Positions 1-64,000 of a stretch of DNA of 64,000 nt are shown one piece after another. Under the pieces are notes generated by a model that was given only the letters and a program-made list of their open reading frames with translations, was not told where the DNA came from and made no database searches. The stretch covers positions 62,001-126,000 of the forward strand of contig VGJW01000002.1 in assembly GCA_016867265.1 (NCBI GenBank), read 5' to 3'. Positions within the stretch are counted from its first letter, which is position 1; each line of letters begins with the position of its first letter. The translations under genes and the position numbers were made by a program. Source of the stretch: Candidatus Tanganyikabacteria bacterium. Lineage in GTDB: Bacteria; Cyanobacteriota; Sericytochromatia; S15B-MN24; VGJW01.

Positions 1-306
1 AGGCCCGCTCGTGATGCCGACCATGCCTTCGGGCGGCTTGGGCGCGCCGAGCAACTGGACCCGGTAGGCGGGTGCCGAGGTGCCAGGGTCCATCACGGCG
101 TAGTCGGCGGCCTCGCCGTTGCTCTCCTCGACCAGGGCCGTGACGGCATCCTGGACCATGGCGGCACCCACGGTCCGGGCGACCGTGCTCAAGCGTGATA
201 CCGCCCGTGTTGCGGAGTTGGGCAGTGCGCTGAGGCTATCGGTCGCGCAGCCGGGAAGGGAGATGATGAGTGTGGCTGCCAGCAGGGCCTTGGGTAGGCG
301 GGACAT
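1..306 (-). CDS. Lipoprotein of unknown function (3' end beyond left edge)
   Basis: Reading leftward from an ATG at 306, an AGGAGG Shine-Dalgarno lies about 6 bases upstream. The first residues (MSRLPKALLAATLIISLPGC) form a lipoprotein signal peptide with lipobox LPGC, so the mature protein should be lipid-anchored at the Cys. The 102 visible codons stay open to the window edge, so the C-terminus is missing. After the Cys the protein is Ala/Thr/Val-rich, with no domain I recognise. It lies about 100 bases downstream of ctpA on the same strand but has its own strong ribosome site. Function unknown. Confidence 0.75.
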   Translation of the reverse strand, partial: MSRLPKALLAATLIISLPGCATDSLSALPNSATRAVSRLSTVARTVGAAMVQDAVTALVEESNGEAADYAVMDPGTSAPAYRVQLLGAPKPPEGMVGITSGP

Positions 307-339
307 CGGGTTCCTCCTGAAGGGTCCTCGTCCGGACCG

Positions 340-377
340 GGGGTGTATCCCCATCGTACCCAGCCTGCTTACAGGCA
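340..377 (-). terminator. Small hairpins downstream of ctpA
   Basis: Two short inverted repeats lie between the ctpA stop and the next gene: GCCTG-CTTA-CAGGC at 364-377 and GGGG-TGTAT-CCCC at 340-352. Neither is followed by a T-run, so intrinsic termination is uncertain. They may simply mark the end of the uvrC-envC-ctpA transcript. Confidence 0.3.
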
Positions 378-402
378 CGCTTTCAGTCGGAGAAGCTCCG
401 GA

Positions 403-2109
403 TCATCTTCCGATGAGGTCCTGCAGCGGCAGGTGGATGCGCACCGTCACGCCCCCCTGGTTGCCTTCCCGCGCCTTGACCTTGAGGTCCTCGCGTCCGA
501 ACGGCAGGCCCAAGTGTTGCAGGTAGCCCCGGACGTAGGCGGCCGTCGTCTCCGCCCGCCGGCTTGCGAGGGCTTCGCCTTCACGGCCCGTGGCCTCGCC
601 TTCGATCTCGATGTCGAAGTCCTTGTGGGAGGTGATGCGCTGCATCTGATCCGTGGACAGCCCGCGCACCTTGGTGGACAAATCGACCAGAAGTCGGGTG
701 ACCTCGTCCTCCTGCTGGCCCTGCAGGTCGAGCAGGCTGCTGACCGAGCCCTCCATCCGCTGAGTCGCCTCGAGGTCGATGGCGCTCTGGCCCTCGGCTT
801 CGGCCACCTGTTCGTCGCGGCGCATCTTGGATGCTTTCTCCAGAATGGCGGCGCGCGGGGGCAGCTTGACGACGGGGCCTTGTCCCAGACGCCCGCGAAT
901 GAATGCCAGCGCCTTCTGCAGCTGGGCGTCCCGGGCGTCACGCGCGACGTCATCGGAAGGTTCGGGCTCGGGTTCGTTCTTGGGGGTGGGCGCGGGCTCC
1001 TGGAGCAGGTCGGGGATGATGCCGCGCTTGTGAATGTCGTTGCCGCCCGCCGTCAGGTACTTGTTGGTCGTGATGGCAAGGCCGGCACCGCCCTCGAGCG
1101 GATGGACCGTCTGGACCAGGCCCTTGCCGAAGGTCGTCGTCCCGATGAGCGTTGCCACGCCGGCATCCTGCAGGGCGCCGGCCAGGATTTCGGAGGCAGA
1201 GGCGGAGCCGCCGTCGACCAAGACCACGAACGGCTTGCGCTTGTCCCAGAGTGCCTTGTTGCCGGTGCGCCGGATCATGCCCTCGGTAGGCAGCATGTCG
1301 CGGTTGCCATCGCGGTCGACAATCTGCACGACGGGCCCCTTGTCGATGAACATCAGGCCGATGGTCACGGCATTGGGCAGCAGCCCGCCCGGGTTGCCGC
1401 GCAGGTCGAGGACCAGCGCCCGCTGGCCGGCCACTTTCTGCAGGGCGTCGCGCATCTCGCGGTCCGCCGACTCGCTCATGAAGGTCGACAGGCGGATGTA
1501 GCCGACGTCACCCGGCAAGTTCCGGGCCCGGACGGCCTTGGTCACGATGTTGTCGCGGACGATGGACACGGTCCGGGGCTTGGCGCTCCCGCGCACGACC
1601 ACCAGCTTGACCGGGGTGCCCCGCTGCCCGCGAATCAGGCCGACAGCCTCGTCGATGGCCATGTCCTGGGTCGACTTGCCGTTAACCGAGATGATGTGAT
1701 CCCCGGCCTTGAGGCCAGCCTTCCATGCCGGCGTCTCCTCGATGGGGGCGATGACCGTCAGCTTCTTGTCCCGCATGCCGATCTGGATGCCGATGCCCGA
1801 GAAGGACCCTTGGCGCTCCTCCTGCATGCTTTTGAAGACCTTGGGCTCCATGAAGCGGGTGTAAGGGTCGTCCAAGGTCTCCAGCATGCCGCGGATCGCC
1901 CCGTACTCGAGCTTGGATTCGTCCCCCGGCGGGGACAGGAACTCGGTCCGGACCTTGTTGTAGACCTCGAAGAAGGTCCTGAAGTCCCGACTCTCCGCCG
2001 CCATCACGAGCGGATCGAAGCCCATTCCCAGGCCGAAGGACCCGGCCATCAGCCCTGCGAGCAACCCGACGCGTCCCACGGCCTTGGCGGCTTTTTGCCG
2101 GAACATCAT
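403..2109 (-). CDS. ctpA: S41 carboxy-terminal processing peptidase with C-terminal OmpA-like tail
   Basis: Exported serine protease of the CtpA/Prc family, trimming C-termini of envelope proteins. The start is the ATG at 2109 (MMFRQK), 8 bases after AGGAG; a longer upstream reading frame has no such site. A hydrophobic export signal covers about residues 11-38. A PDZ domain lies near 100-175 and the S41 core near 195-385. Catalytic residues fit Ser304 (SASASEI), Lys329 (FGKG) and Gln333, with the family's 25-residue Ser-Lys spacing. The unusual part is the C-terminus: after a Pro/Glu-rich linker and a likely coiled coil, residues about 480-568 resemble the OmpA peptidoglycan-binding fold (SRRAETTAAYVRGYL), although the usual TD motif is absent. 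It is last in the uvrC > envC-like > ctpA string; envC-ctpA pairing is common in diderms. Confidence 0.9.
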   Translation of the reverse strand: MMFRQKAAKAVGRVGLLAGLMAGSFGLGMGFDPLVMAAESRDFRTFFEVYNKVRTEFLSPPGDESKLEYGAIRGMLETLDDPYTRFMEPKVFKSMQEERQGSFSGIGIQIGMRDKKLTVIAPIEETPAWKAGLKAGDHIISVNGKSTQDMAIDEAVGLIRGQRGTPVKLVVVRGSAKPRTVSIVRDNIVTKAVRARNLPGDVGYIRLSTFMSESADREMRDALQKVAGQRALVLDLRGNPGGLLPNAVTIGLMFIDKGPVVQIVDRDGNRDMLPTEGMIRRTGNKALWDKRKPFVVLVDGGSASASEILAGALQDAGVATLIGTTTFGKGLVQTVHPLEGGAGLAITTNKYLTAGGNDIHKRGIIPDLLQEPAPTPKNEPEPEPSDDVARDARDAQLQKALAFIRGRLGQGPVVKLPPRAAILEKASKMRRDEQVAEAEGQSAIDLEATQRMEGSVSSLLDLQGQQEDEVTRLLVDLSTKVRGLSTDQMQRITSHKDFDIEIEGEATGREGEALASRRAETTAAYVRGYLQHLGLPFGREDLKVKAREGNQGGVTVRIHLPLQDLIGR

Positions 2110-2182
2110 TGACGCCACTCCTTCTGGTGGTCCCCCCGGGACGTTCCGGGGACCACACGTCTCGTCATCATACCCCCCGACT

Positions 2183-3379
2183 TCAGCGCAGGTAACCCGC
2201 AGGATTGACGGGAGCTCCGTTGCGTCTGACCTCGAAATGGAGATGGGGGCCCGTCGACAGACCGGTGGAGCCAATCTGGCCGATGGCCTGGCCGCGTGTC
2301 ACCTTCTGGCCGCTGCCGACGTGGATGGCGGACAGGTGACCGTAGAGCGTGGCCATCGATGCACCGTGGTCGATGATGATGACCTTGCCATAGCCGCCGT
2401 ACCAGCCCGCGAACAGGATGATGCCGGTGTCCGCTGCATAGACCGGACTGCCCATACGTCCGCCGAAGTCGATGCCGTGGTGGCGCTTGGCCACACGGTA
2501 GATCGGATGGATGCGCATCCCGAAGGGGCTGGTGATGCGTCCCCGGGCCGGCCATGCGAAGCGGCCGGTGCCCAGCCTGGCCCGGCTGCGCTGGGCCGCG
2601 AGCATCCTGCGGATGAAGGCCTCCAACTCGCGGCTGGTGCGCTCGAGCTGTTCCTCGGCGGCCTCCCACGCGGCGCGCTCGCTACGGATGCGCGAGACGA
2701 GGTCGGCCTGGGACACCTTCTGTTCCACCTGGTCGGCCTTCTGCGCCGAGATGGACCTGGTCTGGCGGTCGACCTCGCCCACCAACTCGTCGTAGCGCTG
2801 CTTCTTCTCGTGGACATCGGCCACCATGCGGTCCAGGCGATCCAGGAGGCGCTGGTCCGTCATCGAAACGTGCTTGAGGTACTGGTACCGCGTCAGGAAT
2901 GCGAAGAGGTCCGGCGCCGTGAGCAGGGCCTCCCAGTTGGAGACGTGTCGGAATTTGTGGATGGTCCTCAGGCGGTTCGAGGCCAGGGCCTGCTCCCGCG
3001 TGAAACGATCCTGGGCCCGGCGAAGTTCGCCGCGCGTCGCCGTCAGGCGGCGCTGGGCCCTGTTGAGCCGGAACCGGGAGTCCTCGAGGCGACGGCTCGT
3101 CTGCTCGACGGCCTGCTGGATCTCCGACAGCTTGCGGACGTGGGTCGTCTCGAGTCGACGTAATTCGCGGACGCGTCTGCGTGCCTCGCCGAGGCGCTGC
3201 TGCACGACCCGCTGTTGCTGCTGGGCCTGGGTCAGGCCCTTGACCGGACGGGCGGGGACCCGACCCGTCAACGGCGGCGGTGCCGGAACCTTGCGGTGCT
3301 CACGGGCTTCCGCGGCAGGCAGGCCGGACGACAGGGCAAGGAACAGCAGGGCCAGCAGCGACGCGACTTGCCTACGCAT
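2183..3379 (-). CDS. envC: Murein hydrolase activator EnvC-like, coiled coil plus M23 peptidase domain
   Basis: Periplasmic factor of the EnvC/NlpD type, acting on peptidoglycan or activating amidases at division. A signal peptide (MRRQVASLLALLFLALSSG) is followed by a long Arg/Glu/Gln-rich coiled coil (about residues 45-265) and a C-terminal M23/LytM domain (about 275-398). That domain carries HHGIDFGG and HLHFEV, so the metal-binding His/Asp residues look intact and it could be an active endopeptidase. I prefer the ATG at 3379, because GGGAG lies 7 bases upstream; a GTG at 3385 is only one base from that site. The start overlaps the uvrC stop by 8 bases, so translation is probably coupled. 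ctpA follows after 73 bases. Confidence 0.88.
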   Translation of the reverse strand: MRRQVASLLALLFLALSSGLPAAEAREHRKVPAPPPLTGRVPARPVKGLTQAQQQQRVVQQRLGEARRRVRELRRLETTHVRKLSEIQQAVEQTSRRLEDSRFRLNRAQRRLTATRGELRRAQDRFTREQALASNRLRTIHKFRHVSNWEALLTAPDLFAFLTRYQYLKHVSMTDQRLLDRLDRMVADVHEKKQRYDELVGEVDRQTRSISAQKADQVEQKVSQADLVSRIRSERAAWEAAEEQLERTSRELEAFIRRMLAAQRSRARLGTGRFAWPARGRITSPFGMRIHPIYRVAKRHHGIDFGGRMGSPVYAADTGIILFAGWYGGYGKVIIIDHGASMATLYGHLSAIHVGSGQKVTRGQAIGQIGSTGLSTGPHLHFEVRRNGAPVNPAGYLR

Positions 3380-5222
3380 CGGCACGCTCCCGGTGAGGGT
3401 CAGGCGTCAGGGATCGGCAGATGCGCTCCGCGAGCGGGCGGGGAATGCCACCACGCCTGGCCAGTTCGGCGGCCGGCATCGACCGCATCGCATCCACGGA
3501 GCCCAGCCGTTCCAGCAGTTGGACCTTGCGGCGCGGCCCCAGGCCCTCGATGCCGTCCAGCGCGCTACGCGTACCCGCCTTGCCGCGTCGCTTGCGATGC
3601 AGGCCGAGCGCGAACCGATGGGCCTCGTCGCGGATATGCTGCACCAGCAGGCGGGCCGGGGCATCCGGGGCCAGCAGGACAGGGTCGGGGCGATCGGGCA
3701 GGAACATGGCCTCGAGGCGCTTCGCCAGGCCGAAGACCGGCTGGTCCTCGAGGCCCAGGGCTCCGAGTGCCCGGACGGCCGCGGCCAGTTGGCCGGGCCC
3801 GCCGTCGATCAGGATCAGGTCAGGCAGCGGCGTGCCTTCTTCCAGCAGGCGCTTGTAGCGACGGCCGACCACTTCCTCCATGCCGGCGAAGTCATCGCCG
3901 CCTCGCGCCGTCCGGATGCGGAAGTGCCGGTAGGCCTCCTTGGCCGGACGACCCTCCCGGAACACGACCAGCGAGGCGACCGCCTCGATACCCTGGGTGT
4001 GCGAGAGGTCGAAGCCTTCGATGTGGCGGGGCGGGGCGTCGAGGTCGAGTGCCTCGGCCAATGCGGTCAGGGCATCGTCCTTGCGGGTTTCGGCCGCAAG
4101 GCGCCGGGCAAGGCTGAGCCGTTCGAGGCCCGTGCGGGCGTTGTCGGCCGCCATGTCCAGCAAGGTCACGCGCGCACCCCGCTTGGGTACGGACAGCCTG
4201 ACCTTGCTGCCGCGTGCGGCGCCCAGCATCTCCATCAAGGCTTCGGCCGCCTCGGGCTCGACCGGTGCCAGGATTTCCGGGGGAACCCGCAGGTCCTCGT
4301 AGCCGCGGGCGAGGAAGGCCCCGAGGATGTCTGCCGCGAGGTCCGGATCCCGCGGGTCGGTCCCGGGCGGCAGGTCGAGGCCATGTTCCCGGCGACCCGT
4401 TACCTTGCCGCCACGGACCTGCAGCACTTCCACGCACGCAAAGGCCTCGCCGACAGCCACGTGCAGGACGTCCATGTCCTGGTCCGAAGGGCCCACGGTG
4501 ATCTGGCGGACAATGACCTTGCGCAAGGCCTCGAGCGTGTCCCGAAGCCTGGCCGCCTGCTCGAAGTCGAGCCGGTCGGCGGCGGCGGCCATGTCCGTCT
4601 CGAGGCGGCGCTGCAGGTCGCTGGCCCGCCCTTCAAGGAAGTCTTGGACACCTTCCACGAGCCCCCGGTAGGTGGCCGGGTCGACCTTGCCCTGGCACGG
4701 GGCGAGACAGCGGCCGATGTCGTAGTTGAGGCAGGGCCGGTCGCGGTAGGGCGGACGTGCCTTCTTGCGCAGCGGAAACATCCTGCCGGCCAGGTGCAGG
4801 GTCGCGCGCATCGCGCCGGCGTCCGGGAAAGGGCCGAAGTAGCGTGCGCCGTCGGCCTTGCGGCGACGGACGACGAGCAGCCTCGGGTAGGCTTCGTCGA
4901 GCGTCAGCTTGAGCCAGGGATAGGTGGCGTCGTCCCTCAGCCGAATGTTGAAGAACGGCTGGTGTTGCTTGATCAGCGTGTTCTCGAGGTTCAATGCGTC
5001 AGCAGCCGTTGGCGTCCGAACGACCTCGACGGCGTGGACCCTTGCCGCAAGCAGGCGGGTCTTGGCCGATTGCCCGGCGTCGTCGCGGAAATAGGAACGG
5101 ACCCGCTGGCGCAGGTTGACGGCCTTGCCGATATAGAGGAGGGTGCCGGCCTCGTCCCGGAACATGTAGCACCCGGGCTGGGCAGGCAGGTCCACGAGCT
5201 GGGCAGCCAAAAGGTCGTGCAT
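3372..5222 (-). CDS. uvrC: Excinuclease ABC subunit C
   Basis: UvrC nuclease of nucleotide-excision repair; with UvrB it makes the 3' and 5' incisions around bulky DNA lesions in the cytoplasm. The 616-residue length is normal. The N-terminus has the GIY-YIG nuclease (GCYMFRD...LLYIGKAVNLRQRV), a UVR motif lies near residues 190-230, and the C-terminal half has the RNase H-like endonuclease domain (LILIDGGPGQL). A helix-hairpin-helix (LDGIEGLGPRRKVQLLERLG) closes the protein. The start is the ATG at 5222, following GAAGG on the minus strand and giving the family N-terminus; the longer upstream frame has none. It heads the uvrC-envC-ctpA string and is divergent from the glycoside hydrolase gene. 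Confidence 0.97.
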   Translation of the reverse strand: MHDLLAAQLVDLPAQPGCYMFRDEAGTLLYIGKAVNLRQRVRSYFRDDAGQSAKTRLLAARVHAVEVVRTPTAADALNLENTLIKQHQPFFNIRLRDDATYPWLKLTLDEAYPRLLVVRRRKADGARYFGPFPDAGAMRATLHLAGRMFPLRKKARPPYRDRPCLNYDIGRCLAPCQGKVDPATYRGLVEGVQDFLEGRASDLQRRLETDMAAAADRLDFEQAARLRDTLEALRKVIVRQITVGPSDQDMDVLHVAVGEAFACVEVLQVRGGKVTGRREHGLDLPPGTDPRDPDLAADILGAFLARGYEDLRVPPEILAPVEPEAAEALMEMLGAARGSKVRLSVPKRGARVTLLDMAADNARTGLERLSLARRLAAETRKDDALTALAEALDLDAPPRHIEGFDLSHTQGIEAVASLVVFREGRPAKEAYRHFRIRTARGGDDFAGMEEVVGRRYKRLLEEGTPLPDLILIDGGPGQLAAAVRALGALGLEDQPVFGLAKRLEAMFLPDRPDPVLLAPDAPARLLVQHIRDEAHRFALGLHRKRRGKAGTRSALDGIEGLGPRRKVQLLERLGSVDAMRSMPAAELARRGGIPRPLAERICRSLTPDPHRERADA

Positions 5223-5231
5223 GCGGCCTTC

Positions 5232-5262
5232 ATTATAGTGGCCGCACTCCTCTGGGCATAAT
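5232..5262. promoter_or_regulatory. Possible divergent promoter elements between uvrC and the hydrolase gene
   Basis: The 49-base gap between the two divergent starts holds a perfect TATAAT on the minus strand (5237-5232, upstream of uvrC) and CATAAT on the plus strand (5257-5262). In DNA this GC-rich such hexamers stand out, but no good -35 matches are visible at 16-18 bases, so this is only a suggestion. Confidence 0.3.
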
Positions 5263-5271
5263 GGACGAACG

Positions 5272-6588
5272 ATGCTGCAGTGGTCGGTGAACCTGAACCC
5301 TGCCCGGTTGTGCCCGGATCTCGATGTCGCCACGCAGGAGCGCGTGCTCGAGCGCCTGCTGCCCAAGGTCCGGGAACTCGGGGCGTCCATGGTGCGGACG
5401 GATCTCCTGTGGCGGCAGGTGCAACCCGAGCCGGGCCCCTTCCGGCCTGAGGCGGTGGCCTTCTACAGGCACCTGTTGGCCCGTTTGCGGGAAGAGGGCC
5501 TTGGGGTCTGGGCCGTGTTGTACAACCCGCCGGACTGGGTGATGGAGCGCGCGGGGCGTGATCGCGCCGCCTTCCTGGATGCCTGGGCCCGCTACCTCGA
5601 GCTGCTGGCTGGCCTAGATGACGGGGCGGTGGCCGTCTGGCAGGTCTGGAACGAGCCGAACAACTGGTTGGCCGCAGCCAAGGGCGATGCCGCGCTCTTC
5701 GCCACCCGCCGCGTCACCCTGCGAGGCCGCGAAGTCGACCTGCCTACCGAGGTCCGATGGCCCATCCTGGAAGGCATGCACCGCATCGCTCGGGCGGCGC
5801 TGGGCAGCGAGGCGCGCCTTGCCGTCAACATCCTGGCGGACATCGGCGACCTGGTGCCGCTCGACCTGCCCGATTGGGCCACGTGGGACGGTTTCCTCGA
5901 GGCCTACATGGCCCGCTGCGGGGACTGGGTCGACGTGATCGGGCTTGACCACTACCCGGACACGTGGGTGCCGGGCTTGGGTGCCGAGGTCTGGCGGCCC
6001 CTCGAACGCCTGCGTGCCCTGATCGCCGATCCGCGATCCGCTTGCTGGGGCAAGGCCCTGTGCGTGGCCGAGACCGGCTATGCCAGCTGCGGGCAGGTAC
6101 GCATGCCTTGGGGCGGTTCGATGTTTGCCGACCTCCACGACGAGTCCGGTATGGCCCGGTGGTATGCACGTGCCCTGCCGCGGCTCGCGGAGTTGGCCGG
6201 ACCGGACTCATTGCCGAACCAGGATATGCACGTCGTGAATCTCTACGAACTGGTCGATCCCCCGAGGCCCATCGCCCATGAAGGCCTGGTCGCCATCGAG
6301 AATCACTTTGGCCTGCTTGCGGCGGATACGACCCCCAAGCCTGCTTGGGACGTCTGTCGCGGGATCATGCAGGGGGAGGTCGTTGCGGACGTACCCCGGG
6401 CCACGGGCGGGACAGGCCCCCTGCGCTGGTATGTCGAGGCGTCGCGTGCCTCTCGCACCCTTCAACGGCTGGTTCGTCCCGTGGCCCGGGGGCTGGGCAG
6501 GACCCTGGCGCCTCGGCTGGACCGGCACGATCGCTGGCTGGTGGGACTGGGCGCGGCTTGGTTGCTCTGGCGCAGGTGGCGCGGATGA
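5272..6588 (+). CDS. Clan GH-A glycoside hydrolase-like protein with C-terminal hydrophobic tail
   Basis: A 438-residue TIM-barrel protein of the GH5/GH39-like type. The putative acid/base Glu128 lies in WNEPNNW and the putative nucleophile Glu267 in CVAETGY, the order and spacing expected for clan GH-A retaining enzymes. GLDHYPDTW near residue 225 is typical of a barrel strand end. Substrate cannot be told. There is no signal peptide, which is odd for a polysaccharide hydrolase. Instead the extreme C-terminus (about 420-438) is a short hydrophobic stretch ending in Arg/Trp residues (WLLWRRWRG), suggesting a tail anchor at the inner membrane. The stop overlaps the next start (ATGA), coupling it to a DrrAB-like ABC exporter, so it may process a glycan or glycolipid made or exported there. 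Confidence 0.75.
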   Translation: MLQWSVNLNPARLCPDLDVATQERVLERLLPKVRELGASMVRTDLLWRQVQPEPGPFRPEAVAFYRHLLARLREEGLGVWAVLYNPPDWVMERAGRDRAAFLDAWARYLELLAGLDDGAVAVWQVWNEPNNWLAAAKGDAALFATRRVTLRGREVDLPTEVRWPILEGMHRIARAALGSEARLAVNILADIGDLVPLDLPDWATWDGFLEAYMARCGDWVDVIGLDHYPDTWVPGLGAEVWRPLERLRALIADPRSACWGKALCVAETGYASCGQVRMPWGGSMFADLHDESGMARWYARALPRLAELAGPDSLPNQDMHVVNLYELVDPPRPIAHEGLVAIENHFGLLAADTTPKPAWDVCRGIMQGEVVADVPRATGGTGPLRWYVEASRASRTLQRLVRPVARGLGRTLAPRLDRHDRWLVGLGAAWLLWRRWRG

Positions 6589-7523
6589 CCGGAGTCGCGA
6601 TTCTGACGAGTGGCCTCGGGCGCCGGTTCGGGGACCTCGAGGCGGTGGCCCCCCTTGATCTCGAGGTCCGCCGGGGCGAGGTACTGGGTTTCCTGGGCCC
6701 CAATGGCGCAGGAAAGACCACCTGCACCCGCATGCTTTCGACCCTCCTCGAACCTACTTGCGGTTCGGCCATCGTGCTCGGTCATGATCTCGAGGCAGGG
6801 GCCGAAGCCATCCGCAAGCGGGTCGGCGTGCTGACGGAGCAACCGGGCTTGCATCCGCGCCTGACGCCACGGGAGCACCTTGCCTTCTTCGCCGGGTTGC
6901 ACGGCCTGTCGCGTCCGGGACGCCGCATCGATGCTCAGTTGGCGTTGCTGGGCCTCGAGGAGCACGCGGATCGCCCCATGGCCGGATTTTCCAAGGGTAT
7001 GGCGCAGAAGGTCGCCTTGGCGCGGACCCTGTTGCACCAGCCGGATCTGGTCTTCCTGGACGAGCCGACGTCCGGTCTCGACGTGGACAGCTGCCGTGTC
7101 GTTCGCGACCTTGTGCTCGAGCTGCGTCGTCGCGGCACCACCGTCTTTCTCGCCACGCACCTCATGGACGAGGCCGAGCGCCTTTGCGATCGGGTGGCCA
7201 TCTTCAGGCACCGGTTGCTGGCTCTGGACGCGCCCGAAGCCCTCCGGGCGCGTTTCGGAGGGCAGCGTGTGGCGTTCCGACTGGACGACGTGCCCGGAGA
7301 TCTCGAGTCGGTCCTGCGGGAAGTGCCTTGGGTGCGCGATTATGCGTGGCAGGGTGGAGAGCTGTTGGTTCGCGTCGATCAACCCGACTTGCGCACGCCC
7401 GATCTCGTAGGTCACCTCGTGGCCCGGGGTGCTCGGGTCCGACAGGTACGGGCCGCGACGGCGACGCTCGAGGAGGCCGTCCTCGGCACCCTGGGCATCG
7501 CCCCTGCGGGTGATGACGCTTGA
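6585..7523 (+). CDS. ABC transporter ATP-binding protein, DrrA/CcmA-like
   Basis: Cytoplasmic ATPase subunit of an ABC exporter, 312 residues. The start is the ATG of the ATGA overlap with the hydrolase gene. Walker A is GPNGAGKTT (38-46), followed by a Q-loop region (LTEQPGLHPRLTP), the signature FSKGMAQKVALAR and Walker B plus D-loop LVFLDEPTSGLD; a switch His follows in FLATHLMD. The roughly 90-residue C-terminal extension is usual for this subfamily, which pairs with separate ABC-2 permeases and exports drugs, lipids or polysaccharides. The permease gene follows with a TTGA overlap. Substrate unknown. Confidence 0.92.
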   Translation: MTGVAILTSGLGRRFGDLEAVAPLDLEVRRGEVLGFLGPNGAGKTTCTRMLSTLLEPTCGSAIVLGHDLEAGAEAIRKRVGVLTEQPGLHPRLTPREHLAFFAGLHGLSRPGRRIDAQLALLGLEEHADRPMAGFSKGMAQKVALARTLLHQPDLVFLDEPTSGLDVDSCRVVRDLVLELRRRGTTVFLATHLMDEAERLCDRVAIFRHRLLALDAPEALRARFGGQRVAFRLDDVPGDLESVLREVPWVRDYAWQGGELLVRVDQPDLRTPDLVGHLVARGARVRQVRAATATLEEAVLGTLGIAPAGDDA

Positions 7524-8398
7524 ATACCCGCCGGATGGGCTGGCTGCTGTGGCGCGAGGCGCTCGACCTGTGGCGCAACCGACGCCTGTTTGTCGGCGTC
7601 ATCGTGGTGCCTCTGGTCCTGGCTGCCGGGATGATGCCTGGCCTTCTGGCCATCGTGGCCCGGACCGAGCAGGCCGTCTCGGCCCAGGTACAGGTCATGC
7701 GCGTTCGCCAGGAACTGCTTGGCGAGCGCGTCGAGCCTCGCAGCCAGAAGGCAGGGCGGGGACAGGCGGGGCCGAATCCCGTCGCGTTGCTGCACCCCCG
7801 GTTGGCGAATGAGCCGGCAGGTCGGCAGGTGCTCTGGTTGATCGTGCTGGTGTCACTCGGCTACATCACGATTTTCCCGCTGGTGCTCCCGTTGACGACA
7901 GCGGCCAACGCCCTGGTGCAGGAGCGCACGGAAGGCACGCTCGAGCCCGTGCTGGCGACGCCCGTCGCGACCCACGAGCTGTTGTGGGCCAAGGTCCTGG
8001 GTGCCAGCCTGCCGCCCGTGGCCATCACATGGCTCTCCTGGTGCATCCAGCTTGGGGTCGCGGCGCACTTCCTGGGCTGGCCTGCGGTCCGGGATGTCCT
8101 CGTGACCCCGGGCTGGGTCATGGTCGTGTTCGGGGGGGCACCTGCGGCCTCGATGCTCGTGACGCTGGTCCTCGTGCTCCTGTCGGCACGTATCCCGGAT
8201 GCCCGGGCGGCCCAGCAATGGGGCGCGCTCGTCGTGCTGCCCGCCATGGGCCTGCAGGCGGCCTTGCTTTCCGGAGCCGTGCGGACAGATGGCGTCTTGC
8301 CGTGGATTCTGCTGCCGTGGCTGCTGCTGCTCTGGCCCGCATACCGGATGGCCGTGCGGGTCTTCGACCGGGGCGCCATTCTGGCCCTACGACGATGA
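7520..8398 (+). CDS. ABC-2 type permease
   Basis: Membrane subunit for the preceding ATPase, 292 residues with about six hydrophobic segments. A long loop after the first membrane helix is followed by the ABC-2 signature region ALVQERTEGTLEPVLATPV, which sits at the coupling interface in this family. The chosen TTG start at 7520 overlaps the previous TGA, as other junctions here do; an internal ATG at 7535 is possible, but no clear Shine-Dalgarno marks either. Together with the ATPase and the glycoside hydrolase it forms a three-gene coupled unit. Confidence 0.88.
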   Translation: MNTRRMGWLLWREALDLWRNRRLFVGVIVVPLVLAAGMMPGLLAIVARTEQAVSAQVQVMRVRQELLGERVEPRSQKAGRGQAGPNPVALLHPRLANEPAGRQVLWLIVLVSLGYITIFPLVLPLTTAANALVQERTEGTLEPVLATPVATHELLWAKVLGASLPPVAITWLSWCIQLGVAAHFLGWPAVRDVLVTPGWVMVVFGGAPAASMLVTLVLVLLSARIPDARAAQQWGALVVLPAMGLQAALLSGAVRTDGVLPWILLPWLLLLWPAYRMAVRVFDRGAILALRR

Positions 8399-8460
8399 AC
8401 GCCGTCGCAATCGTGCCGTCGGCCACTTGCAGCTTGACTGCCTTGCATTAGGGTGGACAA

Positions 8461-10068
8461 GTGAACTTGTTTCGTGGCCAGACGGCGATGTTTCAGCCCT
8501 CGGCGAGGACGTCCGTGGGTGTCTGGGAGCTTGCCGAGCAGCGATTGCCAATGGCCGGCAGGATTATTTCCGGCCTTCTGCCGACCTGCCTGCTTTTCGG
8601 CTATGTCGCTGTCACGGGAGGCTGGCGTCCGACTGCCCTTGTTGCGGCCTTGCTGGCCTTGGCCAGCGCCTTTGTCGCGCTGTCGACGATCATCGTCGCC
8701 ATCGTCAAGCGGTGGTCCTTGCCCATGCGGGATGTCTTGTGGCAGATGGAGCGGGGAGAGGAGGTTCGCCCGGAAGCCAGAGAGCTTGCGCGGAAGCTTG
8801 CGCTTGCGGTGCCATACCGGTCTGCCGTCGGCAGCGTGTTGACTTGGGGCTTGGTCTACCCTCCGGTGATTGCCGCCGGCATCCGCGTAGCCGGGGAGGT
8901 GCCACCGCCCGAACTGGTCATGGCCGGCCTTCTGGTGGGCCCCCTGACGGGAGTCGTGGCCCTGCTCTCCTATGACATTCTGTTGCGTCCGGTATTCGCG
9001 GCACTCTTCGAGGGCGAGGACCCGGGACGCTACCGCTCGGGCTGGATGTTGTCCGTTCGGGGCCGCGTGATGGTCTCCGTGATTTTCGTGGGACCTTACT
9101 GGTTCACCATGGCGATGGTCCTGCTCGGACAGGAATTGGCCAGAGGGCGGTCGCCCGAGGAGCTCCTGCCCCTGCTTGGGTACCTGCTGCTGGTTTCGGT
9201 CTTTCTCACGGCCGTATTCGCCGTCCTGATCCGTCACAGCCTGAGTCGCCCCCTCGAGCGTCTGGCCAGCGGCATTGAGTTCGTGCAGGCCGGTCGCCTG
9301 GATGTCCGGCTGCCGATCGAGTCCAGCGACAGGCTTGGCCAGTTGGCCTACCAGTACAACCACATGGCCGAGGGCCTCGATGAGCGCCGGCTCCTTGAAG
9401 AGGCCATGGCACGCTATACCTCCCCCGAATTGGCTGCATCCGCAAAGCGGGGCACGGCGGCGCTCGGCGTTCACCGACAGCATCTGGTCGTCCTGTTCTC
9501 GGACGTGCGCTTCTTCACCACCATGGCCGAGCGCCTGACGCCAGAAGCCCTCGTCGACTCCCTGAATCGCTACTTTGCACGGATGGTGGCGGCCGTGACG
9601 GAGGAAGGCGGCTCGGTCAACAAGTTCATCGGGGACGGTCTGATGGCGCTCTTCGGGGCACCGAACGAACTAGCCCATCCCGAACGCGCGGCCATCCGGG
9701 CAGGTCAGCGCATGCTGCTCGCGCTCGAGGCATTCAACGCGGAGCAGCGTCATCGCGAGCTACCCGAATTCGCCATCGGCATCGGCATCACCAGTGGTGA
9801 CGCTGTCGTCGGCAGTATCGGCAGCGAGGACCGCATGGAATACACGGCCATCGGTGATGTCGTGAACACGGCTGCACGTCTCGAGGGTCTGACCAAGGAA
9901 GTGGGGGTCGGCATCCTGATTGACGGGGCAACGGCCGCTGCCGTGGAGGGCTACCTGACTTGTACGCCGCGTGGCGTGCTGCCCGTCAAGGGTAAGGAGG
10001 CGGCCGTACCGGTCTTTGCGCCGGGTGATGCGTTTGCCGTGCAGGAGAAGGGGTCGCTGTCGACCTAA
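8461..10068 (+). CDS. Membrane adenylate cyclase, class III, with HAMP domain
   Basis: Integral membrane cyclase making cAMP. The first ~258 residues contain about six membrane helices, without a large periplasmic sensor domain. A HAMP linker (about 258-310) and the catalytic domain (about 335-515) follow. The metal-binding Asp pair fits D348 (FSDVRFF) and D392 (KFIGDG). K388 and D466 (AIGDVVN) are the adenine-selecting pair, so ATP rather than GTP is the expected substrate. N469 and R473 fit the transition-state residues. All key residues are present, so it should be active. The GTG at 8461 follows AGGGTGG; an ATG at 8488 lacks a ribosome site. The small membrane gene downstream may belong to the same unit. 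Confidence 0.9.
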   Translation: MNLFRGQTAMFQPSARTSVGVWELAEQRLPMAGRIISGLLPTCLLFGYVAVTGGWRPTALVAALLALASAFVALSTIIVAIVKRWSLPMRDVLWQMERGEEVRPEARELARKLALAVPYRSAVGSVLTWGLVYPPVIAAGIRVAGEVPPPELVMAGLLVGPLTGVVALLSYDILLRPVFAALFEGEDPGRYRSGWMLSVRGRVMVSVIFVGPYWFTMAMVLLGQELARGRSPEELLPLLGYLLLVSVFLTAVFAVLIRHSLSRPLERLASGIEFVQAGRLDVRLPIESSDRLGQLAYQYNHMAEGLDERRLLEEAMARYTSPELAASAKRGTAALGVHRQHLVVLFSDVRFFTTMAERLTPEALVDSLNRYFARMVAAVTEEGGSVNKFIGDGLMALFGAPNELAHPERAAIRAGQRMLLALEAFNAEQRHRELPEFAIGIGITSGDAVVGSIGSEDRMEYTAIGDVVNTAARLEGLTKEVGVGILIDGATAAAVEGYLTCTPRGVLPVKGKEAAVPVFAPGDAFAVQEKGSLST

Positions 10069-10100
10069 AGGTCGGTGCGTAAGGTGCCGATCCCAAGGGC

Positions 10101-10583
10101 ATGTCGGAAGAGTCTCCCTTGAAGCCCGGGCAATTGCTGGTGCGACCTCTGCGGGACCCCGGCTCGCGGGCCATCTTCCTGCCGGCAGGCACCGTGCTCA
10201 GCCAGCCCCTGATCCGACGCCTGCGCAAGGCGTCCCTTGAGGAAGCCTGTCTGGCCTGCATCGGGGAACCGCCTTGGGGGCGCCTGCCGGAGCCGCGCGC
10301 CGAGCAGGCCCGCAGACAACTGTCACGCCAACCCACGGGTGGCCTGGAGGACGTCTTTGCTTCCGGGCCGTTGCGCCAGGCCGATGGTGCGCTCTGGACG
10401 GTGATGGTCCTTGTTCTGGTCGGTGCGGCTGCGGCTGCCGTCGTGACCGGTGAATCCCGCCTGCTTGACCTGACCATGGGGGCAGTCGTCGTCTTGATGA
10501 TGGCGCTCGGGTTCCAGCTGTGGGCTGCTTCCGAGGTGCGCTACCGCGCCCGGGTGCGGGAGCGCTTTCTCAAGGACGGTTAG
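10101..10583 (+). CDS. Small membrane protein of unknown function
   Basis: A 160-residue protein with a soluble N-terminal half and two membrane helices at about 99-116 and 122-143 (LWTVMVLVLVGAAAAAVV and the following hydrophobic stretch). The N-terminal half (KPGQLLVRPLRDPGSRAIFL then LPAGTVLSQPLIRRLR) resembles the short strand-turn segment found before HD-GYP domains, but no such domain follows. The ATG at 10101 has AAGGGC just upstream. It sits 32 bases after the adenylate cyclase and may be cotranscribed. Its end overlaps the convergent MFS gene by 14 bases. Confidence 0.65.
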   Translation: MSEESPLKPGQLLVRPLRDPGSRAIFLPAGTVLSQPLIRRLRKASLEEACLACIGEPPWGRLPEPRAEQARRQLSRQPTGGLEDVFASGPLRQADGALWTVMVLVLVGAAAAAVVTGESRLLDLTMGAVVVLMMALGFQLWAASEVRYRARVRERFLKDG

Positions 10584-11810
10584 GCACTTCCTGACCGACG
10601 CGCCTGTCGAGCCATGTCAGTAGCGCCGGTACGGACATGGCAAGGACGATCGTCACCGTCGTCAGGCCGGGAATGCCCGTCAGGCTGCCATCCGGACGGC
10701 TGGCCAGGAAGAGGGTGCCGACAGCGGCGCCCAAGGCCGACCCCAGGTTTTGCACCGCCGACTGCAGGGACGAGAAGCCGGCCCGTTCCTCGGGGCGAGG
10801 AATACGGGTGCTCATCGTGCCCGTCGTGACGACACGCGTCCCGTTGCAGAACATGAACAGGGCCCCCACCAGGGCTGGGGGCCAGCCCGCTGGTTCACGC
10901 AGGAAGGCGACCGACAACAGGCCGACGAAGCCTGCCGTGATGGCCCACGCCGGACCGGGGGCCCCGAGCCGATCGACGATGCGGCCCGTGGCCTGCATGC
11001 CGAGGAAGGTCAGGACGCCACCCAGCAGGTAGACTCCCGGCAGGTCGGTTCGCGGTAGGCCAAGGTTGTGCTGCAGGTAGGCCGACAAGTTGGGGATGAG
11101 CGCGAAACTGCCAGCCGAGGCCGTCAGCGTCATCAGCAGGCCTGCCATCGCCTCGGGGCGCCGCACGAGGTTGCCGAAGCCCGCAAGGATGGCCGAGGGC
11201 GATCGAACGGGTGGCGGGGCGGACGTCGGGATGCCCCGCATGGCAAGGGGCAGTACCAGGGCACCGAGGGCCGCGGTGGCGAAGAACGGTGCGGGCCATC
11301 CGGCGAGGTTGGCGACCATCAGCGCTGCAGGCACCCCGAGGATGGATGCGACGGAGAAGGCGCCCAGCAAGGTGCCCATCGCCCGGCCCCGGCGCTTGAG
11401 GGGGACGACGTCCGCGACCAGCGCAACGGCCAGCGCCGTAACGGGCCCGCCCGCGATCCCGGCCAGGATACGAAAGGTCAGGAAGGAGGCGGCACCCGTG
11501 GCCAGGCCGCAAAGGGCCGTAGCCACGACCATCGCGACGCCACTCCAAAGCAGGGCCTGTCGACGTGCGAAGCGATCCAGAACCAGGCTGCCGGCAAGTC
11601 CGGCGAAGAACGCGGCAAGGGTGTAGGCGCCACCGAAGATGCCCAGCTTCTCGGCCGGGACACCGAGGGCCCGACCAAGGTCGGGCCCGAGCGGCATCAC
11701 GATCATGAACTCGAGGACATGCACGAACTGGAGGGCCGAAAGACCAAGCACCAGCAAGCGCTCGCTGGCTGGGACGGCCTCCTCGGCTGCCTCAGGTTCG
11801 TGGACGTCCA

Positions 11811-11811
<1 letters not shown>
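10570..11811 (-). CDS. MFS transporter
   Basis: Major facilitator superfamily permease, about 413 residues and 12 hydrophobic segments. Between helices 2 and 3 the loop LDRFARRQALLWSG fits the MFS D-R-x-x-R motif. The R-x-x-x-G pattern in the fourth helix (RILAGIAGGPVTALAVALVA) suggests the drug or sugar efflux branch. The ATG at 11811 overlaps the mdh stop (TGATG), so it is translationally coupled to malate dehydrogenase; a TTG one codon upstream is less likely. Substrate unknown, though coupling to mdh could hint at an organic acid. Confidence 0.85.
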
Positions 11812-12823
<1,012 letters not shown>

Positions 12824-12856
12824 ACTCGCGCATCATGCGTTACGCTCCTCTTCACG

Positions 12857-13984
12857 ATGGATTTGCTGACCCGGCTATTCGATTTCGGTGGCGACCGTCA
12901 GGTCGAGCTTTTCAAGGCGGCGTGTTCCCAGCGCGACCCGATCCTCTACCTGTTTGTCGAGGAAGCCGAGTCCTGGCACCTGCTGCTGGTCAAGTACCTG
13001 TTGCCAATCATGGAGTGGCGCCTGTCTCTCTTCCCCGAGGATCCGACGCCCGCCTTCGAGATCCACGGCGAGCAGTCGATCATGGTCGAGCGTGAATCGT
13101 CCGGCAAGTTGCCTGAGGTCGCGCTTCTGAACGTCTTCCCGATGGTGCCCGACTCCCGGGATTTCGAGCCGTTCATGCGGCAGTACGAGAAGTTCCAGAA
13201 TCTCTATCCCTACGTGTTCCGGTGCCGTCCCCGCTATGCCAGCACCGTCAAGATGCCGACGGAAGAGGTCGAAGGCTGCGTGGAACTGCTGAAGTTGTCT
13301 CTCGGCATGCCCTCGGCGCGTCTCGATGGTTTTGCCCTCGATACGTTGCGTTACGCCTCCAAGGAACTCGAACGGCAGGCCACCCTGGCCCAGATCGCCG
13401 CCGCGCGCATCTGGCCGCCGGCGGAGTGGCGGGCCGGACACGAGCCGCAGGCCATCCTGACGGCAAGGCTCATCGCGTGGCGGACTCTGGTTGCCCGGTA
13501 TCCGGAGGGTCAGGTGACGTGCTTCCGCAAGCTGATGCCTCCCCAGGCCGACTTCATCGGCCAGACGGCCCATGACAACTTCCTGCTGGATACGGCCATC
13601 GAGTCAGGGGTCGAGCAGGATCCCGAGCGTGCGATGGCCTTCCAGGAGTTCCGCTATCCCGACTTGTGGGTGGCCAACAAGGTTTGGGTCGAGATCGAGA
13701 CACTGGTCGGGGCGGCGGCAGGGGATCAGGACCCCTTCGCGGCCTTTCGGCGCAAGCTCAGGGCCAAGTCCGCGTTCTGGGCAGGCTTCGAGGAGCTCTG
13801 GCTGGTGCTGCCGCCCTCGCTCGTGGCGTTCTTCCCGGAAGCCTTCGAGGCCGTTCATCGGGAGTTTTCGGACCGTGGGGCCAGCGAGGCATCAGGCCAC
13901 GACCATCCGCCCGTACGGATGCGTTTCTTTATCCCGGATTACGGGACCCAGATGCTGCACGAGGTCACGCCGTACGCGGCCTGA
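12857..13984 (+). CDS. Uncharacterised protein, possible PD-(D/E)XK-like nuclease core
   Basis: A 375-residue soluble protein not assigned to a family. The ATG at 12857 starts at a plausible point (MDLLTRLFDFGGDR), but no strong Shine-Dalgarno precedes it, so the start is uncertain. The N-terminal two thirds is mixed alpha/beta. Residues about 270-350 contain FRYPDLWVANKVWVEIETL, then a helix, then the strand ELWLVLPPSL. Asp and Glu-x-Glu in consecutive strands, a helix, then a hydrophobic strand is the layout of the restriction-endonuclease-like fold, although the usual Lys is replaced. This is a pattern-level inference. The gene is alone on its strand, divergent from mdh and convergent (15-base gap) with the gltA-linked gene. 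Confidence 0.6.
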   Translation: MDLLTRLFDFGGDRQVELFKAACSQRDPILYLFVEEAESWHLLLVKYLLPIMEWRLSLFPEDPTPAFEIHGEQSIMVERESSGKLPEVALLNVFPMVPDSRDFEPFMRQYEKFQNLYPYVFRCRPRYASTVKMPTEEVEGCVELLKLSLGMPSARLDGFALDTLRYASKELERQATLAQIAAARIWPPAEWRAGHEPQAILTARLIAWRTLVARYPEGQVTCFRKLMPPQADFIGQTAHDNFLLDTAIESGVEQDPERAMAFQEFRYPDLWVANKVWVEIETLVGAAAGDQDPFAAFRRKLRAKSAFWAGFEELWLVLPPSLVAFFPEAFEAVHREFSDRGASEASGHDHPPVRMRFFIPDYGTQMLHEVTPYAA

Positions 13985-13999
13985 CGGCCGCGATGCCGG

Positions 14000-14479
14000 C
14001 TAGAGCTTGTCCCAGACGCTGCGTGGGACTTCCGTCCGGACCAACCCGGCAAGGCGCTTGCGGACCATGTCTGTCGCTTCCTTGGGGACGGCAATCATCG
14101 CCGGCACGGGGTTGAGGACGGCTGCCGTCGCCATCTTCTCGGCCGTCTTGGCATCCATGGCCAAGGCGTCGACGAGGGCCTCCGTAAGGGCAGGAACCTT
14201 GTCGAGCGAGGGCGTGATGATGATCAGGTCGTAGAGCGGCCAGACGGTCTCGCGTTCGATCCGCTGCTGGTACTGGGGCGTTGTTGCCCAGGGAGCGCGC
14301 TCGTAAGCCCGAAGCCATGCCGGGACCTCCACGAGGGCTGCCTCGGCCTTGCCCAGGGGACCCGTGCGGGCCTTCTTGGGTCGGGGAAGCTCGTCTTCCT
14401 TGAGTTCCGGCGCAGGCCAAGGGGCCTGGGGCAGCAACTCGAGGGCGCACTGCACGCCGCGACTGATGATGTCGTCCAT
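14000..14479 (-). CDS. Conserved-looking small protein downstream of citrate synthase
   Basis: A 159-residue soluble protein, family not recognised. The ATG at 14479 follows AGGA by about 7 bases. The frame stays open upstream to 14902, but that part overlaps gltA and is a shadow. The middle is Lys/Pro/Glu-rich (KEDELPRPKKARTGP). The C-terminal ~90 residues look like a compact alpha/beta domain with strands YDLIIITP and VPAMIAVPK alternating with helices, resembling a small regulatory fold. It begins 23 bases after the gltA stop and is surely cotranscribed with it, so a role linked to TCA flux is possible but unproven. Confidence 0.7.
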   Translation of the reverse strand: MDDIISRGVQCALELLPQAPWPAPELKEDELPRPKKARTGPLGKAEAALVEVPAWLRAYERAPWATTPQYQQRIERETVWPLYDLIIITPSLDKVPALTEALVDALAMDAKTAEKMATAAVLNPVPAMIAVPKEATDMVRKRLAGLVRTEVPRSVWDKL

Positions 14480-14502
14480 CGTCGGTCCTGCTTTCCCCTC
14501 GC

Positions 14503-15636
14503 CTAGGCCCGCTGACCCATCGGCACGTAGGACCGCTCGCGGGGGCCGACGTAATCCGAGTCGGGGCGGATGAGACGGTTGTCGGCGTACTGCTCGAGCA
14601 GGTTGGCCGTCCAGCCGGCGATCCGGGACAGGGCGAAGATGGGCGTGTAGAGGTCCGTCTTGATCCCCATCATGAAGTAGGTCGACGCCGAGTAGAAGTC
14701 GACGTTGGGATACAGGTTCTTCTGGGCCAGCACTTCCTGCTCGACGGTGCGGGAGATCTGGTACCACTGGGGGGTGCCCAGGCGCTCGCCCAGTTCCTTG
14801 GACAGCTTGCGCAACACCGTGGCACGGGGGTCCTCGGTCTTGTAGACGCGATGGCCGAAGCCCATGACGCGCTTCTTGTTGGCAAGGGCATCCTTGATCC
14901 ACGTCTCGGCGTTCTCGGGACCGCCGACCTGTTGCAGCATCTCCATGACCCGCGCGTTGGCGCCACCGTGGAGCGAGCCCTTCAAGGTGCCGACTGCCGA
15001 AGTGATGGCCGAGTAGACATCGGACAACGTCGATGCCGTGGTCCGGGCCGAGAACGTCGAGGCGTTCATCTCGTGGTCCGCGTGGAGGATCAGGCAGATG
15101 TCGAAGATGTGGGCACTGGTCGCGTCGGGCTCCTGCCCGGTCAACATGTAGAGGAAGTTGGCGGCGTGGGACAGGTCCTTCCGGGGGGCGACCGGCTCGT
15201 GGCCCGTCCGGACGCGCTCGAAGGCCGCGACGATCGTGGCCATCTTGGCCGTCAGGGCGACGGCCTTGCGACGATTGGCCTCGGCCGACAGGTCCTCGGC
15301 TTCGGCGTCGTAGACCGCAAGCATCGAGACGGCGGTGCGCAGCGCAGCCATCGAGTCTGCACCCTGCGGGAGCATGCGCAGCATCTGCACGATGCCATCA
15401 GGCACGGTCCGCTGGTCGGCGAGCTCGGCCCGGAAGGCGTCGAGCTGGGAGGCGGTCGGCAGTTCGCCATTCAGCAGCAGCCACACCACTTCTTCATAGG
15501 TGCCGTGCTCAGCAAGTTCGCCGATCAGGTAGCCGCGGTACATCAGCTTGCCAACCTGGCCGTCGATGCTCGTGAGTGAACTGGCCGTGATCACGACCCC
15601 TTCGAGTCCCTTGTTGATCACCTTCTCCATCACCAT
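14503..15636 (-). CDS. gltA: Citrate synthase (short, Gram-positive/archaeal-like type)
   Basis: Condenses acetyl-CoA with oxaloacetate to citrate in the cytosol. The ~377-residue length without the N-terminal extension of the E. coli hexameric enzyme places it with the dimeric type. Active-site regions are visible: HADHEMNAS, GSLHGGANARVM, GFGHRVYKTEDPRA with its catalytic His, and the catalytic Asp in NVDFYS. The start at 15636 (MVMEKV) is 9 bases after GAGGG; an ATG at 15630 is an alternative. It is followed by the 159-residue gene. A minus-strand TATAAG at 15712-15707 could be its -10 box, giving a leader of about 65 bases. Confidence 0.95.
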   Translation of the reverse strand: MVMEKVINKGLEGVVITASSLTSIDGQVGKLMYRGYLIGELAEHGTYEEVVWLLLNGELPTASQLDAFRAELADQRTVPDGIVQMLRMLPQGADSMAALRTAVSMLAVYDAEAEDLSAEANRRKAVALTAKMATIVAAFERVRTGHEPVAPRKDLSHAANFLYMLTGQEPDATSAHIFDICLILHADHEMNASTFSARTTASTLSDVYSAITSAVGTLKGSLHGGANARVMEMLQQVGGPENAETWIKDALANKKRVMGFGHRVYKTEDPRATVLRKLSKELGERLGTPQWYQISRTVEQEVLAQKNLYPNVDFYSASTYFMMGIKTDLYTPIFALSRIAGWTANLLEQYADNRLIRPDSDYVGPRERSYVPMGQRA

Positions 15637-15706
15637 TGGTGGATGCCCTCGTCGAAAGCCTGCGGATCTCGGGACGATGGCCCTTCCGGGGGGCCACGCC
15701 GTTCCC

Positions 15707-15769
15707 CTTATACCATGCAGGGAAGCCGGGTCGGTCGTCTTGCCGCCCATGCGCGCTGATCCTTATGAT
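15707..15769. promoter_or_regulatory. Divergent promoter region between gltA and tyrS
   Basis: Rightward: TTGCCG (15740-15745), an 18-base spacer and TATGAT (15764-15769) form a reasonable promoter about 25 bases before the tyrS GTG. Leftward: TATAAG at 15712-15707 preceded by TGG resembles an extended -10 for gltA, with only a weak CCGACC at the -35 position. The rightward element is the better supported. Confidence 0.4.
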
Positions 15770-15800
15770 GGCCCGATGGCAGGTTCCGGCGGGAGGGGCT

Positions 15801-17012
15801 GTGGGCGCTCTGGACGATTTGCTGGTCGGTGCGGTCGACGCTTTCCCGCGCGGCCGCCTCGAGGCTCTGCTGGCCCAAGGGCGACCGCTACGAGTCAAAC
15901 TGGGCTTCGACCCCACCAAACCTGATCTGCACCTCGGCCATGCCGTGGTCCTCGAGGGCCTCAGGCGCTTCCAGCAGGCGGGACACCAGGTGGTGCTCAT
16001 CATCGGGGATTTCACGGCGCGCATCGGGGACCCAACCGGCAAGGAAGCGGCCCGTCCACCCTTGACGGCGTCCGAGGTGGCGGCAAACGCCCGGACTTAC
16101 CTCGAACAGCTGGGCCGGATGATCGATCTGGACAAGGCCGAGATTCACCACAACGCGACGTGGCTCGAACCGATGGATCTCGCGGGCGTCCTGCGCCTGC
16201 TCGGCCAGGCAACCGTGGCCCAGATGCTGGCCCGGGACAATTTCGCCCGTCGCCACGAGCGAGGCGATGCCATCGGCCTGCACGAACTGCTCTACCCGCT
16301 CCTGCAGGGTCAGGACTCCGTCGAGATTCGGGCAGATGTCGAGTTGGGCGGTGATGACCAGCGCTTCAACCTGCTGGTGGGGCGCGACTTGCAGGCGACG
16401 GCGGGTCAGGAGCCGCAGGCCTGCGTAACCTACGGCCTGCTCGTGGGCACGGATGGCCACGAAAAGATGTCCAAGTCGATTGGCAACGATATCCCGCTGA
16501 CCTGTCCGCCCGAGGACATGTACGGGCGTGTCATGTCCGTGCCGGATGCGGCCCTGCCGGACTGGTGGCGCCTTGCTTCCGCGCGGGGGGCCGACGAAGT
16601 GAGGGCGGTCTGCGCGGACCTGGCAGCCGGCAGCCTGCACCCGAGGGACGCCAAGATGCGCCTCGCGCGCGCCATCGTGGCCCGGTTCCACGATGCGGAA
16701 GCGGCCGGCATCGCCGAGGAGGCTTTCGTTCGGCGCTTCCAGGAACGGGCCTTGCCGCTCGAGATACCCGATGCCGACGCCTGGCCCGCCGGCATGCCTC
16801 TCTCCCCGTTGCTGGTGAAGCTTGGCCTTGCCGCGACCACCAGCGATGCCCGGCGCCTCGTCACGCAGGGCGGTGTCCGGTGCCATGGGCCCGAGGGCAC
16901 GGTCGAGACGCTGGGCGAACCCATGATGCCCGTCGGACCGGAGCGGGTCGGCCAGATTCTGCAGGTGGGCAAGCGACGCTTCGTCAGGTTCGGGAGGCCG
17001 GGAACTGCCTGA
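15801..17012 (+). CDS. tyrS: Tyrosyl-tRNA synthetase
   Basis: Class I aminoacyl-tRNA synthetase charging tRNA-Tyr; 403 residues, normal for the family. The HIGH motif appears as HLGH (44-47) in KLGFDPTKPDLHLGH, and KMSKS is exact at 222-226. The C-terminal S4-like RNA-binding domain (PLLVKLGLAATTSDARRLVT) is intact. The sequence style (GDPTGK after the HIGH region) resembles the TyrZ/second bacterial TyrRS class. The GTG at 15801 follows GGGAGG; ATG codons at 15765 and 15768 would add residues outside the family alignment. The stop overlaps the next ATG (TGATG), coupling it to the pdtaS-like kinase. Confidence 0.95.
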   Translation: MGALDDLLVGAVDAFPRGRLEALLAQGRPLRVKLGFDPTKPDLHLGHAVVLEGLRRFQQAGHQVVLIIGDFTARIGDPTGKEAARPPLTASEVAANARTYLEQLGRMIDLDKAEIHHNATWLEPMDLAGVLRLLGQATVAQMLARDNFARRHERGDAIGLHELLYPLLQGQDSVEIRADVELGGDDQRFNLLVGRDLQATAGQEPQACVTYGLLVGTDGHEKMSKSIGNDIPLTCPPEDMYGRVMSVPDAALPDWWRLASARGADEVRAVCADLAAGSLHPRDAKMRLARAIVARFHDAEAAGIAEEAFVRRFQERALPLEIPDADAWPAGMPLSPLLVKLGLAATTSDARRLVTQGGVRCHGPEGTVETLGEPMMPVGPERVGQILQVGKRRFVRFGRPGTA

Positions 17013-18454
17013 TGGAGGTGCTGCAGGGCTGGCAACCGGCCGAGGCCGAGCGGATCTGGCTCGCGCGGCTGGCGCGCCAACTGCCCTTCCTCGCCGATGT
17101 GCTCGCGGCGGATGTTTGGCTTGCCGTCCCGCTGCACGACGGGGATTGGGGCGTCCTTGGCGAGGCGCGGCCGGCCAGGGCGCCCAGCTTCCGGCCCGAG
17201 CCCCGGGTCGGCGAGCGCCTCGAGGCTGGGGAGCGCGGGGTCTGGGAGGCCATTCGCAGCGGTTCCGTGACCGAGGGGGACCAGGGGCGGGTCGTCGCCG
17301 GCAGGCCGCGGCACCAGGTCTCCTTTCCCATCCGGCTCGGGCCGAGGATGGGCGGGGTCTGTGTCGTCGAGCGCTCCCTGCGCGACGAACTGGGCCATGA
17401 GCCCGGGCGGATTGCCCGGTCGCGCCTGGCCATCGGCCGACTCGTGACGACCCTGGTTTCCCGGGCCCGTCTGCTCGACGAGGTGCTCGAGCCACCTGCC
17501 CCCGGCGACGCGGTGCTGATCGTCGGTCAGTCGGGTGTCATTCGCCAGGCTGCACCCGAGGTACTTCCCCTCGCGCGGCGCTTCGGGTTCAATCCGGCCG
17601 AGGACGGGGATCCCTGGCAGGTGACGCTGCCGGCGCGTGGCGAGATGCGCACGGTCGCAGCGAACGGTCTTTGGGAAGACCTCGAGGTCACGGCGCGGCA
17701 GGCCGTGCTGCGGGTCCGGATCGTCCCCGTCGAACCCGCTGATGAGGACGCCGGGGCCATCCTGCTGCTGCGCGACGTGACCGAGGCCCGGGATCGCGAA
17801 CGGGAGCTGATGGTCAAGGACACGATCATCCGCGAAGTCCACCATCGGGTGAAGAACAACCTGCAGACCATCGCCGCGCTCCTGAGGATGCAGGCCCGCC
17901 GAACCTCGTCCGGCGAGGCGCGGCTTGTCATCACCGACTGCATCGATCGCATCAACAGCATTGCCCTGGTCCACGAGTACCTCTCCCACGAGGAGGTCGA
18001 GGCCGTCGACATGAAAGACCTGTCATACAACCTGTTGTCGGCGCTCGTGCAGGGCGTTTCGTCCCCACTTACGGCCGTTTCGGCCCGAGTCATCCTGCCC
18101 AAGGGTCGTCTGACCCTGCCTTCGGCCCCGGCAACTTCCGCGGCCCTCGTCATGAACGAGCTGGTGCAGAACACCCTCAAGCACGCGTTCAAGGGACGTC
18201 GGCGCGGGCGGGTGGATCTGGTTCTGGCCGTTGAGGATGGGGACCTTCTGCTGACGGTCGAGGACGATGGCATCGGCCTGCCCCCCGGCTTCGACCCCCG
18301 GGAGAGCCAGCAACTGGGTTGGCAGATCATCCGAACGCTCGTGACGCAGGACCTGCGGGGCACGTTGTCGATTTCGAGCAGTCCAGCGGGTACACGGGTG
18401 CTTGTGCGGTTGCCGATGACGGACCGTGAGGGGGAGGGTGAGCGTGACGCCTGA
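17012..18454 (+). CDS. pdtaS: Sensor histidine kinase, PdtaS-like (HisKA_2 family)
   Basis: Soluble two-component kinase of 480 residues without membrane segments. The N-terminal ~150 residues look like a GAF sensor, 160-260 like a PAS domain. The dimerisation/phosphoacceptor region is EVHHRVKNNLQTIAALLRMQ, the HisKA_2 signature, with His278 as phosphosite. The ATPase domain has MNELVQNTLKHAF (N box) and VEDDGIGLPPG (G1 box). Architecture and the ANTAR response regulator next door match the mycobacterial PdtaS/PdtaR pair, which controls RNA-level antitermination. The ATG at 17012 overlaps the tyrS stop, so kinase output may be tied to expression of a translation enzyme. Confidence 0.88.
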   Translation: MEVLQGWQPAEAERIWLARLARQLPFLADVLAADVWLAVPLHDGDWGVLGEARPARAPSFRPEPRVGERLEAGERGVWEAIRSGSVTEGDQGRVVAGRPRHQVSFPIRLGPRMGGVCVVERSLRDELGHEPGRIARSRLAIGRLVTTLVSRARLLDEVLEPPAPGDAVLIVGQSGVIRQAAPEVLPLARRFGFNPAEDGDPWQVTLPARGEMRTVAANGLWEDLEVTARQAVLRVRIVPVEPADEDAGAILLLRDVTEARDRERELMVKDTIIREVHHRVKNNLQTIAALLRMQARRTSSGEARLVITDCIDRINSIALVHEYLSHEEVEAVDMKDLSYNLLSALVQGVSSPLTAVSARVILPKGRLTLPSAPATSAALVMNELVQNTLKHAFKGRRRGRVDLVLAVEDGDLLLTVEDDGIGLPPGFDPRESQQLGWQIIRTLVTQDLRGTLSISSSPAGTRVLVRLPMTDREGEGERDA

Positions 18455-19073
18455 GGCATCCGAGGAACCGCCGATCCGGGTCATGATCGTGGATGACGAG
18501 CCGCTGATACGGCTGGATCTCCGGGAGATGCTCGAGGAGCGCGGCTACGCCGTCGTGGCCGAGGCTGCCGATGGCGAGGCCGCGGTGGAGGTTGCCTTGG
18601 CCGAACGGCCCGACTTGATGTTCATGGACATCAAGATGCCTCGCCTCGACGGCCTCGCGGCGCTCGAGCGCATTCACCAGACCTGTCGGATTCCGGCCAT
18701 CATGCTGACGGCCTGGGCCCAGGCCGATCTCGTGGAACAGGCTGTGGACCTGGGTGTCTTCGGGTACCTGGTCAAACCGGTCAAGGAAGCGGAGCTGCTC
18801 CCGGCCATCGAGGTCGCGCTCGCCCGGGCCGACGAGATGAAGGCGCTCGAGGACGAGGTGGGCTCGCTCGAGGGCGAGGTGCGCACGCTCAAGGAGACGC
18901 TGGAGACCCGCAAGCTGGTCGAAAAGGCCAAGGGGATCCTGATGGAACAGGCCGGCCTCGGCGAGGCGGCAGCCTTCCGCCGGATCCAGAAACTCTCGAT
19001 GGACAAGCGAAAGTCCCTCAAGGAAATTGCCGAGGCTATCATCCTCGCTGCCGACATGAACATGGGGCGCTGA
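18444..19073 (+). CDS. pdtaR: Response regulator with ANTAR RNA-binding domain, PdtaR-like
   Basis: Receiver domain (about 10-125) with acidic pocket D17/D18, phosphoacceptor D62 (FMDIKMP), T89 and K111. After a coiled-coil linker, the C-terminal ANTAR domain (about 145-205) carries KAKGILMEQAGLGEAAAFRR and MDKRKSLKEIAEAI, the canonical helices that bind paired hexaloop RNA hairpins and prevent termination. Of three in-frame GTG codons (18426, 18438, 18444) the last is best placed, 5-6 bases after GGAGGG. It overlaps the kinase by 11 bases. Its RNA targets are not evident in this window. Confidence 0.92.
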   Translation: MTPEASEEPPIRVMIVDDEPLIRLDLREMLEERGYAVVAEAADGEAAVEVALAERPDLMFMDIKMPRLDGLAALERIHQTCRIPAIMLTAWAQADLVEQAVDLGVFGYLVKPVKEAELLPAIEVALARADEMKALEDEVGSLEGEVRTLKETLETRKLVEKAKGILMEQAGLGEAAAFRRIQKLSMDKRKSLKEIAEAIILAADMNMGR

Positions 19074-19144
19074 CGGCCGAGGGACAGCCCGTGTGACAAG
19101 TGTCGGCCCGGAGAGGGCGATAGACAGGCAGCGAGGTGATGCGG

Positions 19145-19687
19145 ATGACCGAAGTCCGGCAGCGTCAGGGCGTGGCAGCGGGCAATCCCAAGGTGGCAAC
19201 CGGGGTGTCCGGGGTCGCGAGCCGCGAGGCGTCTCCGCCCCCCGTTCGCGATGCCTATGTCCCGGCAAGGCCCGATGCGGTGGAGACGACGGTCCGTGGG
19301 GGTGCCGTGGCGGTCGGGGCGACGGATGGTGCGCTCTCGGGCCTTGGCCTGCTCGCTCGCTTCTTTCGTGCGGCCGGCCCGATTGCGGCGCGCACGGCCA
19401 ACATCGCCCGGGTGACGGCGAGGCTGGCGCCCGTGCTCAACCTGCCCGTGGCGGCGTACGATGTCCACAAGGCGATGGCGGCCTCACGGGATCCGCGCAG
19501 CACGTCCGAGGTGCGGCAGAGCCAGGCGGTGATGGCCGGTCTCAGCGTCACGGCTGCCGTTGCCGGCGTCGCCGCTCTTGCCTTTCCGCCCGCCGCCGTG
19601 CCGCTCGTCGTGACGTCGGTGGCCGCCGGTGTCGGTTCACTCGTCGCCGACCAGTGGCCCAATCTGCGCAGGTGGCTCGGCCGCTAG
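19145..19687 (+). CDS. Ala-rich protein with hydrophobic C-terminal region, unknown
   Basis: A 180-residue protein. The ATG at 19145 is 5-6 bases after GAGGTGA; nearby GTG 19136 and ATG 19139 overlap that site. The first ~70 residues are Pro/Ala/Val-rich and probably disordered. From about residue 70 there are helices (GLGLLARFFRAAGPIAART, LNLPVAAYDVHKAM), then a strongly hydrophobic stretch (about 130-165) able to form a membrane hairpin. It resembles in layout the protein at 41654-42220. No family recognised and no role deducible from neighbours (pdtaR, lipB). Confidence 0.65.
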   Translation: MTEVRQRQGVAAGNPKVATGVSGVASREASPPPVRDAYVPARPDAVETTVRGGAVAVGATDGALSGLGLLARFFRAAGPIAARTANIARVTARLAPVLNLPVAAYDVHKAMAASRDPRSTSEVRQSQAVMAGLSVTAAVAGVAALAFPPAAVPLVVTSVAAGVGSLVADQWPNLRRWLGR

Positions 19688-19713
19688 CAGGCGTCCGGCA
19701 GCCACTGGCCCGA

Positions 19714-19730
19714 CCTGCCATCATGGCAGG
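19714..19730. promoter_or_regulatory. 17-bp perfect inverted repeat just before lipB
   Basis: CCTGCCAT-C-ATGGCAGG is a perfect palindrome ending two bases before the lipB ATG. As RNA it can form a six-pair stem with a five-base loop, and its right arm includes the CAGG that would serve as the lipB ribosome site. It may be an operator, a hairpin limiting lipB translation, or the end signal of the previous gene. Confidence 0.45.
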
Positions 19731-19732
19731 CC

Positions 19733-20392
19733 ATGGCGATGCGAAACCTGCTGGTCCGGCGGCTCGGCTTGTGCCCTTACGAGGTCGCGCTGCGACACAT
19801 GGATCAGGCTGTCGCCTCCCGGCTCTCCGGTGGTCCTGACCAGTTGCTGGTGGTGCGCCATCCCGCCGTCATCACGGTCGGTCGCAAGCGCGGCGCCGCA
19901 GGACATGTCCTCGAGGCCGGTGCCGTCCCGGTGATCGAGGTGCCGCGCGGCGGGGACGTCACCTTTCATGGTGAGGGACAGGTTGTCCTGTATCCGGTCG
20001 TGGCGCTCGAAGGGCCCGATCGTGATCTCCATCGCTTCATGCGAGATCTCGAGGAGGCGTGCCTGCGTGTGTTGGCGGCCTGGTCCGTCGACGCGCACCG
20101 GGACACGGGGCGGACCGGCGTCTGGGTCGGTCCGCGCAAGATTGCCTCGGTGGGCATCGCTGTTCGCCGTTGGGTGACCTACCACGGGCTCGCGCTCAAT
20201 GTCCTGCCGGAGCCCCTGTTCCGAGCCATCGTGCCCTGCGGACTCGATGGCGTGGTCGTGACCTCGATGGCGGAGGAAACGGGGACGCGTCCGGACCTGG
20301 TCTCGGTCGCAGAAGCCTTGGTCGCGGCATTTGCTGCCGTGCGGGGGTATGAGGGGCTCGTCCCGGCGGCGGAGGATGCATGCGAGGGGTGA
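19733..20392 (+). CDS. lipB: Octanoyl-[acyl-carrier-protein]:protein N-octanoyltransferase
   Basis: LipB transfers octanoyl groups from ACP to the lipoyl domains of 2-oxoacid dehydrogenases and glycine cleavage protein H, the first step of lipoate synthesis. The protein has the family motif RGGDVTFHGEGQVVLYP (72 onward), the conserved GVWVGPRKIASVG with Lys136, and active-site Cys169 in IVPCGLDG. At 219 residues its length is typical. Starts at 19733 and 19739 are both possible; the ribosome site is weak and sits in a palindrome. The end overlaps the glpD start by 13 bases. LipA was not found in this window. Confidence 0.93.
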   Translation: MAMRNLLVRRLGLCPYEVALRHMDQAVASRLSGGPDQLLVVRHPAVITVGRKRGAAGHVLEAGAVPVIEVPRGGDVTFHGEGQVVLYPVVALEGPDRDLHRFMRDLEEACLRVLAAWSVDAHRDTGRTGVWVGPRKIASVGIAVRRWVTYHGLALNVLPEPLFRAIVPCGLDGVVVTSMAEETGTRPDLVSVAEALVAAFAAVRGYEGLVPAAEDACEG

Positions 20393-22023
20393 CGGGCGCG
20401 CTGAATCCGGTCCGGCGCGAAGTCTGGCGGGCCCGGCCTGGAGCCTGGGCGCCTGACGTGCTCGTCATCGGGGGCGGCGTCACCGGTGCCGGCATCGCGG
20501 CCGAGGCCGCGGCGCGGGGCCTGTCCGTCCTGTTGCTCGAGCGAGGCGATTTCGCGAGCGGTGCGAGTTCCCGGTCGTCCAAGTTGCTCCATGGGGGCCT
20601 GCGTTACCTGGAGCAGTATCACTTCGGCATGGTGGCCCAGGCCTTGGGCGAGCGTGGGCGCCTGCATGATCACCTGCCGGAGGCGCTTGCCACGATGGTG
20701 CCCTTTCACTACCCGGTGCCCGGCGGTGCCCGCTTCGATGCCGTGAGGACATGGGCCGGCATCTCCCTCTACGACGCCATGGCCTTGGTGCAAGGCATGG
20801 CGTGGGAACACCGGCACCATGTGCTCGGGCCACGGTCTGCGAGGAAGGAACTGCCGGCCCTTGGTGCGTCGTCGCTCGAGGTCGTGTTCCGCTACGGAGA
20901 TGTGGTCACGGATGATGCCCGCCTGTGCGTGGCCGTCCTGCGTGCGGCCGTCGCGCGGGGCGCCGCCGTGCTTTCCCGTGCCGAGGTGCGGGGCTGGCTC
21001 AGGGATGCTTCCGACAGGGTAGCCGGCGTCCGTTTCGAGGATCGTGTCTCGGGTGCCATGCACGAGGTGCGTGCGGGACTTGTGGTCAACGCCGCCGGGC
21101 CTTGGGTCGACGCCGTCAACGCCCTCGAGGCCGGTGCGCGCCCCCGCCTGCGCCCTACGAAGGGGACGCATGTCCTCGTACCGGACTTCACCGGCGGACG
21201 CGCGCTCACCATCAAGTCGGTCCCCGACGCGGCGGGCAAGCGCCGCTGGATGTTCGTCATTCCTTTTCAGGGGCGCTCGATGATTGGCACGACGGATACC
21301 GACCCACCTCCCGGTGGGGACGGCCACGCCTACCTCGATGCGGATCAGGATGCGACGCCGGCCGAGGTCGCCTACCTGCTGGCGTCCGTCAATGCGGCGT
21401 GTCCGGGGGTTTGCCTCGGGCCCGGTGACGTCGTGGGCAGCTTCGCCGGTTGGCGGCCGTTGCTGGCGCCGCCCAAAGACGTCCACGCCTCGGAGGTGTC
21501 CCGAGAGCACGAGGTCTTCCTGACGCCCGCGGGCGTGCTTTGCATTGCGGGCGGCAAGTTGACGACCTATCGGCTCATGGCGCGCCAGCTGGTCGATGAG
21601 GCCGTCCTCGAGTTGGCCAGGCGTGGCCGTGCTCCGAGGACTATGTCCCCGGGCGCGGTCTGGCCCGTGGGTGTGCGGCAGGGGGAGGCGACGGGCGTCG
21701 GCCGACTCGACCGTCGTTTCGGGTCCGAGGCCCGGCAGGTGCGCGAGCTTGGCGAAGCGCTGGGGGCAGCGGGGCACCTTGCGGGGATCGATGTCCCGGA
21801 CCCGCCGCTTGAAGCCGAGATTCCGTGGGCCGTCCTGGTCGAGGGTGCCTTGACGCCTCGGGACATTCTCGACCGCCGGTTGCGGCTGGGGTTGCTGGAC
21901 CGCGGACGAGGTTCGGCAGCCGAGGGGCGCTTGATGGACCTGATGGCCGGCGCACTGGGGTACGCGCACGGCTGGACCGCAGAGGACCGCCGACGCTGGC
22001 TGGGGGGGCAGGTCGGCGGCTGA
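20380..22023 (+). CDS. glpD: FAD-dependent glycerol-3-phosphate dehydrogenase
   Basis: Membrane-associated flavoenzyme oxidising glycerol-3-phosphate to dihydroxyacetone phosphate and feeding electrons to quinones; 547 residues. The FAD-binding motif VLVIGGGVTGAGIAAEAAARG is near the N-terminus, followed by FASGASSRSSKLLHGGLRYL, which is characteristic of GlpD/GlpA. IGTTDTDP and CIAGGKLTTYR near the middle and C-terminal third are further signatures. The ATG at 20380 lies close to GGAGG inside the end of lipB, so translation is likely coupled. No glpK or glpF is in the window. Confidence 0.93.
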   Translation: MRGVTGALNPVRREVWRARPGAWAPDVLVIGGGVTGAGIAAEAAARGLSVLLLERGDFASGASSRSSKLLHGGLRYLEQYHFGMVAQALGERGRLHDHLPEALATMVPFHYPVPGGARFDAVRTWAGISLYDAMALVQGMAWEHRHHVLGPRSARKELPALGASSLEVVFRYGDVVTDDARLCVAVLRAAVARGAAVLSRAEVRGWLRDASDRVAGVRFEDRVSGAMHEVRAGLVVNAAGPWVDAVNALEAGARPRLRPTKGTHVLVPDFTGGRALTIKSVPDAAGKRRWMFVIPFQGRSMIGTTDTDPPPGGDGHAYLDADQDATPAEVAYLLASVNAACPGVCLGPGDVVGSFAGWRPLLAPPKDVHASEVSREHEVFLTPAGVLCIAGGKLTTYRLMARQLVDEAVLELARRGRAPRTMSPGAVWPVGVRQGEATGVGRLDRRFGSEARQVRELGEALGAAGHLAGIDVPDPPLEAEIPWAVLVEGALTPRDILDRRLRLGLLDRGRGSAAEGRLMDLMAGALGYAHGWTAEDRRRWLGGQVGG

Positions 22024-22142
22024 TTCGGCTGCCATGCACGGCGCTCTTCGTCGAGATATCCCAATTATTTTGTGTCGCTCTTGTGTCATGATGAGGTTGC
22101 TGCACAGCGGTTTCCCGAATCAACCGAGGTGATGGTCACAAG

Positions 22143-23630
22143 ATGCTCAGGACCTCCGATGGCCCTGTCGCGCATGGAGAGATCCGGATGCGTGGCGGAT
22201 GCCCCGTGGTGGCGCCCTCGCATGGCTTCGTGGTTCTCGATGCCCAGGGGCGCTGGGCCGGGGCGAGTCCTGAATGGCGGCCGCTGCTGGAGTCGTTGCC
22301 CGCTCCGGGCATCGGCAGGCCCTTGGTCGAGTGTTTGGCGACGGGTAGTCGTGACCTGTGGGTCGGGCGCCTGCTGGCCCACGGTCGCGGCGACTCGGTG
22401 CCGCCTTTCGAGATCGTCTTTGCCGACTGGCCCGGGACCAGGTTCAGGGCCAATCTGGCGCAAGTGGCGGCGGGGCAGGTCGTCGTCCACCTCCTTCCCC
22501 TGCCCGATGCCGAAGATGCCCGGCGGACCAGGGTCCTGGCCGTCCTGCGGGACCTCTACGCCTACTTTCCCTCCGGCGTGATCCTGATGGACCTCGATGG
22601 GGTGGTGCTCTGGGTCAATGGCAAGGTTGCCGGCATGGGCGGCCGGAACTGGCCGGGACGGAGCTTGGCCAGATGCCTGCCGGGTGTCGGTCTCGGTCGC
22701 ATCCTGGCCCGGGTCGCCCGGACGGCCACTCCGGCACGCTTGCGAGGGCTTGAGGTTCCTGCCGCAGGGCTCGGAGCGATCCACAATCTCGATTTGATGA
22801 TCCATCGCGTGGACCATCCCGAGGCCGCCGGCTTTGGCTTGGTGGCCATGGTGGACGACGTCACGGCGCGGGTTCGCGAGGAACGCAGGCGTGTCTCCGA
22901 GGCGGCTGCGCACCACCGTGTCGAGCGTCTCAAGAGCGACTTCCTGAGTTCCGCCAGCCACGAGCTGCGTACGCCTCTGACGCTCATCACGGGCTTTGCG
23001 GAATTTCTCGAGGATGGTCTCGGCGGTGCCCTCTCCGAGCGCCAGTCCGAGTTCGTGCGTGGCATCCAGACTGGTGCGCGCCAGATGCAGCAGATGGTGG
23101 ATGACCTGCTGGACTTCTCCAAGCTGCAGGACGGGACGTTCCAGTTGCGGTGCCATGAGATCGAGGTCTCCCGCATCGTTCGCGAGGTGATGGCGTCGCT
23201 CGCCGCGAGGGGGCGCGATCACCAGGTCAGGATGGTCTCGAGGCTCGAGCCGAGGAACGTCCCGGCATGGGGAGACCCCGAGGCGGTGGCACGCATTCTG
23301 CACGCCCTGCTGGGCAATGCCTTGAAGTTCACGCCCGCGGGTGGTGCCATCGAGATTCGGGTCGTCCAGGAGGACAGGCGCCTGCTCATCGAGGTCGAGG
23401 ATGACGGCGTGGGCATTGCTCCCGAGCACCTGCCCCACATCTTCGAGCGTTTTTATCAGGCGGATCCCGGCCTGACGCGGCTGCATGGCGGGGCCGGTCT
23501 CGGCCTCGCCGTAGCACGGGCACTGGTCACGGGCCAGCGCGGACGCATCGGCGTCCGGTCCCATTCGGGCGCCGGCTCCTGCTTCTGGTTCACGCTGCCG
23601 CTTCTGCCCAGGGAATCCACCAAGACCTGA
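22143..23630 (+). CDS. PAS-domain sensor histidine kinase
   Basis: Cytoplasmic hybrid-less kinase of 495 residues. Two PAS-like segments (about 25-115 and 135-245) precede a HisKA domain with phospho-His273 in SSASHELRTPLTLITGF. The ATPase domain shows NALKFTP (N box), VEDDGVGI (G1), FERFYQ (F box) and GGAGLGLAVAR (G2). No membrane helices, so it senses an internal signal. No response regulator is adjacent; the nearest is pdtaR, 3 kb upstream, whose own kinase is next to it. The ATG at 22143 lies after GAGGTGA with rather wide spacing. The AT-rich gap 22024-22142 may hold its promoter. It directly precedes the cyanophycin genes. Confidence 0.88.
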   Translation: MLRTSDGPVAHGEIRMRGGCPVVAPSHGFVVLDAQGRWAGASPEWRPLLESLPAPGIGRPLVECLATGSRDLWVGRLLAHGRGDSVPPFEIVFADWPGTRFRANLAQVAAGQVVVHLLPLPDAEDARRTRVLAVLRDLYAYFPSGVILMDLDGVVLWVNGKVAGMGGRNWPGRSLARCLPGVGLGRILARVARTATPARLRGLEVPAAGLGAIHNLDLMIHRVDHPEAAGFGLVAMVDDVTARVREERRRVSEAAAHHRVERLKSDFLSSASHELRTPLTLITGFAEFLEDGLGGALSERQSEFVRGIQTGARQMQQMVDDLLDFSKLQDGTFQLRCHEIEVSRIVREVMASLAARGRDHQVRMVSRLEPRNVPAWGDPEAVARILHALLGNALKFTPAGGAIEIRVVQEDRRLLIEVEDDGVGIAPEHLPHIFERFYQADPGLTRLHGGAGLGLAVARALVTGQRGRIGVRSHSGAGSCFWFTLPLLPRESTKT

Positions 23631-23663
23631 CCCCGGACACCCACCTGTCGGGTGGATGCTACA

Positions 23664-24548
23664 ATGGCCTTCATGAGCCAAGCAGAGCCCCGGCGGGGGC
23701 CGCTTCTGGTCGTCGGTGGTTCCGAGGCCAAGGAACCCGGTGCCCCCATTCTCGGGACCCTCGTTGCGCTGGCGGGTGGCACCGATGCACGAATCGCCCT
23801 GATTCCTACGGCATCCCGGGATGCGGCGGGCAAGGAGCGCCTCTACGGCGACCTCTTCCGCGGCATGGGTGTGCGCCACGTCACCTGCTTGCCGATCGAG
23901 TCCCGCGAGGAAGCCAACCGCGAGGATTTCGTCCAAGCTGTCTACGATAGCACGGCCGTGTTCCTGACCGGCGGGGACCAGAACCGCATCTCCGCCCTGC
24001 TTGGCGGTACCGAGGTCGCCAAGGCCATGCACCGTGCCAACAAGACGGGCCTTGTCGTCGCGGGTACCTCGGCCGGCGCCAGCGCCATCAGCGAGCACAT
24101 GATTGCCGAGGGCGGCACCGGCCTGCACCCCCGCAAGCACATGCTTCATCTGGCGCCGGGCCTCGGCCTGCTGCGCCGCGTGGTGGTCGATCAACATTTC
24201 CTGCAGCGCCAGCGGTTGGGACGACTGCTCTCCATCGTGGCGCAGAATCCCTTCGTGCTTGGCATCGGCGTCGACGAGGACACCGCCGTGCTCGTCGAGC
24301 AGGACTACCGGATGCAGGTCATCGGTTCGGGCATGGTCACGATCCTGGACGGCCGAGAATTGGCCGAATCCAATGTCCTGACTGCCGAGCCCGGCGCCTT
24401 GCTCGCCATGGGCAACGTGCGCATGCACATGCTGCCTGCGGGGTGGACCTACAACATCGAGACCCGGACCCTGCTCGGTGCGTTTCCCTTGCCCCCGTCC
24501 GCCCGTGCGTCCGACACCGGAGAGATCCTTGCCCATCCAGGTCCTTGA
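23664..24548 (+). CDS. cphB: Cyanophycinase
   Basis: S51-family serine exopeptidase cutting cyanophycin (Asp backbone with Arg side chains) to beta-Asp-Arg dipeptides in the cytoplasm. The nucleophile Ser136 lies in AGTSAGASA, and LTGGDQNRI and GIGVDEDTA are typical of intracellular CphB. At 294 residues it is of usual length and lacks a signal peptide, so it is the intracellular type rather than the secreted CphE. The ATG at 23664 is used; 23673 is an alternative. Its end overlaps the cphA start by 20 bases, giving the classic cphB-cphA operon for nitrogen storage and recovery. Confidence 0.95.
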   Translation: MAFMSQAEPRRGPLLVVGGSEAKEPGAPILGTLVALAGGTDARIALIPTASRDAAGKERLYGDLFRGMGVRHVTCLPIESREEANREDFVQAVYDSTAVFLTGGDQNRISALLGGTEVAKAMHRANKTGLVVAGTSAGASAISEHMIAEGGTGLHPRKHMLHLAPGLGLLRRVVVDQHFLQRQRLGRLLSIVAQNPFVLGIGVDEDTAVLVEQDYRMQVIGSGMVTILDGRELAESNVLTAEPGALLAMGNVRMHMLPAGWTYNIETRTLLGAFPLPPSARASDTGEILAHPGP

Positions 24549-27195
24549 GCAGCGTTTGCTGCGCGGTCCCAACCTCTACAGCCCCAGGCCGGCCCTGTTC
24601 CTGCATGTCGATCTGCAGGAACTGCACGACAGGCCGACGACTTCCTTCCCGGGCCTTACGGACCGCCTCGTGGCGCTGCTTCCCGGGTTGGCCGACCACC
24701 GATGTTCCAGAGGGTATCGCGGAGGATTCGTGGCGCGCTTGCGCGAGGGGACCTACATGGCCCATGTGCTGGAGCATGTGCTGATCGAGCTCCAGTGCGC
24801 AGCGGGGACGGAGGTCGGTTTCGGAAAGGCCCGCGAGCTGCGCGACCAGCCCCCGGGCCACTATCGCATCGTGACCAGCTACCTGCTGGAGCGTGTCGTC
24901 ACGGAAGCGGTGCCCGTGGCCATCCGGCTCCTCGAGACGCTTTGTGCAGGCGGCACGCCCGATATTGGCCGGGACCTGGACGACCTGCGCTATTGGGCCC
25001 GGCGACATGCGCTCGGCCCCAGCACGGCGGCCATCGTCGACGCGGCGCGGCGCCGGGGCATTCCGACCTACCGTGTGACGGACGAGGCATCGCTGTTCCA
25101 GGTTGGCACGGGCCGGTGGCAGAAGCGCATTCAGGCAGCGCTCACCAGCGTGACCAGCCACATTGCGGTCGAGATTGCGTCGGACAAGGACCAGACCAAT
25201 GCTTTGTTGCGCGAGGCCGGCCTGCCCGTGCCGCGCGGCGAGGCCGTCACGCGTCTCGAGGACGCCCAACGCCTGCTGCGGCGTCTGGGCCGGGTCGCGG
25301 TCAAGCCGCATTTCGGCAATCAGGGCAAGGGTGTCACGGTCGGCGTCACCACAGCCGAGGGGCTGGAGGCAGCGTTCAGGCTGGCGCGGGAATTCGGCCG
25401 CAGCGTGCTCGTGGAGCAGTCCATCGAGGGGCGCGACCATCGGGTGCTCGTGGTCGGGGATCGCGTGGTGGCCGTGGCGCGTCGTGACCCGGCGCATGTG
25501 ATTGGCGATGGCAACCGGACCATCAAGGAACTCTGCGCGGAGGCGAATCGTGATCCCCGCCGCGGGACGGGGCACCTCAAGCCGTTGACCAAGCTCAAGC
25601 TTGATGCCAACGCCCTCGAGGTCCTTGCCGGCCAAGGCCTGGCGCCGGACGACGTGCCGCCGGCCGGGCGCCATGTCTGGTTGCGGACCAACGCCAACCT
25701 CTCGACCGGCGGCACGGCCGTCGACCTTACGGATGAGATCCATCCGGCCAACGCCCTGATGGCGGTCCGGGCGGCGCGCAAGATCGGCCTCGACATCGCC
25801 GGCATCGACATCGTTGCCCACGATATCTCCAAGCCCCTCGATGCCCAGAGGGGAGCCATCATCGAGGTCAATGCGGCGCCGGGCATCCGGATGCACCAGT
25901 CCCCGTCCGAAGGCGAGCCGCATGATGTCGGCGCCGCCATCATCGACATGCTGTTTCCGCCCGGTGCGCCCACGCAGGTACCCGTCATCGCCGTCACCGG
26001 CACCAACGGCAAGACCACCACGACCCTGCTGGTCGCGCACGTGCTGCGCCAGGCCGGTCGGCGCACCGGCACCACGACCACCGAGGGCATCTATCTCGAT
26101 GGCCAGCGCGTCCAGCGTGGCGATTGCACCGGCTACTGGTCGGCGCGCACCGTGCTCTCGGACCCGACCGTTGAGGTGGCGGTGCTCGAGACGGCGCGCG
26201 GCGGCCTCTTCAAGCGGGGACTGGCCTTCGAGTGGTGCGATACCGGCGTGGTCCTGAATGTCCGCGACGACCATCTCGGGCAGCACGGAGTTCAGACCCT
26301 CGAGGATCTGGCGGACATCAAGGGCCTCGTAGCGCGCCGAACCCGCGGTCACTGCGTGCTCAACGCCCAGGACCCCCACTGCGTCCGCATGGCGGGCGAA
26401 CTGCCCGAGGGCACCAAGCTCACGTGGTTCGCCATGGAGGACGACCTGCCCCATGTGCGGGCCCACATGGCCCAGGGAGGGGTCGCCGTTACCCTGCGCA
26501 AGGGTATGGTCATGGTGGCCTATGGCGAGCATCGCCTTCCTCTGGTCGAGGTCGAGCGTCTGCCCGTCACCTTGAGGGGCAAGGCCAGGCACAACGTCGA
26601 GAATGTCCTCGCGGCCGTCGCGGTCCTGATTCACCAAGGCCTGTCGCACGAGCAGATTGTGGAGGGCCTGACCGGCTTCCACAGCACCTTCGAGACCAAC
26701 CCGGGGCGTCTCAACCTGGTGCGCGTCCGGGACTTCACCGTGCTTGTCGACTATGCCCACAACCCTGATTCCTATAGGGCCATCATCGATACCGTCCGCC
26801 AACTCGACGTCGCGCGTCGCATCGGCGTCGTGACGGCACCCGGGGACCGGCTTCCGGCAAAGCTTCGGGAAGTGGGCGAGGTCGCGGCGGATGGCTTTGA
26901 CTGGTTGGTGGTCCGGGACATGGCCGACTTGCGGGGTACGGCCCCCGGCTACGTGGCGGGTGTCATCGCGGAGGGCGTCCGTACGGCGGGCTTCCCCGAG
27001 GAGCGGCTCACCGTAATTGCCGACGAGACCGAGTCGATCAAGCACGCACTCGCCATGGCGCGGGAGGGGGACTTGGTCGTCATCGGCTGCGCGGACACGC
27101 AGGAAGCGCTCGAGGCCGTGTTCCGCGAGGCCGAAGATGCCGGTCGCGGCACGGCCTGGACCGTCACCATGGGTACCGGCCCCCTCCATCCCTGA
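24529..27195 (+). CDS. cphA: Cyanophycin synthetase
   Basis: ATP-dependent non-ribosomal synthesis of multi-L-arginyl-poly-L-aspartate; 888 residues. Three regions are visible: the N-terminal domain beginning LRGPNLYS, an ATP-grasp domain (about 205-470) with KPHFGNQGKGVTVGV and IEVNAAPGIRMH, and a Mur-ligase-like domain from about 485 with P-loop GTNGKTTTT (491 onward) and DYAHNPDSY. Both catalytic modules, for Asp and Arg addition, appear complete. The TTG at 24529, 4-5 bases after GGAGAG, gives the family N-terminus; the frame is open upstream to an ATG at 24478 inside cphB, but that segment is unlike CphA. Coupled to cphB. Confidence 0.95.
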   Translation: MPIQVLEQRLLRGPNLYSPRPALFLHVDLQELHDRPTTSFPGLTDRLVALLPGLADHRCSRGYRGGFVARLREGTYMAHVLEHVLIELQCAAGTEVGFGKARELRDQPPGHYRIVTSYLLERVVTEAVPVAIRLLETLCAGGTPDIGRDLDDLRYWARRHALGPSTAAIVDAARRRGIPTYRVTDEASLFQVGTGRWQKRIQAALTSVTSHIAVEIASDKDQTNALLREAGLPVPRGEAVTRLEDAQRLLRRLGRVAVKPHFGNQGKGVTVGVTTAEGLEAAFRLAREFGRSVLVEQSIEGRDHRVLVVGDRVVAVARRDPAHVIGDGNRTIKELCAEANRDPRRGTGHLKPLTKLKLDANALEVLAGQGLAPDDVPPAGRHVWLRTNANLSTGGTAVDLTDEIHPANALMAVRAARKIGLDIAGIDIVAHDISKPLDAQRGAIIEVNAAPGIRMHQSPSEGEPHDVGAAIIDMLFPPGAPTQVPVIAVTGTNGKTTTTLLVAHVLRQAGRRTGTTTTEGIYLDGQRVQRGDCTGYWSARTVLSDPTVEVAVLETARGGLFKRGLAFEWCDTGVVLNVRDDHLGQHGVQTLEDLADIKGLVARRTRGHCVLNAQDPHCVRMAGELPEGTKLTWFAMEDDLPHVRAHMAQGGVAVTLRKGMVMVAYGEHRLPLVEVERLPVTLRGKARHNVENVLAAVAVLIHQGLSHEQIVEGLTGFHSTFETNPGRLNLVRVRDFTVLVDYAHNPDSYRAIIDTVRQLDVARRIGVVTAPGDRLPAKLREVGEVAADGFDWLVVRDMADLRGTAPGYVAGVIAEGVRTAGFPEERLTVIADETESIKHALAMAREGDLVVIGCADTQEALEAVFREAEDAGRGTAWTVTMGTGPLHP

Positions 27196-27197
27196 CG

Positions 27198-27248
27198 GCG
27201 CGGCATCGTCGGGGTCTCCGTGTTACCATGGAGGCGTTCCTGCCGCGC
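27198..27248 (+). promoter_or_regulatory. Structured intergenic region between cphA and tdh
   Basis: Perfect 8-base arms GCGCGGCA (27198-27205) and TGCCGCGC (27241-27248) enclose 35 bases that contain an inner CTCC...GGAG pair. It begins two bases after the cphA stop. It could be a terminator without T-run or a folded leader for tdh. Confidence 0.3.
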
Positions 27249-27283
27249 GAAGGTGCGCGGCCCAGTCCGCGAACCCCTGATCG

Positions 27284-28372
27284 ATGCCTGCGACACTTTC
27301 ATCCATGTCCGTCTCTGCTCTTCCTGCCTCGCTGCCCCGCACGATGCGGGCGGTCGTCAAGGCGACTGCCGCACCCGGTGCCCAGTTGCAGCAGGTCGAC
27401 GTGCCGGTGCCCGGCCCCCGAGACGTGCTGGTGAAGGTTCAGGCGACCACCGTCTGCGGCACCGACCTGCATATCTATGACTGGGATGCGTGGGCCCGGG
27501 ACCGGACGCGTCCGCCGCTCATCGCCGGCCACGAGTTCTCGGGCGAGGTCGTGGCCGTGGGGTCCGAAGTCGACAATCTGGTACCCGGTGATCGGGTGGC
27601 GGCCGAGACCCACGTTGCCTGCGGCAAGTGCCGTGCGTGCCGTGAGGGCCAAGCCCACGTCTGCCGGCGCACCGTCATCCTGGGCGTCGACACGTCGGGC
27701 AGCTACGCCGAGTACGTGCGTCTGCCCGCCACCAACGGCATCAAGGTCCCGGATGCCATGGACCCGGTCGTGGCGTCCTTGCTCGAACCTTTCGGCAATG
27801 CCGTCCACACCGTGCTGGCCGGGCCTGTCGCGGGCCGCACGGTGCTCGTGATGGGCTGCGGGCCCATCGGTATCATGGCGTGTGCCGTTGCTGCGGCTGC
27901 CGGGGCCGCGGCCGTCTTTGCCGTGGATATCAACCCCTATCGACTCGAATTCGCCCGGCGGATGGGCGCCACCCATGCCATCGACTCGACCGGCGAGGAC
28001 CCCGTGGCCGCCATTCGTCGCGCCACCGGCGGCGAGGGCGCAGATGTCGTCTGCGAGATGTCCGGTCACCCCGTGGCCATCCGGCAGGCCTTCGAGGCCC
28101 TGGCCTATGCCGGGCGCTTCTCGATGCTGGGCCTCCCCAGCAAGCCGGTCGAGCTGGACTTGGCCAATGCCATCGTCTTCAAGGGTGCGACGGTCCAGGG
28201 CATCGCCGGAAGGCGGATGTACGAGACTTGGAGCCAGGCCATGGGCCTCGTGACCAGCGGTCGCGTGGATCTGGCGCAGCTCGTGACCCACCGCTTGCCG
28301 CTCGATGCCTTCGACGAGGCCATGAGCCTGATGCGCTCGGGCGCCTGCGGCAAGGTTGCCCTGCTTCCCTGA
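27284..28372 (+). CDS. tdh: L-threonine 3-dehydrogenase
   Basis: Zinc-dependent MDR-family enzyme oxidising L-threonine to 2-amino-3-ketobutyrate with NAD. Catalytic zinc ligands fit Cys58 (TTVCGTDLH), His83 and Glu84 (AGHEFSGEV). Structural zinc is held by Cys113, 116, 119 and 127 (CGKCRACREGQAHVC). The Rossmann motif is GCGPIGIM. IYDWDAWA is specific to Tdh rather than other MDR enzymes. The start is uncertain: ATG codons occur at 27284, 27305 and 27344; none has a good ribosome site, and family homology begins at the third (MRAVVKA), so up to 20 residues may be spurious. kbl follows after 23 bases. Confidence 0.92.
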   Translation: MPATLSSMSVSALPASLPRTMRAVVKATAAPGAQLQQVDVPVPGPRDVLVKVQATTVCGTDLHIYDWDAWARDRTRPPLIAGHEFSGEVVAVGSEVDNLVPGDRVAAETHVACGKCRACREGQAHVCRRTVILGVDTSGSYAEYVRLPATNGIKVPDAMDPVVASLLEPFGNAVHTVLAGPVAGRTVLVMGCGPIGIMACAVAAAAGAAAVFAVDINPYRLEFARRMGATHAIDSTGEDPVAAIRRATGGEGADVVCEMSGHPVAIRQAFEALAYAGRFSMLGLPSKPVELDLANAIVFKGATVQGIAGRRMYETWSQAMGLVTSGRVDLAQLVTHRLPLDAFDEAMSLMRSGACGKVALLP

Positions 28373-28395
28373 CGCGTTTCTTGCGGAGGCCTGAC

Positions 28396-29595
28396 ATGAC
28401 CCATCCCCTGCAATTCCTCGAGGACGAGCGCGCCGAGCTGGTGGCGCAGGGTGCCTTCCGACTGGCCCGGGTGCTCGATGGTGCCCAGGACCCGGTCTGC
28501 CGGGTCGATGGCCGTGAGGTCGTCAATCTCTCCAGCAACAACTACCTCGCGCTGGCCAACCATCCGCGCCTTCGCGACGCGGCCATCCGGGCCGTGGAGA
28601 CCTGTGGTGCCGGTTCGGCCTCGGTGCGGACCATCGCCGGCACGATGGCCGCGCACGTCGAACTGGAGCAGCATCTGGCCCGCTTCAAGCACACCGAGGC
28701 AGCGGTGGTCTTCCAGAGCGGCTTCACGTCCAACGCCGGAACGGTCGGGGCCATCCTGGGCAAGGAGGACGTCATCGTCTCCGATGCGCTCAACCACGCC
28801 AGCATCATCGACGGTTGCCGCCTCTCTCGGGCGACCATCAAGGTATACAAGCATGCGGACGTGGCCGATCTGCGCCGGGTGCTCGACGAAGTTCGCGGCC
28901 AGTATCGCCGGACCCTTGTCGTGACGGACGGCGTGTTCTCGATGGATGGCGACGTTGCCCCCCTGCCTGACATCGTCGAGGCGGCCGAGGCCCACGGCGC
29001 GATCATCATGGTCGACGATGCCCACGCATCGGGTGTGCTCGGCCATCAGGGCCGGGGCACGGTGGACCACTTCGGTCTCCACGGCCGGGTGCATATCCAG
29101 GTGGGCACGCTGTCCAAGGCCATAGGCGTTCTCGGTGGCTATGTCGCGGGGCCCCGTGTCCTGATCGACATGCTTCACCAGCGGGGGCGTCCGTTCCTCT
29201 TCAGCACCTCGCATCCGCCAGCCGTGACGGCAGCGGTCCGGGAGGCGTTCCGGATCCTCGAGGAGGATGACGCCCTGCTTGCCCGGCTGTGGGACAACAC
29301 CCGCTACTTCAAGGACGGCCTGAAGGCGCTGGGCTTCGACATCGGTGTGTCGACCACGCCCATCACCCCCGTCATCGTCGGGGATACGCGGTTGGCCATG
29401 CGCCTTTCCGACCGGCTCTTCGAGGAAGGTGTCTTCTGCGTGGGCATCGGTTTTCCTACCGTGCCTCGAGGCTCCGAGCGGGTCCGGGCGATTGTCTCGG
29501 CGGGTCATGCCCGGCGGGACCTCGACAAGGCCATCGAGGCCTTTGGCCGCGTAGGCCGCGAACTGGACATCCTGCCTTCCGTCACACGGGCCTGA
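28396..29595 (+). CDS. kbl: Glycine C-acetyltransferase (2-amino-3-ketobutyrate CoA ligase)
   Basis: PLP enzyme splitting 2-amino-3-ketobutyrate with CoA into glycine and acetyl-CoA, the second step after Tdh. It belongs to the alpha-oxoamine synthase family; 399 residues. NLSSNNYLALANHP and HASIIDGCRLSRA are family signatures, VDDAHASGVLG holds the PLP-contacting Asp/His, and Lys241 in GTLSKAIGVLGGY forms the internal aldimine. The ATG at 28396 is 6 bases after GGAGG. The tdh-kbl order is the same as in enterobacteria, though transcribed tdh first here. Confidence 0.95.
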   Translation: MTHPLQFLEDERAELVAQGAFRLARVLDGAQDPVCRVDGREVVNLSSNNYLALANHPRLRDAAIRAVETCGAGSASVRTIAGTMAAHVELEQHLARFKHTEAAVVFQSGFTSNAGTVGAILGKEDVIVSDALNHASIIDGCRLSRATIKVYKHADVADLRRVLDEVRGQYRRTLVVTDGVFSMDGDVAPLPDIVEAAEAHGAIIMVDDAHASGVLGHQGRGTVDHFGLHGRVHIQVGTLSKAIGVLGGYVAGPRVLIDMLHQRGRPFLFSTSHPPAVTAAVREAFRILEEDDALLARLWDNTRYFKDGLKALGFDIGVSTTPITPVIVGDTRLAMRLSDRLFEEGVFCVGIGFPTVPRGSERVRAIVSAGHARRDLDKAIEAFGRVGRELDILPSVTRA

Positions 29596-29617
29596 CGCCC
29601 TCCTGACAATTTTGGCG

Positions 29618-29638
29618 GATCGTCCTGCTGGGACGATC
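29618..29638. promoter_or_regulatory. 21-bp perfect inverted repeat between kbl and the XRE regulator
   Basis: GATCGTCC-TGCTG-GGACGATC has eight-base perfect arms. It starts 22 bases after the kbl stop and lies 60 bases before the start of the XRE-type gene. No T-run follows, so an operator for the adjacent regulator is at least as likely as a terminator for tdh-kbl. Confidence 0.5.
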
Positions 29639-29697
29639 GGTCTGATGCTGCTGATATGGCATCAGGTTCCGGTAGGTTCGCCAGAGAGGATCGCGAG

Positions 29698-30786
29698 ATG
29701 GGCATGGCCATGGCGTGGGGCGAGGATACACTCTTGCGGCAGGGGCGCCAACTGCGGAAGGTGCGGGTTCGCGCCGGCCTGACGTTGCGGGAGTTGGCGG
29801 GCCGAATCGGCCTCAGCCACACGTCCCTGCTGCAGTACGAGCACGGCCGGGCGCAGCCTTCGGGGCGCACGCTGCTGGCGCTGGCACGCGAGATGGGCGT
29901 CACGCCCGAGGATCTCGGCAGGCCTACGCACGAGGCCCTGCGTGTCCCGGTCTGGCCAGCGGCTGCCAGCCTCTCGGGTCGCCTGATGGCCCGACTGGCG
30001 ACCCGCATCCTCGATGGCGTCGATCGCGCCGAAGGCGTCCGGAACCTGGGGACCTTGCAGGAAGAGCTCGGGCACCTCGATGCAGGCCTGATGGGCCCGC
30101 TCCGATCGGCAGAGGAGGCCGAGCAGCGCGCGGATCGCCTGCGGGTGCTCTGGGGGCAGGGCCTCCATCCCTGGCGGAACCTGGCGGCCGAGCTTGAGCG
30201 CAGGGGCTGGGTCGTCGTGCACGCTCCCCTCTCCATGGTGGCGCCGCTTGCCCGGCGGCCGGTACACGTCGGGCCTTGGCTCGTTGCCGTCCTGCCCACG
30301 GAACCGGACCTTGCCCTTGATCAGGAGGGAGCAGCTGAAGTCCTGGGCTGGTTTTTGGTCGGTGATGCTGGTCAGGATCCACGTTGGGTGCGACGTTTCG
30401 CGCGTGCCCTGCTCGTGCCGCGTCTTGTGGCCGAGCGCGAGCCTGGTCGTGGCGTGACGCGGATGGATCTGCGTGAATTGCTGCTGCTCAAGGCGGGCCA
30501 CGGCTTGTCCATGGGCGGCTGGCTCGATCGCTTCCGCGATCTCGACCTGTTGCCGGTGGATGCGTGCGCCGGGTTGGCCGAGGCGATGCATGCCCGGGGC
30601 TGGATGGAGCGCGAGCCCGTGCGCGAGGGGTCACCTCCGAGCGCCTTCGAGGGACCGATCCTGCGTGCGCTCAACGAAGGTCGCATCGACATCGCCCACG
30701 CGGCGGTCCTGCTTGGTGAGAGTCAGCTGGCCTTCGCCTCGCGCAGCCGAGGTGAGGCCCCGCGGGGGCGTCCCCGGCTGCATTGA
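29698..30786 (+). CDS. XRE-family regulator with degenerate ImmA/IrrE-like domain
   Basis: A 362-residue protein. Residues about 14-62 form a Cro/CI-type helix-turn-helix (GLTLRELAGRIGLSHTSLLQ). From about 135 it follows the layout of the ImmA/IrrE (DUF955) peptidase domain: AEQRADRLRVLW, a helix, ELERRGWVVV, and later RRFARALLVPRLV, which matches the family's region after the zinc site. However, the HExxH motif expected between them is absent (EVLGWFLVGDAG occupies that place), so peptidase activity is probably lost. The ATG at 29698 follows AGAGGA; 29656 lacks a ribosome site. A palindrome upstream may be its operator. It is convergent with the M48 gene. Confidence 0.75.
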   Translation: MGMAMAWGEDTLLRQGRQLRKVRVRAGLTLRELAGRIGLSHTSLLQYEHGRAQPSGRTLLALAREMGVTPEDLGRPTHEALRVPVWPAAASLSGRLMARLATRILDGVDRAEGVRNLGTLQEELGHLDAGLMGPLRSAEEAEQRADRLRVLWGQGLHPWRNLAAELERRGWVVVHAPLSMVAPLARRPVHVGPWLVAVLPTEPDLALDQEGAAEVLGWFLVGDAGQDPRWVRRFARALLVPRLVAEREPGRGVTRMDLRELLLLKAGHGLSMGGWLDRFRDLDLLPVDACAGLAEAMHARGWMEREPVREGSPPSAFEGPILRALNEGRIDIAHAAVLLGESQLAFASRSRGEAPRGRPRLH

Positions 30787-30791
30787 CCGGC

Positions 30792-31631
30792 TCAGGGGCG
30801 GCTGGCGGGAAACTTCACATTCAGCCAGGGGCGGCCCAGGGTGAGGGGTTCCCACGGACCCGGGTGCCTGGCCGCCTCGGCCTCGATCCATGCGAGGCGG
30901 GTCGCCACGGCCGGATGGTCGCTCAGGAAGGCCGGCAGGGCCGTGGCCCCGGCTTCGGCGGCAACCGTCTGCAGCATGCGGAACGCACGCACCATGCCCT
31001 GGGGATCGATTCGGGCCTTGACCATCAGGGCAAGGCCTTCGCGATCGGCCTGTTCTTCGGCTTGCCGATCGTGATGCAAGCCGGCGAGGCCGGCGGCGCC
31101 GTTCCAGATGGCCGAGGGATCCCCGCCCGTCAGGAGCAGCAGCAGCACCTGAGTGCCGGCGGCCTGGCCCATCCTCTGCAAGCCGTGCCGGTGCTGGACG
31201 TGAATCACCTCGTGCGCGAGGACGCCGGCCAGCTCTTCGGGACCTCCACAACGCTCGAGCAAGCCCTGCGTGACGACGATGGACCCGCCGGGCAGGGCCA
31301 TCGCGTTGACCTGCGGATCCTCAGGCGCGAGCGTCACACGGTAGGACCATGTGGTATCGCCCACGGTGAGGCGCTTGACGATGTTCTGGATCATGGCGAC
31401 CCGGATGCCACCGGTCTCGGGCTTGCCTCGAACGACGGAGCGCAGCGCGGAATCCCCGAGCTTGCGTTCCCAGCCCGGCGGCACCCAGCGCGTGACTTGG
31501 CGGCCCACCTGGGGCATTGCCCAGAGGAACAGCAGGGCGACCGTGACGACCAGCGCCAGCAGGAGTACGGCCAAGACCCGATCTCCCCGATCTCTCAGGA
31601 AAATGGGGCCGGGTTCCGGTGCGGGGCTCAA
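30792..31631 (-). CDS. M48-family membrane metallopeptidase
   Basis: Zinc peptidase of the HtpX/BepA/LoiP group, 279 residues. An N-terminal membrane helix (about 18-38) probably anchors the protein with its catalytic domain in the periplasm. The zinc motif is HEVIH (140-144) and the third ligand fits Glu193 in AEEQADREG, both standard for M48. The start appears to be a TTG at 31631, 9 bases after GGAGA; no ATG occurs before the membrane helix. It lies 85 bases downstream of the ubiquitin-like operon, so it could be cotranscribed, but the gap is larger than any within that operon. Confidence 0.85.
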   Translation of the reverse strand: MSPAPEPGPIFLRDRGDRVLAVLLLALVVTVALLFLWAMPQVGRQVTRWVPPGWERKLGDSALRSVVRGKPETGGIRVAMIQNIVKRLTVGDTTWSYRVTLAPEDPQVNAMALPGGSIVVTQGLLERCGGPEELAGVLAHEVIHVQHRHGLQRMGQAAGTQVLLLLLTGGDPSAIWNGAAGLAGLHHDRQAEEQADREGLALMVKARIDPQGMVRAFRMLQTVAAEAGATALPAFLSDHPAVATRLAWIEAEAARHPGPWEPLTLGRPWLNVKFPASRP

Positions 31632-31716
31632 GCCTATGGGTCTCCAGAGTGTGCCTCGTGTTGCTTGGCATCATGAAGCCCTCGGCCCCATTTTGGGAAC
31701 GGGGCGGACCGGGAGC

Positions 31717-32625
31717 TTACTCCGCCCGGCGGTCTTTCTCGGCCGGAAAATCCACCAGAGCCTCGGTCGAAAAGCTTCCGCCAGCAGCCTCGAAGGCCTG
31801 CCCCACTCGCCGCAGGATGCGGTCCACCTCGTCCAGGTCCGGCCCGAGCGTGAATCGGACTCCTCGGCGCCTCAGGTGGTCGAGGACATCGGCCAGCAAG
31901 TCCTGGCAGTCGCGGCCCTCGTAACCTTCCGTGACATCGAAGGCCAGCCGTCCCCCGGGTGCCACCCGCCAGACCACGCGGCGCCGGGGCTCCGCACGTG
32001 TCGCCGACAAGCGCCGGTCCGTTCCGAACGCCTCATCGCGCACAATGGCGTAGCCGGCGGCCCCGAGGGCCTCGGCCAGCAGGTCGCCCACATGCCGTTG
32101 TTGCAAGACCTCGAGGGAGCGGACACCGTCCCTGCGTACCTGGTCCACCTGGGCGAGCCAGGTCTCGAGATCCCTATCGGCGGTGGCCACGCCCGAAAGG
32201 TCGGCCTCCAGCCGCCTGCGTCCTTCATCGGCAAGGGCGTCGAGTTCGGTATCCCCCCGGGGGTCGCCTGCTTGCCGGGCACGATCGATCTGCGCCAGAT
32301 GGGCCATGGCGCGGATGGCCCGGTCCCGGCCTCCGTCCCTGTCGGCGAAGCGTGCGTCATAGGCCTTGGCTTGGCGCAGGCATTCGTCCCGCCACGCATC
32401 CTGCAAGCCCCTGACCAGATCGGATCCTGCACGCACGAAGCGCGCCCCCCACGCTCCCGTGGCCTCGCCCAGCATGCCGAGGCCCTCGCCCGCGGCCCGG
32501 GTGATGCCGCAGGCGCCGGCAGCCAGCAAGGCCCCGCCTTCGAGGGCGGCACTGCCAATCGCGAGGCCTGCCATGCCAACGGGCGTGACGAGGGCGTTGA
32601 CGATCAGATCCCCTTCCGCGCTCAC
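31717..32625 (-). CDS. Unknown protein of the ubiquitin-like operon, DUF2997-like C-terminal segment
   Basis: A 302-residue protein, last of nine tightly packed genes. The N-terminal 60 residues are Gly/Ala-rich and hydrophobic (TPVGMAGLAIGSAALEGG), able to associate with membrane. The middle (65-190) is helical and charged, probably coiled coil. Residues about 190-290 form an alpha/beta domain in which VAPGGRLAFDVTEGYEGRDC recalls the short DUF2997 pattern (Gly, then Val-x-Gly-x-x-Gly-x-x-Cys) found near Ycf46-like ATPases; this is a weak resemblance. The GTG at 32625 overlaps the previous stop (GTGA), so it is translationally coupled. No enzymatic motif seen. Confidence 0.7.
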   Translation of the reverse strand: MSAEGDLIVNALVTPVGMAGLAIGSAALEGGALLAAGACGITRAAGEGLGMLGEATGAWGARFVRAGSDLVRGLQDAWRDECLRQAKAYDARFADRDGGRDRAIRAMAHLAQIDRARQAGDPRGDTELDALADEGRRRLEADLSGVATADRDLETWLAQVDQVRRDGVRSLEVLQQRHVGDLLAEALGAAGYAIVRDEAFGTDRRLSATRAEPRRRVVWRVAPGGRLAFDVTEGYEGRDCQDLLADVLDHLRRRGVRFTLGPDLDEVDRILRRVGQAFEAAGGSFSTEALVDFPAEKDRRAE

Positions 32626-32918
32626 AGGGCGTCACGCTCTCCGCCGGGTCGGATGCCCGTGCTCTGGCCCAGCGTGCGGACCTGGTCTTCAAGCTCGGCG
32701 ATGCGATCCTGCATCGTGCGGAGGCGCGCCTGTGCGGCCAGCAACTCGTCCTGGTAATCGGCGACCAAGCGCTCGGCGTGGACCAGCCGCTCTTCGAGAT
32801 CCGTAGCGTGGCTGCCGGAAGAGGTGACGGATTCGGGCCCTTTGGGCGGCTTGATCCACGTGCCCGAGCCCAGGTCGCGGATGGAGCGGATGATCGAATC
32901 CTCAGGCAAGCTGGTCAT
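32622..32918 (-). CDS. Small coiled-coil protein of the ubiquitin-like operon
   Basis: A 98-residue soluble protein. The ATG at 32918 is 7 bases after GGGAGG; the frame is open to 32945 but without a better site. The N-terminal third contains SIIRSIRDLGSGTWIKPPKG, perhaps a binding motif. The rest (about 45-85) is a clear heptad-rich coiled coil (LVHAERLVADYQDELLAAQA). It follows the JAB gene after 16 bases and its stop overlaps the next start. Likely an adaptor or oligomerisation piece of the same complex; function unknown. Confidence 0.7.
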   Translation of the reverse strand: MTSLPEDSIIRSIRDLGSGTWIKPPKGPESVTSSGSHATDLEERLVHAERLVADYQDELLAAQARLRTMQDRIAELEDQVRTLGQSTGIRPGGERDAL

Positions 32919-32930
32919 GGAGGCGCCTCC
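32919..32930. promoter_or_regulatory. Palindrome covering the ribosome site of the coiled-coil gene
   Basis: GGAGGCGCCTCC is a perfect 12-base palindrome touching the ATG at 32918, and most of the GGGAGG Shine-Dalgarno lies in it. Dimerisation or folding with flanking bases could mask the site, making this gene dependent on ribosomes arriving from the JAB gene. Confidence 0.35.
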
Positions 32931-32934
32931 CGTA

Positions 32935-33582
32935 TCAGAAACCATGGTGCCAGAGCCACCAGCCCAAGGCCCCGATCAGGGAGAGGATGCCCCAAAGCCA
33001 GACCCCGGTGGAAGACCGGCCTTCCCGGGGAGGCGGCATCTTTGCGGGACGGGCGGGAAGCGTGGCGATGGTCCCCGGCATGTGCGCAGACAGCCTCGCC
33101 TCTCCCGTCCAGGCCACCAGCCCCAGACGTCGATCCGCATCGGTCGCCAGCGGATCGAGCACCAGGGCCACCTGGAACGGCAAGGAAAACTTGCGATGGT
33201 GGACCTCGAGGTCCGGTTGCGAGAGGAAAACTCCGTGGCCCGGGTGCGTGTGGCACCATCCGACCACGTACAGGGCATCCGGGCGTGCCGCGACCTCGTC
33301 GGTGGACCACGTTCTCCATTGCTGATGCGCCCGGATGAAGGCCTCGGCAGGGAACGTGAAGGTCTCGGCATCGCCGTCGCCCGGTATCTCCTCGAGCTGC
33401 TCGAGGCGGACCCACCAGCCCTCCGGAGTCATCCGGGCCTTGCCAAGGATGAACGCGCCCGCCTCACGACCCTGCCGGGCCGAGCGTTGTCCGAAGTCCT
33501 CGAGGGCCGCCACGAAGGGGTCGGGTATCTCGATCTCGGGAGCGCCGGGGGGCAGGCCCGGCCAGTGGCGGACCGCCGTCAC
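32935..33582 (-). CDS. JAMM/JAB-domain metalloprotease with C-terminal membrane anchor
   Basis: A 215-residue protein of the JAB1/MPN/Mov34 family, which removes or matures ubiquitin-like proteins. Glu40 (REAGAFILG) and the zinc motif H111-x-H113-P...S121-x-x-D124 (HTHPGHGVFLSQPD) give a complete JAMM site, so it should be active. After a Pro-rich linker, residues 193-210 form one membrane helix followed by a short His-containing tail, so the enzyme is tail-anchored with the catalytic domain facing the cytoplasm. The GTG at 33582 overlaps the E2 stop (GTGA); the longer upstream frame is a shadow of E2. Possible roles are Ubl maturation, deconjugation, or both. Confidence 0.9.
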   Translation of the reverse strand: MTAVRHWPGLPPGAPEIEIPDPFVAALEDFGQRSARQGREAGAFILGKARMTPEGWWVRLEQLEEIPGDGDAETFTFPAEAFIRAHQQWRTWSTDEVAARPDALYVVGWCHTHPGHGVFLSQPDLEVHHRKFSLPFQVALVLDPLATDADRRLGLVAWTGEARLSAHMPGTIATLPARPAKMPPPREGRSSTGVWLWGILSLIGALGWWLWHHGF

Positions 33583-34211
33583 GCGGGAAAGGTCTTCGAG
33601 AGGGGGAAGAGCTCGGGCATCTCCGCCAGGGTGTCCGTGTACCAGCGCAGGGCCGTCTTGTTGAGCGCGTGGGCCTCGTCGAGGTTCACGGCGCCGGGAT
33701 CGGCATAGGCCGTCATCATGAACAGGCGACGCACGAGGTCCGCAAGGGCGCGGTCCGGCTGGGCCCAGGCCTGCTTGTCCCCGTAGCAGGCAAGGCCATT
33801 GTCCCACCGGATATTGGGATGCCACACCCGATCGATGTAGTAGACCTCCGGGCTGACGGGACGATTGAGATCCTCGGGCATGAAGATGCGCAGCCGGATG
33901 GGAGCCTGCGCGGGATCCTCGAGGGGTTCCGCAAAAACGGGTTCCCAATCGAGGGGGCCGGGACGCGTGGTGCGAACGAAGGCCTCGGGATCCCCGCCGA
34001 AATCCCGGACGAGCGAGCGTCCGCGTACCTCCATGTCACGGATGGCGACCGTGCGAAAAGCCAGATCCAGTCGGACCGGCGCCCGCCGTGCCAGCGGGTC
34101 GAGCCACGCTACGGGTACGGCCGTGATCAACGGGTGGGTGCCCGAGCAGGCGGCAAGCGCGGCCAGCCCCTCCCATTGGCGGGCCAGATGGTCGGCAAGC
34201 ACCTCGTTCAT
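33579..34211 (-). CDS. E2-like ubiquitin-conjugating enzyme fold protein
   Basis: A 210-residue protein. The first ~55 residues are an extra helical segment. From about 100 it follows the UBC fold: strand IRLRIFMPEDL, then YYIDRVWHPNI with the HPN motif at 131-133, then NGLACYGDK with candidate catalytic Cys142, Trp149-x-x-Pro, a helix (ADLVRRLFMMTAY) and the closing DPGAVNLDEAHALN helix, matching the W-x-P, PNP-region and N-x-x-A positions of eukaryotic E2s. All landmarks needed for thioester transfer are there. The ATG at 34211 overlaps the Ubl stop (ATGA), and its own stop overlaps the JAB start. Partners are the E1 and Ubl encoded beside it. Confidence 0.88.
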   Translation of the reverse strand: MNEVLADHLARQWEGLAALAACSGTHPLITAVPVAWLDPLARRAPVRLDLAFRTVAIRDMEVRGRSLVRDFGGDPEAFVRTTRPGPLDWEPVFAEPLEDPAQAPIRLRIFMPEDLNRPVSPEVYYIDRVWHPNIRWDNGLACYGDKQAWAQPDRALADLVRRLFMMTAYADPGAVNLDEAHALNKTALRWYTDTLAEMPELFPLSKTFPA

Positions 34212-34480
34212 GCGACGGTCCCGGGACTGGCCATGGCGAGCGTGGCACCGTCCGGGACGCAGACGTCGAGCACGTCCCCGTCGTCGAGCAACGCGCCGTC
34301 CCATGCCATCAAGTAGGGGCGGACCTCCCCGCGCATGTCCCGCCGGGGTAGCCCCCATTGGTCGACAAGGGCGGCTTTCAGGGCGGCCACGGTCGTTCCG
34401 GCCGCGACCTCATAGGCCTTGGCCCCACGTGCCCTGTCCTTCAGGTCCTGGTCCAGAATTTCGATGACATAGTGCGGCAT
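34208..34480 (-). CDS. Ubiquitin-like beta-grasp protein
   Basis: A 90-residue protein with the beta-grasp layout: strand HYVIEILDQD, strand AKAYEVAAG, helix TTVAALKAALVDQWG, strand VRPYLMAWDG, then LLDDGDVLDVCV and the last strand TLAMAS. Length and secondary structure match ubiquitin-like modifiers. The C-terminus is SPGTVA, not Gly-Gly. Either it is processed to a single Gly (after SPG), or it is non-canonical and may not be conjugated. The position immediately before E2, with ATGA overlap, strongly supports its role as the modifier. It starts 6 bases after the preceding stop and lacks a strong Shine-Dalgarno, so it is probably translationally coupled. Confidence 0.85.
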   Translation of the reverse strand: MPHYVIEILDQDLKDRARGAKAYEVAAGTTVAALKAALVDQWGLPRRDMRGEVRPYLMAWDGALLDDGDVLDVCVPDGATLAMASPGTVA

Positions 34481-34486
34481 GTTCGT

Positions 34487-35122
34487 TCATGTTCCCCGGT
34501 GGCCCGATTGCATCAGCAGCAGGATCGCGCAGGCCCCGAGGCCAAGCAGCATCGGCGCCCAGGTCCAACCCGGCTCGCGCCGCGTCGGGATCGGCGTGGT
34601 CGTCAGACCGTCGTGCCCGCAACCGGCGCAGCGTGCCTCGGCCATGATCCAGTGGGTGCCGCATAAGGATCGCAGGCATTCGGGGCGGATGCACGCCAGC
34701 GGTTGTTCGCGGCATCCCGGCACCGCGCACCGGCCCAGCTGCACGGCCTGCCGTTCCCTGACGAGGCGAAACAGGTGGTACCCCGGTGTCGCGCGAACCT
34801 GCGATGCCCGCCATGTCCCCATCGCGACCCCGAGGGCCCAGCCCATGGCGGCGAGGCAGCCCCTCTGCACGTCACAGGGGGGTACGGCGCCGGCGACGGC
34901 CGCGACCGGCAGTCCCCCGAGTCCCAGCCACCATGCGGCATTTGCCGTCGCCCAAGAGGCGGCGTCCTGCCGTCTTGCCCGCCACGCCAGCGTCGTGGCG
35001 AGGGCGCCAGCCCAACCCAGGAAGGGGGCCACGACCACGACTTCCGGGGCGGCGTGCGTGGCCATCCCGAGGACGGCCACGGCCACGAGCGCCGTCAGGC
35101 TGGTTCGGGAGCGCGGCTTCAC
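34487..35122 (-). CDS. Polytopic membrane protein with Cys/His zinc-finger-like loop
   Basis: A 211-residue protein with four hydrophobic helices (about 9-22, 29-47, 62-80, 90-104), a soluble loop, and a final helix (about 188-204). The loop holds C132, C137, C144, C149, C154, H157, C165 and C168. The part C-x2-H-x7-C-x2-C (CGTHWIMAEARCAGC) is the spacing of B-box type treble-clef zinc fingers; the set as a whole could bind two zinc ions. In an operon with E1, E2 and Ubl, a membrane protein with a cross-brace-like zinc module is an obvious candidate for an E3-like adaptor, but this is inference. The GTG at 35122 overlaps the E1 stop (GTGA). Confidence 0.75.
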   Translation of the reverse strand: MKPRSRTSLTALVAVAVLGMATHAAPEVVVVAPFLGWAGALATTLAWRARRQDAASWATANAAWWLGLGGLPVAAVAGAVPPCDVQRGCLAAMGWALGVAMGTWRASQVRATPGYHLFRLVRERQAVQLGRCAVPGCREQPLACIRPECLRSLCGTHWIMAEARCAGCGHDGLTTTPIPTRREPGWTWAPMLLGLGACAILLLMQSGHRGT

Positions 35123-36276
35123 GGAAGGGCTTGCTCGACCAGGCCGGGCCAAGTCACCAGCCACTCGGCGGCAGGGGTGAACCAGCGCAGCCCGACGTGC
35201 GGCGGCATCCCCAGGGCCTCGGGGGTTCGTGAACCGAGAGGATGGCCGGCAGGCAGATGACGCAGGCTTTCGGCGTGAGGATCGGGCGTGTCGCAGGCCG
35301 GACAACGCGCCGGTACCTCGGCGGCCCAGCGCCAGTCCGAGGCAGCTCCGCAGGAAGGACAGCCCGAATGCCTTACGAGGTGCCCCTCGACGCCGACGAT
35401 GCCGTCGTTGCCCAGCGCCTCTGCCAACGCGGCGAAGGACCACCTATGGACCGGGCCGTCGACAGGCAGGATCCGAGGGGGCGCATGCCATGGGCACCCG
35501 GGACGCGCATTCCTGCGCCTGAGCGCATGTACCGCCGGGCCGCGCAGGCTCCAATGGGTGTAACTCCCCCACGCAGGAGGCAGGTCGGGGGCCGGCAAGC
35601 CATGGACCGCATGCAGTACGGAAAGCGTCTCGAGCGCCATCAGGCCACCCAGGATCGAAGCCGTCATGGGCGTAGAAGGCACCCCGTCGGCCTCCGCGGC
35701 CTTGGTCCCGGCAGCCGCGCAGCCTCCCCGGGGCAGCTCCTCGGCCAGCAGCCGGTCGCCGGTGCCGGGCGGCAGGTGGCATTCGAGGCACGGTCCTTCC
35801 ACGCCCGGATGCGTGGTCAGCGTCACCTTGAAGAGGTCGGCTGCATCGCCGAGGCCTCCTTGGATCCAGGGGATGCCGGCCACGCGGCAGAGGCGCCCGA
35901 GCCGGACCTGGGCGGCCAAGCTGTCGAGGGCGCCGACGGCCACGTGGGCTCGGGCCAGCAGCGCGGGAGACAGCACGGCCACATCCAGCTTGAGGGGGTG
36001 GACCGCCGTGTCCGGGGCGAGTTCCCGGAGGGTCCGGGCTGCGGCCGTGACCTTGGCCTCGCCCGCCTGTTCGGCGCGAAAGAGCACGGACCGTGTCAGG
36101 TTATGGACGGCGACGGTGTCCCGATCGACCAGCACGATGCGGCCGACACCCATGAGGGCCAGGTTCTTCAGGACCTCGTTGCCGACGGCGCCGACGCCGG
36201 CGAGCAGGACGGTCGACTCGGCCAAGGCTGCGCGGTTCCACCACGGAATGGCCTCGAGGCGCACGAAACGGCTCAT
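35119..36276 (-). CDS. E1-like (ThiF/MoeB-fold) Ubl-activating enzyme with zinc ribbon
   Basis: A 385-residue adenylating enzyme. The nucleotide-binding loop is GVGAVGNEVLKNLALMGVG (27 onward), followed by acidic strand end VDRDTV (Asp51/53), NLTRS with Arg62, Lys75, and Asp118 in GALDS, all landmarks of the E1 family. CLEC (163-166) and CPSC/CPAC (306-328) form zinc-binding pairs. Cys186 in GGCAAAG, followed by PSTPMTASILGGLMALETL, sits where MoeB/ThiF and E1 enzymes carry the reactive Cys. It has one adenylation domain, unlike fused eukaryotic E1s. The ATG at 36276 follows GGGGGA by 6 bases and overlaps the vWA stop (ATGA). It should adenylate the Ubl for transfer to E2. Confidence 0.9.
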   Translation of the reverse strand: MSRFVRLEAIPWWNRAALAESTVLLAGVGAVGNEVLKNLALMGVGRIVLVDRDTVAVHNLTRSVLFRAEQAGEAKVTAAARTLRELAPDTAVHPLKLDVAVLSPALLARAHVAVGALDSLAAQVRLGRLCRVAGIPWIQGGLGDAADLFKVTLTTHPGVEGPCLECHLPPGTGDRLLAEELPRGGCAAAGTKAAEADGVPSTPMTASILGGLMALETLSVLHAVHGLPAPDLPPAWGSYTHWSLRGPAVHALRRRNARPGCPWHAPPRILPVDGPVHRWSFAALAEALGNDGIVGVEGHLVRHSGCPSCGAASDWRWAAEVPARCPACDTPDPHAESLRHLPAGHPLGSRTPEALGMPPHVGLRWFTPAAEWLVTWPGLVEQALP

Positions 36277-38426
36277 TCGGCGTCCCCCTTCAGGTAAGCC
36301 TGCCAGAGGGCGAGCGCTTCGGCGCGCATCGGTGGCGGGTGGACTGCAGGAGCCAGGAGTCGCTCGGTCCTGCGCCAGGCATAGGGCAGTCCGAGACCGC
36401 CGAAGGCCAGCAGGATCGCCATCGGCAGCCAGATTGCCAGTCTCATGGCCGGCGTGCCCGGCAGGGGCGGGACCATCCCGCCGCTGAGGTGGCCCGTGCC
36501 CGTGGCGCCGGTACCTGCAAGCGTTACGGCCAAGGCATGCGTGTAGGGATCGGGGACACGGCGGCCCAACGACAGTTCCAGCCCGTAGCTGCCCCGAATG
36601 GCACGCAGGACACGGCCCCACGCGTCATCCATCGCCCTCGGGTCCGGAGCCAGTTGGAAAATGCCCCCCCCCTCGCCTGCGAGCCTGCGCATGCCCGGCA
36701 CGTCGACCCAGTCCCGGCTACCCCGCGGGGCTGTCGTGCTCCCGTAGGCGATGGCGTGCAGCGGACAGCCGATCCGGCGTGCTTGGGCGATGAGGGTCCC
36801 GGACGTGGGGGCGCCCGGGACGTTGTGTGCACCGTCTGTCAGCGCCACAAGCGCGAGCCGCAGGCCCGGATCCGCCCTGTGGTGATCTTCGAGTTCCTTC
36901 AGGGCACGTGCCACGGCACCCCTCAGGTTGGTGGTCCCGGCTCCCCAGCGCGCAGGTTCGATGGCCGAGATGGCGCGCTCGAGGCGATCGCGATCGCTGG
37001 TGGGTGCCTGGACCTCTATTGCCTGATCGAAGGACACCACCATGACCTGATCCAGCGGGTCGAGGCGGCGCACGAAGGCCCGGGCGGCCTCCCTCACGAC
37101 TTGCATGCGGCTGCCGAGGCCGTGGCGACCGGCCGATGCCAGCATGCTTCCCGATCGGTCGAGGACCAGGGCCACGCAAACGGGCTGTCGGGACACTTCC
37201 CCCGTACCTGCGGCCAGCACCGGGACAGGCTGTCCGTCGAGCGTTGCCCGGAAGGCCTGCGGCGTCAGGCCCTCGACAGGCTCGTCGCCACGCAGCACGA
37301 GGACCGTCGCCCGTGCGCGCCAGCGACCCGCGCCATCGCGCACCGGCAGGACGGCCGTTTGCTGGATGCGGAGGCTGACAGGGCCCCCCGCCGCCTCTGC
37401 CAAGTCCGCAGGCACGCCCGTCGTCGCCATGGCGAGCAGGCCGGCGAGCGCGATCTTGCCAGGACGGGTGACAAGGCGTTGCAGCCGTTCGAGGCTGACA
37501 TGCAGATGGGTGCCCTCGCCCAGCCGCAGGACCTCGCCATCCCTGAGTTCGACCGCATGGCCGGGCGTCAGGCGGTGGAAGGTCACGTCCGTCAGCAGGG
37601 ACAGTTCTTCCGTCCGCAGGGGGCGATCGGAGCGGTCGACGCGGGCCTGGCCGAGGGGGCGCACCCGCAGGATGGCCCCTTGGCGCTCGAGTTCGAGGTG
37701 GCGGGCCTGGATGCCGGGATCTCCCGTCAGTGTCCACGTGGCCTTGAGGCTGCCGAGGGTTTCCCGGGTCGCGATGCTGCCCACGTCGAAGGCGAGGCCC
37801 AGTTGCTTGCCGAGCGGGGAAGTAAGCACGACGAGGCGCGCGCGACGCGTCAATACCTGAGCCAGGCCCATGCCGGCCCCAAGGCAACCGCCCAGCACGG
37901 CGAGGCCGACGGTCGTGACCAGCACCGCACCCCCGGGCGTTCCCGAAATCGGACCTGCCCAGTCCGGGGCGCGCTCGATGACGATGCCGCCCAGCAGTCC
38001 CCCTGCGGCAGCACCGAGACCCGCGGTCACGGCGCGACGACCCGATGCGGCCTTGAAGCCCTCAGTCAGGCCGGTGGCCAGGCCGAACAGCCCCCATGAG
38101 AGCCCCCGGGCCCAAGGCGCATGCCCCAGCCAGCCATAGGCGGCCGTGGCCAGGAGCAAGCCCACCGTCCCGAAGACCAGGCCCGCGGCAGCCCCGCGCA
38201 GGGCGGCAGGAAGCCAGCGCAAGGGCGTTCGTACCAGTGCCGCGTCCAGCAGCAGGATCTCGAGGATGGCGAGGCCGCCACCCAGACCTGCTCCGAGCAT
38301 CCCGCCCTGCATGGCGGCCCGTGCACGTTCCGAGGTCAAGGTCAGCCACGCGGCGCACTCGGCTGCCGATTGCCAGCCCAGGATGCAGAGGGCGCCCGCC
38401 CAGAGGGCAAGCTGGACGATCGTCAC
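36273..38426 (-). CDS. Polytopic membrane protein with FHA-like and von Willebrand factor A domains
   Basis: A 717-residue protein. About six hydrophobic helices (residues 5-190) are followed by an FHA-like beta domain (about 200-310; ARHLELERQG and AVELRDGEVLRLG resemble FHA strands), another hydrophobic segment (324-338), a beta region, and a vWA domain (about 413-600). The MIDAS metal site is complete: D423-x-S425-x-S427 (DRSGSM), T499 and D531 (LTDGAHN). One more helix lies near the C-terminus, so vWA and FHA may be on opposite membrane faces. vWA proteins often partner AAA ATPases, and the AAA gene is directly upstream with a GTGA overlap at 38423-38426. Probably a scaffold or substrate sensor. 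Confidence 0.85.
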   Translation of the reverse strand: MTIVQLALWAGALCILGWQSAAECAAWLTLTSERARAAMQGGMLGAGLGGGLAILEILLLDAALVRTPLRWLPAALRGAAAGLVFGTVGLLLATAAYGWLGHAPWARGLSWGLFGLATGLTEGFKAASGRRAVTAGLGAAAGGLLGGIVIERAPDWAGPISGTPGGAVLVTTVGLAVLGGCLGAGMGLAQVLTRRARLVVLTSPLGKQLGLAFDVGSIATRETLGSLKATWTLTGDPGIQARHLELERQGAILRVRPLGQARVDRSDRPLRTEELSLLTDVTFHRLTPGHAVELRDGEVLRLGEGTHLHVSLERLQRLVTRPGKIALAGLLAMATTGVPADLAEAAGGPVSLRIQQTAVLPVRDGAGRWRARATVLVLRGDEPVEGLTPQAFRATLDGQPVPVLAAGTGEVSRQPVCVALVLDRSGSMLASAGRHGLGSRMQVVREAARAFVRRLDPLDQVMVVSFDQAIEVQAPTSDRDRLERAISAIEPARWGAGTTNLRGAVARALKELEDHHRADPGLRLALVALTDGAHNVPGAPTSGTLIAQARRIGCPLHAIAYGSTTAPRGSRDWVDVPGMRRLAGEGGGIFQLAPDPRAMDDAWGRVLRAIRGSYGLELSLGRRVPDPYTHALAVTLAGTGATGTGHLSGGMVPPLPGTPAMRLAIWLPMAILLAFGGLGLPYAWRRTERLLAPAVHPPPMRAEALALWQAYLKGDAE

Positions 38427-40288
38427 GTGGCCAACCTGGCCAGGGCCCGCTCGAGCGGCGCATTGCTGCGCTCCTGCTTGCAGGCCTCGACCAGTTCGGC
38501 GAGATGCGCCGGGAGCTGCCGGGGCAACATCGAGTAGAAGTTGGCCGCGATGAGCGCCCGCAACGCCTGCTCCTCGTAGATGACGGGATTGTGGTTCGGC
38601 TTGTGGTCCTCGAGCGCACGGACGAGGCCGTCCTGAACGATGATGTTGTCCGCGGCCAACTCGGCAGCCCGACGGACGATGACTTCGAGGCCCGCACCAG
38701 TCAGGCCGTCCGTTCGCGCCGCGATCGCGGCGAGGTCGACCGTATCCGCGAAGCGGGTGCCGATCCGGCCGGCGAGCGAGGCGAGGACGGCCACGCGCTC
38801 CTCGTGGTCCGGGGCCAGGATCGGGACGACACGGTCGAATCGTCGCAGCATGGCTGCGTCCAGATAGTCGGGGCGGTTGGTGGCGGCGACCCACAACACC
38901 CGGCCGCGATGACGGTTGTCTCCCATGAACTCGAGCAGTTTGCCGAAGATGCGCTTGTCGGTGTCGCCCCCGGCCCCGGCGGAGGGGCCGCCCCGGCTGC
39001 CCAGCGCCTGGTCGATCTCGTCGACAAAGACGAGTACCGGGGCGAGTGCGACCAACAGGTCGAGGACCTTGGTCAGGTTGCGCTCGCTCTCGCCCACCCA
39101 CATGCTGCGGATGTCCTGCAGCTTGACCATGTTGAGCTGGCTGCCGTGGGCGAGAGCCTCCGCGAGAATGGTCTTGCCGGTACCCGGAGGTCCGGCGAGC
39201 AGGATGCCCCTCGGCACCAGGGCGAGCGCCCGCTCCAGCGCCGCGGGATCGGCATCGGTCTGCCCGGCGCGGGCATTCAGATCGAGGTAGGACCGGATGC
39301 TCGCGATCTTGTCGCTCAGGTAGGCCTTGACGTGGGCAAGGCCGCCAATGGCCTCCAGGCCATGTCGGGTCTCGACGACTTGCAGCAGGCCGTGACTCTC
39401 GAGCCGGATGAGCTCGCGTTTGCGTTCGGTGACGAGGTCTTGCCCCACGGGACGGCCGGTGGCCGCTGCCAGACGCAGGGTGTTGAGCACGTCGCGCAGC
39501 GAGAAGCCGACGGTATGGCCCGCGAGGTCCGTCGGCGCAAAGTCGGGCAGCCATGTGAGCCGGCCGAAGTGGGCATCGGCGAGCACGTGGCTGATGTAGG
39601 CCCTGCGGGCCGGCGCATCGGGCAGGGGCACCTGCAGGGAAACCGTGCCGCTGTTGGCGCCCTGGACGGCTGATGCAACCTGACCGTGCTCGGCGGCCAG
39701 CATGATGATCAGGTGGCCGTGGTCGGCAATCTCTCCGTCCAAGGCCCAGCGTTGCAAGGTCTCGATGGCCAGCCAATGTTCACGGCCCCTGGCATCGGCC
39801 GGGGCCAGCTTGTCCACGTGGTCGAGAAGCAGGCACAGCTTCTGCCGTCCCTGCCGCATGGCGCGCTCCAAGGCCGGCAGGGCCTCGTCGGCAGGTTGTA
39901 GCGGGCTGCTGCGTCCCGCGCCCTGCAGGCGGCGGAAGTCGCGGTCGTCCGCCGTCGATGTCGTCGTCTCCCCGGCCGTTTCCCGAAAGCCCAGCAGCCC
40001 TCCGATGCCGGGGTCCCGGCCCAGCTCCTCGGCCCGGGCCATCCCGGTCGCGGGGAACCCGAGTCCGCGGGACAGGCTGTAGGTGACGATCAGGAACCGG
40101 TCGGCAAGCCGTTGGACCAAAAGGTCACGTACGGTCGTGATGCGGCCATCGGCCAGCACATGGTCCTGGATGTTGAAGTGCAGCAGGAACTGGTGTGCGG
40201 CCTTGGCGCGGTAGTGGTCGCTCAAGGCCCTGAACCACGACGGCAGGGCGGCAGGCGTGGTGGCGGACGCTTCGGTGGAATCGGACAT
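38423..40288 (-). CDS. AAA ATPase, Ycf46/Cdc48-like, with degenerate N-terminal AAA module
   Basis: A 621-residue ATPase leading the ubiquitin-like operon. The first ~300 residues look like an inactive AAA module: CLLLDHVDKLAP at a Walker B place, LIIMLAAEHGQV, and PLPDAPARRAYI, an arrangement seen in Ycf46-type proteins. The C-terminal module is complete: Walker A GPPGTGKT (366-373), Walker B VLVFVDEID (418-425), sensor Asn471 and arginine fingers in LRRFDR (482-485). GESERNLTKVL matches the pore-loop/second-region helix. The family unfolds or remodels proteins. The ATG at 40288 is 5-6 bases after AGAAGG. TerC lies 35 bases upstream. Confidence 0.88.
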   Translation of the reverse strand: MSDSTEASATTPAALPSWFRALSDHYRAKAAHQFLLHFNIQDHVLADGRITTVRDLLVQRLADRFLIVTYSLSRGLGFPATGMARAEELGRDPGIGGLLGFRETAGETTTSTADDRDFRRLQGAGRSSPLQPADEALPALERAMRQGRQKLCLLLDHVDKLAPADARGREHWLAIETLQRWALDGEIADHGHLIIMLAAEHGQVASAVQGANSGTVSLQVPLPDAPARRAYISHVLADAHFGRLTWLPDFAPTDLAGHTVGFSLRDVLNTLRLAAATGRPVGQDLVTERKRELIRLESHGLLQVVETRHGLEAIGGLAHVKAYLSDKIASIRSYLDLNARAGQTDADPAALERALALVPRGILLAGPPGTGKTILAEALAHGSQLNMVKLQDIRSMWVGESERNLTKVLDLLVALAPVLVFVDEIDQALGSRGGPSAGAGGDTDKRIFGKLLEFMGDNRHRGRVLWVAATNRPDYLDAAMLRRFDRVVPILAPDHEERVAVLASLAGRIGTRFADTVDLAAIAARTDGLTGAGLEVIVRRAAELAADNIIVQDGLVRALEDHKPNHNPVIYEEQALRALIAANFYSMLPRQLPAHLAELVEACKQERSNAPLERALARLAT

Positions 40289-40323
40289 GATGGCCTTCTC
40301 GGCCTATACCCGCTCCGGTCGTT

Positions 40324-41598
40324 TCAGGCCGGCAGGTAGGGGCCGGTGCCCCCCGGGTCCTTCGTCGTCGCGTCGCCGGCGATGGCCGACAGCAGGTCCA
40401 CGGGGGTGACGAGACCCGCCACCTGGCCGGCTTCGTCCACGAGCAGCACGAGGTTGCCCTCGGCACGACGGAGCACGTCGAGCAAGGTGAAGGCCTCTGC
40501 GGACGCGGGTGCCGTAAGGACGGGCAGGCTTCGGGCAACGGCCGCCAGGGACTGCCCGGATGCCATTTCGGCCAGCGCTTCCTTGGCACGCACCACGCCA
40601 AGGGGGCGATCGAGGCTGCCGTCGCCGACCGGCAGCAGGCCATGGGGTGCCGACAGCAGGCGTTCCCGGATCTCGGCGGGTGTCCGGGTCGCGTCGAGCC
40701 AGACGATGCGGGCGCGCGGCGTGGCCCACGCCGTCACGGGACGGTCGGCGAGTGCCAGAACGCCTGAGACCAGCTGCCGCTCGGGGTCGGCGAAGCCGGC
40801 TTCACCTGTCGCTTGCGGCGGACCATCGCCCAGCAGGCGCAGGATGCGCTCCGTCGTCCGCAACCGGAAGGGGCGCGCGGTCTCTGCCTTGCTCGCCTTC
40901 CGGTGGCGCACCTGGTTGAAGGTCTCGATCAGGATGGAGAAGCCTATCGCCGCGTACAGGTAGCCCTTGGGGACGTGGACGTGGAAGCCCTCGGCAATCA
41001 GGCTGAAGCCGATCATGAGCAGGAAGGACAGGCAGAGCACCACCACGGTCGGATGATCGGTGACGAAGCGGGCGAGGGGCCGGGACGCGACCAGCATGAC
41101 GCCCATCGAGATGATGACGGCCGCGACCATCACGCTCAGGTTGTCCACCATGCCGACCGCCGTGATCACCGAGTCTATCGAGAAGACCAAGTCCAGCAGG
41201 ATGATCTGGGTGACCACGGTCCAGAAGGGCGCATAGGTCGTCGCCTTGCCCGGTTCGTGGCCGGCGCCCTCGAGGCGCTCATGCAATTCCATCGTGGCCT
41301 TGAAGGTCAGGAACAAGCCGCCTGCCAGGAGGATCAGGTCGCGACCCGACAGGGCGAAGCCGGCCAGCGTGACCAGAGGCGTCTTCAGGCCCACGATCCA
41401 CGAGATGCCGGCCAGCAGGCCGAGCCTGAGCACGAGCGCCAGAGAGAGGCCGATGGTCCGGGCCTTGTCCCGCTGGGAGGGATCCAGCTTGTCCGACAGG
41501 ATGGCGACGAAGACCAGATTGTCGATGCCGAGAACAATCTCGAGGACGACAAGGGCCAGAAGGCCTGCCAGCAAGGCAGGATCGAGAAGATGAGCCAT
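40324..41598 (-). CDS. TerC-family membrane protein with C-terminal CBS domains
   Basis: A 424-residue protein. Residues 1-250 contain 7-8 helices with the TerC signatures EIVLGIDNLVFVAIL and DLVFSIDSVITAVGM, whose Asp residues face the membrane interior. TerC proteins export Mn2+ or act at sites of secretion; the CBS-fused branch resembles YoaE. Residues about 300-424 form a CBS pair that may sense adenine nucleotides. The ATG at 41598 gives the family N-terminus (MAHLLDP); no good ribosome site is seen, and the frame extends upstream without support. It ends 35 bases before the AAA gene and may share its transcript. Confidence 0.88.
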   Translation of the reverse strand: MAHLLDPALLAGLLALVVLEIVLGIDNLVFVAILSDKLDPSQRDKARTIGLSLALVLRLGLLAGISWIVGLKTPLVTLAGFALSGRDLILLAGGLFLTFKATMELHERLEGAGHEPGKATTYAPFWTVVTQIILLDLVFSIDSVITAVGMVDNLSVMVAAVIISMGVMLVASRPLARFVTDHPTVVVLCLSFLLMIGFSLIAEGFHVHVPKGYLYAAIGFSILIETFNQVRHRKASKAETARPFRLRTTERILRLLGDGPPQATGEAGFADPERQLVSGVLALADRPVTAWATPRARIVWLDATRTPAEIRERLLSAPHGLLPVGDGSLDRPLGVVRAKEALAEMASGQSLAAVARSLPVLTAPASAEAFTLLDVLRRAEGNLVLLVDEAGQVAGLVTPVDLLSAIAGDATTKDPGGTGPYLPA

Positions 41599-41653
41599 GA
41601 CGTGGTGCCGTACGATTGGAGGGGGTGACGCAATAAGCGTACCACCCGGCTGG

Positions 41654-42220
41654 TCAGGCCTGAGTGCGAAGGCGCCCCGCGACCTCAATGAAGATCCAAG
41701 GGCCGGCAAAGAGCAGCGCGGGCGCCAGCATGGCGCCGAGCGTCGCTGCGCTTGCCGTGCCCAGCATGGCTCCGAGGGACGCCCCGGCCCACGTCAGCCC
41801 GGGGCCGGCGACCAGCAGGGCAAGGCCGAGGGCCAACTGCCCCTTGCCGCCCTTGCGCCCGGCCAGGATGTCGCCGGTGCCCACGACCACGTCATAGCCT
41901 CCGAAGAGGAGGGCAGGCAGCGACCCACCGGCCGTGGCGAGGGTAAGGCCCAGGGCCGGGCCACCCAACAGGAAGCCGAGCAGAGCCCCGGTGCTCGCCA
42001 GCACCGGGCCACCGATACCGGAAATCAGCAGCTGGGCCAGGCCTTCGAAGTCCTGCAGTCGCGCTGCGCGCGGTGGCTCCGCCTGCCGGGCGGGGCGGGC
42101 CGGGGGAGCGACACTTGCCGAGGAGAGCGTGACGCCGTCGTTCGGCCTGATTCGTGCCGGGCCGGGCATGGGGCGGGGCACCCGAAGGGCTGTCGTGACC
42201 GGTATGGCGGTTGCGTTCAT
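41654..42220 (-). CDS. Ala/Gly-rich membrane-associated protein, unknown
   Basis: A 188-residue protein. The first ~55 residues are Pro/Ala/Arg-rich and probably disordered. The remainder contains three to four hydrophobic, Gly-rich segments (LLISGIGGPVLASTGALLGF; GGSLPALLFGGYDVVV; LALGLALLVAGPGLTWAGAS; LGAMLAPALLFAGPWIFIEV). Layout resembles the protein at 19145-19687. The ATG at 42220 lacks a Shine-Dalgarno, so the start is uncertain. It sits between ppc and terC on the same strand. No family recognised. Confidence 0.55.
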   Translation of the reverse strand: MNATAIPVTTALRVPRPMPGPARIRPNDGVTLSSASVAPPARPARQAEPPRAARLQDFEGLAQLLISGIGGPVLASTGALLGFLLGGPALGLTLATAGGSLPALLFGGYDVVVGTGDILAGRKGGKGQLALGLALLVAGPGLTWAGASLGAMLGTASAATLGAMLAPALLFAGPWIFIEVAGRLRTQA

Positions 42221-42251
42221 GGCGATGTTATCGGCCCGGGGGTGAGGGTCC

Positions 42252-42294
42252 CGGCTTGTGCTTCGGTTAAGCCGAGGCTAAGTCTGCTTTAGCC
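42252..42294 (-). terminator. Tandem hairpins at the end of ppc
   Basis: GGCTAA (42276-42281) pairs with TTAGCC (42289-42294), which includes the ppc stop codon. CGGCTT (42252-42257) pairs with AAGCCG (42269-42274). The two stem-loops follow each other directly, without a T-run on the minus strand. They may end or protect the ppc transcript. Confidence 0.4.
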
Positions 42295-45102
42295 GGTGTT
42301 CCGCAGGCCTGCCGCGATGCCGCTCACGCTGAGCTTCAGGGCATCGAGCAGGGCAGCCGGGGCCGGAGCGTCGCCGCCGGTTCGCCAGCGGGCAAGCAGG
42401 GCGATCTGCAGGTGGTTCAAGGGGTCCACGTAGGGGTTCCGGGCGGCGATCGACTGGCGCAGGGTGGGTGCGTGCTCGAGCAGGGAGGTCTGGTCCAGCA
42501 CCAGCAGGACCTCGCCGACCGTCAGATGGTATTCGGCCTGGAGCGCCAGCCATAGGGCGGTAGCCTTGGCATCCGTACCTGCCAGGTCGGCGACATAGCG
42601 TGAGGCGATGGCCATGTCCGCCTTGGCCAGCGTCATCTCGACATTCGAGAGCAGCGTTCGGAAGAAAGGAAATTCCCTGGCCATGCGCCGCAGGTGATCC
42701 GTCGCCTGCGGGCCGTGGTCGGCACGCCAGCCCGCGAGGGCCGAGCCGAGGCCCAGCCAGCCTGGCAGGATCATGCGGTTTTGGGTCCAGGCGAAGACCC
42801 ACGGGATGGCTCTCAGGGCGCTGAGGTCACGGCCGGGTTGGCGGCGGGCAGGCCGCGATCCCAGCCGCAGGCCCCCGAGCAGGTCGAGCGGAGTGGCGCG
42901 AGCCAGAAGGTCGGCAAGGCCCGGAGCGTCGTGGGTGACAGCCCGGTAGGCAGCGTGCGCGCGGCGCGACAGGTCTGCGGCCGTCGCCTCCCAGGCCGGA
43001 TCCCGTGCACCGGAGGGCGGTGCGCACAGGCTGCTCTCGAGCACGGCCGACGTGACCAACTCCAGGCTGCGCCGTGCCAGGGGTTCGCGGCCATACTTGT
43101 GGCTGATGACCTCGCCCTGCTCCGTCAGCTTCAACTCGCCGCCGACGGTACCAGGCGGCTGCGCCAGAATGGCGAGGTGAGAGGGGCCGCCTCCCCTGCC
43201 CACGGAACCCCCGCGGCCGTGGAAGAGGCGCAGCCGGATGCCGGCCTCCCGGGCCACCTCGAGCAAGGCCTGCTGGGCGCGGTAGAGCGACCAAGAGGAC
43301 GCCATGATGCCGCCATCCTTGTTCGAGTCGCTGTAGCCCAGCATGATCTCCTGGACATCGCCGAGGGCACGCAGGTGCGCACGATAGGTCGGCAGCTCCA
43401 GCAGCTCGCGCAGCACGCCGGGGGCGCGCTCGAGGTCGGCGATGGTCTCGAAGAGGGGCACGACCGCCATCGTCGCGAGGCATGCGCCATCCTCGCCCCA
43501 CTGCAGCAAGCCGCCTTCCCGCAGCAGCAGCAAAGCCGTCAGCACGTCGGCCGGACCGGTCGTCATGCTCAGCACGAAGGAGCCGAGCGCCTCGGGTCCG
43601 AAGACGCGCCGCGCCGCCGCCGCCATCCGGAACGTCTCGAGCGTCTCGCGGGTCTGGAAGTCGTACGGTGCGAGGTCCCGGGGCACCAGCGGGCGTCGGT
43701 TCGTCAGCTCGCTGCCCAGCCAGGCCGTGCGGTCCGCTGCCGTCCAGCCGGCGGAGTCGATGCCGATACGCCTTAGGACGGCGTCCAGTGCTTGTTCGTG
43801 CAGGCCGGCGTGCTGCCGCAGGTCCATGCGCGCCCCGTGGAAACCGAAGGTCGCCACTTGCCTGCGCCATATGCGGAGACCGTCGTTGGCAATCCGATCG
43901 CTGCGGTGGCTGCGCAGGCTGAGGTCAAGGACGTCCAGTTCGGTCGCCAGTGCTGCCGCGGAGGCGTAGCCGTCGGTTCCGGCCGGGGCTCGGTCGGCAT
44001 CCTGCCATGCTTCGGGCCACCGCGACCGCGTGGCTGCGAGCCGATGGCGCACGAGGGCCAGTCGCTGGCGATAGGGTTCGAGCGGATTGCGCTCCCGAGC
44101 ATCGGCCGTCCGCTCGGGCCACCTGCGGGCATCTGCCTCGAGCGCATCCTGCAGCGCAGGATGGATCCGGACCCAATGGATGCTCTGGCTCAGGGCAATG
44201 GACAGGGCATCTGCCGTGGCGGCGTGCCGCTGCAACATGCCCCGATGGGCCGCGAGGAGCGCCTGCCAGGTGGCCTCGGGCGTCACGTTCGGGTTGCCGT
44301 CCCGATCGCCGCCGATCCATGTGCCCACCTGCAGGAAGGCGGGCACCACGAAGGTCTCGCCGGGGTAATGCCGCGCAAGGCACTCCTCGAGGGTCGCAAG
44401 GACCGCCGGCACGGCGTCGAAGAGGATGCCCTCCACGTAATAGAGGCCGTTGCGGACTTCGTCCTGGACGGTGGGTGCCCGCTGGTGGACCTCGTCGGTC
44501 TGCCACATGCCCTCGATGATGGCCGCGATGCGGGCATCGGCATGTTGCCGGTCGGGCGTCCCGGGGGCATGGCCATCGCGGATGTCGAGCAAGTCCGCCA
44601 GGGTGCCCAGGTGCTCGAGGACGGTACGGCGCAAGGCCTCGGTGGGGTGTGCCGTAAGGACCGGTTCGATGCGCAAGGTGCCCAGAAGCTCCCGAATCGC
44701 TCCGGCGGCCACGCCCTGACTGGCCAGACGGGCCACGGCCGCATCGAGCGACCCGGGGGACGGTTCGCGTCCTGCCCGGTTCTCGCGCTCGCGGAGACGG
44801 CGAATGCGGTGGTGCTGCTCGGCCAGATTGACCAGCTGGAAGTAGAGCGTGAAGGCTCTCAGCACGCCTGCCGCCGTCTCGGTGTCCAGGGCCGCGATGG
44901 TGCTGCGCAGTTGTTCGCCCAGCCCCGTCGCCGCAGGATCGGCTCGCCATGCCTTGAAGCCCTGGCGCAACTCCTCTTCCAGGGCGAAAAGGGCGGCTCC
45001 TCCCTGCTCCGTCAGGATGGCGCCGAGGCAGTCGCCGAGGAAACGAATGTCCTCGCGCAAGGGGGCGAGTCGGGGATCCTTCCCGTCGGGAATTTCGGGC
45101 AT
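42289..45102 (-). CDS. ppc: Phosphoenolpyruvate carboxylase
   Basis: Anaplerotic enzyme adding bicarbonate to PEP to give oxaloacetate; 937 residues, normal for the family. Signatures include TAHPTEALRRT with the essential His near the N-terminus, GFHGARMDLRQH, GYSDSNKDGG and the PEP-binding loop FHGRGGSVGRGGGP. The C-terminus is SGIAAGLRNTG, the usual tail. Allosteric Arg/Lys positions were not checked. The ATG at 45102 gives a family-like start; AGGAGA lies rather far (12 bases) upstream. It shares its product oxaloacetate with mdh and gltA elsewhere in the window. Confidence 0.97.
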   Translation of the reverse strand: MPEIPDGKDPRLAPLREDIRFLGDCLGAILTEQGGAALFALEEELRQGFKAWRADPAATGLGEQLRSTIAALDTETAAGVLRAFTLYFQLVNLAEQHHRIRRLRERENRAGREPSPGSLDAAVARLASQGVAAGAIRELLGTLRIEPVLTAHPTEALRRTVLEHLGTLADLLDIRDGHAPGTPDRQHADARIAAIIEGMWQTDEVHQRAPTVQDEVRNGLYYVEGILFDAVPAVLATLEECLARHYPGETFVVPAFLQVGTWIGGDRDGNPNVTPEATWQALLAAHRGMLQRHAATADALSIALSQSIHWVRIHPALQDALEADARRWPERTADARERNPLEPYRQRLALVRHRLAATRSRWPEAWQDADRAPAGTDGYASAAALATELDVLDLSLRSHRSDRIANDGLRIWRRQVATFGFHGARMDLRQHAGLHEQALDAVLRRIGIDSAGWTAADRTAWLGSELTNRRPLVPRDLAPYDFQTRETLETFRMAAAARRVFGPEALGSFVLSMTTGPADVLTALLLLREGGLLQWGEDGACLATMAVVPLFETIADLERAPGVLRELLELPTYRAHLRALGDVQEIMLGYSDSNKDGGIMASSWSLYRAQQALLEVAREAGIRLRLFHGRGGSVGRGGGPSHLAILAQPPGTVGGELKLTEQGEVISHKYGREPLARRSLELVTSAVLESSLCAPPSGARDPAWEATAADLSRRAHAAYRAVTHDAPGLADLLARATPLDLLGGLRLGSRPARRQPGRDLSALRAIPWVFAWTQNRMILPGWLGLGSALAGWRADHGPQATDHLRRMAREFPFFRTLLSNVEMTLAKADMAIASRYVADLAGTDAKATALWLALQAEYHLTVGEVLLVLDQTSLLEHAPTLRQSIAARNPYVDPLNHLQIALLARWRTGGDAPAPAALLDALKLSVSGIAAGLRNTG

Positions 45103-45168
45103 TGGCCGGCAGCGTCTCCTGGGGGGTGCTGCATCATGCCCGCACCGGGGGAAGCGCACACGGTCGCC

Positions 45169-46092
45169 CTACCGGGCGGTGCGCGGTACCCCGACGCGGC
45201 CGTAGGCCCGGGCTGCCGCCTGGGTCGGGTCGGCCGGGGTCGGCGCGATGTGCTTCGTCGCGAGGCCCGAAGCAACCAGCCAGGCCGAGACATCCTGCAT
45301 CGCCATCGCAGCTTCGGGGGCGTCCCGGCCCGGTTCGACCTCTATCTCGTGCCGGACCGTCACGGTGCCCGCGCCATCCTGTGTCCGGCTCGTGCCGAGG
45401 ACGACATCGGCCTTCCACCCGCGACCGAACGTCATCGTCCGCTCCAGCACGTTCTTGTCCGCGCGGTGCGTCGGGACGATCAAGCCGGGTTGCGCCTTGC
45501 GTGCGCCGGCGAGCGCATCCGCCCCGGCCCAGAGTTGCCCTTGCCAAGCTCTGTCGAGGTCCGTCATGGCCTTGCGTGTGGGCACGTCACCCTGTTGCAG
45601 GATGCCGAGCATCGCGAGTCCCGGATCCCACAGGGCCATGACCTGACTCTCGAACATGGTGGCCGCCCACGTCTCCGTCACGTTCACGCTCAGCGGCAGG
45701 GCGCCGGACGGGGCGGCTTCGCGGCTCAAGGGTCGTCGCAACTGCATTTCGCTGCTCTTGGTCTTGCGCTTGATGCGCAGCTTCCACGCCGTTCGTCCAC
45801 CCTTCCAGGCCCACGCGCGGCCGTCGAAGGCATCGAAGTAGAGGTCGGTCCGGGTCCGCGAGGTGCTCCAGCCTTCCTGCGCAGCCAGCATGTCGTGGCC
45901 CTCGGCGGTGAGTTCGGCCCGAATCTCGACCTGCTGGGGCTGGTGGCCGCTACCCGCCAAGGCCGTAGCCAACCCGGCCGCGCCGGGACGAAGGCCCGTC
46001 TGGCCCGGTGTTCCGCAGCCGGCGGCCAGCATCGCGAGCATCGGCAGCGCGCGAGCTGCGTTCAGCCGGAAAGCGAGGATGACGGTTCGCAT
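45169..46092 (-). CDS. Lipoprotein of unknown function
   Basis: A 307-residue exported protein. The signal peptide ends in a lipobox (LAMLAAGC), so the mature protein is lipidated. The rest is beta-rich with aromatic/charged alternation (TDLYFDAFDGRAWAWKGG, AWKLRIKRKTKS), resembling CYTH- or lipocalin-like beta barrels, but I do not recognise a family. The ATG at 46092 is chosen for the compact signal peptide; an ATG at 46119 would add nine residues, and neither has a well-spaced Shine-Dalgarno. It lies 66 bases upstream of ppc on the same strand and is divergent from another lipoprotein gene. Confidence 0.75.
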   Translation of the reverse strand: MRTVILAFRLNAARALPMLAMLAAGCGTPGQTGLRPGAAGLATALAGSGHQPQQVEIRAELTAEGHDMLAAQEGWSTSRTRTDLYFDAFDGRAWAWKGGRTAWKLRIKRKTKSSEMQLRRPLSREAAPSGALPLSVNVTETWAATMFESQVMALWDPGLAMLGILQQGDVPTRKAMTDLDRAWQGQLWAGADALAGARKAQPGLIVPTHRADKNVLERTMTFGRGWKADVVLGTSRTQDGAGTVTVRHEIEVEPGRDAPEAAMAMQDVSAWLVASGLATKHIAPTPADPTQAAARAYGRVGVPRTAR

Positions 46093-46134
46093 GAAGCGGT
46101 TGTGACCCCTGGCCTCCATGGGCTTGTCTGCCGA

Positions 46135-46164
46135 CCGACACCACGAGCGCGTATTTGCTATGAT
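46135..46164 (+). promoter_or_regulatory. Candidate promoter of the 46207 lipoprotein gene
   Basis: CCGACA (46135-46140), an 18-base spacer and TATGAT (46159-46164) precede the gene, with the ATG about 43 bases beyond. The TATGAT box is the same as that upstream of tyrS. The 10-mer TTTAAACGTT begins at its last base. Confidence 0.4.
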
Positions 46165-46173
46165 TTAAACGTT
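46164..46173 (+). repeat. TTTAAACGTT motif, copy 1
   Basis: An AT-rich 10-mer just downstream of the candidate -10 box of the lipoprotein gene at 46207. The reverse-complement copy occurs at 49662-49671 upstream of the EF-hand lipoprotein. An exact 10-base match between two promoters of lipoprotein genes in GC-rich DNA could mean a shared regulator. Confidence 0.35.
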
Positions 46174-46206
46174 CCTTGATCTTGCCTTGATATCTGGTGG
46201 ATTTTG

Positions 46207-46803
46207 ATGCAGCGTTCTTGCCTGTTCGTCGGGTTGTCGTCGGTGATGTTGTCCGCGTGTGGCGGGCCGTCCGGCACGCCTGTCGCCGTCCGGGGCGCTT
46301 CCTCCGTGGTGGCAGCCGGGGCCACCGGTGCCGTGGCGCGGCCCGTGCGTTTGCTGGCACCCGCTATCGCCCCCGAGCGCGAGTTCAACAACTATTATTC
46401 CGGCGAGATCGACACGTGGCTGCTCCGTGCCGTCGGCTACGAGGATCTGCTCGAGGGCCAGTGGGGCCGCGCGCGATTCCGGGTCGAGGAGACCTTCTAC
46501 GATGAAGCGGGCGGCACAGTCGGCGGTCATCCGGTCCGTCTGCGTGTCCAGAATGACTGGACCTTGTCGGGGACTTCCCGCGGCGAGGCCGTCACCGGCC
46601 GCTTCGACGGCAAGTGGGGCGCCGAGGCGTCGGCCCATGGTCGCACCGTCTACCTCGAGCGCTTCGGTAATGTCATCGAAGGCCGCACGGGCATCCATGG
46701 TCGTTTCCTCGTCCAGACCACCCTCGTGCCGCATGATATCCAGTTGCTCGGGTTGCTGGCCGTGTTGCTCGCGGGTGATCCGACGAACTACGGCACGAAG
46801 TAG
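46207..46803 (+). CDS. Lipoprotein of unknown function
   Basis: A 198-residue exported protein with lipobox LSACGG. The ATG at 46207 is 5 bases after GGTGGA; a TTG one codon earlier is less likely. After an Ala/Val-rich linker, residues about 60-180 form a beta-rich domain with several Gly/Arg/Thr alternations (FRVEETFYDEAGGTVGG, HPVRLRVQNDWTLSG, GNVIEGRTGIHGRF). No family recognised. Ends two bases before the convergent AmrS-like gene. Confidence 0.75.
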   Translation: MQRSCLFVGLSSVMLSACGGPSGTPVAVRGASSVVAAGATGAVARPVRLLAPAIAPEREFNNYYSGEIDTWLLRAVGYEDLLEGQWGRARFRVEETFYDEAGGTVGGHPVRLRVQNDWTLSGTSRGEAVTGRFDGKWGAEASAHGRTVYLERFGNVIEGRTGIHGRFLVQTTLVPHDIQLLGLLAVLLAGDPTNYGTK

Positions 46804-46805
46804 GT

Positions 46806-47879
46806 TCAGCCGCAGCGGGCGGATCGTTCGAGGGCCAGGTCAAGGCCTTCCGCCCTGCACGACGCGAGCACCTGTTCCAGCAGGTCCTCGTCCCCGACGA
46901 AGCTTAGCCTGCCCGTGGCCGGGTCGGCGACGAGCCTCAGGAACCTGCCGTCCGGACCTTGCCAATCGTAGGCTCTGAGCCCGTTCGAGGTGGCCGGGCC
47001 ATTCTTGGTCGCTTCGCCTCCGACATGCACCCTCGTCAGGCCCCGCGTGCCCAGGGCCGACGCGAGGTGCCGTGCTGTCCCGGCCCCGAACGGCGGAGTA
47101 TGGCGCATCAGATGCTGCGGATGGAACCGCAGCAAGTGCCATGGGGTATCGGGCCCGAGGGCGTCGTGAATCCAGTCCGCGAGCGGGGTCAGGGGCTCGA
47201 TCGTGTCGTGGTGGCCCGGGACCAGGCACGTGACGATCTCGACATGCGCTCCGGCCTGCCGGGCCTGGAGGGTCCTTTCCCTCGCCGTGGCTGCGGGTTG
47301 CAACCCGGGGTCCGTCCCCATCAGCGTCCGGTAGGCATCTTCATCCCACGCCTTGAGGTCGACGCGCCAGACGTCGAGCCACGGCAACAGGTCGGCAAGT
47401 GCCTCCGCCGTGTAGAACCCGTTGGTCACGAGCACGGTGTAGCCGCCCGCCTCGCGCATCGCCCGGCTGGTCTCCACCACGAAGGTCCACCAGGGTGCGG
47501 CCTCGGTCGTGGTCCACGCGATGCCGGCGCAGTCGTGTTCCCGAGCCAGACGAACCACGTCCTCGGGCGTCCATGGTGCCTCGCCACCTCCTGGCCCCCG
47601 AGTCCACGCGAGATCCGCATTAAGGCAATGCCGGCAGCGCAGGGTACATCCCCAGGTGCCCAGGGAAAGGACCCGTGTTCCCGACCGGTAGTACCAGACG
47701 GGCTTCTTCTCGATGGGGTCGATCGACCACGATGCGACTCGGCCGGCGAGGCGGCTGCGGGGACCGTCCGGGGCAAGCTCCCAGCCCCCGCAAAAGGATG
47801 GCCCCCGGCCAAGGTCGCAGCGCCGGGGACAGACGTTGCAGCGGCCATCCATGGCCATGGCGTACCCGAACCATGGCAT
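46806..47879 (-). CDS. amrS: AmmeMemoRadiSam-type radical SAM enzyme (AmrS-like)
   Basis: A 357-residue radical SAM protein related to pyruvate formate-lyase activases. An N-terminal Cys cluster (CNVCPRRCDLGRGPSFC) precedes the [4Fe-4S]/SAM motif C78-x3-C82-x2-C85 (CTLRCRHC). LVTNGFYTAEAL and WRVDLKAWDEDAYRTLMG are typical of the AmrS group. The substrate of this family is unsettled; AmrS is often encoded with AmmeMemo-domain proteins, which are not seen in this window. ATG codons at 47879, 47858 and 47852 are possible; the first lies only 9 bases from the divergent ATG at 47889, so a later start or leaderless mRNA is plausible. Confidence 0.85.
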   Translation of the reverse strand: MPWFGYAMAMDGRCNVCPRRCDLGRGPSFCGGWELAPDGPRSRLAGRVASWSIDPIEKKPVWYYRSGTRVLSLGTWGCTLRCRHCLNADLAWTRGPGGGEAPWTPEDVVRLAREHDCAGIAWTTTEAAPWWTFVVETSRAMREAGGYTVLVTNGFYTAEALADLLPWLDVWRVDLKAWDEDAYRTLMGTDPGLQPAATARERTLQARQAGAHVEIVTCLVPGHHDTIEPLTPLADWIHDALGPDTPWHLLRFHPQHLMRHTPPFGAGTARHLASALGTRGLTRVHVGGEATKNGPATSNGLRAYDWQGPDGRFLRLVADPATGRLSFVGDEDLLEQVLASCRAEGLDLALERSARCG

Positions 47880-47888
47880 GCTTCGGCC

Positions 47889-49637
47889 ATGTCTGGCTGG
47901 CTGGATCGGGAACGGGCGGCCGTCCCCCTGATTGCCGAGGGTGCCACCCGGTGGGGACGCGCCGCGTTTGTCGTCTGGCTCGCCATGGCGCCTGCCGCCA
48001 CCCTGGTGCTGTGGGTTGTCCTGCCGGCGGGCCTGCCGGGTCGCCTCGGCCTCCTGTCGACTTGGTTGCTGGGCGCGCCCGTCGGCTTGCTGGCCGCCGT
48101 CGGCCTGCCTGCCGGACCTCGAACGACATTGGCCGCCGCGGCAACACTCTGGGCGCTGTCGACGGCCGGCGGCGCCTGGATCCTGCAATGGCCGGCCGAG
48201 TCCGTCCTCGTAGTCGCAGCCGCGCCGCTGTCGGTGGCTGTCCTGACCTGGCCCCGCTTGCTTCGGCGGTTGCTGCTGGGGCCGAGAGCGCGGGGTTGGT
48301 CGCTGCCGCCGGCAAGCGTCTTGCGTCAAGCGGAATGTCCTCCGCACCTGGCTCGCCTTCTGGAAGCCGTCATGCCCGCGACCGATGGGGACGAGACAGA
48401 ATCGAGGCCCCTTGTTGCCGCAGCCGATGCGGACGCTACCCTCGGGGCGGCGGTCGTGCGGCCCGGGGGGACCCCGCTCGAACACCGTGCCCGGGCGTTG
48501 CGTGAACGGGCACGGCGTCGCAACGCAGATACCGCGGCGTCCGTCGCCCTTGGCGATGACCCCGTGGCCGCGGCACGCAAGGCTGGGGACAGCCTTCTGG
48601 CCTATCGCCTGCTGGCTGCCACGCGCCCGTGGATGCTCGCCGAGCACGTGACGGAAGATCCGATGCTGGTGGCCGAGGCGCTGGCTTGGGAGGCCCCCTC
48701 ACTCTTGGTCCTCTGGGCTCTCGGGACCCCCCGTGCGCGGCCGCAGCCCGCGATGCCCCGGGACTTGCCGGTGCCCGGGGGGGTGACGGCCCTCCAGCGC
48801 GGGATGGCACCTTATCCGCCTTATCTCGGGACCGGCGACGGCTCCTTCAAGGTCCTCTCCCGGGAGACGGGCTGGTCCCTTGCACACATCGGACGCGATG
48901 AGGCCGGGCTTGCCATCACGGCCATCGACGCGGAGCCCGTGGCGGTACGCGTGGCTTATGGGCGCGCGGACGGCGTCGTCGGGCTCATGCGTGTGGTCGG
49001 GGGGCAGGTCGTCGGCGAGGGCAGGGAAGTGGCCGCCGCCCCGATCACGGCCGTGCAGTTCGTGCCCGGCCGGCCCTGGCTGGCTGCCGCTGCAGCCTCC
49101 GGCTGGCTCCAGGTGATGGCCCTCGATGAGGCCGGCCTGCCTGTCCGGTTCCGCCAGCAGCCCGCTCCCGGTCTTGCGCGCATGGTCTGGCGCCTGCTTG
49201 CCGATGGCCCGGCGGCCTGGTTGCTGGGACCCGGGAGCTTGCGTTGGCTTCGGCCGGAGCAGGGCCGGACACCCGTTTCCGGGGACTTTGCGCCTGACTG
49301 GCGTCCGCTCGCCATCGAACCGGTGTCCGGCTGGTGGGTCCTCGGCCAGGCAGGTGAAGCCCGGGGCTACGGACCGCTGGGCGGCGATCCGGAGTGGCGC
49401 CTGCGCGGGAACGGGGAGCCCGTCGATGCCGCCTTCGGCAGGGGCGGCGACTGGTTGGCGACGGTGTGGGACTCGGGCGAGGTTCGCGTGCACGATCTTG
49501 CTCACCGCAGCCTGCTGGCCATCCATCGGGTCGAAGCGCTGTCGGGTCCGGTTGCCTTCGTCGAGGAGGACCGGATGGTCGCCGTCGGGACGACCTCGGC
49601 GCTGGTCCTGTTGCCTGTCCGGAGCCTCGCACCCTAA
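47889..49637 (+). CDS. Membrane protein with C-terminal beta-propeller-like region
   Basis: A 582-residue protein. Four to five hydrophobic helices in the first ~140 residues (FVVWLAMAPAATLVLWVVL, LLSTWLLGAPVGLLAAVGL) are followed by a basic cytoplasmic segment, helices rich in Ala/Arg (about 190-270), and from about 310 a series of WD/YVTN-like blades: ITAVQFVPGRPWLAAAAASG, WRPLAIEPVSGWWVLGQAG, VDAAFGRGGDWLATVWDSG. At least four blade-like repeats are visible. Such fusions often serve as scaffolds. The ATG at 47889 has no Shine-Dalgarno and faces the radical SAM start 9 bases away. Function unknown. Confidence 0.75.
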   Translation: MSGWLDRERAAVPLIAEGATRWGRAAFVVWLAMAPAATLVLWVVLPAGLPGRLGLLSTWLLGAPVGLLAAVGLPAGPRTTLAAAATLWALSTAGGAWILQWPAESVLVVAAAPLSVAVLTWPRLLRRLLLGPRARGWSLPPASVLRQAECPPHLARLLEAVMPATDGDETESRPLVAAADADATLGAAVVRPGGTPLEHRARALRERARRRNADTAASVALGDDPVAAARKAGDSLLAYRLLAATRPWMLAEHVTEDPMLVAEALAWEAPSLLVLWALGTPRARPQPAMPRDLPVPGGVTALQRGMAPYPPYLGTGDGSFKVLSRETGWSLAHIGRDEAGLAITAIDAEPVAVRVAYGRADGVVGLMRVVGGQVVGEGREVAAAPITAVQFVPGRPWLAAAAASGWLQVMALDEAGLPVRFRQQPAPGLARMVWRLLADGPAAWLLGPGSLRWLRPEQGRTPVSGDFAPDWRPLAIEPVSGWWVLGQAGEARGYGPLGGDPEWRLRGNGEPVDAAFGRGGDWLATVWDSGEVRVHDLAHRSLLAIHRVEALSGPVAFVEEDRMVAVGTTSALVLLPVRSLAP

Positions 49638-49650
49638 GGCGGCACCATGG

Positions 49651-49678
49651 TTGCCCTAAGAAACGTTTAAAATAGATA
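49651..49678 (+). promoter_or_regulatory. Candidate promoter of the EF-hand lipoprotein gene
   Basis: TTGCCC (49651-49656), 16 bases, TAGATA (49673-49678). The -35 equals that proposed for mdh. The leader would be about 75 bases. The shared 10-mer copy lies in the spacer. Confidence 0.3.
49662..49671 (-). repeat. TTTAAACGTT motif, copy 2 (inverted)
   Basis: Reads AACGTTTAAA on the plus strand, inside the proposed promoter spacer of the EF-hand lipoprotein gene. It is the reverse complement of the copy at 46164-46173. Confidence 0.35.
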
Positions 49679-49761
49679 CCGGGGCGGTCAGCAAGCGTCC
49701 GGCGGTTCCGACAACCCTTGCAGATCATTCTCGTATTGCCCGCTGTCCCCGGAAGGTTCCC

Positions 49762-50403
49762 GTGCGTACTTTTGCTCGTGTCGTCGTGGCCGCATCCGCG
49801 CTTGCTGTCGTTGCCGCCTGTGGCCAGTCGCCATCTGCCACGCCTGCTGTCACGGCTCCTGGCGCGCGCCCGGCGGCCGTCCAGGCCCCTTCGGGTGAGG
49901 TCCAGGCCCAAGGCATGTTCCGGCCGACCCACATCGAGGCCCTGCTCAACGAGATCTTCGACAACTATGATCATAACCGCAACGGCGTGATCGAACTCGA
50001 GAAGCCCGATGGTTTCTGGCGCGGCATCTTCCATCGGGACGAACGATTCAGGCGCGATGGTGGCGCGTCGGGCGGCACCACCGTCTACACCTTGCGCGAC
50101 CTGTTCTACCACGCGGACCGGGATCAGGACATGAAAGTCACGCGCAGCGAGATGGACGGTCATATCCGGACTTTTGACGTCAATGCCAACGGCATCCTCG
50201 ATGCCCGTACGGTCTGGCAATGGATCATCCTGCGGCCGAATCAGGAGTACGAGCGGTTCATGGCCCGCTATCGCGAACAGGTGGTGCGAACCGAACCGCC
50301 TGCCGCCCAACCGGGCAAGCCCGTCGCGACACCTGCTCCGGCCCCTGTTCCGTCGGTCGCACCGTCCGGTGATCCGACCATCGGGTTGCCCCGGCAACCC
50401 TGA
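49762..50403 (+). CDS. EF-hand lipoprotein
   Basis: A 213-residue exported protein. The GTG at 49762 follows GGAAGG by 5 bases. The lipobox is VVAAC with Cys20. A Pro/Ala linker leads to three EF-hand-like loops: DHNRNGVIELEK (70-81, last position Lys instead of Glu), DQDMKVTRSE within the canonical loop 119-130 (Asp at 1, 3, 5 and Glu at 12), and DVNANGILDART (139-150, last position Thr). So one loop looks fully calcium-competent and two are degenerate. The C-terminus is Pro/Val-rich and disordered. Likely an outer-membrane or periplasmic calcium-binding lipoprotein; partners unknown. The MFS gene follows directly. Confidence 0.82.
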   Translation: MRTFARVVVAASALAVVAACGQSPSATPAVTAPGARPAAVQAPSGEVQAQGMFRPTHIEALLNEIFDNYDHNRNGVIELEKPDGFWRGIFHRDERFRRDGGASGGTTVYTLRDLFYHADRDQDMKVTRSEMDGHIRTFDVNANGILDARTVWQWIILRPNQEYERFMARYREQVVRTEPPAAQPGKPVATPAPAPVPSVAPSGDPTIGLPRQP

Positions 50404-51612
50404 TTGGGCGCCCTGCGCGGGGCGTGGCGGAGGCTGGGCCTTGACGGCCTCGACCTCGTCGCCTGCGGTCAGGCTGCTGCCGTCCACGCGGCGCTGCCCG
50501 TGCTGCCCCTGGTTGCGCGCCAGTCGGGCGGTGATGCGGTCGTCATCAGCGCGATGGTCACGGCCGCGATGGTCGCAGGCCTCCTGACCCACGTCCCGGG
50601 TGGCTGGCTTGCCGACAGACTGGGCCGGCGCCCCGTGCTCGTCACGGGCCTTGTCCTCCATGCGCTCGTCGCCGGCCTGTTGCTTCTGGGAGTCGGTGGG
50701 CTGGAAGGCCTGGTGCCCCTTCGTGCGCTCGAGGGCGTGGCGGCCGCCCTTGCGACGACGGCTGCCCTCGCCCTGGCAGCCGAGCAGGCGCCCGTTCATG
50801 CCCGCGGGAGCCGGGTCGCGCGGCTGACGGGGGCGCAGAGTGCGGGTTATGCGCTGGGTCCGGCCCTGGGCATGCCCTTTCTCGTGATGGGACCGCGCGG
50901 GGCGTTTGCTGCGGCGTTTGCCATTGCCCTGGCCTCCGTATTCCTAGCATGGCGTGCGGCTGCCGTCCGCTCCGAAGGCGCCGCAGTCGCGGTCCGGGAC
51001 TTCGGGGAGGCTGCACCTTCCGGCGAGGAGCCGCGCCTGCAGGCGGACCTGCTGGGCTTGCTGGCGATTCGCGCCCTCGGTGGGGGCCTGGTGGTGGGCA
51101 TGTACGAGGCCACGTGGGCAGACTTTATGCTGGCGCGGGGTGCGACAAGCTGGCTGATCAGCGCCTCGTGGGCCATCTTCGCGCTGCCACCCGTGCTGCT
51201 GGCGGTGCGCGTGGGGCGTCATCTCGATCGCGTCGGCCCTTGCCTGCCGCTTGCCGCAGGTTCCCTCCTGCAGGCCGTTGCCGTCGCCTCCTACCCGCAT
51301 TGGCCCGGGGCGGTGGTGCCGCTCGTGGCCTGCGTTGCCGAGGGCATCGGCTTTGCGTGGTCCATGCCTGCCCAGCAGGTGCTCGCCGTGCAGGCGACAC
51401 CCACCCCCATGCGGGGCCGAGTCCTCGGGGGGCTGGGCGCTTGTGTCACCGGCGGCGTGGTGATTGGTGCCTGGTTCTTCCCGTGGTTGCAGCAACAGCG
51501 GCCTGACGCGATGTTCTGGGTCTCGGCCCTCGCGATGGGGCTGCCGGCCCTGCCTTTCCTGAGCCTTCGCATCCGGGGAAACCACGCGGTGACGGTGCGC
51601 CATGCAGCCTGA
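50404..51612 (+). CDS. MFS transporter
   Basis: A 402-residue permease with about 12 hydrophobic segments. GGWLADRLGRRPVLVTG after helix 2 is the MFS A-motif (G-x-x-x-D-R-x-G-R-R). The second half has a weaker copy (VGRHLDRVGPCLPLAAG). The only start in frame is a TTG at 50404, directly after the EF-hand stop, without a clear ribosome site; this suggests coupled translation. Substrate unknown. The end overlaps the next gene by 11 bases, so the three genes 49762-52831 form one unit. Confidence 0.85.
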   Translation: MGALRGAWRRLGLDGLDLVACGQAAAVHAALPVLPLVARQSGGDAVVISAMVTAAMVAGLLTHVPGGWLADRLGRRPVLVTGLVLHALVAGLLLLGVGGLEGLVPLRALEGVAAALATTAALALAAEQAPVHARGSRVARLTGAQSAGYALGPALGMPFLVMGPRGAFAAAFAIALASVFLAWRAAAVRSEGAAVAVRDFGEAAPSGEEPRLQADLLGLLAIRALGGGLVVGMYEATWADFMLARGATSWLISASWAIFALPPVLLAVRVGRHLDRVGPCLPLAAGSLLQAVAVASYPHWPGAVVPLVACVAEGIGFAWSMPAQQVLAVQATPTPMRGRVLGGLGACVTGGVVIGAWFFPWLQQQRPDAMFWVSALAMGLPALPFLSLRIRGNHAVTVRHAA

Positions 51613-52831
51613 GAAGTCTGGTCGTGCGACGCCTCGGACGGCCTTTGACTGGGCTGTCGCCCTGCTCTCGGCTGCCGTGATTGCTGCCGGCCCTGCCACC
51701 GGTTCCGAACTACCCCCGCTGCGGCCCATGGACCGTGATGGTCTGGCCCGTGCCTCCGTGACTTGGCTGGGCCCGGCCGCAGGTCAGCCGGTTGCCTTTG
51801 CCGCGCCCATCGGTGGCGAAGCCGGTGAGGGTTGGGTCGTCGAGAAGGAAGGGCAAGTCCGGGCGCTCGGCGCCGGTCGCCTGGCTACGCGACCCGTTCT
51901 GGACCTTCGTGGGGATGTCAGCGCGGGCGCCGAGCAAGGCCTGCTTGGTCTGGCTTTCCATCCTGGCTTCTTGCGCAACGGTAGGTTCTTTACCAACCAG
52001 ACGGACCCCGAAGGCCATACGGTGATCACCGCCTGGCGTCTCGATCGCCCGACGGCATGGCTGGCCACGGCCGAGGGCATGCCTGTCGTGCGCGGGCGAC
52101 GCACGCTGCTCAAGGTTCGTCAGCCCTTTCCCAACCACAACGGTGGTCACTTGGCCTTCGGGCCCGATGGGCGGCTCTACATCGGGATGGGCGATGGCGG
52201 TGGTGCCTATGACCCGCTGGGTACCGCGCAGGCCCCCCAGTCCCTGTTGGGCAAGCTGTTGGCCCTGGACGTCGATGCTCCGGAAGCGAGGCCGACGATC
52301 GTGGCCAGCGGCCTGCGGAACCCTTGGTCCTTCGTGTTCGACAGGCGGAACGGCGACTGCTGGGTTGCCGACGTGGGCCAGAACCGCTGGGAAGAGGTCA
52401 ACCGCGTCCCGTTCGCCGTCCTGCAGGGCAGCAACTTCGGCTGGTCCCGGGTCGAGGGGCGCGGCCATTGCCTGGGCTTCCGACGGCCCTGCGACGATCC
52501 CTCCTTCGTGAGGCCGACGTGGGAGTACGGCCACGAGGCCGGCTGCAGCGTCTCCGGCGGGGTCCTGTACCGTGGCAAGGCTCTCCCCTGGTTGCAGGGC
52601 CGCTATCTCTTCAGCGATTACTGCTCGGGGTTCCTGCACGTCCTGACGCAAGCTGGCGGCCGGATCGTCGAGGCCGAGGATGCGACGCCCTGGTTGGCCG
52701 GATCGCCCGGCCGCATCACCGCCCTCGCCGAGGATGGGGCTGGCGAGATCGTTATTCTGAGTCAGGCCGGGAACATCGGTACGCTGCTGCCCCGGAGAAA
52801 CCTTGCCCAACCGCGCAAGACCAAGCCTTAA
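51602..52831 (+). CDS. PQQ-type aldose (glucose/sorbosone-like) dehydrogenase, exported
   Basis: A 409-residue exported protein. The N-terminal hydrophobic segment (about 18-36) is a signal peptide. The body is the six-bladed propeller of soluble aldose dehydrogenases (GSDH family, HHIP-like): GLLGLAFHPGF, HNGGHLAFGPDGRLYIGMG, GLRNPWSFVFD, WVADVGQNRWEEVN and YLFSDYCSG are standard. It should oxidise sugars in the periplasm using PQQ, if the cofactor is available; no pqq genes are seen here. Three Cys pairs near 290-340 may form disulfides. The ATG at 51602 overlaps the MFS stop. Confidence 0.88.
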   Translation: MQPEKSGRATPRTAFDWAVALLSAAVIAAGPATGSELPPLRPMDRDGLARASVTWLGPAAGQPVAFAAPIGGEAGEGWVVEKEGQVRALGAGRLATRPVLDLRGDVSAGAEQGLLGLAFHPGFLRNGRFFTNQTDPEGHTVITAWRLDRPTAWLATAEGMPVVRGRRTLLKVRQPFPNHNGGHLAFGPDGRLYIGMGDGGGAYDPLGTAQAPQSLLGKLLALDVDAPEARPTIVASGLRNPWSFVFDRRNGDCWVADVGQNRWEEVNRVPFAVLQGSNFGWSRVEGRGHCLGFRRPCDDPSFVRPTWEYGHEAGCSVSGGVLYRGKALPWLQGRYLFSDYCSGFLHVLTQAGGRIVEAEDATPWLAGSPGRITALAEDGAGEIVILSQAGNIGTLLPRRNLAQPRKTKP

Positions 52832-52853
52832 CCCAGCGATAAGGGGATAGGTC

Positions 52854-54038
52854 ATGCCGTCGCTCTCCCCCCGCATCCGCGTCCGCCGCTTCTTGCTGGC
52901 GGCTCTTGTCGCGGGTTGCGGCGGCGGCTCGCCTTCCGACCAGCCTCGCTCCCTTGCGCCGCGCGCCCACGAGGACGGTCCCCGCGACACCGCGGCGATG
53001 GCGATGATGGATGGCCAAGGGGATGTGCCCGCGTCGGCACGGCCTGCCGTCCCGGATGCCCACCTCGGTCAGTGGCTGCTGATGACCAACCACAACCACA
53101 GTGGCTATCTCGACGGTCGCAAGACCCTGACGACCATGATGCAGGCCGCGCGGAACGCGGGTCTGGATGCGATGAGCCTGACGGATCACAACACGATGAA
53201 GGGAACCCAGTCGCCCGAGTTCCAAAATCCGGGCGATCTCGTGATGATCCGGGGCATGGAGTGGGGCGCGTTGCGCGAGCAGGGCGAGACGGTTCTTGGA
53301 CACGCCTGTCTGTTGGGCCTCGAGGGCGATCAGCCCATCGAGACCCACTTCAGCCTCGACCAGATGCTGACCGAGGCGACCGAACGCAAGGCCACCATCG
53401 TCATCAACCACCCGTTCGCACGCAACAATCAATGGCTTCAGCCCGACCCCGACCCGCGGGCGCACGCCGTCGAGGTGTGGAACCACTGGTGGGCGCTTGT
53501 CAGCCCCGTCATCCACAACAACGAGGCCTTGGCCTGGTGGAACAAGGCCTTGGCACGCGGCCAGCGCCTGACGGCCTTCGGGGGCACGGACAATCACGGC
53601 CACTTCTATGACGAGATCGACAAGCCGACCAACATGGTCCTGGCTGCCCGGCGTGACTCCGCCGCCATGCAGGCCGCCATCCGGCGCGGCCATGTCTCGG
53701 TCCTCGCTTCGGCAAGGGCAGCGCGTCCCGTCCTCGAGGTCGATGCCGACGGCGATGGGCACTTCGAGGCCCTGCAAGGGGATGACCTGCCCCTGTCGGG
53801 CCGGCTTGCGAGGCTCAAGGTCCGGATTCGGGTTCAGGGGGGCAAGGGTCTGACGGCCCTGCTGATCAGCAAGCGTGGCGTGCTGACGCGGCGCCGGTTG
53901 GAACAGGCCGACGCCGAACTGCTGCTCGACGTGGCCGCCCGGACCTCCGATGAGGGCTTCCTGCGCGTCGAACTGCGCAAGCATCCTGATCGTTGGTGGT
54001 CGATGACGGCGTTGACCAATCCCGTTTACTTGAGGTAG
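52854..54038 (+). CDS. Exported PHP-domain lipoprotein (metal-dependent phosphoesterase-like)
   Basis: A 394-residue protein with lipobox LVAGC after a basic N-terminus, so it is exported and lipidated. This is unusual for PHP-domain proteins, most of which are cytosolic. Metal-binding motifs are visible: NHNHSGYLDG, SLTDHNT, GMEWG, VINHPF and GGTDNHGH, in the order expected for a trinuclear PHP site. The C-terminal ~100 residues form a beta-rich domain. Some exported PHP proteins hydrolyse phosphate esters or bind periplasmic ligands; substrate unknown. The ATG at 52854 follows AAGGGG by 8 bases, 22 bases after the dehydrogenase gene. Confidence 0.85.
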   Translation: MPSLSPRIRVRRFLLAALVAGCGGGSPSDQPRSLAPRAHEDGPRDTAAMAMMDGQGDVPASARPAVPDAHLGQWLLMTNHNHSGYLDGRKTLTTMMQAARNAGLDAMSLTDHNTMKGTQSPEFQNPGDLVMIRGMEWGALREQGETVLGHACLLGLEGDQPIETHFSLDQMLTEATERKATIVINHPFARNNQWLQPDPDPRAHAVEVWNHWWALVSPVIHNNEALAWWNKALARGQRLTAFGGTDNHGHFYDEIDKPTNMVLAARRDSAAMQAAIRRGHVSVLASARAARPVLEVDADGDGHFEALQGDDLPLSGRLARLKVRIRVQGGKGLTALLISKRGVLTRRRLEQADAELLLDVAARTSDEGFLRVELRKHPDRWWSMTALTNPVYLR

Positions 54039-54040
54039 GC

Positions 54041-54754
54041 GTGCCACTTCTGTCTTTCCTGCTGCTGTCTGCGTTGGGCGCGCCCTCCCCCGCTGGTGAG
54101 TTGCGGGCTGGTGTCCCTCAGCCCCCGGCCCTGCTCGAGGCGGCTCCGACGGCCTCGGCACGGACCCACCCGGTGGTGCGTCGTTTCCTGGAACTGGTCG
54201 CCCGTGCGAAACGCTTTCGCGGCAAGGTCCGGGTCAAGGTCCGCAAGGGCGAGGAGACGGCCCAGATGGTGCTGGACCTCGCGCTCGAGAAGCCGGATCG
54301 GACGGCTTACACCATCCTCTCTGCCGATCGGCCCCGCAGTGCGGAGGGCACGCGCATCGTCTGGTTCGGCGAGGACGACGTACACGTGCGCACGCGATTC
54401 TTCGAGTTTCCGCTGTCGATCACGCTGCCTCTTCAGGACCCGCGCCTCGTGGACCTTCGTGGGGATGACAACCGTTCCCTCGCCATCACCCGGGTGTTCG
54501 AGCAGATGGAGCGGCCCGAGTGCCGACTCGGCCTGCTGCCGCCGGGACGATGGCAGCAACGGTCGGTCACGGGCCTGTGGCTCGACGGCCCCGGCAGCCC
54601 GCGCGGCATCTCGCATCAGGTCTTCTGGCTGGATGACGTCGATGGCCTGCCCCGCGTCCGCGAGATGTACGAGGGCGACAAGGTCGTCTACCGCCTCGAT
54701 GTGCTCGAGGGGACCGTCGACGGGGCCATGCCCCCCGACCACTTCCGGCCCTGA
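54041..54754 (+). CDS. LolA-like exported protein
   Basis: A 237-residue protein. The GTG at 54041 lies after GAGG and gives the signal peptide VPLLSFLLLSALGAPSPAG; the upstream in-frame ATG lacks a site. The mature part follows the LolA/LppX half-barrel pattern: a helix (HPVVRRFLELVARAKRFRG), strands GKVRVKVRKG and MVLDLALEKPDR, and later VYRLDVLEG. Such proteins carry lipids or lipoproteins across the periplasm and are frequently encoded beside MMPL/RND exporters; here the MMPL gene is next. Good candidate for the periplasmic partner of that exporter. Confidence 0.75.
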   Translation: MPLLSFLLLSALGAPSPAGELRAGVPQPPALLEAAPTASARTHPVVRRFLELVARAKRFRGKVRVKVRKGEETAQMVLDLALEKPDRTAYTILSADRPRSAEGTRIVWFGEDDVHVRTRFFEFPLSITLPLQDPRLVDLRGDDNRSLAITRVFEQMERPECRLGLLPPGRWQQRSVTGLWLDGPGSPRGISHQVFWLDDVDGLPRVREMYEGDKVVYRLDVLEGTVDGAMPPDHFRP

Positions 54755-54798
54755 CCCTGCCGGCGGCTATCATGGGGCGCGAGCCGCCGGAGGGCCTG

Positions 54799-57063
54799 AT
54801 GTTTGAATCTTCGCTGCAGCCTCTTGCCGAACGTGTCGGCCGGGGCCTGCTGGCGCGTCGCAAGTGGGTGCTGGGTCTCTGGTTCGTGGCCATCCTGCTG
54901 GGTGCCCTTGGTGCGGTCCGATTGCCCGGTGCCTTGTTCCAAGGCTCTATGGCCATCCCGGGAAGTGACTCGGAGGCCGTCGAAAACCTGCTGCGGGATC
55001 GATTCGCCTCTCCCTATGCCCGGCACGGCCTGGTGGTGATGCACACGCCTGGCCGGGAGATCGACGATCCCGTCATTCGGGCCATCCGGGACGAGGTTCC
55101 CGCCGCATTGGGCGCGTTGCCCGGCGTGTGGCGCGTGACGGGCTGGCAGGACCGCAACGATGCCCGCTTCCTGTCCCCCGACCGCCAGACCAGCCTGTGG
55201 ATGGTCGGCTTTCGCGTGACGGACAGCAAGGCCGAGCAACAACTGATTCCCAAGGTCCGCGAGCGCCTGAAGCCGCTGTCCCGGCGCCTTGCCCGCGCCG
55301 TGCCGGGCAGCCGCCTGGTCCTGACAGGGCGTGCCACGATGCTCCATGACATCGATCATCACAGCGCCAGAGATGCCGAAGTCGGCGAGATCCGGGCCCT
55401 GCCGCTGACGGCCTTGATCCTGCTGCTTGCCTTCGGATCCATCGCCGCGACGGGGATTCCCTTGGCCATCGCCCTTGTCGGTACGTCCCTGGCCCTCGGA
55501 CTCGCGTGGGTGGCTGCCCAGTTCATGACGCTCTCGTCGATGTTGCAGAACATCGTCACGATGATGGGCCTGGCCGTCGGCATCGACTACAGCCTGCTGA
55601 TGGTCAGCCGGTTCCGCGAGGCCATCGGCAACCGGCCGGCGGACGAGGCTGCAGTCTGGACCTTGACCCGCACGGGGCCTGCCATCCTCGTCTCCGCCTT
55701 GGCGGTCATCGTGGCCTTGGGTGGGCTCTGGTTCTCGCCCATGGTCGAGTTGCGCAGCATCGCCGTGGGCGGCATGCTCATTGTCGTCGTCTCGGCTGTG
55801 GTCACCTTGACGCTCGTTCCCCTGCTGCTGGCCGCGCTCGGGAACCGGATCGACTGGCCCCGCCGCCTGGTGCCGGCCGAGGGTCGTGCTTCCGTGCGGC
55901 GCGCTTGGTTCCGGTTGACCGAGGCCGTGCTCGCGCGCCCGTGGCGGACGCTCGCGCTGGCCCTCGCGGTCATGGCTGCCTTGATCTGGCCCTTGTCTGC
56001 CATGAAGCTCGGCTTTGGCAGTACGCGCTGGCTGCCCGAGGCGATGGAAAGCCGACAGGGTATCGACCTGCTGGAAGGCATGGGCCCTCGAAATGCCATG
56101 CTGCCCATCCAGATCGTGGTCGAGGCCACGGACGGCAAGCCGGCGCTGTGGGTCGGACACTTGCCCGCGTTGCACGCCTACGCGCGTGCCCTCGTGGCGC
56201 GCGGGGGCGTCGCCGACGTGCTCTCCCCCATGACCCTGCGCAAGGGCCTTGGCCTGCCGGAAGTCATGCTGCTCTATCGCAATCCTGAGCGGACGCTCGC
56301 ACGCCTTCCCGAAGTCAGGGAGGCTTTCGTCAGCAAGGACGGTCGTGCGTTGCTTTTCCAACTGATTCCGACTCAGGCGCTCAGTCTCGAGGGAGCACAG
56401 GCACTGAGTCGCGACCTGGCGAGGGTCACGCCAGGGGCATCTTTCCGGGTGCTGGTCGGTGGCGAGCCTCAGTACTACAACGACTTCGACAGCAACATGA
56501 GCATCGCGTTCCGCAAGGCACTGGTCTTGGTCCTGGGCGTGACGCTCGTGGTGCTCGGCCTGGCTTTCCGGTCCGTCCTCGTGCCCATCAAGGCCATCGT
56601 GATGAACCTGCTCGCGGTCGGTGCCGCCTATGGGGTGCTGGTCGCCGTCTTCCAGCAGGGCATCGGCCTCGGACTTATCGGCATGAATGAACCTTTGCAG
56701 GCCATTCCCCGTACCATCCCGATCATCATCTTTTGCATCACCTTCGGATTGTCCATGGACTACGAGGTCTTCCTGCTGAGCCGGATCCGCGAGTCGTTCG
56801 CAACGCATGGGGACAATGGCCTCGCCGTGGCGGAGGGCCTGGCGGCCACCGGTGGGTTGATTACAAGCGCCGCAGCCATCATGGTGGTTGTCTTCGGGTG
56901 CTTTGCCTGGGCCGAGGTCGCCATCGTCAAGATGATCGGCCTGGGGTTGGCGGTTGCCGTCCTGCTTGATGCAACGCTCGTCCGGGTCCTGCTGATGCCG
57001 GCCTTCATGCGCTTGGCGGGCCGCTGGAACTGGTGGCCCGGCGGACGCCCCGTGCTACGATGA
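54799..57063 (+). CDS. MMPL/RND-family exporter
   Basis: A 754-residue inner-membrane transporter with two repeats, each of one helix, a large periplasmic loop, and five helices. The proton-relay Asp/Tyr pairs are in GLAVGIDYSLLMVSRFRE and GLSMDYEVFLLSRIRE, the hallmark of the MmpL group rather than AcrB. Substrates of this family are typically lipids, hopanoids or pigments. The ATG at 54799 is 4 bases after GGAGGG; a start at 54772 is unsupported. It is preceded by the LolA-like gene, and its stop lies just ahead of the SOD start. Confidence 0.92.
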   Translation: MFESSLQPLAERVGRGLLARRKWVLGLWFVAILLGALGAVRLPGALFQGSMAIPGSDSEAVENLLRDRFASPYARHGLVVMHTPGREIDDPVIRAIRDEVPAALGALPGVWRVTGWQDRNDARFLSPDRQTSLWMVGFRVTDSKAEQQLIPKVRERLKPLSRRLARAVPGSRLVLTGRATMLHDIDHHSARDAEVGEIRALPLTALILLLAFGSIAATGIPLAIALVGTSLALGLAWVAAQFMTLSSMLQNIVTMMGLAVGIDYSLLMVSRFREAIGNRPADEAAVWTLTRTGPAILVSALAVIVALGGLWFSPMVELRSIAVGGMLIVVVSAVVTLTLVPLLLAALGNRIDWPRRLVPAEGRASVRRAWFRLTEAVLARPWRTLALALAVMAALIWPLSAMKLGFGSTRWLPEAMESRQGIDLLEGMGPRNAMLPIQIVVEATDGKPALWVGHLPALHAYARALVARGGVADVLSPMTLRKGLGLPEVMLLYRNPERTLARLPEVREAFVSKDGRALLFQLIPTQALSLEGAQALSRDLARVTPGASFRVLVGGEPQYYNDFDSNMSIAFRKALVLVLGVTLVVLGLAFRSVLVPIKAIVMNLLAVGAAYGVLVAVFQQGIGLGLIGMNEPLQAIPRTIPIIIFCITFGLSMDYEVFLLSRIRESFATHGDNGLAVAEGLAATGGLITSAAAIMVVVFGCFAWAEVAIVKMIGLGLAVAVLLDATLVRVLLMPAFMRLAGRWNWWPGGRPVLR

Positions 57064-57083
57064 AGCCCTGCTGGAGGTGTCCG

Positions 57084-57644
57084 ATGGCGCAAGCTGGGCT
57101 GGGTTTTGCCGGTTTCGTGGGGGTGACGGCTCTTGTCACCCTCGTGGGTTGCAGCGATGTCAAGGCGATTGCCGAGGCACCCCTGCGCTCCCCCGACAAT
57201 CGTGAAATCGGGCGTGCCGTCTTCCGCGAGTACGGGGCGGGTGTCGAGATCCGGCTCGAGGTCCAAGGCCTGAAGCCCGGCCTTCACGGCTTTCATCTGC
57301 ACAAGGTCGGCCAGTGCCTGCCTCCGGACTTTCTCTCGGCTGGAGGCCATCTCAACCCGGACAGCCGCGAGCACGGCCACTTGAACCCCCGCGGCGCGCA
57401 CGTCGGCGACCTGCCCAACCTCGAGATTGGTGCGGGCGGGACCGGAAGCATCGTCGTCACGGTGCCGGGCGTGACGCTGTTGGAAGGTGATCGGGCCCTC
57501 CTCGATGGGGACGGCACGTCGCTCGTCATCCATGCCGGGCCGGACGACGGGAAGACCGATCCTGCGGGCAATGCGGGGCCTCGGGTGGCTTGCGGCACGA
57601 TCCTCGAACTCTTGCCCGCCACGCAGCCCGAAGGCAAGCCATAG
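57084..57644 (+). CDS. Cu/Zn superoxide dismutase-like lipoprotein
   Basis: A 186-residue exported protein with signal peptide and lipobox LVGC (Cys23). All metal ligands are present: Cu-binding His71 and His73 (HGFHLH), bridging His89 (GGHLNP), His97 and His106 (GAHVGDLPN), Asp109, and His150 (VIHAGPDD). Cys78 and Cys170 fit the conserved disulfide. The electrostatic-loop Arg is in PRVACG. It should dismutate superoxide at the cell envelope. The ATG at 57084 is 6 bases after GGAGG; an ATG at 57060 overlapping the MMPL stop is a weaker choice. The lipid-anchored form is known in several diderms. Confidence 0.92.
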
Positions 57645-57661
57645 GCCGGGGGACAGCAGTC

Positions 57662-59362
57662 ATGACTCAGGAAGCCGGTTCGTTGGCCGCGGCCGATGGC
57701 CCCGCATCAAGCCGCGACTTCGTGCGCCAGATCGTGGTGGACGACGGCGCGTCCGGCAAGCATGAGGGGCGGGTGGCGACGCGGTTTCCGCCAGAGCCCA
57801 ACGGCTACTTGCACTTGGGCCATGCCAAGTCGATTTGCCTGAACTTCGGCATCTCGGGTGAGTTCGGTGGCGTGTGCCACCTGCGTTTCGATGACACCAA
57901 CCCTGCCAAGGAAGAACAGGAATATGTCGACGCCATCCAACGGGACGTCCGTTGGCTGGGTTTCGATTGGGGCGGACATCTCTACTACGCATCGGACTAC
58001 TTCGGACAGATGCTCGACTATGCCTGCCACCTGATCCGGGAAGGCCTGGCCTATGTTTGCGACCTGACGCCGGATGAAATGCGCGCCTACCGTGGCACAC
58101 CTACTGAACCGGGGCGCGAGAGTCCCTTCCGTGGGCGTTCCGTATCCGAGAACCTCGACAGGTTCGCACGCATGGTGGCCGGTGAGTATGAGGAAGGGGC
58201 CTGCACGCTGCGTGCCCGCATCGACATGGCGTCACCCAACCTCAACATGCGGGACCCGGCCATGTACCGGATCAAGCGGGCCCACCACCACCGGACGGGT
58301 GATCAATACGTCGTCTACCCGATGTACGACTATGCGCACTGCGTCTCCGACGCCTTGGAGCGCATCACGCATTCGATTTGCACGCTCGAGTTCGAGGATC
58401 ATCGCCCCCTCTACGACTGGTTCCTGGAGCACCTGCCGGTTCCTGCGCATCCGCGGCAGATCGAGTTTGCCCGCCTCAACATGACGCACGTCATGATGAG
58501 CAAGCGGAAACTGCTGCAGTTGGTGCAGGACGGGCACGTTCGGGGTTGGGATGATCCCCGCATGCCGACGCTCTCCGGTATTCGCCGACGCGGTTACTCT
58601 GCATCCGCCGTGCGCGCCTTCTGCGAATCCATCGGCGTCTCCAAGGCCAACAGCCTCGTGCACTACGAGCACCTCGAGCACTTCGTCCGGCAGGACCTCA
58701 ATGCCAATGCGCGCCGGGTCATGGCCGTCCTCGACCCGGTGCGTGTCGTCATCGAGAACTATCCCCAGGACCAGGTCGAGTGGTTCGAGGCCGAGAACAA
58801 CCCCGAAAATGCTGCCGACGGGACGCGCATGGTGCCCTTCGGACGCGAGATATGGCTCGAGCGCGAGGACTTCACCGAGAATCCCCCCCCGAAGTGGTTC
58901 CGGCTGGCACCAGGACGCGAGATTCGCCTGAAGCACGCCTACTACATCACGTGCCGTGAAGTGGTGAAGGACGCCACGGGTGCCATCACCGAGTTGCGTT
59001 GCACCTATGATCCCGAGTCCCGCGGCGGTGGCACGCCGGATGGCCGGGTCGTCCGGGGGACATCGCACTGGGTCTCGGTGGCCCACGGCGTGTCCGGCGA
59101 GGTGCGCCTCTACGACCACCTCTTCGCCAAGCCCCATGGCCTTGACGACGGCGAGGAACTGGCCGACGCGATCAATCCCGACTCCCTCAAGGTCGTCGAG
59201 GCGGTCCTGGAGCCGGCCGCAGCTGAGCTGGCCGCGGGCACCTGCGTCCAGTTCCTGCGGCAGGGCTATTTCTGCATCGACCCCGACAGCGGGCCCGATC
59301 GCCCCGTCTACAACCGTACCGTCGGCCTTCGGGACACGTGGGCCAAGCTGTCCCGGGCCTGA
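57662..59362 (+). CDS. glnS: Glutaminyl-tRNA synthetase
   Basis: Class I enzyme charging tRNA-Gln directly; 566 residues, typical length. [20 protein letters not shown] is the GlnRS version of the HIGH region (distinct from GluRS), and the KMSKS equivalent is [26 protein letters not shown] and the C-terminal anticodon-binding beta barrels ([23 protein letters not shown]) match GlnRS. The ATG at 57662 is 8 bases after GGGGGA. Presence of GlnRS means this organism need not rely solely on Glu-tRNA-Gln amidation, a trait spread unevenly among bacteria. Confidence 0.96.
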
Positions 59363-59394
59363 GGCCCGGCGACAGGGCGGGAATCCCGAGTACC

Positions 59395-60294
59395 GTGGGG
59401 CAAGCCTGGAACAGTGTCCGCGTCCTCGCGACGCGGCTCTGGCAGTGGGGCGACATGGTCTCCGACCGTTACGGCGCCGTTCGGGGTGGGATGCTTGCCG
59501 CGGCCATCGCGTTCTATGCGGCGCTTGCCGTGTTCCCGCTGGTCCTGGGCTTGCTGGCGATGGCCGGTCATCTTCTGGATCCGAGCGAGGCGCGGGACCT
59601 GGTCGCGAGGGCCTCGGCCGGTCTCATGCCGGCGCAGCGAACCTTCCTTGCGGACACCATCGGCGAGGTGGTCGAGGCGAGGGGGGCGCTCGGCTTCTTC
59701 GCGGTCTCCCTGCTCATCTGGTCAGGACGAGGGCTGTTCTCATCCCTGCAGACGGCGCTCGATGCCGTACATGGCTTCCAGCGGCCAACGGGACCTTGGG
59801 CGGTCGTGACGGGTGAACTCCGTGCTCTGGTGTTCGCGGCCGCGACCCTTGCCCTTGCCCTGGCCGAGATTCTGTTGCGCCTCGGGCTGTCCGACCTGCC
59901 GCGCCGCATGGCCCACATGGCGCCAGCCGCCCGCCTCCGAAGCCTCGGCATCGCCGCCGATGGATGGGTCCAGCAGGTGGCGCGCGCCTGGGATCAACTG
60001 CCGGCGACCCTGCCGTTCCTCGCCATGGTCCTGGGCCTCGTCCTGCTCTTCAGGTATTTGCCTCATCGAACGATTCCCTGGCGTGACGCCATGGTGACGG
60101 CGCTCATCACCCTCGGTCTCTGGTTGCCTTTGTCCGCAGGCCTGCAGTGGTACCTGCTCGAGTTCTCAAGCCTGAACGCGGTCTACGGCAGCCTGAGCGG
60201 CGTGGTGGCCTTCCTGCTGTGGCTACAGTTGGCTGCCTTGTCGGTGGTCCTCGCGGCCTCGGCAGGCGCCACCGCCATCAGAGCCTCAACGTGA
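59395..60294 (+). CDS. YihY/BrkB-family membrane protein
   Basis: A 299-residue protein with about six helices. MLAAAIAFYAALAVFPLVLG is the family's opening motif, YGSLSGVVAFLLWLQLAALS its closing motif. The family was once misassigned as RNase BN; its function is still unclear. The GTG at 59395 is the preferred start, with only weak ribosome signal; an ATG at 59455 would remove the N-terminal amphipathic helix. It follows glnS by 32 bases and ends with a 17-base overlap with a convergent gene. Confidence 0.85.
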   Translation: MGQAWNSVRVLATRLWQWGDMVSDRYGAVRGGMLAAAIAFYAALAVFPLVLGLLAMAGHLLDPSEARDLVARASAGLMPAQRTFLADTIGEVVEARGALGFFAVSLLIWSGRGLFSSLQTALDAVHGFQRPTGPWAVVTGELRALVFAAATLALALAEILLRLGLSDLPRRMAHMAPAARLRSLGIAADGWVQQVARAWDQLPATLPFLAMVLGLVLLFRYLPHRTIPWRDAMVTALITLGLWLPLSAGLQWYLLEFSSLNAVYGSLSGVVAFLLWLQLAALSVVLAASAGATAIRAST

Positions 60295-61219
60295 AGGGCA
60301 AGGTCCGGACACCACCCTCGACGCGTGTCTGCAGCCAGAACCTGTAGATGCCTCCGGGTACGGCATCGTCCGCGCCCAGCACGAAGGTCCACTTGCCCGG
60401 ATAGGTCTGCACCTGAGCCTCGTGATGGCCGCCGTGGTGCGCACCAGGTTCCATGGTCATGGCGCCATGGTTCATGCCCCCTTGGCCGCCAGCTCCGTGA
60501 ATCATGCCGCCTTCCGGATGCAGGTGCCGGAAGATCGGGCCGTCCGGGCCCTTGCCGACAAGCACGCCGTGCGCCGTCATGCCGAGCCAGGGCAGGAAGC
60601 CACCGGCCTCCTCGCCTGTCGCGTCCGTCAGCCGGCACGTCAGCAAGAGCGAACCGTCCGGGTGCCGGTTTCGGGTCCACGTCGCGGTGGCGCCGGTCTG
60701 GCCGAGTGCAACGGAGGTCGTGGCGACGTCCCCGGCCCAGGTCAGCGGTTCGGGCATCGGCTTGGATTTCGGCCGGCCCGGGACCACGATGTCCTCTTGC
60801 AGGAGGACGGTCTGGTCCGGAAAGTCCGAGACTTCGGCAAACAGCCACCAGCGACCGGGGCGTGCGAATGCCGCGACGGCCTGGCTGTTGTCGGGATCAT
60901 CCAGATGGCGCTTGTCACGGATGGGCAGCCTGAAGCGGCCCTTGCCCTGATCGACGGGATGGATATGGACCATCTCCGACAAGTCTTCGGGTACGGCCAC
61001 GAGGTGCATCGTCTTCTCGTGATGAGGCAGCAGGATGGAGGGCACGCCGCCTTCATCATCGGTCACCGTAAGCTCCAGATTGACCGGTTGGCTGGCGTCG
61101 CGAGGTGTCGGACTGCCGCCGAAACGTACCTTGAGTTGCAGCGCTTCTGCAGGCGGGGCCACCAGGGCCAGGCCCGTCGCCAGGACTGCTGCGGTCCGGA
61201 ACCGGATGCAAGGAATCAC
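60278..61219 (-). CDS. Exported His/Met-rich protein, probably metal-binding
   Basis: A 313-residue secreted protein. The GTG at 61219 overlaps the previous stop (GTGA) and gives a signal peptide (RTAAVLATGLALVAPPAEA). The body has three beta-sandwich-like segments of the type seen in YtkA/FixH-like copper-associated proteins (VNLELTVTDDEGG, ATTSVALGQTGATATWTRN, WTFVLGADDAVPGGIYRFWL). Between the second and third lies a loop dense in His, Met and Gly (HLHPEGG, MIHGAGG, MNHGAMTM, HHGGHHE). Such clusters commonly bind Cu or Ni. It is coupled to the YbjN-like gene upstream. A role in copper handling is inference. Confidence 0.72.
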   Translation of the reverse strand: MIPCIRFRTAAVLATGLALVAPPAEALQLKVRFGGSPTPRDASQPVNLELTVTDDEGGVPSILLPHHEKTMHLVAVPEDLSEMVHIHPVDQGKGRFRLPIRDKRHLDDPDNSQAVAAFARPGRWWLFAEVSDFPDQTVLLQEDIVVPGRPKSKPMPEPLTWAGDVATTSVALGQTGATATWTRNRHPDGSLLLTCRLTDATGEEAGGFLPWLGMTAHGVLVGKGPDGPIFRHLHPEGGMIHGAGGQGGMNHGAMTMEPGAHHGGHHEAQVQTYPGKWTFVLGADDAVPGGIYRFWLQTRVEGGVRTLPFTLRL

Positions 61220-61731
61220 AGCGCATCGCCTCCGTCTGTCAACTGGGCTTCCATCCGGTCGGCCACGTCGATGACCAGATGGATGGCGGCGTCGAGACCC
61301 GCCTCCGTGGCAGGGGCCGTAAGTTTCGCCACGAACATCAAGATGCCTTCGCCGTCGGGGTTCCGGGCGATCTGCCACGCACCCAGTTTCTTGGCCTGAC
61401 TCGCCTCGAGGTAGGATTCGGCCTTGTCCAGGGTCCCCTTGAAGCGATAGGCTGGCGACCAGATCTCGATGATGTCGTAGGGGCCATACGTCTCGGTCGT
61501 CCCGTTGATCCAGACCATCTGGCTCCGCTTGTTCTCGGTCTCGAAGATCAGCGTGTAGTCGCCATCCTCATCCTGGCGGTATTTGTAGCCCAGGCGCTGG
61601 AGTGTGCGCGCGATGGCATCCGGTCCTTGCTGCGGACGCGTGGCCATCGGGCTGTCCTCTGCCGCCCGGGCAGGCAGGGTGCCAGACACGAGCATCCCGA
61701 GTGCAAGCAGGGTTGCGAGAGGTTGGCGCAT
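61216..61731 (-). CDS. Exported YbjN-like protein
   Basis: A 171-residue protein with an N-terminal signal peptide (LATLLALGMLVSGTLPARAA). The mature part follows the YbjN/CesT-like fold: an N-terminal helix with IARTLQRLGYKYRQDEDG, strands, a helix (LDKAESYLEASQAKKLGAW), and a last helix (LDAAIHLVIDVADRME). YbjN domains are usually cytosolic sensors or chaperones, so export is notable. The ATG at 61731 is 7 bases after GGAAAGGG. It is followed by the His/Met-rich gene with a GTGA overlap. Confidence 0.75.
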   Translation of the reverse strand: MRQPLATLLALGMLVSGTLPARAAEDSPMATRPQQGPDAIARTLQRLGYKYRQDEDGDYTLIFETENKRSQMVWINGTTETYGPYDIIEIWSPAYRFKGTLDKAESYLEASQAKKLGAWQIARNPDGEGILMFVAKLTAPATEAGLDAAIHLVIDVADRMEAQLTDGGDAL

Positions 61732-61780
61732 GATTCAGCCCTTTCCGGAGCGTGGCTAGATGCGATCTTACCCCTCGGGG

Positions 61781-61812
61781 GGCCACCCCGGACGACCTTG
61801 TCCGGGGTGGCC
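61781..61812 (-). terminator. Strong hairpin after dps
   Basis: GGCCACCCCGGAC (61781-61793) and GTCCGGGGTGGCC (61800-61812) form a perfect 13-base-pair stem with a six-base loop, starting 9 bases after the dps stop on the minus strand. No T-run follows. Its strength and position suggest a terminator or 3' stabiliser of the dps mRNA. Confidence 0.6.
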
Positions 61813-61821
61813 GTGCCATCC

Positions 61822-62313
61822 TCAGCCGCGCGAGGCCTGCTCGCCCTCGACGAGGCTGCGCAGCTGCCACGCCATGCGGTCATGGGCTTCCATCCGCTCG
61901 ATCGCCAGGTCCTCGGTGACGGGGTCCTTGGCCGTGCGGCAGATGTCCAGCATGGCGCGGGCTTCCTTCTCGAGGACCTCGTGGTCCTTGAGCAACTGGC
62001 CCAGCATGTCGTGCGCGGAAGGCACGCTGCCATTGGGCTCCTCGATGCGGGTCTGGCGACCGTACTCGCTGTAGCCGGACGGTGCGACATGGCCCAGGGC
62101 GCGGATGCGCTCGGCCAGATCGTCGCAGGCCGCGAACAGCTTCTCGTACTGCCGCTCGAAGAGCCGGTGAAGGGTGTCGAACTGGGCCCCGGTGACATTC
62201 CAGTGGAAGTACTGGGTCTTCATCTGCAGGGTGTAGGTGTCGGCGAGAAGCTTGCAGAGCCCCTCGGATACGGCGGTGTGCTGCTTGACGGCCATGAGTC
62301 GGTCGACTGCCAT
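61822..62313 (-). CDS. dps: Dps-family ferritin-like DNA-protection protein
   Basis: A 163-residue protein forming dodecamers that oxidise and store iron and may bind DNA. The ferroxidase site spans two subunits: YFHWNVTG supplies His, and FDTLHRLFERQYEKLF then CDDLAERIRALG supply Asp/Glu. The DPS signature is intact. The ATG at 62313 is 6-7 bases after AGGAGG; the longer upstream frame is unsupported. The basic N-terminal tail is short. It lies next to the SOD lipoprotein and metal-binding proteins, fitting an oxidative stress/metal theme. No promoter was clear in the 129-base gap upstream. Confidence 0.94.
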   Translation of the reverse strand: MAVDRLMAVKQHTAVSEGLCKLLADTYTLQMKTQYFHWNVTGAQFDTLHRLFERQYEKLFAACDDLAERIRALGHVAPSGYSEYGRQTRIEEPNGSVPSAHDMLGQLLKDHEVLEKEARAMLDICRTAKDPVTEDLAIERMEAHDRMAWQLRSLVEGEQASRG

Positions 62314-62442
62314 GGAATTCCTCCTGGTTGGTTGGGGCCTTGGGGTGGTTCGGCGCGCGAAGGCACGCACCGGACACCTCTCAAGGATGCCGCCAGGCAA
62401 CCGGGCCGGCCTCGTCCGGCGTGACCAGCGTCCGTTGGCCGG

Positions 62443-64000
62443 TTACGCGTCTTGATCGTCCCGACGACGACGCCACCGCCAGACGGCAAGCCCTCCCCAT
62501 ACGCCGGCGAGCAGCATGGCCTCGCCCCGGCCGGCATCGGGCATGCCTGCCGTCTGCACCGGATTGCTGCAGCCGCAGCCCGGCTGGCTTTGCACGACGC
62601 CGGCAATGGTCTTGAGGGACTCTGCGATTCGTGCAAGGTTGTCCACGACGATCTCGGCATCACGATCCTCGAAGAGGCGTTCGATCCGGGCTGCGGCCGG
62701 CATGGTTCCCAAGGGCACGACGCGTCGGGCACTCGTCAGGGTGAAGACTTGCCCGTTGGCCAGCGTGACCCGGATGGGCGCCTCGTCAAAGGTGATCTGG
62801 TCCGAACAGAGGCGTTCCCCTTTCGCCAGATGGTCCGACGCCACGCCCGCCATGCCGGGGTGGAAGGTGAACGTGGGGTCTTCCGTCATCTGCTCCGGGG
62901 ACATCGTCGTGTAGAACCGCGTCATCGTCGGATTGCGGCGGATCAGCGTCGCCGCGTCCCGCATGGGCGTGATGTAGGTCTCATCAAGATCGGCAACGAA
63001 GGCGGCGGTCGAGAATCCCGGGGGCACGGCTGCGGGTTCCTGGCCACCGGACACCTCCGGCACGCCGAAGCCGGCAGGGGCGACCGTCACGCCATTGCCC
63101 GACGTGACGAAACCGTACCAGGCCCAGTAGCGATCCTCGGTCCAACCCGCCGCCGCGAGTTCCCCGGGCAGGGGCAGGTGGCGTCGCAGGAGGCCTTGCA
63201 GCGCAGAGCCCGGCAGGCCGACGCGCGCAAGCGCGAACGCAAGGTCCCGGGGGCCCGGCAGGGTCAGGAGGCGGGCCTTGTCGACGCCGGGGTCGGCGTC
63301 GACGCCCAGATTGGCCGTGGGGCCGGCCTTCTCGGTGATCCAGCCGTTGCCCCCCGCCTCGGCAATGGCCTGGCTGACGACGGCATCATAGTTGGGTGCC
63401 GGGGCCGCAAAGGGGGCCTGAGGCATCGTGTTCGCCATCGAAGAGGCACCCTGCCAGTCGATGAGGGCTTCGTTGAGGTGGACGTGCCGGTAATTCCGGG
63501 GGATGGCGCGCCCCTCTCCGAAGACCCACAAGGTAATCGGCATATTGGGGGTGGCGGCCACGGCCGTAAGTCGGATGGGCACGCAGGGGTACGTCTCCCT
63601 CATCTTGAGGGTGATGGGTTGCAGGTCGCCCGTGCTGCGGTCCTTCTTGAGGCGAAGCGCCACGAAAAGATGGCGGCTGCGGATGTAGGGCGCGAGCAGC
63701 GGATCAAGGGTCTCGGGAATCTGGTAGCCGTTGGTCCGCAACCACGTGGCGAGGGCCTCGGGATCGTCGGATCTGAGGGTGACGGTTTCATAGGGGCCGA
63801 CTGCTGTCTGGGCGACGACCGTGACGCCGGTGGCGGCTTCCATGGCCAGCTTGGGCGCGGGAGCGGCTGACACGTTCGCATCTCCGAATCCGAAGAAGCC
63901 ACGGGAGGCGACCTTGCAGGAGCCAGTGGTCGCGACCTCGAGCTGGTACGTCGGGCGCGTGGCCGTGCCCAGTCGGGCGAAGAGGGCTTCGCTGCCGACA
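62443..64000 (-). CDS. DUF2330-like exported protein with MYXO-CTERM-like tail (5' end beyond right edge)
   Basis: The frame is open to the right edge: upstream of the first GTG (63873) it continues as VGSEALFARLGTATRPTYQL, which matches the DUF2330 domain rather than a start region, so the N-terminus and signal peptide lie outside the window. About 519 residues are visible. The C-terminus has GCGCS, a short linker, one hydrophobic segment (AMLLAGVWGGLAVWRW) and RRRRDD, the layout of MYXO-CTERM sorting tails, where the Cys is the processing or anchoring site. So the protein is probably surface-exposed. DUF2330 function is unknown. It ends 129 bases before dps. Confidence 0.82.
   Translation of the reverse strand, partial: VGSEALFARLGTATRPTYQLEVATTGSCKVASRGFFGFGDANVSAAPAPKLAMEAATGVTVVAQTAVGPYETVTLRSDDPEALATWLRTNGYQIPETLDPLLAPYIRSRHLFVALRLKKDRSTGDLQPITLKMRETYPCVPIRLTAVAATPNMPITLWVFGEGRAIPRNYRHVHLNEALIDWQGASSMANTMPQAPFAAPAPNYDAVVSQAIAEAGGNGWITEKAGPTANLGVDADPGVDKARLLTLPGPRDLAFALARVGLPGSALQGLLRRHLPLPGELAAAGWTEDRYWAWYGFVTSGNGVTVAPAGFGVPEVSGGQEPAAVPPGFSTAAFVADLDETYITPMRDAATLIRRNPTMTRFYTTMSPEQMTEDPTFTFHPGMAGVASDHLAKGERLCSDQITFDEAPIRVTLANGQVFTLTSARRVVPLGTMPAAARIERLFEDRDAEIVVDNLARIAESLKTIAGVVQSQPGCGCSNPVQTAGMPDAGRGEAMLLAGVWGGLAVWRWRRRRDDQDA

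Follow-up and report, generated by a model that had tools for sequence, protein, structure and literature searches.

Gene content of the operon

The window analysed here is a stretch of 64,000 nt from Candidatus Tanganyikabacteria bacterium (assembly GCA_016867265.1, contig VGJW01000002.1, positions 62,001-126,000), and all coordinates are positions in this stretch. Its minus strand carries, from 40288 to 31717, nine adjacent open reading frames, every one with a positive coding score. In the 5' to 3' direction these encode an AAA+ ATPase, a membrane vWA protein, an E1-like enzyme, a membrane zinc protein (TM-Zn), a ubiquitin-like modifier (Ubl), an E2-like enzyme, a JAMM peptidase, a small coiled-coil protein and a last, orphan protein. 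The nine-gene, one-strand operon proposed in the initial annotation was recovered in full, including its six 4-bp GTGA/ATGA overlaps (at 38423, 36273, 35119, 34208, 33579 and 32622). Among the nine proteins, AAA, VWA_2, ThiF and Prok-JAB were matched above the Pfam cut-off, and the same direct search gave no significant match for the E2, the Ubl, the zinc protein and the product of the last gene.

A TerC-CBS gene (40324-41598) lies on the same strand 35 bp upstream, and the operon transcript may therefore begin further up; a promoter scan of the operon region gave no candidate. Since TerC is not conserved at this flank within the GTDB family, no empty site could be demonstrated. The flanking genes are housekeeping genes and no defence island surrounds the operon, in agreement with what had been claimed. 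An origin as recently transferred foreign DNA was rejected for lack of any compositional sign: the GC content of the operon (0.68-0.72) equals that of its surroundings.

The E1-like activating enzyme (385 aa, 35119..36276; like all features below, on the minus strand) is matched by ThiF (E 1.4e-36) and by the family E1 profile (E 4.6e-95). It contains the adenylation motif AG(V/A)GA(V/L)GNE and the catalytic cysteine, C186 (codon at 35719..35721), which is found in 44/44 aligned sequences, as are the zinc cysteines C163 and C166; R62 is kept in 41/44. Its best matches among solved structures are UBA7 and SAE2. The E2-like conjugating enzyme (210 aa, 33579..34211) was identified by a family profile built without the operon's own E2 (E 1.7e-9). 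Its HPN motif (residues 131-133) and catalytic cysteine C142 (codon at 33786..33788) are conserved in the alignment with relatives (H131 39/40, P132 40/40, N133 36/40, C142 40/40). Relatives match UQ_con above cut-off, and eukaryotic E2s are in turn recognized by the family profile with an E of about 1e-16. The E2 fold is supported in the same direction, since the top Foldseek matches of a modest model (pLDDT 70) are E2s, the best with E 1.6e-3.

The JAMM/MPN+ peptidase (215 aa, 32935..33582) is matched by Prok-JAB above cut-off (E 1e-6) and by the family profile (E 2.4e-32). It carries the motif HTHPGHGVFLSQPD (33211..33252). In the alignment with relatives, E40, H111 and H113 are each present in 35/35 sequences, and S121 and D124 in 34/35. 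The active-site motifs that the initial annotation had read in the E1, E2 and JAMM proteins are hence conserved over 35-44 sequences, with relatives drawn from several phyla, and are not chance matches. The C-terminal tail of the peptidase is hydrophobic and Trp-rich and scores below the automatic transmembrane threshold; it is likely a membrane anchor. A hydrophobic segment occurs in 52 of 69 related JAMM proteins.

The Ubl (90 aa, 34208..34480) was proposed to be a beta-grasp modifier, and its predicted fold is indeed ubiquitin-like (AlphaFold pLDDT 83). The model resembles ubiquitins with E values of about 4e-5 and a TM-score of about 0.64, the best Foldseek match being the ubiquitin of Caldiarchaeum (6fnn_C, E 3.7e-5). 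The Ubls of related loci are YukD-like; the operon Ubl is too divergent to be matched by the family Ubl profile. Its C-terminus, ...SPGTVA, has neither a Gly-Gly nor, as encoded, a C-terminal Gly: the last residue, Ala90, stands at the column where the relatives carry Gly. The relatives have an Ala-Gly end in common, often followed by a short variable tail, as would be expected of JAMM-processed precursors. In the operon Ubl, Gly87 (PG-TVA) could become exposed by processing. The G76A variant of ubiquitin is poorly used as a substrate, and once conjugated it is hard to remove. Ending in Ala90 rather than Gly, this Ubl is at best a deviant member of the bacterial Ubl-conjugation systems.

The TM-Zn protein (211 aa, 34487..35122) is a candidate E3 and has, by hydropathy, hydrophobic segments towards both its N- and its C-terminus. 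Eight Cys/His residues (C132, C137, C144, C149, C154, H157, C165 and C168; 34619..34729) have a plausible layout for the ligands of a putative binuclear treble-clef or RING-like site; Pfam gave no match, and no RING family was matched. The reading of this gene as a membrane zinc protein was borne out by the recurrence of such a protein in the slot between E1 and Ubl in Myxococcota loci (L044, L068/L093). A BLAST comparison with the TM-Zn protein of L068 revealed no similarity, and no homologue of the operon protein was found among the 80 related loci.

The AAA+ ATPase (621 aa, 38423..40288) had been described as Cdc48-like, and this description holds: its best NCBIfam matches are of the CDC48/FtsH type, and the motifs of the active AAA domain (residues 362-488, 38825..39205; Pfam AAA E 8e-32, AAA_lid_3) are intact. 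The Walker A sequence GPPGTGKT at residue 366 is the single P-loop; the N-terminal half lacks one and contains a Walker-B-like sequence, LLLDHVDKL, and may be related to AAA domains. The protein aligns over its full length with paralogues from the same class (30-37% identical), and in four genomes such paralogues are adjoined by PspA/IM30 genes. Compared with these PspA/IM30-linked ATPases, the operon protein has a longer linker and has Ubl genes as neighbours; its sequence identifies it as a divergent paralogue of the ATPase that is encoded beside the PspA (ESCRT-III-like) genes. The location of the paralogues suggests a membrane-remodelling ancestry. Homologues of the operon ATPase were absent from the 80 related loci.

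The vWA protein (717 aa, GTG start, 36273..38426) has four N-terminal hydrophobic segments and one C-terminal one, with the vWA domain between them (residues 418-532, 36831..37175; VWA_2 E 2e-13). The membrane vWA assignment made initially is supported, with an intact MIDAS motif (DRSGS/GTTN/TDG), but the FHA domain assigned along with it is not: a possible degenerate FHA at about residues 228-303 (37518..37745) is unconfirmed, as PF00498 matches below its cut-off (E 0.016; 16.1 bits against 20.7). No homologue extending beyond the vWA domain was found in 18 genomes of the class, which yielded one further vWA-domain match only, in the same genome as the operon; none was found among the 80 related loci, and the viral contigs gave no match. 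The last two genes are orphans in the same 80 loci: the small coiled-coil protein (107 aa, or 98 aa from 32918; 32622..32945), with weak coiled-coil matches, and the final protein (302 aa, GTG start, hydrophobic N-terminus; 31717..32625), with no convincing family match.

The conserved core and its relatives

Myxococcota loci show the core order (E1, TM-Zn, Ubl, E2, JAMM) as well, and synteny of the core extends across several phyla. Conservation of the gene order therefore extends to the core but not to the AAA and vWA genes, a pairing that was found here alone among the 18 class genomes and the 80 related loci; as the vWA protein has no homologue, the pairing is unsupported by conservation. 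A search with the single E2 sequence among 59 relatives recovered the operon itself alone; with the profile A10, a second copy and 13 genomes were recovered. This second copy of the core (C13), which lacks AAA and vWA genes, resides in the same genome and is kept by 5/5 genomes of the GTDB family. That it is a recent duplicate was rejected, because its E1 clusters with the copies kept throughout the family (99/93), whereas the operon E1 falls outside them. The latter sits on a very long branch, paired with Micromonospora, a pairing that may be an artefact. A mobilizable plasmid carries the core too, and the occurrence of the AAA/vWA-bearing type of operon is sporadic.

The same core is embedded in T6SS loci of Bacteroidales, and it also adjoins an injection-system baseplate and a T6SS. 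The consensus of the Bacteroidales c6 protein displays a vWA-like region, transmembrane segments, RING-like cysteines and an FHA-like end; these domain names are our interpretation of the consensus, and the RING is weakly supported. Homology of c6 (vWA-RING-FHA-like) to the vWA or zinc protein of the operon was considered and rejected, as none is detectable. The Bacteroidales TssF-like protein had no match in the PDB. A wider search around the genome of L044 covered seven genomes. Our literature search found no report that links a Ubl cascade to T6SS or contractile injection systems.

Comparison with known systems

An E1/E2/RING/JAB core with a YukD-like Ubl was reportedly described already by Burroughs, Iyer and Aravind in 2011. 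With those operons the present one shares separate E1, E2 and JAB proteins, a YukD-like Ubl and a treble-clef E3 candidate, and the related loci match YukD, UQ_con and Prok-RING_1. It differs in that its Ubl is profile-divergent and ends in Ala, and in that its zinc protein matches no RING family. We know of no operon of that type with an AAA and membrane vWA pair. Because the core order recurs in the relatives, the core is, by its sequences, of a known kind, the YukD-type Ubl/E1/E2/RING/JAB operons. What appears new is its combination with membrane proteins and an AAA motor, which was not found elsewhere.

For the AAA and vWA part, the closest likeness is to the FtsH ternary systems of Kaur et al. 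2020 (PMC7159879), in which a Ubl tri-ligase is coupled to an FtsH-type AAA and a vWA protein; these systems also contain MoxR, EAD1 and caspase effectors. Shared are the FtsH-type AAA with an N-terminal half lacking a P-loop, the vWA component and the tri-ligase components (E1, E2, Ubl, JAB and zinc protein), of which the E3 part is uncertain. Those systems have two AAA domains, of which the first is inactive; the operon ATPase has its one P-loop at residue 366 and the Walker-B-like sequence N-terminally. In contrast to the ternary systems, Ubl and E2 are unfused, the vWA protein is a membrane protein without a beta-propeller match, and the operon lacks a MoxR component (its single AAA protein is of the Cdc48/FtsH type), EAD1, fvmX proteins and a caspase effector. 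Even with E values as high as 1 allowed, none of the nine proteins matched EAD1 or fvmX, whereas L149 and L152 match strongly; L149, which belongs to the same phylum, is a true FtsH ternary system with fvmX1, fvmX7, bpMoxR, EAD1 and YukD-like/E2 domains. On this comparison of domains, the AAA and vWA part resembles the FtsH ternary conflict systems but lacks some of their defining features.

Single operons that hold E1, E2 and JAB (and Ubl) also occur in types 6a-6e of Iyer 2006 (PMC1779556), and in Bil (BilABCD), type II CBASS and Bub. The present proteins are single-domain, whereas types 6a-6c have E1 fusions with E2 or JAB; the E2 is canonical HPN, whereas that of 6d lacks the HPN-type His; and the Ubl is single, whereas 6e and BilA have tandem Ubls. 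No profile specific for Bil or type II CBASS was matched, and PADLOC called no system, returning only generic, partial E1, JAB and IetA matches.

The compact set of ubiquitin, E1, E2, zinc finger and JAMM of the Caldiarchaeum operon is likewise similar (PMC5654768, PMC6043591). As noted, no structure matches the operon Ubl better than the Caldiarchaeum ubiquitin. In the Caldiarchaeum system the modifier is processed to a Gly end and the RING is small; to our knowledge, its operon contains neither a membrane vWA protein nor a dedicated AAA ATPase. Eukaryotic ERAD (ubiquitin, E2, membrane RING E3 and Cdc48/p97) is alike in having a modifier, an E2, a membrane zinc protein, a Cdc48-like ATPase and a deconjugase, a likeness of component inventory that we use as an analogy only.

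Possible function at the membrane

The sequence data support a full cascade for Ubl conjugation, its catalytic residues being intact. The E1 would adenylate the Ubl C-terminus and then hold the Ubl as a thioester on C186, from where it would move to C142 of the E2. The membrane zinc protein might provide a docking platform or be the E3, and the Ubl could be attached to lysines of membrane or envelope proteins that the membrane vWA protein collects. Using this vWA protein as its adaptor, the AAA ATPase might pull or remodel the tagged protein or complex, and the JAMM peptidase would take the Ubl off at the membrane. The thioester chemistry in this organism, the E3 role, the substrates, the AAA-vWA pairing and the extraction are steps that we infer. 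We consider conjugation and deconjugation by themselves quite probable; the whole model, reversible tagging at the inner membrane served by an AAA+ unfoldase or remodeller, is the reading we favour and is put forward tentatively, at slightly less than an even chance. It draws on the near-invariant catalytic residues, the ubiquitin-like Ubl model, the relation of the E2 family to eukaryotic E2s and the synteny of the core; on the hydrophobic segments in the vWA and zinc proteins and in most related JAMM proteins; for the AAA part, on its Cdc48/FtsH type, intact motifs and paralogues beside PspA/IM30 genes; and on the existence elsewhere of Ubl tri-ligases with an FtsH-type AAA and a vWA protein (PMC7159879; L149). 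Against it stand the Ala end of the Ubl, where relatives have Gly, the lack of homologues of the vWA protein and a zinc protein that matches no RING family.

A more specific version is doubtful: a membrane-embedded tagging-and-extraction machine, in which an Ala-ended Ubl is placed on envelope proteins via E1, E2 and the membrane zinc protein and is read by the vWA-AAA pair, the ATPase having descended from a partner of PspA (ESCRT-III-like). If true, bacteria would possess their own equivalent of ERAD or of ubiquitin-ESCRT/Vps4, one that is neither defensive nor proteasome-linked. A full cascade with a canonical HPN-type E2 is here found in a non-photosynthetic lineage of the Cyanobacteriota, alongside membrane proteins and a Cdc48-type motor; with this combination, an origin of Ubl-dependent membrane protein extraction before the eukaryotes can be tested on nine small genes.

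Just as doubtful is a conflict or defence system that would use Ubl conjugation to mark the targets of an effector and would be related to the 'ternary' systems of MoxR, vWA and FtsH. The FtsH ternary systems do offer the closest published gene mix (FtsH-type AAA, vWA, E1, E2, Ubl, RING and JAB; PMC7159879), with L149 a genuine example in the same phylum, and the plasmid-borne core and sporadic operon type would fit; however, MoxR, EAD1, fvmX, caspase or any other known effector domain is missing from the operon, PADLOC recognized no system, the neighbours are housekeeping genes, and the second core copy is present throughout the family, which a sporadic defence island would not be. A regulator of the assembly or disassembly of one large envelope machine, with its client encoded elsewhere in the genome, seems unlikely, although relatives of the operon do seem to have such a role for contractile injection systems. 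The core in T6SS and contractile-injection loci suggests that bacteria use Ubl tagging on large envelope machines, beyond phage defence, and c6 combines the same domain mix as the operon vWA and zinc proteins. These two proteins, however, have no detectable homology to c6, and the source genome (98% complete) lacks a gp25 baseplate gene, which makes a contractile system unlikely as the client. A ThiF/MoeB/ThiS-type cofactor, sulfur-transfer or peptide-modification pathway without protein conjugation is very improbable: the E1 does belong to the ThiF superfamily and the Ubl ends in Ala without Gly-Gly, but the operon holds no thiamine, molybdopterin or RiPP genes, sulfur transfer would call for neither a JAMM peptidase nor an E2 of its own whose HPN and Cys are conserved, and the best solved matches of the E1 are eukaryotic E1s.

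The conjugation core and its relatives

The window belongs to a G+C-rich member of the Cyanobacteriota; its class, represented by only 18 genomes in the set, is presumably non-photosynthetic (such as Sericytochromatia). The operon lies on the minus strand (40288-31717) and, as read from its ORFs, comprises nine genes (AAA, vWA, E1, TM-Zn, Ubl, E2, JAMM, coiled coil and orphan); the nine same-strand genes and the six 4-bp overlaps of the initial annotation were all found. A Pfam scan of the nine proteins matched four of them (AAA, vWA, ThiF and Prok-JAB), and did not recognise the E2, the Ubl, the zinc protein or the products of the last two genes. A second core in the same genome, the C13 copy (L043:5851-9628), encodes TM, RING-like, E1, Ubl (ending AG-A), E2 and JAMM, the last four in the window order and with 35-39% identity in pairwise alignment.

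Alignment of both E1s of this genome yielded 131 relatives in the genome contigs, 80 of which were kept as loci L044-L123. Family profiles for E1, JAMM, E2 and Ubl, built without the window sequences, matched the window E1 at 4.6e-95, the JAMM at 2.4e-32 and the E2 at 1.7e-9; the window Ubl is too divergent and was missed by the Ubl profile. The E2 and Ubl relatives exceed the Pfam cut-offs of UQ_con and YukD, respectively, and eukaryotic E2s score about 1e-16 against the E2 family profile. Modelled together with its relatives, the window Ubl (pLDDT 83) finds its best structural match in the Caldiarchaeum ubiquitin, followed by ubiquitins and SUMOs. The model of the window E2 is modest (pLDDT 70), and among the matches listed all are E2s or E2-containing complexes. 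The catalytic residues are near-invariant over 35-44 sequences, and the window has every one. Judged from these comparisons, the core is real and part of a large family. It is of an already known kind, and conjugation by E1 and E2 with deconjugation by the JAMM, well supported by homology, is likely.

The family shows several variants. In a Myxococcota MAG (L044:9995-13533) the Ubl is fused to the E2, and the order E1, TM-Zn, Ubl-E2, JAMM equals that of the window core. Two clusters (L052:11180-15009 and L070) each contain three separate JAMM-like genes, accompanied by a gene for a membrane protein of RING-like type. In Crinalium epipsammum, a mobilizable plasmid (L153:9992-13469, NC_019754.1) carries a cluster of E1, small proteins, E2 (annotated as ubiquitin-conjugating enzyme) and Mov34/JAMM.

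In the alignment, the Ubls of the relatives have an Ala-Gly end nine residues past a conserved Asp-x-Leu. Ala-Gly is the exact C-terminus in many; others add a short variable tail (AG-QK, AG-VRS, AG-ARA and AG-FFKIC among them), a pattern that suggests a peptidase-trimmed precursor. The window Ubl has Ala90 in the column of the relatives' Gly, and therefore lacks the usual C-terminal Gly; either the Ala itself serves as the terminus or trimming exposes Gly87. The Ubl of L068, whose cluster is without a JAMM, is likewise Ala-ended.

Membrane components and the AAA ATPase

The 211-aa zinc protein between E1 and Ubl combines hydrophobic segments with eight possible zinc ligands (C132, C137, C144, C149, C154, H157, C165 and C168). 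In L044 and in L068/L093 this position is taken by proteins that have several TM segments and, at the C-terminus, a cluster of Cys. BLAST gave no link between these and the window protein, which therefore resembles them in position and layout only. Recognisable RING-like proteins lie near the E1 in other relatives (L052 and, weakly, the C13 copy). The window vWA protein has five hydrophobic segments, an intact MIDAS and an FHA that is degenerate at best. The tail of the window JAMM is Trp-rich and hydrophobic; across the family, at least one TM segment is predicted in 52 of 69 JAMM proteins, at whatever position. From this anatomy we tentatively propose a membrane-located system in which the zinc protein would be the E3 and the vWA-AAA pair would work on tagged clients.

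The ATPase is of the CDC48/FtsH/PAN type. The first half lacks a P-loop and is presumably a degenerate AAA domain. Over its whole length the ATPase can be aligned with a paralogue from its own genome, and likewise with homologues from six further genomes of the class (18 sampled). In four genomes (L036, L037, L040, L041) such an end-to-end homologue adjoins a PspA/IM30 gene. PspA/Vipp1 proteins are ESCRT-III relatives in bacteria, and given this adjacency a membrane-remodelling partner is the probable ancestor of the window ATPase. The AAA and PspA/IM30 proteins of the four loci are candidates for a bacterial ESCRT-III/Vps4-like pair.

Distribution and comparison with FtsH ternary systems

Each of the five GTDB-family genomes yielded the C13-type core (other genomes: L140-L143), some copies being cut by contig ends. 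In the E1 tree the C13 copy groups with this family; the window E1 lies elsewhere, on a very long branch. In a sample of 386 genomes from the phylum, 13 have the E2, one of them with the locus L149. The initial annotation had proposed an ERAD-like, membrane-embedded tagging and extraction machine. That reading finds partial support: homology backs its conjugation and deconjugation enzymes, but the AAA-vWA-E1 arrangement was found in the window genome only, among the genomes and related loci searched. The new part is the pairing of AAA and membrane vWA, together with the Ala-ended modifier.

A cyanobacterial locus (L149/L152, G090:C3) encodes an EAD1-YukD-E2 protein, fvmX1, fvmX7 and bpMoxR. 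Its gene content agrees with the FtsH ternary conflict systems of Kaur et al. 2020 (PMC7159879), and L149 is a genuine member. The functional mix of the window operon is similar, but the fvmX1, fvmX7, bpMoxR and EAD1 markers are absent from it, and it is therefore not assigned to these systems. That the operon is a conflict system we regard as rather unlikely.

Injection-system loci and the gene next to the operon

The core also occurs in about 48 Bacteroidales loci. Three of them, L155 (G409:C40:124001-144000), L156 (G405:C12:80001-100000) and L157 (G388:C15:5001-25000), were read upstream: genes of TssB-like, TssC, Hcp-like and VgrG-like type come first, after them Ubl, E2, further genes, JAMM (by profile in two of the three), a vWA-RING-FHA-like protein and E1, and finally baseplate-like genes. 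TssC was named by profile; apart from it and gp25-like, the T6SS names rest on sequence recognition. TssC was detected by profile in 9/9 core-bearing Bacteroidales genomes tested, some 11-16 kb from the E1 on one contig in the three loci checked. The Bacteroidales module (Ubl/E2/JAMM/RING-like/E1) thus lies inside T6SS loci, between tail/spike and baseplate-like genes.

In a Myxococcota/Pseudomonadota pair (L068:1679-12944, L093:7636-12943), E1, TM-Zn, Ubl and E2 directly follow contractile-injection-system genes (tube, hub, gp25, Baseplate_J); no JAMM gene was found in either cluster. In an Acidobacteriota locus (L096:10019-16539), E1-Ubl-E2-JAMM has T6SS TssK (VasE) and DotU just downstream. 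Among the papers of the library searched, none on a link between the Ubl core and injection systems was found. The window genome (2.85-Mb assembly, 98% complete) lacks gp25. That the operon regulates one envelope machine, a reading that overlaps with tagging at the membrane, appears unlikely, and a role in sulfur chemistry very improbable.

The operon is preceded on the same strand by a gene for a TerC-CBS membrane protein (40324-41598), which lies 35 bp before the AAA gene and may share a transcript with the operon.
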